NCBI GenBank assembly: GCA_007116095.1
Contig: SKJD01000285.1
Location: forward strand, 1 to 12,420
DNA: 12,420 nucleotides
DNA from: Candidatus Hydrogenedentota bacterium
Lineage (GTDB): Bacteria; Hydrogenedentota; Hydrogenedentia; Hydrogenedentales; SCBR16-9
Reading direction: 5' to 3'
Position numbers and translations under genes: made by a program
Notes under the pieces: model-generated
The model's input: only the letters and a program-made list of their open reading frames with translations
What the model was told of the DNA's origin: nothing
Databases searched by the model: none
Shown: in pieces, positions 1-12,420 of the stretch
How positions within the stretch are numbered: the stretch's first letter is position 1
Layout of the letters: each line of letters opens with the position of its first letter

Positions 1-151
1 GGGAAATGGTGAGGTCCAGGTAATGGCCTTCGATTTCCAGGTCATCATCCACCACCATGGCGACAGCGCCGAGGCATAGCAGGAAGGCGCAGCCCGGTAG
101 TAATAAGCGCAGCATCGCGCCGGGTAGGGTAAAGATTAGTCGTGCAGACAT
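1..151 (-). CDS. Exported protein of unknown family, N-terminal part only
   Basis: The reading frame starts at ATG 151-149 and runs off the left edge after 50 codons. The start is supported by AAGGAG about 5 bases upstream (157-162). The product begins MSARLIFTLPGAMLRLLLPG, followed by a hydrophobic stretch to about residue 34 (with AVA at 29-31) and then an acidic VVDDDLEIEG segment. This looks like a Sec signal peptide of an exported protein. A Cys at residue 21 follows LPG but sits in the middle of the hydrophobic run, so a lipoprotein is less likely. The family cannot be recognised from 50 residues. It lies downstream of the other minus-strand envelope genes but is separated from them by a 448-base repeat-rich gap, so it probably has its own promoter. 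Confidence 0.7.
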   Translation of the reverse strand, partial: MSARLIFTLPGAMLRLLLPGCAFLLCLGAVAMVVDDDLEIEGHYLDLTIS

Positions 152-194
152 CGTAACTCCTTGGTGCGTTCTAAGTAATAGGTGTGTTGCTTAT

Positions 195-215
195 CGTATC
201 GATGATGCCGATACG
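195..215. repeat. Perfect 7-bp inverted repeat
   Basis: CGTATCG at 195-201 and CGATACG at 209-215 are perfect reverse complements around a 7-base centre. The dyad lies 44-64 bases upstream of the start of the exported-protein gene at 151, where an operator or 5' leader would be. Neither orientation is followed by a T run, so it is not a terminator. Whether it is a binding site or part of the neighbouring palindrome cluster is unknown. Confidence 0.5.
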
Positions 216-216
216 T

Positions 217-241
217 CATGCTGCGCCGGGGCGCCAGCATG
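217..241. repeat. GC-rich hairpin with one bulge (REP-like)
   Basis: CATGCTGCGC at 217-226 can pair with GCGC-C-AGCATG at 231-241, with one bulged C at 235 and a 4-base loop at 227-230. That gives a 10-bp stem. It starts one base after the dyad at 195-215. There is no T tract on either strand, so an intrinsic terminator is not supported. Size and shape resemble REP-type palindromes that populate intergenic gaps; membership of a family cannot be shown from one copy. Confidence 0.5.
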
Positions 242-250
242 AAATTAATC

Positions 251-280
251 CACAGATTTCACCGATTAGCACAGATTATG
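251..280. repeat. Degenerate ~10-bp tandem units (CACAGATT type)
   Basis: Three units follow each other: CACAGATTT (251-259), CACCGATTAG (260-269) and CACAGATTAT (270-279). They share CAC-GATT with a period of 9-10 bases, about one helical turn. Short arrays of this kind occur in intergenic gaps of many environmental proteobacteria. They do not code here. Confidence 0.5.
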
Positions 281-300
281 GTAGAACAATTTCATGAAGA

Positions 301-450
301 TTTACCACGGAAAACACAGAAGCTTTACCCAGGGGAGGCCTAACCTTACCGACCAAGTCAAACCCTGGGCTGTATTTAGCACAGCTTCTTCGGAGAACAA
401 TACAGCAGGCTGCCAATCTGTTCCGTGCTTTCCGGGTATTCCGTGGTAAA
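301..450. mobile_element. MITE-like element with terminal inverted repeats
   Basis: TTTACCACGGAA at 301-312 is repeated as an exact reverse complement at 439-450. With three mismatches the arms extend to about 19 bases. Inside lie smaller inverted pairs: CCCAGGG (328-334) with CCCTGGG (363-369), and CTGTATT (370-376) with AATACAG (399-405). The whole 150-base unit could fold into a branched structure. There is no transposase in the window, so a non-autonomous element or folded dispersed repeat fits best. A 71-codon minus-strand open frame across it (276-491) has low-complexity, Cys/Arg-rich content and is probably not a gene. No target-site duplication is evident. Confidence 0.5.
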
Positions 451-522
451 AAACAGGGCTGTATGGATACCGCACAATATGCGGAAAACATTGATATTTA
501 AGTATAAAAGAAGCCCATATTA

Positions 523-552
523 TTCGCGTGCATAGGCGTTCATTCGCGGTTA
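523..552. repeat. Degenerate 10-bp tandem units (TTCGCG type)
   Basis: TTCGCGTGCA (523-532), TAGGCGTTCA (533-542) and TTCGCGGTTA (543-552) form three imperfect 10-base units; the ATTCGCG core recurs exactly 20 bases apart (522-528 and 542-548). This is a second, different helical-turn-spaced repeat in the same gap. The rest of 452-599 is AT-richer than the genes around it and shows nothing else I can support. No convincing terminator is visible after the gene ending at 600. Confidence 0.4.
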
Positions 553-599
553 ATGTCCTTTCCGAAATATCAGAACTACATCCTTAATTTGGGCCAACC

Positions 600-1298
600 C
601 TACTCCGCAGTGGATGTTCCTGTATTGTCCTGGAAACGGGACAGGCCCGGCAAATTCCACAGGGCGCGGCTCAGGGCCGCATGTATCTGATTTAACAGTT
701 CGGGCATGGTGAGTGATTCACTGGCCAGCTCTTCGATTACCAGCTTCTCGGTGGTCAACGGTATGGCGGGCAGCGGCAGGCTGGTGGACAGGGTGACCTC
801 CGCGGGAAAGACCTCCATCGTATGGATCAGGAACTCTTTTTTGGTCCGCTGCGCCTGGGGGGGCAATGCCTCCATCTCCTGCTTGCTGGCGCGAATGTGA
901 CGGCCCACGGCGTTGATGTTCGTGGTGAGGCCGCCGGTATGCCGCACATGAATCACCGGGTCCACAAAGACCAGCCGGTGAATGACGCGCCGCTCGCTGA
1001 ACAGGGTGCTGTAGGCGGGGTACATCAGGATTTTCTCAAAGCGGGCGATGAAGGCGTCTTCCATGTGTTCAATATCGGTGGCATAGAGCGACAGCCCGTC
1101 CAGGGCGAGCGCCCGACCGCCGGCAGCAATGCCGAAGCCTTCAATCCGCACTTTCGTTCCCAGATGGCGCTCCAGGTTGGCCGCCAGTTGCCCGGTTATC
1201 CGGGATTCAATGGCGCCCCGAAAAAACCACAATCCGACGGCCATGGCGATCAGAATCAGGCCGATCACCAGTATGAAGAATTTAATCATGATGCGCAT
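600..1298 (-). CDS. AsmA-like inner-membrane-anchored envelope protein
   Basis: The 232-residue product begins with an N-terminal membrane anchor (about residues 5-25) followed by a periplasmic region. The pattern right after the anchor, with an amphipathic helix, then LGTKVRIEGFGI, a conserved-looking LALDGLSLYAT and alternating hydrophobic strands such as VIHRLVFVDPVIHVRH, is that of the N-terminal module of AsmA/DUF748-type proteins, which are tied to outer-membrane and lipid homeostasis. It is much shorter than full AsmA proteins, so it would be a minimal member. The start at ATG 1298 has GGAGG 10 bases upstream; an in-frame ATG three codons later is less well placed. It lies 58 bases downstream of the lipoprotein gene, probably in the same transcript. 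Family assignment is by eye; precise function unknown. Confidence 0.7.
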   Translation of the reverse strand: MRIMIKFFILVIGLILIAMAVGLWFFRGAIESRITGQLAANLERHLGTKVRIEGFGIAAGGRALALDGLSLYATDIEHMEDAFIARFEKILMYPAYSTLFSERRVIHRLVFVDPVIHVRHTGGLTTNINAVGRHIRASKQEMEALPPQAQRTKKEFLIHTMEVFPAEVTLSTSLPLPAIPLTTEKLVIEELASESLTMPELLNQIHAALSRALWNLPGLSRFQDNTGTSTAE

Positions 1299-1356
1299 CG
1301 CTTATGTTCCTCCCGCCACGACGTTGCCGGTCGTTGCCCGTAAAGCCATTCAGTTC

Positions 1357-2010
1357 CTACTCGATTACGGCGATTTCCCAGGCAAAGTAATAGGTTGTAT
1401 CATACCCCTTCAGCATCAACCGGACCTTGGTCTCGGCGGGATGGATGGCGGCCAGGTGGTCCAGCACGGAGCGGGGAAACGCCAGATAGTGGGTCTGGTA
1501 AAATCCAGGAGATTCGCTGTGCATGTCCCCGGCGGTCTCCCCAGCGACCCGGGTGTGTAGCGGGGCGACGCTGTGCCCGTCCGGCAGCAGGAGCTGCGTC
1601 TGCACCCCGCGCAGCCGCACCGCATCATAGCTGATGCTGGGGTCGGTAAAGCGGGATACAAAACGACAGACTATCAGGAGTGCGTCTCTGTGCAGCGCTT
1701 TCTGTTGGCGTGCGAGCTCGTCGCTGTCCAGCATTTCCAGGAGGATGTCGTGGCCGGTAGCGTTATCATCGGTGAGCGCGTCCAGCCAATACGCCTGTGA
1801 ATCTCCGGCAAAGAGGTTGGGAAAGCGGCCGGAGTGAAAGTGCAGCGTGGCCTCCGCCTGGGCAGGGAGCATGACAGCCCGGGTGGATTCGTCATGCGCT
1901 AGGTCCGGGGCTTGTTTCGGAGCGGACTGGCAGCCCGCAGACAAAACCAGCAGTAGAAGACAACCAAACAGCGGCAGCGCATTACGGGTTTCTGGGCGTC
2001 GAGTGGACAT
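1357..2010 (-). CDS. Lipoprotein of unknown family
   Basis: Starting at ATG 2010, the 217-residue product has a textbook lipoprotein signal: a basic n-region (MSTRRPETR), a hydrophobic core and lipobox LSAGC, so it should be lipidated at Cys27. The mature part is about 190 residues, apparently beta-rich, and ends with YDTTYYFAWEIAVIE; I do not recognise a family. The frame stays open upstream to 2121. An alternative ATG at 2070, four bases after the stop of the preceding gene and with AGGAC nearby, would give a 38-residue n-region plus core, which is implausible for a signal peptide but better coupled to the upstream gene. I prefer 2010 on signal architecture although no good Shine-Dalgarno precedes it. 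It lies between a secreted protein and an AsmA-like protein on the same strand. Confidence 0.7.
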   Translation of the reverse strand: MSTRRPETRNALPLFGCLLLLVLSAGCQSAPKQAPDLAHDESTRAVMLPAQAEATLHFHSGRFPNLFAGDSQAYWLDALTDDNATGHDILLEMLDSDELARQQKALHRDALLIVCRFVSRFTDPSISYDAVRLRGVQTQLLLPDGHSVAPLHTRVAGETAGDMHSESPGFYQTHYLAFPRSVLDHLAAIHPAETKVRLMLKGYDTTYYFAWEIAVIE

Positions 2011-2074
2011 GGCGCACTCGGGGGCGCCGTATCGGGCGGGGGCGTCGTTGTTACACGGCCACGTTGGCATGGGC

Positions 2075-2917
2075 TCAGTCCTGGCTTCTGCCGCGGAAAT
2101 TGGTGTTGGGGCCGGAGCCATTACCTTGGGGATGCGGGTTCACTTCGACCTCCATGCGGTGTTGTTCCCCCGGATCGGGAAGCGTGCTTTCGCGGTCAAA
2201 GGCGCTCATGCCGTCCTCGCCGCCCTTGCCATAACGCAGCAACATCAGTTCGCCGTTTTCCGACAGCATCCGGATGATGCCCATCGGCCGGACTGCGTCG
2301 TTGACCCAAATCTCGGTCGTGCGCCCGTCCTGCTCCAGAATATAGTGATCCGCTTCCATTTGGCCCTGGGGCAGCTCAAGCACTTCGGAGCCGACGAGGG
2401 TGCGGGTGACTTCACTCTCCGGACCGTCTTCCTCCGCCTCTTCCTGCATCGCTTCGACGTCAATTTCCACGGGTTCCTGGGTTCCCTCCTTGAGCAGCAT
2501 GCGGTGCATATTGCGGGGATCGCTGGCCGGCCCGGTCAACAGCATCTTGTACACGGCGGGAAAGCCGATCTGCGGGATAATCTCGGTCTCCACCCAGTGG
2601 CCCCGCCTCAGGCGGATGCGTTCCTCGTCCACAATCGCCTGACGCAGGTAAAAGACCCGTTCCTCGCTCTTGTCCTCCAGGGTGTACCAGGCATAGACCC
2701 CGACTTCCGGGTTCACCAGCTTGCCGGACATGACGTCGCCCAGGATTTCCTGCGCCTGCGGGGAGGCGGCCAACCCGACCATGCAAATCAGCCCCGACAG
2801 GAAGCGAATAAAGCGGGTCCGGCGGTGGTAATTACAAGCAACGGCCACTTGCCTCTGGACCGGTGAATCGGTAACAGTATCTAAGGGAAGGGTGTTGTTG
2901 TATTTCAATGCCATCAT
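2075..2917 (-). CDS. Secreted protein of unknown family
   Basis: From ATG 2917 the product is 280 residues. A basic stretch (HRRTRFIRF) and hydrophobic core at about residues 37-51, followed by ASPQAQE, mark a Sec signal peptide cleaved near residue 55. The mature part has an acidic linker (EAMQEEAEEDGPESE) and a C-terminal beta-rich section with TTEIWVNDAVRPMGIIRM and GELMLLRYG, a style seen in many uncharacterised periplasmic proteins. The tail is Gly/Asn/Pro-rich. The n-region from ATG 2917 is oddly long. A GTG at 2848 would leave a normal 12-residue n-region and has GAGG upstream, but at tight spacing (3 bases); the true start is therefore uncertain. This is the first gene of the minus-strand set, 115 bases downstream of a good promoter candidate. 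Function unknown. Confidence 0.7.
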   Translation of the reverse strand: MMALKYNNTLPLDTVTDSPVQRQVAVACNYHRRTRFIRFLSGLICMVGLAASPQAQEILGDVMSGKLVNPEVGVYAWYTLEDKSEERVFYLRQAIVDEERIRLRRGHWVETEIIPQIGFPAVYKMLLTGPASDPRNMHRMLLKEGTQEPVEIDVEAMQEEAEEDGPESEVTRTLVGSEVLELPQGQMEADHYILEQDGRTTEIWVNDAVRPMGIIRMLSENGELMLLRYGKGGEDGMSAFDRESTLPDPGEQHRMEVEVNPHPQGNGSGPNTNFRGRSQD

Positions 2918-2978
2918 CGTAATTTTCTCGGAATTGCATAGGTCACGGTTAACAGGGACGAATGTCTTGGTGAAAAGG

Positions 2979-2992
2979 GGGGGCAAGCCCCC
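2979..2992 (-). promoter_or_regulatory. Leader hairpin resembling a weak terminator/attenuator
   Basis: On the minus strand the leader reads GGGGG-CTTG-CCCCC, followed by two more C and then TTTT (2973-2976). This is a five-pair all-GC stem with a tetraloop and a short T run, located between the predicted promoter (3032-3059) and the first start codon (2917). It could act as a leaky attenuator. The stem is short, so the call is tentative. Confidence 0.3.
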
Positions 2993-3007
2993 GATATCCG
3001 ACGCCGA

Positions 3008-3026
3008 CAAGCAACGGTTTTGCTTG
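3008..3026. repeat. 7-bp inverted repeat at predicted transcript start
   Basis: CAAGCAA (3008-3014) and TTGCTTG (3020-3026) are perfect reverse complements with a 5-base loop. The dyad begins at the predicted minus-strand transcription start, so it could be an operator or a 5' stabilising hairpin. Its left arm belongs to an 11-base sequence, ACAAGCAACGG, present at 3007-3017 and again at 2834-2844. Confidence 0.4.
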
Positions 3027-3031
3027 GTGCT

Positions 3032-3059
3032 ATTGTATCATAGGCCCGGGGAGGGGCAA
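3032..3059 (-). promoter_or_regulatory. Sigma70-type promoter for the minus-strand envelope genes
   Basis: Read on the minus strand: TTGCCC (-35, at 3059-3054), 16-base spacer, TACAAT (-10, at 3037-3032), with TGA directly before the -10 giving an extended -10 TGn element. The -10 matches consensus at five of six positions and the -35 at four of six. Transcription would start near 3025, leaving a leader of about 108 bases before ATG 2917 that contains the two hairpins listed separately. Confidence 0.5.
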
Positions 3060-3118
3060 AAAATGTTTCCCGGTATTTGCCAAGCCCCATACAGGCCGGC
3101 GCCGTCGGAAGAACGAAG

Positions 3119-3148
3119 TTGACATGTCCTGCCGAGACAGGACATGCT
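3119..3148 (+). promoter_or_regulatory. Perfect -35 box and 24-bp palindrome: promoter/operator candidate for the MoxR operon
   Basis: TTGACA at 3119-3124 is a perfect -35 hexamer. It overlaps a palindrome with 9-base arms, CATGTCCTG (3123-3131) and CAGGACATG (3138-3146), around a 6-base centre. The position expected for the -10 (about 3142-3148) is poor; CATGCT matches only three of six. A perfect -35, a dyad in the spacer and a weak -10 suggest a regulated promoter. The alternative is a simple mRNA hairpin. There is no T tract, so it is not a terminator. Confidence 0.45.
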
Positions 3149-3194
3149 AGTCCCTCTGACTGCGAAATGTAATATACCCCCTGGGGATAGGAAT

Positions 3195-4010
3195 ATGGTC
3201 TGGTATTACCTGCATGGAGAAGCGCGGCGCGGCCCGATCGGGGAGGAAACCTTCGAGCAACTGGTGGCGGAGGGGACAATCCATCCTGAAACACGGGTCT
3301 GGCAACCCGGCATGACCCACTGGACGCCGCTGGAGGCCCTGGGTTCTGCCCGTATGGCCCGTGAAGGCGACGGACCGCGGAAACTGCCCTGTATGGAGTG
3401 CCGGGAATTGCGCCCGGCGGCGGAGATGCTCCCCATGCAGGGGCAGTGTCTCTGTGGCGCCTGTAAACCGACGTATCTCATGCGCCTGCGGGAGGGCAAT
3501 CTGAAGCATGCGGGCTTGCCCTATGCCCGTTTCTGGCGGCGCGCGGTCGCCAAGTTTTTGGACTACGGCCTCATGGCGCTCTACACCAACGCCATCGCGG
3601 TGTTGTTGGGGGTCATTTTCACCAACCGGGATGTGGGCGAGATGGTTGATCTGGGATTGACCTTGGTGCTGATCCTGATTTCGGTCGTGCTGCAGGGCAT
3701 ATACCATGTCTGGTTCATCGGAAAATACGGCGCCACCCTGGGGAAAATGGCCCTGGGCATCAAGATCGTCACGCCGGATGGTGGTAAAGTCAGCTACCTG
3801 CGGGCCTTCGCCCGGTATCTCCTGGAAGGGGTGAGCAGTTTTGCCCTCTACCTGGGCTATATCATGGCCGCTTACGATGATCGTTACCGCACCCTGCACG
3901 ACATGTTCTGCCACACCCGGGTGGTCCTGGATATTAAGGAAGAGGCGAAGACACCGGCATTTGCCCGGGAAACGACGACGTTGCCGCAAGGCGCGGGAGG
4001 GGCCGCATGA
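3195..4010 (+). CDS. GYF_2 - zinc-site - RDD membrane protein
   Basis: The 271-residue product has three parts. Residues 2-49 are a GYF_2 (DUF4339) domain: WYYLHGEARRGPIGEETF, then VWQPGMTHWTPL; GYF folds bind peptides. Residues 66-90 hold a Cys cluster (C66, C69, C85, C87, C90) that could bind zinc. Residues about 108-246 are an RDD membrane domain: RFWRRAVAKFLDYGL, TLGKMALGIKIV and DDRYRTLHDMF, with membrane segments near 122-141, 155-175 and 205-226. RDD proteins are integral membrane proteins of mostly unknown role. ATG 3195 follows GGGGATAGGA and starts directly at the GYF fold; the earlier in-frame ATG at 3144 lies in the palindrome region and adds nothing conserved-looking. It is the first gene of the plus operon; its stop overlaps the next start by 4 bases. 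Confidence 0.9.
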   Translation: MVWYYLHGEARRGPIGEETFEQLVAEGTIHPETRVWQPGMTHWTPLEALGSARMAREGDGPRKLPCMECRELRPAAEMLPMQGQCLCGACKPTYLMRLREGNLKHAGLPYARFWRRAVAKFLDYGLMALYTNAIAVLLGVIFTNRDVGEMVDLGLTLVLILISVVLQGIYHVWFIGKYGATLGKMALGIKIVTPDGGKVSYLRAFARYLLEGVSSFALYLGYIMAAYDDRYRTLHDMFCHTRVVLDIKEEAKTPAFARETTTLPQGAGGAA

Positions 4011-4618
4011 ACACGACCATGACCATCTACGCCTGTCCCAATTGCAGCGCCGAACTGGACCCCGAGCGTAGCGCCGCCGGCGACTGGCTGCGCTGTCCCC
4101 ATTGTCAGACGCAGCAACGGCACTTGGCTTTTCCCCGGTTATGGCAAACGGAGCGAGAAGCCATAACGCCCATCGCGGTGCAGTCGGACGAGGAAGCGCA
4201 CTGCGCCTACCACGAAGAAAACCGCGCCGAGACGCCGTGTGATCGCTGTGGCCGTTATATTTGCTCGGTCTGCACCTTGCCCCTGGAGGAGGAGGAGAAG
4301 CTTTGCCCGGACTGCCTGAATCAGATGCAGGAGACGTGGGCGCAAAATAAGGAAACAGCGCCGTACAAGGTGGAGCAACTGCGCTATGACCTGATTATTC
4401 AGTACATGGCCGTTCTGCCGATTTTGTTCTTTTCACTGGCGCTGTTCACCGGGCCCATAGTCTTTGTGCTTGGGTTGTATTGGTTGCCCCGGGTGCGTCG
4501 CATCCCGGAGTGTAAATTGACCACCCATTTAATTGGCCTGTTTATAGCCGGATTGCAGAGTTTGGCCTTGATATTCTTGATCGGAATTTTTGTCATGGTG
4601 CTGAGTTCTGACCTGTAG
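4007..4618 (+). CDS. Zinc-ribbon and B-box-like zinc-finger membrane protein
   Basis: The 203-residue product starts with a zinc ribbon (CPNC at 10-13, CPHC at 30-33). A second cytoplasmic finger follows with ligands C66-x2-H69-x8-C78-x2-C81-x4-C86-x2-C89-x10-C100-x2-C103, a B-box-like cross-brace pattern. Two membrane segments (about 130-160, possibly a hairpin, and 173-199) end the protein. Such fingers usually mediate protein contacts; no enzymatic motif is visible. GGGAGGGG lies just before ATG 4007, and the start overlaps the preceding stop as ATGA, so the two genes are translationally coupled. The second finger closely parallels that of the small protein encoded at 5786, suggesting duplication inside the operon. 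Role in the MoxR system is inferred from position only. Confidence 0.85.
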   Translation: MNTTMTIYACPNCSAELDPERSAAGDWLRCPHCQTQQRHLAFPRLWQTEREAITPIAVQSDEEAHCAYHEENRAETPCDRCGRYICSVCTLPLEEEEKLCPDCLNQMQETWAQNKETAPYKVEQLRYDLIIQYMAVLPILFFSLALFTGPIVFVLGLYWLPRVRRIPECKLTTHLIGLFIAGLQSLALIFLIGIFVMVLSSDL

Positions 4619-4695
4619 CCAGACGTTTATGACGGAATTATGTCTGTGTTGTCATCCCCGTTCCGGATGTTGACCCTGTATTGGAGCATTTCTAT

Positions 4696-5793
4696 ATGCC
4701 GAAACCCCTGGCGAAAAACGCCACATTTGGCGGCGTGAGCCGTTTGTACCTGGAAGAGGACCGCTTGGTGCACACCCAGTTGGTCTTCGTGAGCGAGCGT
4801 ATACGTCGCTTTTACTACAGCGACATCCAGGCCATTACCTGCCACCGTACGCCCAATGGCATGTACGCCAACCTTGTGACTTTGCTGCTCGCCACACTAA
4901 CGACTATGGCCACGGTATATTTTCTGGGCTTCTATGAGGGCGATGAATTTACCGCAGTGGGCGTCGGTGTGGTGATGCTCATGTTCGCTACGGCGGCCTG
5001 GGTCTGGTTGTTGTATAACCTCTACAAAGGCGGCACCTGCGAGACCTGGCTTTACACCCCCGTGAGTCGGATGCGGCTGCGTGCGCTGGACCGGTACAAG
5101 CAGGCGAACCGCGTGCTGGATACCCTGATGCCGCGCATTGCCCAGGCCCAGGCGGCGCTTCCAATGTCCCCGGAACCGCAGACGGCGCCGAGCATGCCCC
5201 TGGCGCCGTATTACCGGGAAGACAGGCGCGACAACCCCGGCAGCTACGGCCCCATCGGCAGTGTGCAACCTTTTGTCGCGTTCTATTGTCTGGTGTTGCT
5301 CTATGCCCTGGTGCTCGGTATCAATGTGCTCGGTGAGTCCTCGGCGAAGTTTCTGGTGGATGAAGCCCTGTTCCTGGTCATCATCGTAACGGCAAGTATC
5401 GTGTTCTTCCTTTACAAAGGACGGATGCATATGCCAGCGTTGCGCCTGTACACGATCCTGCTGTTTTTTGTCCTGATGATTGATCGCAATGTCGTTCATT
5501 TCTGGTTTCAGTTGGGTTCCTTCAGTTACGGGATTGCGCCGGATCAGGAAGATTTAACCCGGTACAGCGGTTTCGGCATGCTGTACATGTCGCTGTATCT
5601 GGTGCTGGCCAGTATCGGGCTCCTGCTCTGTAATCGGCACCCCCAATGGGCGGCCCGCTATCTGGAGGCCAGGGAACAGACGAGAAATGCGGCTGCGCCT
5701 ACGGAAGAAACGTTTGAGCAGGCAGTCGAAGTCGAAGCGGAAGCGGTAGATGAGCCCAGGCCGGAAACGACGCGGGAGCCGTCGCATGACTGA
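4696..5793 (+). CDS. Polytopic membrane protein with PH-like N-terminal domain
   Basis: The 365-residue product opens with a strand-rich segment, FGGVSRLYLEEDRLVHTQLV then RIRRFYYSDIQAITCHRT, typical of bacterial PH-like domains. Two membrane segments (about 57-77, 83-106) interrupt it before a segment (CETWLYTPVSRMRLRAL and a helix) that looks like the closing part of the same fold. A Pro-rich linker (about 148-190) leads to four more membrane segments (about 193-214, 222-242, 248-268, 295-315) and an acidic Glu/Ala/Pro-rich tail. ATG 4696 is chosen because GGAG sits 9 bases upstream; an in-frame TTG at 4681 has no ribosome site. A 77-base gap separates it from the previous gene, the widest in the operon; the region holds only a weak CAGAC/GTCTG dyad (4620-4646). 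I do not recognise a named family. Confidence 0.8.
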   Translation: MPKPLAKNATFGGVSRLYLEEDRLVHTQLVFVSERIRRFYYSDIQAITCHRTPNGMYANLVTLLLATLTTMATVYFLGFYEGDEFTAVGVGVVMLMFATAAWVWLLYNLYKGGTCETWLYTPVSRMRLRALDRYKQANRVLDTLMPRIAQAQAALPMSPEPQTAPSMPLAPYYREDRRDNPGSYGPIGSVQPFVAFYCLVLLYALVLGINVLGESSAKFLVDEALFLVIIVTASIVFFLYKGRMHMPALRLYTILLFFVLMIDRNVVHFWFQLGSFSYGIAPDQEDLTRYSGFGMLYMSLYLVLASIGLLLCNRHPQWAARYLEAREQTRNAAAPTEETFEQAVEVEAEAVDEPRPETTREPSHD

Positions 5794-6082
5794 AGCCCTG
5801 CATCAACAACGCTGCAAGATTCACCCCGCACGCGAGGCCATGGCGCGTTGTCCGTCCTGTGGCGGCGATTTCTGCCGGGAATGTGTCAACGACCACGAGG
5901 GCCGCTTGCTCTGCGCCGGGTGTATCCGGGAGGTTAAGACGCAGGTGCAGACCGGGAAAGAACTCGGTCAGAGCCGCCTGCGCCTGGCCAGTTATTTTGC
6001 ACTCTGTACGGTCGGATTATGGGGCCTGTTTTATCTCGCCGGCCGCATCCTCCTGATTGTGCCGATGGAAACCCATGAGTAG
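5786..6082 (+). CDS. Small B-box-like zinc-finger membrane protein
   Basis: The 98-residue product carries one B-box-like finger with ligands C10-x2-H13-x8-C22-x2-C25-x4-C30-x2-C33-x9-C43-x2-C46 and a single C-terminal membrane segment (about 69-91). ATG 5786 has GGGAG 7 bases upstream and overlaps the preceding stop as ATGACTGA (8 bases). The frame is open further upstream to an ATG at 5750, but that lies deep in the previous gene and adds only Arg-rich residues. The first seven ligand spacings are identical to the second finger encoded at 4007, so the two are probably paralogous. Likely a cytoplasmic adaptor tethered to the membrane; partner unknown. Confidence 0.85.
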   Translation: MTEALHQQRCKIHPAREAMARCPSCGGDFCRECVNDHEGRLLCAGCIREVKTQVQTGKELGQSRLRLASYFALCTVGLWGLFYLAGRILLIVPMETHE

Positions 6083-6131
6083 CCGTATCGAAATCAGCGG
6101 GCTGCGGACGCCCGCATCCTGCGTCAGGTAA
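6075..6131 (+). other. Short coupled open frame, possible leader or frameshifted start of the next gene
   Basis: An ATG at 6075 overlaps the stop of the preceding gene as ATGAGTAG, the same 8-base geometry used at 5786 and 8001. The frame encodes MSSRIEISGLRTPASCVR and ends at TAA 6129-6131, 8 bases before ATG 6140 and touching its AAGGAGG. It may be a coupling leader, or the original start of the DUF4129 fusion gene put out of frame by an indel. The reading frame of 6140 is itself open back to 6083 and reads protein-like there (RAADARILRQVKEAM). Confidence 0.35.
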
Positions 6132-6139
6132 AGGAGGCT

Positions 6140-8008
6140 ATGTCGGCGGAACTGAGCGAAAAAGCGTATCGCAACAGCGCCAACCGGGAACGCATGGGGG
6201 GGCTGCGTCTGGCCGAGGAGGCCATTGCCTTTTTGCGCCTGCACGGGCAGGCCTCGTTGCTGGTCTATGGTCTGGGCACCCTGCCTTTTGTCGGGGGCCT
6301 GATCCTCTGCGCCGGCCTGATGCTGCACAGCCTGTACGGGCATCTCTACCTGGAGATGGCCGCCTTGTTGCTGACGGTCCTGTATTTCGTCATGAAATGG
6401 GCGCAGCACCGGTACATGCGTGGGCTCTACAGGTTATTGCGGGGTGAATCCGCAGCGTTTCATGCCGAAGGGAAAAGACATCCCTGGCGCGCCTTCGCCT
6501 ACCAAAGCGTTACGCACACCCTGGGGCTCTTCGCCCTGCCCATCATGACCCTGCTGCTCTTTCCCATCCCCTGGTACATCGCGTTCCTCAACACGGTATC
6601 GGTGCTTGACAATAATCGCCATCCCTCACTGCGCGCCTTGTGGTCGGAGGCCTACCGCCTGGTGCAACTGTGGACCCGGCAAAGTTTCATGCTGTTCTGG
6701 CTGCTGTCGCCTCTGGCGGTGATTCTGTTGGTGGTTCCGCTTTACACCCTCATACCGGTATTGGTAGCCGTGGATGATTATGTGATCTTTGCGATGCTTG
6801 TAATCTACCTGATACTGGGAGGCCTGGGTATCTTCTTCGTGGCGCCCATTGCCTGCGTCGTCTTTATCAACCTCGGCTCGGGACTCCTCTTGCTGATGAC
6901 CCTCTTTGTCTCGTTCTCGGGGATGGAAACGCGGGACTACTTCCTGACGATGGTTATCAGCGACACCGTTTTCTGGCTGGGCTGCGCGGGACTCTGTTAC
7001 CTGGTCATGGACCCGGTATTGAAATGCGCTTTCGTCTTGCGTGTGTTTCACGCGCAGTCCCTGAAAACCGGCGACGACCTGCACGCCGCCCTACAGCGTA
7101 TCCAGCAGGAGCAGGAGGGCGTTGCTGTGGGTGGCGTCATGACGCCCGCACCCTCCGCCCCGGTCCCGGCCCTGGGTCGGGCGTCGCAAGCCGGCATCGT
7201 CCTGTTGCTGGGCGTAGCGGCCCTGTTGGGAAGCGCCATGCCAGCCCAGGCGCAGGACAGCGCCCCTGTCCCGATTCCGGTGGTGGAGCTGGAGGCCTCG
7301 GTGCAGGAGACCCTGTCGCAACAGCGCTATGCCTGGCGCTTGCCCCGGGACTTTGATCGCAGCAGCTACGAAAACCCGATCTATACGTTGGTCCGTAACC
7401 TGCTGGAAACCGCAAAGAACGCCTTTGACCGGGTGATGGGCTGGCTAGACGATCTGGCGGACCGTCTGGGGCGGCAACTTGCGTTCGGTGACGGAGGTGG
7501 CGCCGAGGTCGCCTGGTATATTCTCTGGGGCCTGCGCGTGCTGATCGCGGTGCTGGTCGTGATCCTTCTTTATATGCTCTACCGCGCACTGCGCACCTAC
7601 CTGCGCGAACGCAAGGACCTGTCGGTCTCCATGCCCTCGCTGTCCCATGTACTGCCCGACATCCAGGCGGAGGACGTGCACGCGGGCGACCTGCCCGAGG
7701 AGGACTGGCTGGGCATGGCGCAAGACCTCGCGGAGCAAGGCGACTACCGGGCGGCGATGCGCGCGGTGTACCTGGGCATGCTCGCGGGGCTGGCCCGCCA
7801 GGAGTATCTCCATCTCGCACGCTACAAGTCCAACGCGGAGTACCTGCGGGAATTGCAGCGGCGCATGCAGCGGGAAGCCCAATCGCTTCAGGCCTTTCAC
7901 GAGGGCACACGCAGTGTGGAGGCGGTGTGGTACGGCGGGCACCCGGCCAACCCGGATCAGTTCCAGCGGATGCGGTCGCTCTATACGGCGGTGACAGCCC
8001 ATGACTAG
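6140..8008 (+). CDS. Polytopic membrane domain fused to a DUF4129 protein
   Basis: The 622-residue product has two halves. Residues 1-300 form a domain with about six or seven membrane segments (near 38-60, 68-86, 125-150, 183-205, 213-242, 243-260, 276-290) that I do not recognise. Residues 334-372 look like a complete Sec signal peptide, with a hydrophobic core at 352-366 and cleavage motif AQA at 369-371. After it come a helical extracytoplasmic segment, a membrane segment (about 456-480) and a cytoplasmic DUF4129 domain (about 520-618: YRAAMRAVYLGMLAGLARQE, KSNAEYLRELQRR, VEAVWYGG). In related loci these are usually separate genes. AAGGAGG precedes ATG 6140 by only 2 bases, which is tight, so the start is uncertain. 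An internal ribosome site and GTG at 7127 could release the DUF4129 half. The next gene overlaps by 8 bases. Confidence 0.85.
   Translation: MSAELSEKAYRNSANRERMGGLRLAEEAIAFLRLHGQASLLVYGLGTLPFVGGLILCAGLMLHSLYGHLYLEMAALLLTVLYFVMKWAQHRYMRGLYRLLRGESAAFHAEGKRHPWRAFAYQSVTHTLGLFALPIMTLLLFPIPWYIAFLNTVSVLDNNRHPSLRALWSEAYRLVQLWTRQSFMLFWLLSPLAVILLVVPLYTLIPVLVAVDDYVIFAMLVIYLILGGLGIFFVAPIACVVFINLGSGLLLLMTLFVSFSGMETRDYFLTMVISDTVFWLGCAGLCYLVMDPVLKCAFVLRVFHAQSLKTGDDLHAALQRIQQEQEGVAVGGVMTPAPSAPVPALGRASQAGIVLLLGVAALLGSAMPAQAQDSAPVPIPVVELEASVQETLSQQRYAWRLPRDFDRSSYENPIYTLVRNLLETAKNAFDRVMGWLDDLADRLGRQLAFGDGGGAEVAWYILWGLRVLIAVLVVILLYMLYRALRTYLRERKDLSVSMPSLSHVLPDIQAEDVHAGDLPEEDWLGMAQDLAEQGDYRAAMRAVYLGMLAGLARQEYLHLARYKSNAEYLRELQRRMQREAQSLQAFHEGTRSVEAVWYGGHPANPDQFQRMRSLYTAVTAHD
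7113..7129 (+). promoter_or_regulatory. Internal ribosome-binding site and in-frame GTG in the DUF4129 fusion gene
   Basis: AGGAGGG at 7113-7119 is followed after 7 bases by GTG 7127-7129, in frame with the gene (codon 330); an ATG follows at codon 334. Initiation here would give a separate 293-residue DUF4129 protein beginning with its signal peptide. The Shine-Dalgarno match and spacing are better than at the annotated start 6140. Confidence 0.55.
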
Positions 8009-9587
8009 GCGACAACGCATAGCGGCGTTCGTGCTGTTGGCGATGGGCCTGTTCCTGGTCGCAGCCCTGTATCAGCAGTTGCGGCACCATTACCACCGGG
8101 GCGAGCACGCCGCCTACTACACGACCTTCCGGGAAGACCCGATGGGCGCCTCGGCGCTCTATGAGTCGCTGGTTGCCATGCCGTCGCTGGAAGTCACGCG
8201 GAATCTCCGGGGTATGCTACCGGATTTGTCGGAACCCGATCTGACCCTGGTCTACCTGGGTACGGGGATACATCCTGACCCGGTGTCCTTTTTGGAGGAA
8301 ACCGAGGCTTTCGTGGAAGCCGGCGGGAGGCTGGTCGTTGCGCATTCCGCCCTGAGTTACTGGGACCTCCAAAGGGACCTTTGGGCTGTGGATTTTTTCC
8401 GTCGCCAGTTTGAGGAAGACCTTCCGAATGAGGAAGAAGAGGCTGAAGGGGAAGAAGCTGACCCGGAAGCTGAGGCGGGTGAAGCGGAGGAGGCTGGCGT
8501 AGACAGAGTTGGGGGAGAATCCCAGGACGACGCGGAAGACATCGAAGAGGCGGAAGAAGAGGCGGAAGAAGAAGAAGAAGCGCCGGAGCCGAAATATCAA
8601 GACATTTCCGAACGCTGGGGTTTTGATTATGGCTTTGACGAAGCGGAGGTGGACGAAGATAGTGAAATTGGCTTCCTCTTTGACGGGGAAAATATTTTTA
8701 CCATCTTCAGCCCCGCTACGGCCCAATCGGCCGAGGCCAGCGCGGAATTTCTGGAAGGGGTGACGCTGCCCGAGTCCCTGCCCTGGCGTTCCCTGGTCTA
8801 TTTCACAGACCTCGGCCCGGAATGGACGGCGCTCTATACGGTGGAGGAGGAGGTGGTGGTGATGCGGCGGGACATGGGCGCGGGCGAGATACTGCTCCTC
8901 AGCGATTCCTATGTGTTCAGCAACGAAAGCCTGAAATTCGAGCCCCGGATCGACTTCCTCGGTTGGGCGCTCGGAGGGCATCCCCGGATCGTGTTCAACG
9001 AGACCCATCTGGGCAGCGGGGTGCAGGGCAATCTGATGACCTTGATCCGCCGTTACCGCCTGACGGGATTCCTCGTGGCGTTTTTGAGCATCGGCCTGCT
9101 CTATGTCTGGAAGAGCACGGTCTCACTGCTGCCGCGTCGGCCGGATGTGGAAGCGACGCAGTTGCTGCGGGTGGATGCCTACCACGACGCCACGACGACC
9201 CTGAGCCATCTTTTGCGGCGGGGCCTGGGCTATCCCCAGTTGCTCCAGACCGCCTATGAAGAATGGAAGAAATCGCGGGGGCGGCATCAGGTGGTGTCGC
9301 CGGAAACGGACGACGCTGTGGCGCAATGCCTGGCGCTGCCGTCCCAAAGGGACTACGGGAACTTCCTGGGCGCACGCACCCGCTACGCCCGGGAGGCGTT
9401 GCAACGTTACAACGACCTGGTCGCCCTATTGCGTCGGGAAGAGCGGGGCAGTGGACGCTTTTTCGCGGCGGCGCAGCCTGTATCCAGTGAAGCAGACGAT
9501 AATAGCCCCAACTTGGATGAGCAATCTCCCCCGGCCTTGTCCGGACAGCATACCGAAACCGAGCTATCAGGAAAGGATGAGCGGTGA
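8001..9587 (+). CDS. DUF4350 membrane protein with long acidic insert
   Basis: The 528-residue product has an N-terminal membrane anchor (about residues 8-24), then a DUF4350-type region: a Ser/Tyr-rich entry with GASALYESL at 49-57, then LTLVYLGTG and FVEAGGRLVVAHS. The domain resembles glutamine-amidotransferase-like/GldG-like folds that have lost obvious catalysis. Residues about 138-196 are almost pure Glu/Ala/Asp and break the domain; the fold resumes with WRSLVYFTDLG and GAGEILLLSDSYVFSNESL. A second membrane segment lies at about 353-370, followed by a cytoplasmic tail with helices. ATG 8001 overlaps the previous stop as ATGACTAG. Without the insert the length would be near the family's usual size of about 400 residues. 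DUF4350 genes are standard neighbours of DUF4129 and MoxR. Confidence 0.85.
   Translation: MTRRQRIAAFVLLAMGLFLVAALYQQLRHHYHRGEHAAYYTTFREDPMGASALYESLVAMPSLEVTRNLRGMLPDLSEPDLTLVYLGTGIHPDPVSFLEETEAFVEAGGRLVVAHSALSYWDLQRDLWAVDFFRRQFEEDLPNEEEEAEGEEADPEAEAGEAEEAGVDRVGGESQDDAEDIEEAEEEAEEEEEAPEPKYQDISERWGFDYGFDEAEVDEDSEIGFLFDGENIFTIFSPATAQSAEASAEFLEGVTLPESLPWRSLVYFTDLGPEWTALYTVEEEVVVMRRDMGAGEILLLSDSYVFSNESLKFEPRIDFLGWALGGHPRIVFNETHLGSGVQGNLMTLIRRYRLTGFLVAFLSIGLLYVWKSTVSLLPRRPDVEATQLLRVDAYHDATTTLSHLLRRGLGYPQLLQTAYEEWKKSRGRHQVVSPETDDAVAQCLALPSQRDYGNFLGARTRYAREALQRYNDLVALLRREERGSGRFFAAAQPVSSEADDNSPNLDEQSPPALSGQHTETELSGKDER
8412..8588 (+). repeat. Purine-rich low-complexity tract coding a polyacidic segment
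   Basis: About 175 bases consist largely of GAA/GAG/GCG/GAC codons, encoding runs such as EEEEAEGEEADPEAEAGEAE and EEAEEEAEEEEEAPEP in the DUF4350 protein. The plus strand is strongly purine-biased compared with its flanks. It looks like expansion of short GA-rich codon repeats. Confidence 0.75.
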
Positions 9588-10549
9588 GCGAATACATTGA
9601 AGAGACAGAGGCCCTGCTGGCGCGCGCCCGGGCGGAAATAGGCAAGGTCATCATCGGCCAGGATCAGGTCGTGAATCAGGCCCTGATTACCATCTTGACC
9701 GGACGGCACGCCCTGGTCGAAGGGGTGCCCGGGGTGGCGAAAACGCTGCTGGTGCGCACCCTGGCCAAGGTGCTCGGGACAGACTTTAACCGCATCCAGT
9801 TCACCCCCGACCTCATGCCCGCGGACATCGTCGGCACGAATGTCTACAACTTTCAGCAGAACAGCTTCAATCTGGTTAAAGGCCCTGTCTTCACGACCTT
9901 CCTGCTGGCGGATGAAATCAACCGCGCCCCCGCGAAAACACAGTCGGCCTTGTTGCAGGCGATGCAGGAGCGGCAGGTCAGTATCGACGGCGAGACCCTG
10001 GCCCTGTCGCCCTTCTTCACGGTCTTCGCCACGCAGAACCCGATAGAATTTGAAGGCACTTACCCGCTGCCCGAAGCGCAAAAAGACCGCTTTCTCATGA
10101 AGATCGACATGGGCTGCCCGTCGCTGGAAGACGAGTTGCTCCTGGCGCAGCGCACCCTGAGCAGCGAGTCCCCGGAAGAGACCCTGGCCTCCGATGCGGT
10201 GCATCCGATCCTGAGTCCGGAGGTGATCACCGAGCTGCGCCGGCGCTTTCAAGACGTGACCCTGCGCGAGGCCTTGCTGCGTTACGCCGTGGACCTGGTC
10301 CGCTGCACGCGCAATGCCGGAGCCATTCTCGTGGGCGCGGGGCCCCGGGCGACCCAGGCGCTGCTGCTGGCGGCCCGGGTGCATGCGGTATTGGATGGCC
10401 GTGACTTTGTGACCCCGGACGACATCAAGGCGCTGGCCGTGCCGGTCCTGGGCCACCGTCTGGTGCTGCGGCCGGAGTATGAGATTGAAGGCATGAGCAA
10501 CGCGGAAGTGATCGAGCAACTGATGCGCGAGGTCACGGTGCCGCGATGA
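9584..10549 (+). CDS. MoxR-family AAA+ ATPase
   Basis: This is the ATP-driven component of the operon. The 321-residue product shows Walker A GVPGVAKT (47-54, K53), Walker B with DE at 110-111 in LLADEINRA, sensor 1 in FATQNP (N152), an EAQKDRF segment with candidate arginine finger R169, and sensor 2 in GAGPRA (R255). The C-terminal lid helices follow (FVTPDDIKALAVPVLGHRLV). Length and motif order are those of full MoxR proteins. The GTG start at 9584 overlaps the preceding stop as GTGA and has AAGGA 6 bases upstream. MoxR ATPases are thought to act as chaperones with DUF58 or vWA partners; the DUF58 gene directly downstream, overlapping by 4 bases, is the likely partner. The substrate is unknown. 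Confidence 0.95.
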   Translation: MSEYIEETEALLARARAEIGKVIIGQDQVVNQALITILTGRHALVEGVPGVAKTLLVRTLAKVLGTDFNRIQFTPDLMPADIVGTNVYNFQQNSFNLVKGPVFTTFLLADEINRAPAKTQSALLQAMQERQVSIDGETLALSPFFTVFATQNPIEFEGTYPLPEAQKDRFLMKIDMGCPSLEDELLLAQRTLSSESPEETLASDAVHPILSPEVITELRRRFQDVTLREALLRYAVDLVRCTRNAGAILVGAGPRATQALLLAARVHAVLDGRDFVTPDDIKALAVPVLGHRLVLRPEYEIEGMSNAEVIEQLMREVTVPR

Positions 10550-11892
10550 GCTGCAAGCCCACTGGCATAGCGATTTTCCTCTGGGCGATGGTTGCCCTGC
10601 TGGCCGCAATACTGTGGGCCCTGGGGACGGCGTTGTTGCTGCTGGTCCTGGGAGCAGGATCGCTGCTGGCCCTGGCCGGGCTGGATTACCGCCGGGGGCG
10701 CACGATGATCCGGCGTCTGGATGTAGGCCTGCCGGACCGCGTCACGCTGTTTCGCAATCGCCCGGACGCCATCGTCATCACCGTGGAAAATTCGGCGGGG
10801 CTTGCCTGTGAACTGGAAGTCGCGTTGGACCTGCCGGCGGCCCTGGAGGCGGAATCGGAAACGCTGCGGCAACGGCTCAACCCCGAAGGACCGATGGGCC
10901 GGGTGGACTACCCCTGTGTGGCGCGGGAGCGGGGGCGCTATGTCGTGGACGGCGTCTACTTCGCCCTGGAATCACCCCTCCGGCTCTGGCGTGTGATGCG
11001 GCATCAGCCGGGGGTGATGCGGGTGCAGGTCTATCCCGATTTGCGGGCGGAGCAGAAGCGCCTGGCCGGCTTTTTCCTGCGTCGGAACCGCAGCGGTCTG
11101 CGGGAACAGCGCCAATTGGGGAAAGGACGCGAGTTCGAGCAATTGCGGGAATACCAGTCCGGCGACAGCTACGAAGACATTCACTGGAAGGCAACCGCGC
11201 GCCGCGCCCGGCCAATAACCAAGATGTATCAGCTCGAACGGACCCAGGAACTCTACATCATCATCGACCAGTCGCGGCTGAGCGCCCGCACCGTGCGGGA
11301 TGCGTCGGGAACGACGCCCTACAACGCCACCCACCTGGAACGCTACATCATGGCGGCGCAACTGCTGGCGCAGGTGGCGGAGCAGCAGGGAGACCGGGTG
11401 GGGCTCGCGGCTTTCAGTGATCAGGTCACCCGGTTTGTGCGTGCGGGGTCCGGCCCCAGCCATTACAAGGCCTGTCGCGAGGCGGTGTTTGATCTCCAGC
11501 CCCGGCTGGAGAATCCGGACTTCGAAGAGCTCTTCACCTTTTTGCGTCTGCGGCTGCACAAACGCGCTTTGCTGATCTTTCTGACGCACCTGGACGACCC
11601 CCTATTCGCCGAGCAATTCTCGGCGCATGCGCCGGTGCTCAGTACGCACCACCTGGTGCTGGTGGCGATGTTGAATCCCGAGCATATCCGCTCCCTTACG
11701 CAGACCGGTCCCGTGCGGCAACTGGAAGCGGCCTATGACGCGCTGAGCGGTCACATGCAATGGCGGGGTTTGCTGGAGATACAGCGCGAATTGAAACACC
11801 GGGGAATCAGCCTGGGGATGATGCACCATCGTAACCTGAGCCTGGAGCTGATAGAACAGTATATGCGGGTGAAGAAGAGGCAACTGCTGTGA
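10546..11892 (+). CDS. DUF58 protein, likely MoxR partner
   Basis: The 448-residue product has two N-terminal membrane segments (about 8-24, 26-46), a beta-rich extracytoplasmic or linker part (about 60-190), then the DUF58 signature GREFEQLREYQSGD (194-207) and IHWKATARR (212-220), followed by a vWA-like domain starting YIIIDQSRL (about 237-245). The metal-site motif DxSxS is seen only as DQSRL, so the last Ser is missing; metal binding may be altered, though proteins of this neighbourhood often deviate here. Start ATG 10546 overlaps the MoxR stop as ATGA. In characterised pairs, DUF58/vWA proteins bridge MoxR ATPases to their clients. This role is inferred here from adjacency. Confidence 0.93.
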   Translation: MSCKPTGIAIFLWAMVALLAAILWALGTALLLLVLGAGSLLALAGLDYRRGRTMIRRLDVGLPDRVTLFRNRPDAIVITVENSAGLACELEVALDLPAALEAESETLRQRLNPEGPMGRVDYPCVARERGRYVVDGVYFALESPLRLWRVMRHQPGVMRVQVYPDLRAEQKRLAGFFLRRNRSGLREQRQLGKGREFEQLREYQSGDSYEDIHWKATARRARPITKMYQLERTQELYIIIDQSRLSARTVRDASGTTPYNATHLERYIMAAQLLAQVAEQQGDRVGLAAFSDQVTRFVRAGSGPSHYKACREAVFDLQPRLENPDFEELFTFLRLRLHKRALLIFLTHLDDPLFAEQFSAHAPVLSTHHLVLVAMLNPEHIRSLTQTGPVRQLEAAYDALSGHMQWRGLLEIQRELKHRGISLGMMHHRNLSLELIEQYMRVKKRQLL

Positions 11893-12420
11893 TACTGGAC
11901 ATGCAACGATTTCTGGCCCAGGAGCGGCCGTACTGGAACGAGCTGGATGCGCTGTTGACCCGCATGCAGGAAGGCGCCGGGGACACGCTGTCCCTCGAAG
12001 ACGTGCAGCGGCTCTATTACCTGTACCGCCGCGCCGCTTCGGACCTGGCGCGACTGCGGGGGCATGTCGCCGAGGTGGAGTTGCAGCAATACCTGGAGAC
12101 GCTGGTGGCCCGCGCCTATGGCGAGATACATGAGGTGCGGGTGCGGCAATATATTCGACCGGTTCACTTTCTGCGGGTGCAATTTCCGGTAACGGTTCGC
12201 CGTTACAGCCGCGCCCTGTTCCTGTCCTGCCTGATCTTTGGCGTGGGCGCTGTCTGTGGCGGCTTCCTGACGTTCCTGGATGCGGAGAACAAGCGCTACA
12301 TGGTGCCCGAGCAGTTCGCGCATATCCTGGACGACCCCTCGCAGCGGGTGGCGGAAGAGGAGGCTGTGGAGTATGATCACCTGGCCGGTGGCCGCGCCTA
12401 CTTCTCCACCTACCTGATGA
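11889..12420 (+). CDS. SpoIIM-family (DUF95) integral membrane protein, 5' part
   Basis: The frame starts at GTG 11889, overlapping the DUF58 stop as GTGA, with AGAGG 8 bases upstream; it is open to the window end (177 codons seen). An in-frame ATG at 11901 is an alternative without a clear ribosome site. The N-terminal part (FLAQERPYWNELDALLTRMQ, then LSLEDVQRLYYLYRRAASDL, then VELQQYLETLVARAYGEIHE) has the pattern of the SpoIIM family: a Trp-containing first helix, a Leu-rich second and a DLA-R motif. A first membrane segment lies at about residues 106-127, followed by NKRYMVPEQFAH. These proteins are multi-pass and occur in many non-sporulating bacteria with RDD and MoxR, so no sporulation role is implied. 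Confidence 0.88.
   Translation, partial: MILDMQRFLAQERPYWNELDALLTRMQEGAGDTLSLEDVQRLYYLYRRAASDLARLRGHVAEVELQQYLETLVARAYGEIHEVRVRQYIRPVHFLRVQFPVTVRRYSRALFLSCLIFGVGAVCGGFLTFLDAENKRYMVPEQFAHILDDPSQRVAEEEAVEYDHLAGGRAYFSTYLM

Follow-up and report, generated by a model that had tools for sequence, protein, structure and literature searches.

The fused gene at positions 6140–8008 of the window is a good candidate for a bacterial polyprotein processed by signal peptidase. The window is the whole stretch of 12,420 nucleotides that was analysed, a contig of a Candidatus Hydrogenedentota bacterium, and all its genes considered here lie on the + strand. The product of 622 residues, a length already given correctly in the initial annotation, is probably a two-subunit membrane polyprotein, in which a CysZ-like module and an anchored DUF4129 module are joined by an internal signal peptide and would be separated by cleavage; its gene stands in an operon with RDD, DUF4350, MoxR and DUF58 genes. 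The signal is kept in one-gene and two-gene relatives alike, which suggests that one long protein is made and then cut in two.

Genomic context and modules of the encoded protein

The source genome of the window is 63.7% complete and consists of 503 contigs. According to the list of open reading frames and Pfam, the fused gene is a member of a same-strand gene run. Upstream of it are the genes of a GYF_2-RDD protein (3144–4010, Pfam), a protein with weak zinc-finger matches below the Pfam cut-off (start at 4007), an unknown protein (start at 4681) and a protein with a B-box match just under the Pfam cut-off (start at 5750). Downstream, the gene of a DUF4350 protein (8001–9587) overlaps the fused gene by 8 nt and is followed by genes of a MoxR-type AAA_3 ATPase (9584–10549) and a DUF58 protein (10546–11892), all three assigned by Pfam. 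The last gene (11889–12420) runs into the contig end; no Pfam match was found for this fragment, which occupies the position of SpoIIM in two of the split loci described below (L092 and L106). The DUF4350 protein contains a long low-complexity insertion rich in Glu, Asp and Ala (8400–8620).

The encoded protein includes a polytopic N-module, an internal signal peptide, a periplasmic segment, a transmembrane helix and a cytoplasmic DUF4129 domain. The N-module (residues 1–316, positions 6140–7087) is a multi-helix membrane domain according to the alignment and a structure model. It belongs to no Pfam family, and matches to Pfam or NCBIfam families other than DUF4129 occur in at most 3 of 33 members. 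The structure model resembles CysZ, tied with yeast PNS1. By eye, the N-module is longer in many members from the window phylum than in members from other phyla, the start codons being uncertain.

The internal signal peptide (residues 346–371, positions 7175–7252) is followed by a predicted periplasmic stretch (7253–7504), for which the alignment and the model give conserved residues L384 and W399 and a long helix at 413–446. The transmembrane helix of the second half spans residues 457–486 approximately, with boundaries set by eye (7508–7597), and is followed by an Arg-rich side. The DUF4129 domain, named as such in the initial annotation, was confirmed by Pfam (PF13559, residues 544–615, positions 7769–7984, E 4e-11, 43.3 bits against a cut-off of 24.8). 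All 33 members scanned match PF13559 at E <= 0.1, and none of them has a Pfam match to TgpA_N or to the transglutaminase core at this threshold. The wider DUF4129 domain (7685–8005) is modelled as a HEPN-like helical bundle. HEPN domains have a four-helix fold with a catalytic R-x4-6-H motif; in the alignments there is no His among the invariant positions of the DUF4129 region.

The junction segment and its ribosome site

On sequence evidence, the segment between the two modules is a genuine and old signal peptide shared across several phyla. In the window it ends with GRASQAGIVLLLGVAALLGSAMPAQA|QDS, A369, A371 and Q372 taking positions −3, −1 and +1, and the predicted cut AQA|QDS falls between 7252 and 7253. 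A371 hardly varies among the 18 rows of alignment A1. For a broader comparison the junction set comprised 101 distinct fused rows from several phyla, the window included. These rows have a common layout. The membrane module closes with TG-x-D-L..., a stretch of mostly basic character leads to a short core and a c-region rich in Ala, Ser and Pro, and a variable mature start and a conserved L...W-R-x-P-R come after it. In 93 of the 101 junctions the n-region carries a net positive charge, and the 12 residues preceding the core contain an average of 2.81 K/R against 0.43 D/E. The claim that a signal peptide has been kept inside the fusion is borne out by the conserved junctions.

The relaxed −3/−1 rule holds for all 101 junctions and for 73 of the 101 second transmembrane helices of the same proteins; for the exact AxA motif the numbers are 64 and 8, respectively. 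Exact AxA alone is a weak test because the junction tails are Ala-rich, and 46.6 occurrences are expected from shuffled tails. As composition explains much of the AxA frequency, an order-sensitive test that keeps composition was applied to the c-regions of 94 non-redundant junctions. The site score, whose weights were chosen by us, is 6.42 compared with 4.48 for shuffled c-regions (p 2.1e-14, n=94). AxA followed within two residues by D, E, Q or N was found in 36 of the 94 junctions, against a mean of 10.6 and a maximum of 19 in 200 shuffled repeats, and in 0 of 94 second-helix controls. A lipobox-like motif is present in only 4 of the 101 junctions. A weight matrix gives a junction median of 9.66 versus 6.64 for shuffled sequences, and its best site in the whole protein falls at the junction in just 37 of 101 proteins; since it discriminates weakly in polytopic proteins, it was kept out of the main evidence.

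In the 28 junctions of the window phylum (L001–L056), Q follows a small-x-small site in 19 cases, compared with 14 of 73 elsewhere, the pattern being loose and counted anywhere in the segment. This preference is like the Q-rule of Bacteroidetes (PMC5837995).

The same segment could be an uncleaved, weak transmembrane helix that sets topology only, with the full-length chain working whole. We consider this unlikely. Over 19 residues the mean hydrophobicity is 1.87 at the junction and 2.72 at the second transmembrane helix (p 6.5e-17), and the junction is the less hydrophobic of the two in 98 of 101 proteins. An uncleaved helix needs the same in-out topology as a signal peptide, and the second half has a transmembrane helix of its own, so that its localisation needs no cutting; some members also do not have a good A-x-A, and by eye a convincing site is missing from four junctions (L094, L103, L118 and L122). 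Against this reading, the ordered small-residue pattern followed by D, E, Q or N exceeds that in shuffled sequences, and in split forms the segment lies close to the N-terminus, as signal peptides ordinarily do. The initial annotation had left open whether the segment would be a membrane helix or be cleaved, releasing the C-terminal half. The evidence favours the cleavage option, which still implies a product held by its own membrane helix rather than a released one. The net charge is +2.36 before the core, 0.04 before the second transmembrane helix and +3.37 after it. An in-out-in arrangement is therefore predicted, with the linker in the cytoplasm, the middle part in the periplasm and DUF4129 in the cytoplasm.

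The junction of the window also contains a putative ribosome site. As was correctly read in the initial annotation, AGGAGGG (7113–7119) is followed after 7 nt (CGTTGCT) by an in-frame GTG (7127–7129, codon 330), by an ATG four codons on (7139, codon 334, also in frame), and then by the Sec-like segment ending with AQA; the count of 293 residues from V330 to the end is likewise correct. One proposal drawn from it was that the locus makes two products, the full-length protein and a separate signal-peptide form of 293 residues. Such an exported DUF4129 protein would arise by internal initiation at GTG 7127, or with 289 residues at ATG 7139; we find this very improbable. The split relatives start near the same place, and the Shine-Dalgarno duplex energy at GTG 7127, −10.8 kcal/mol, is the strongest among the 101 junction zones and lies within the best 0.34% when set against 4065 other start codons inside the 101 fused genes. 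Within the window, however, the level of −10.8 is attained by 7 of the 309 in-frame start codons internal to the 11 open reading frames taken as genes, and the six besides GTG 7127 are all stronger; two of these six are in the fused gene itself, at codons 32 and 526, and three share one GGAGGAGG tract. When synonymous codons were redrawn 400 times for the protein of the fused gene, a site at least as strong arose at codon 330 in 79 of the trials.

The junctions as a set point the same way. The density of ATG, GTG and TTG is 0.076 per codon both in the junction zones (151 in 1975 codons) and elsewhere (4065 in 53685). Energies of −4 or lower are slightly more frequent at junction start codons (45/151 versus 860/4065, nominal p 0.015, uncorrected), and no significant junction excess was found at <= −6 (18/151 versus 328/4065, p 0.10), <= −7 (9/151 versus 177/4065, p 0.31) or <= −8 (3/151 versus 109/4065, p 0.80). 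Among the 55 start codons with a Shine-Dalgarno position past the conserved TG-x-D motif, 19 have energies <= −4 (p 0.02), and 6, 5 and 3 reach −6, −7 and −8 (p 0.45, 0.09 and 0.19, respectively). There is no clear conserved internal start because neither start codons nor strong Shine-Dalgarno sites are enriched at the junctions. Internal initiation as a conserved feature was accordingly rejected, the excess being confined to the weakest cut-off. The ribosome site of the window sits in a long linker that is missing from most rows of A1; a long linker, in this case devoid of Met, also occurs in a relative with 51% identity (P0002). The AGGAGGG and GTG site is most likely due to chance, and there may be a weak tendency to internal starts or activity in the window species alone. 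We also rejected GTCATGACG at 7139 as a relic of an ATGA overlap, since the search of the phylum turned up no split form and the linker is missing in most rows.

Fused and split forms

Of 68 genomes from the window phylum, 31 contain a match, and in 28 of these 31 one open frame spans the junction; no split at the junction was seen among the matching genomes. Of the remaining three, G033 has a frame break inside the N-module and retains the end of the N-module, the signal peptide and the C half in one frame, and G062 and G066 yielded the N half only. Frame breaks in the N-module and in the C half were observed in L018/L027 (from G033) and in L056 (from G060). These may be true pseudogenes or assembly errors.

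A scan of genome contigs with the window protein as the single query found no relative. A scan of named genomes that relied on peptide patterns of the N-module found 52 loci, with titles including Hydrogenedentota, Verrucomicrobia, Lentisphaerae, Poribacteria, Acidobacteria, Desulfobacterales/'Deltaproteobacteria', Geobacter, FCPU426 and others. By analysis of open reading frames, 46 of them are continuous over the junction, five are split (L092, L098, L099, L101 and L106) and one is truncated (L108). In a sample from the phylum of L092, 40 of 387 genomes match; as read from the table, 31 are continuous, six are split (G068, G070, G244, G324 and G389, plus G208, which has an in-frame stop), and three have one half only (G193, G319 and G423). 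In a sample from the phylum of L107, a locus of Desulfonema magnum with a fused gene, 10 of 395 genomes match, eight being continuous and two having weak C-only matches. Both are samples of larger groups with at most three candidates scored per genome, and the counts of fused and split forms from the scans should not be taken as population frequencies. Among the loci fetched from other phyla, too, fused genes outnumber split ones.

A quick LG+G4 tree was built for 106 rows, 97 fused and nine split, with the junction left out; four partial or frameshifted fused rows (L009, L013, L056 and L100) were left out, and the nine split rows include L101, with a broken C half, and L154, with a weak signal peptide. 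The 97 fused rows come from several phyla, and a long branch leads to the window. The tree contains seven changes between the fused and split states, at least four of them forced by well-supported branches; as it is unrooted, the direction of change (fission or fusion) is not readable from it. One group of seven rows contains five of the nine split rows, and the other four lie outside it, hence there are fewer than nine independent splits. That the fusion is recent in the window lineage and still keeps the parts of the old downstream gene, as was also suggested in the initial annotation and as the presence of both a signal peptide and a Shine-Dalgarno site would allow, is hardly credible given the unbroken frames in the window phylum and the prevalence of the fused form in the tree and among loci from other phyla.

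The search for separate halves that the initial annotation had proposed was successful. Seven loci are split at the junction with overlapping stop and start codons, four of them confirmed by profile. The stop of the N gene overlaps the start of the C gene as ATGA in L092, L098, L099, L106, L152 and L153, and as GTGA in L151. The distance between the end of the N gene and the beginning of the conserved [TS]G-x-D region, which reads AADLL in L106, is 11–24 residues. The C proteins of L092 and L106 have the N-terminal signal peptides MTRQFSSFFWIVAMGIIAALPLCAQ and MNRLLPFLLLIAGHAFA, respectively. A core and a small-residue site near the start are present in six of the seven downstream proteins, with that of L151 judged by eye. 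The core does not begin until residue 25 in L152 and residue 69 in L099, hence the true start may lie further in; the downstream protein of L098 has no K or R before the core. A set of 25 proteins includes six short ones of 292–321 aa. One of them (P0004) is the product of L092 itself, four (P0011, P0012, P0014 and P0025) are further free-standing C proteins with a core and a small-residue site near the start, and P0015, which has no initial Met, may be truncated. The split genes of L092 and L106 have RDD, DUF4350, MoxR, DUF58, SpoIIM and RDD partners by Pfam, DUF4350 of L106 falling below the cut-off; those of L098 have DUF4350, MoxR and DUF58.

Two further split loci differ from these. L101 is a poor case, with a broken C half and 98 nt between the genes. 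A 15-nt inverted repeat (7790–7899 of L101) spans the end of its N gene and the spacer between the half genes, and is possibly a small mobile insertion at the junction. In L154, from G208, the halves are separated by an in-frame stop, and the first downstream ATG is 3 nt after it; inspection of the junction found no evident signal peptide in the downstream gene.

The polyprotein reading can be put as a series of steps. Judging by charge and the structure model, the CysZ-like membrane module would be made first, with its end in the cytoplasm. With the basic linker and the short hydrophobic core acting as an internal signal peptide, the chain would then engage the Sec translocon a second time, placing the following segment in the periplasm, and the second transmembrane helix would bring the chain back, with DUF4129 on the cytoplasmic side. 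Most likely, signal peptidase I makes its cut after A-x-A (AQA|Q in the window), and the inner membrane would then contain two distinct subunits in a 1:1 ratio. Other lineages encode this pair of proteins in two genes overlapping by ATGA or GTGA, the second with a signal peptide near its N-terminus. As part of an envelope or secretion/remodelling complex, the pair may work with the neighbouring DUF4350, MoxR ATPase, DUF58, SpoIIM and RDD proteins; this role is suggested by gene order and by a published prediction for DUF4350-MoxR operons (PMC5898192). For the family as a whole, we lean towards the view that in several phyla a Sec-re-engaging polyprotein is cut to equimolar subunits of a MoxR/DUF58/DUF4350 machine, with repeated switching to and from ATGA-coupled pairs that leaves the mature products unchanged.

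The natural split and fused forms allow two routes to equimolar membrane subunits to be compared, namely joint translation followed by cleavage, and overlapping genes. They also bear on signal-peptide prediction, because tools that look only at the N-terminus would miss the internal case. A defined subunit pair would be added to the little-characterised MoxR-DUF58 system.

Comparison with known systems

Archaeal DUF4350-MoxR-vWA operons are predicted to encode a secretion/remodelling complex (PMC5898192). Like these, the present operon type combines DUF4350 with a MoxR ATPase; unlike them, it is bacterial and includes DUF58, RDD, SpoIIM and the polyprotein, and the consulted part of the archaeal account has no mention of a polyprotein or an internal signal (PMC5898192). 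DUF4129 proteins of MoxR-DUF58 operons have the same Pfam match (PF13559) and the same kind of operon partners. In contrast to them, the fused gene has a polytopic module without a Pfam family in front and a signal peptide in between.

TgpA-type transglutaminases consist of an N-terminal transmembrane block, a periplasmic transglutaminase, a transmembrane helix and DUF4129. The fused protein has the same order of transmembrane block, periplasmic part, transmembrane helix and DUF4129. It differs in having no TgpA_N or transglutaminase core by Pfam and in its periplasmic part, which is short and modelled as helical.

Nothing on the fused family was found among the listed literature on DUF4129, DUF4350, MoxR-DUF58, internal signal peptides and polyproteins. 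To our knowledge, bacterial polyproteins processed by signal peptidase are rarely described. FbcH of Bradyrhizobium is a precursor of cytochromes b and c1 that is cut by signal peptidase; the literature matches listed contain no description of this processing. In both FbcH and the fused gene, a polytopic protein and a signal-peptide-bearing protein are encoded in one gene and, elsewhere, in two. The present family is likewise fused in some lineages and encoded by separate genes in others, the second with a signal peptide. The proteins are unrelated, and the cleavage that is known for FbcH is predicted for the fused gene. Unlike FbcH, the fused gene represents the commoner state among the fetched loci.
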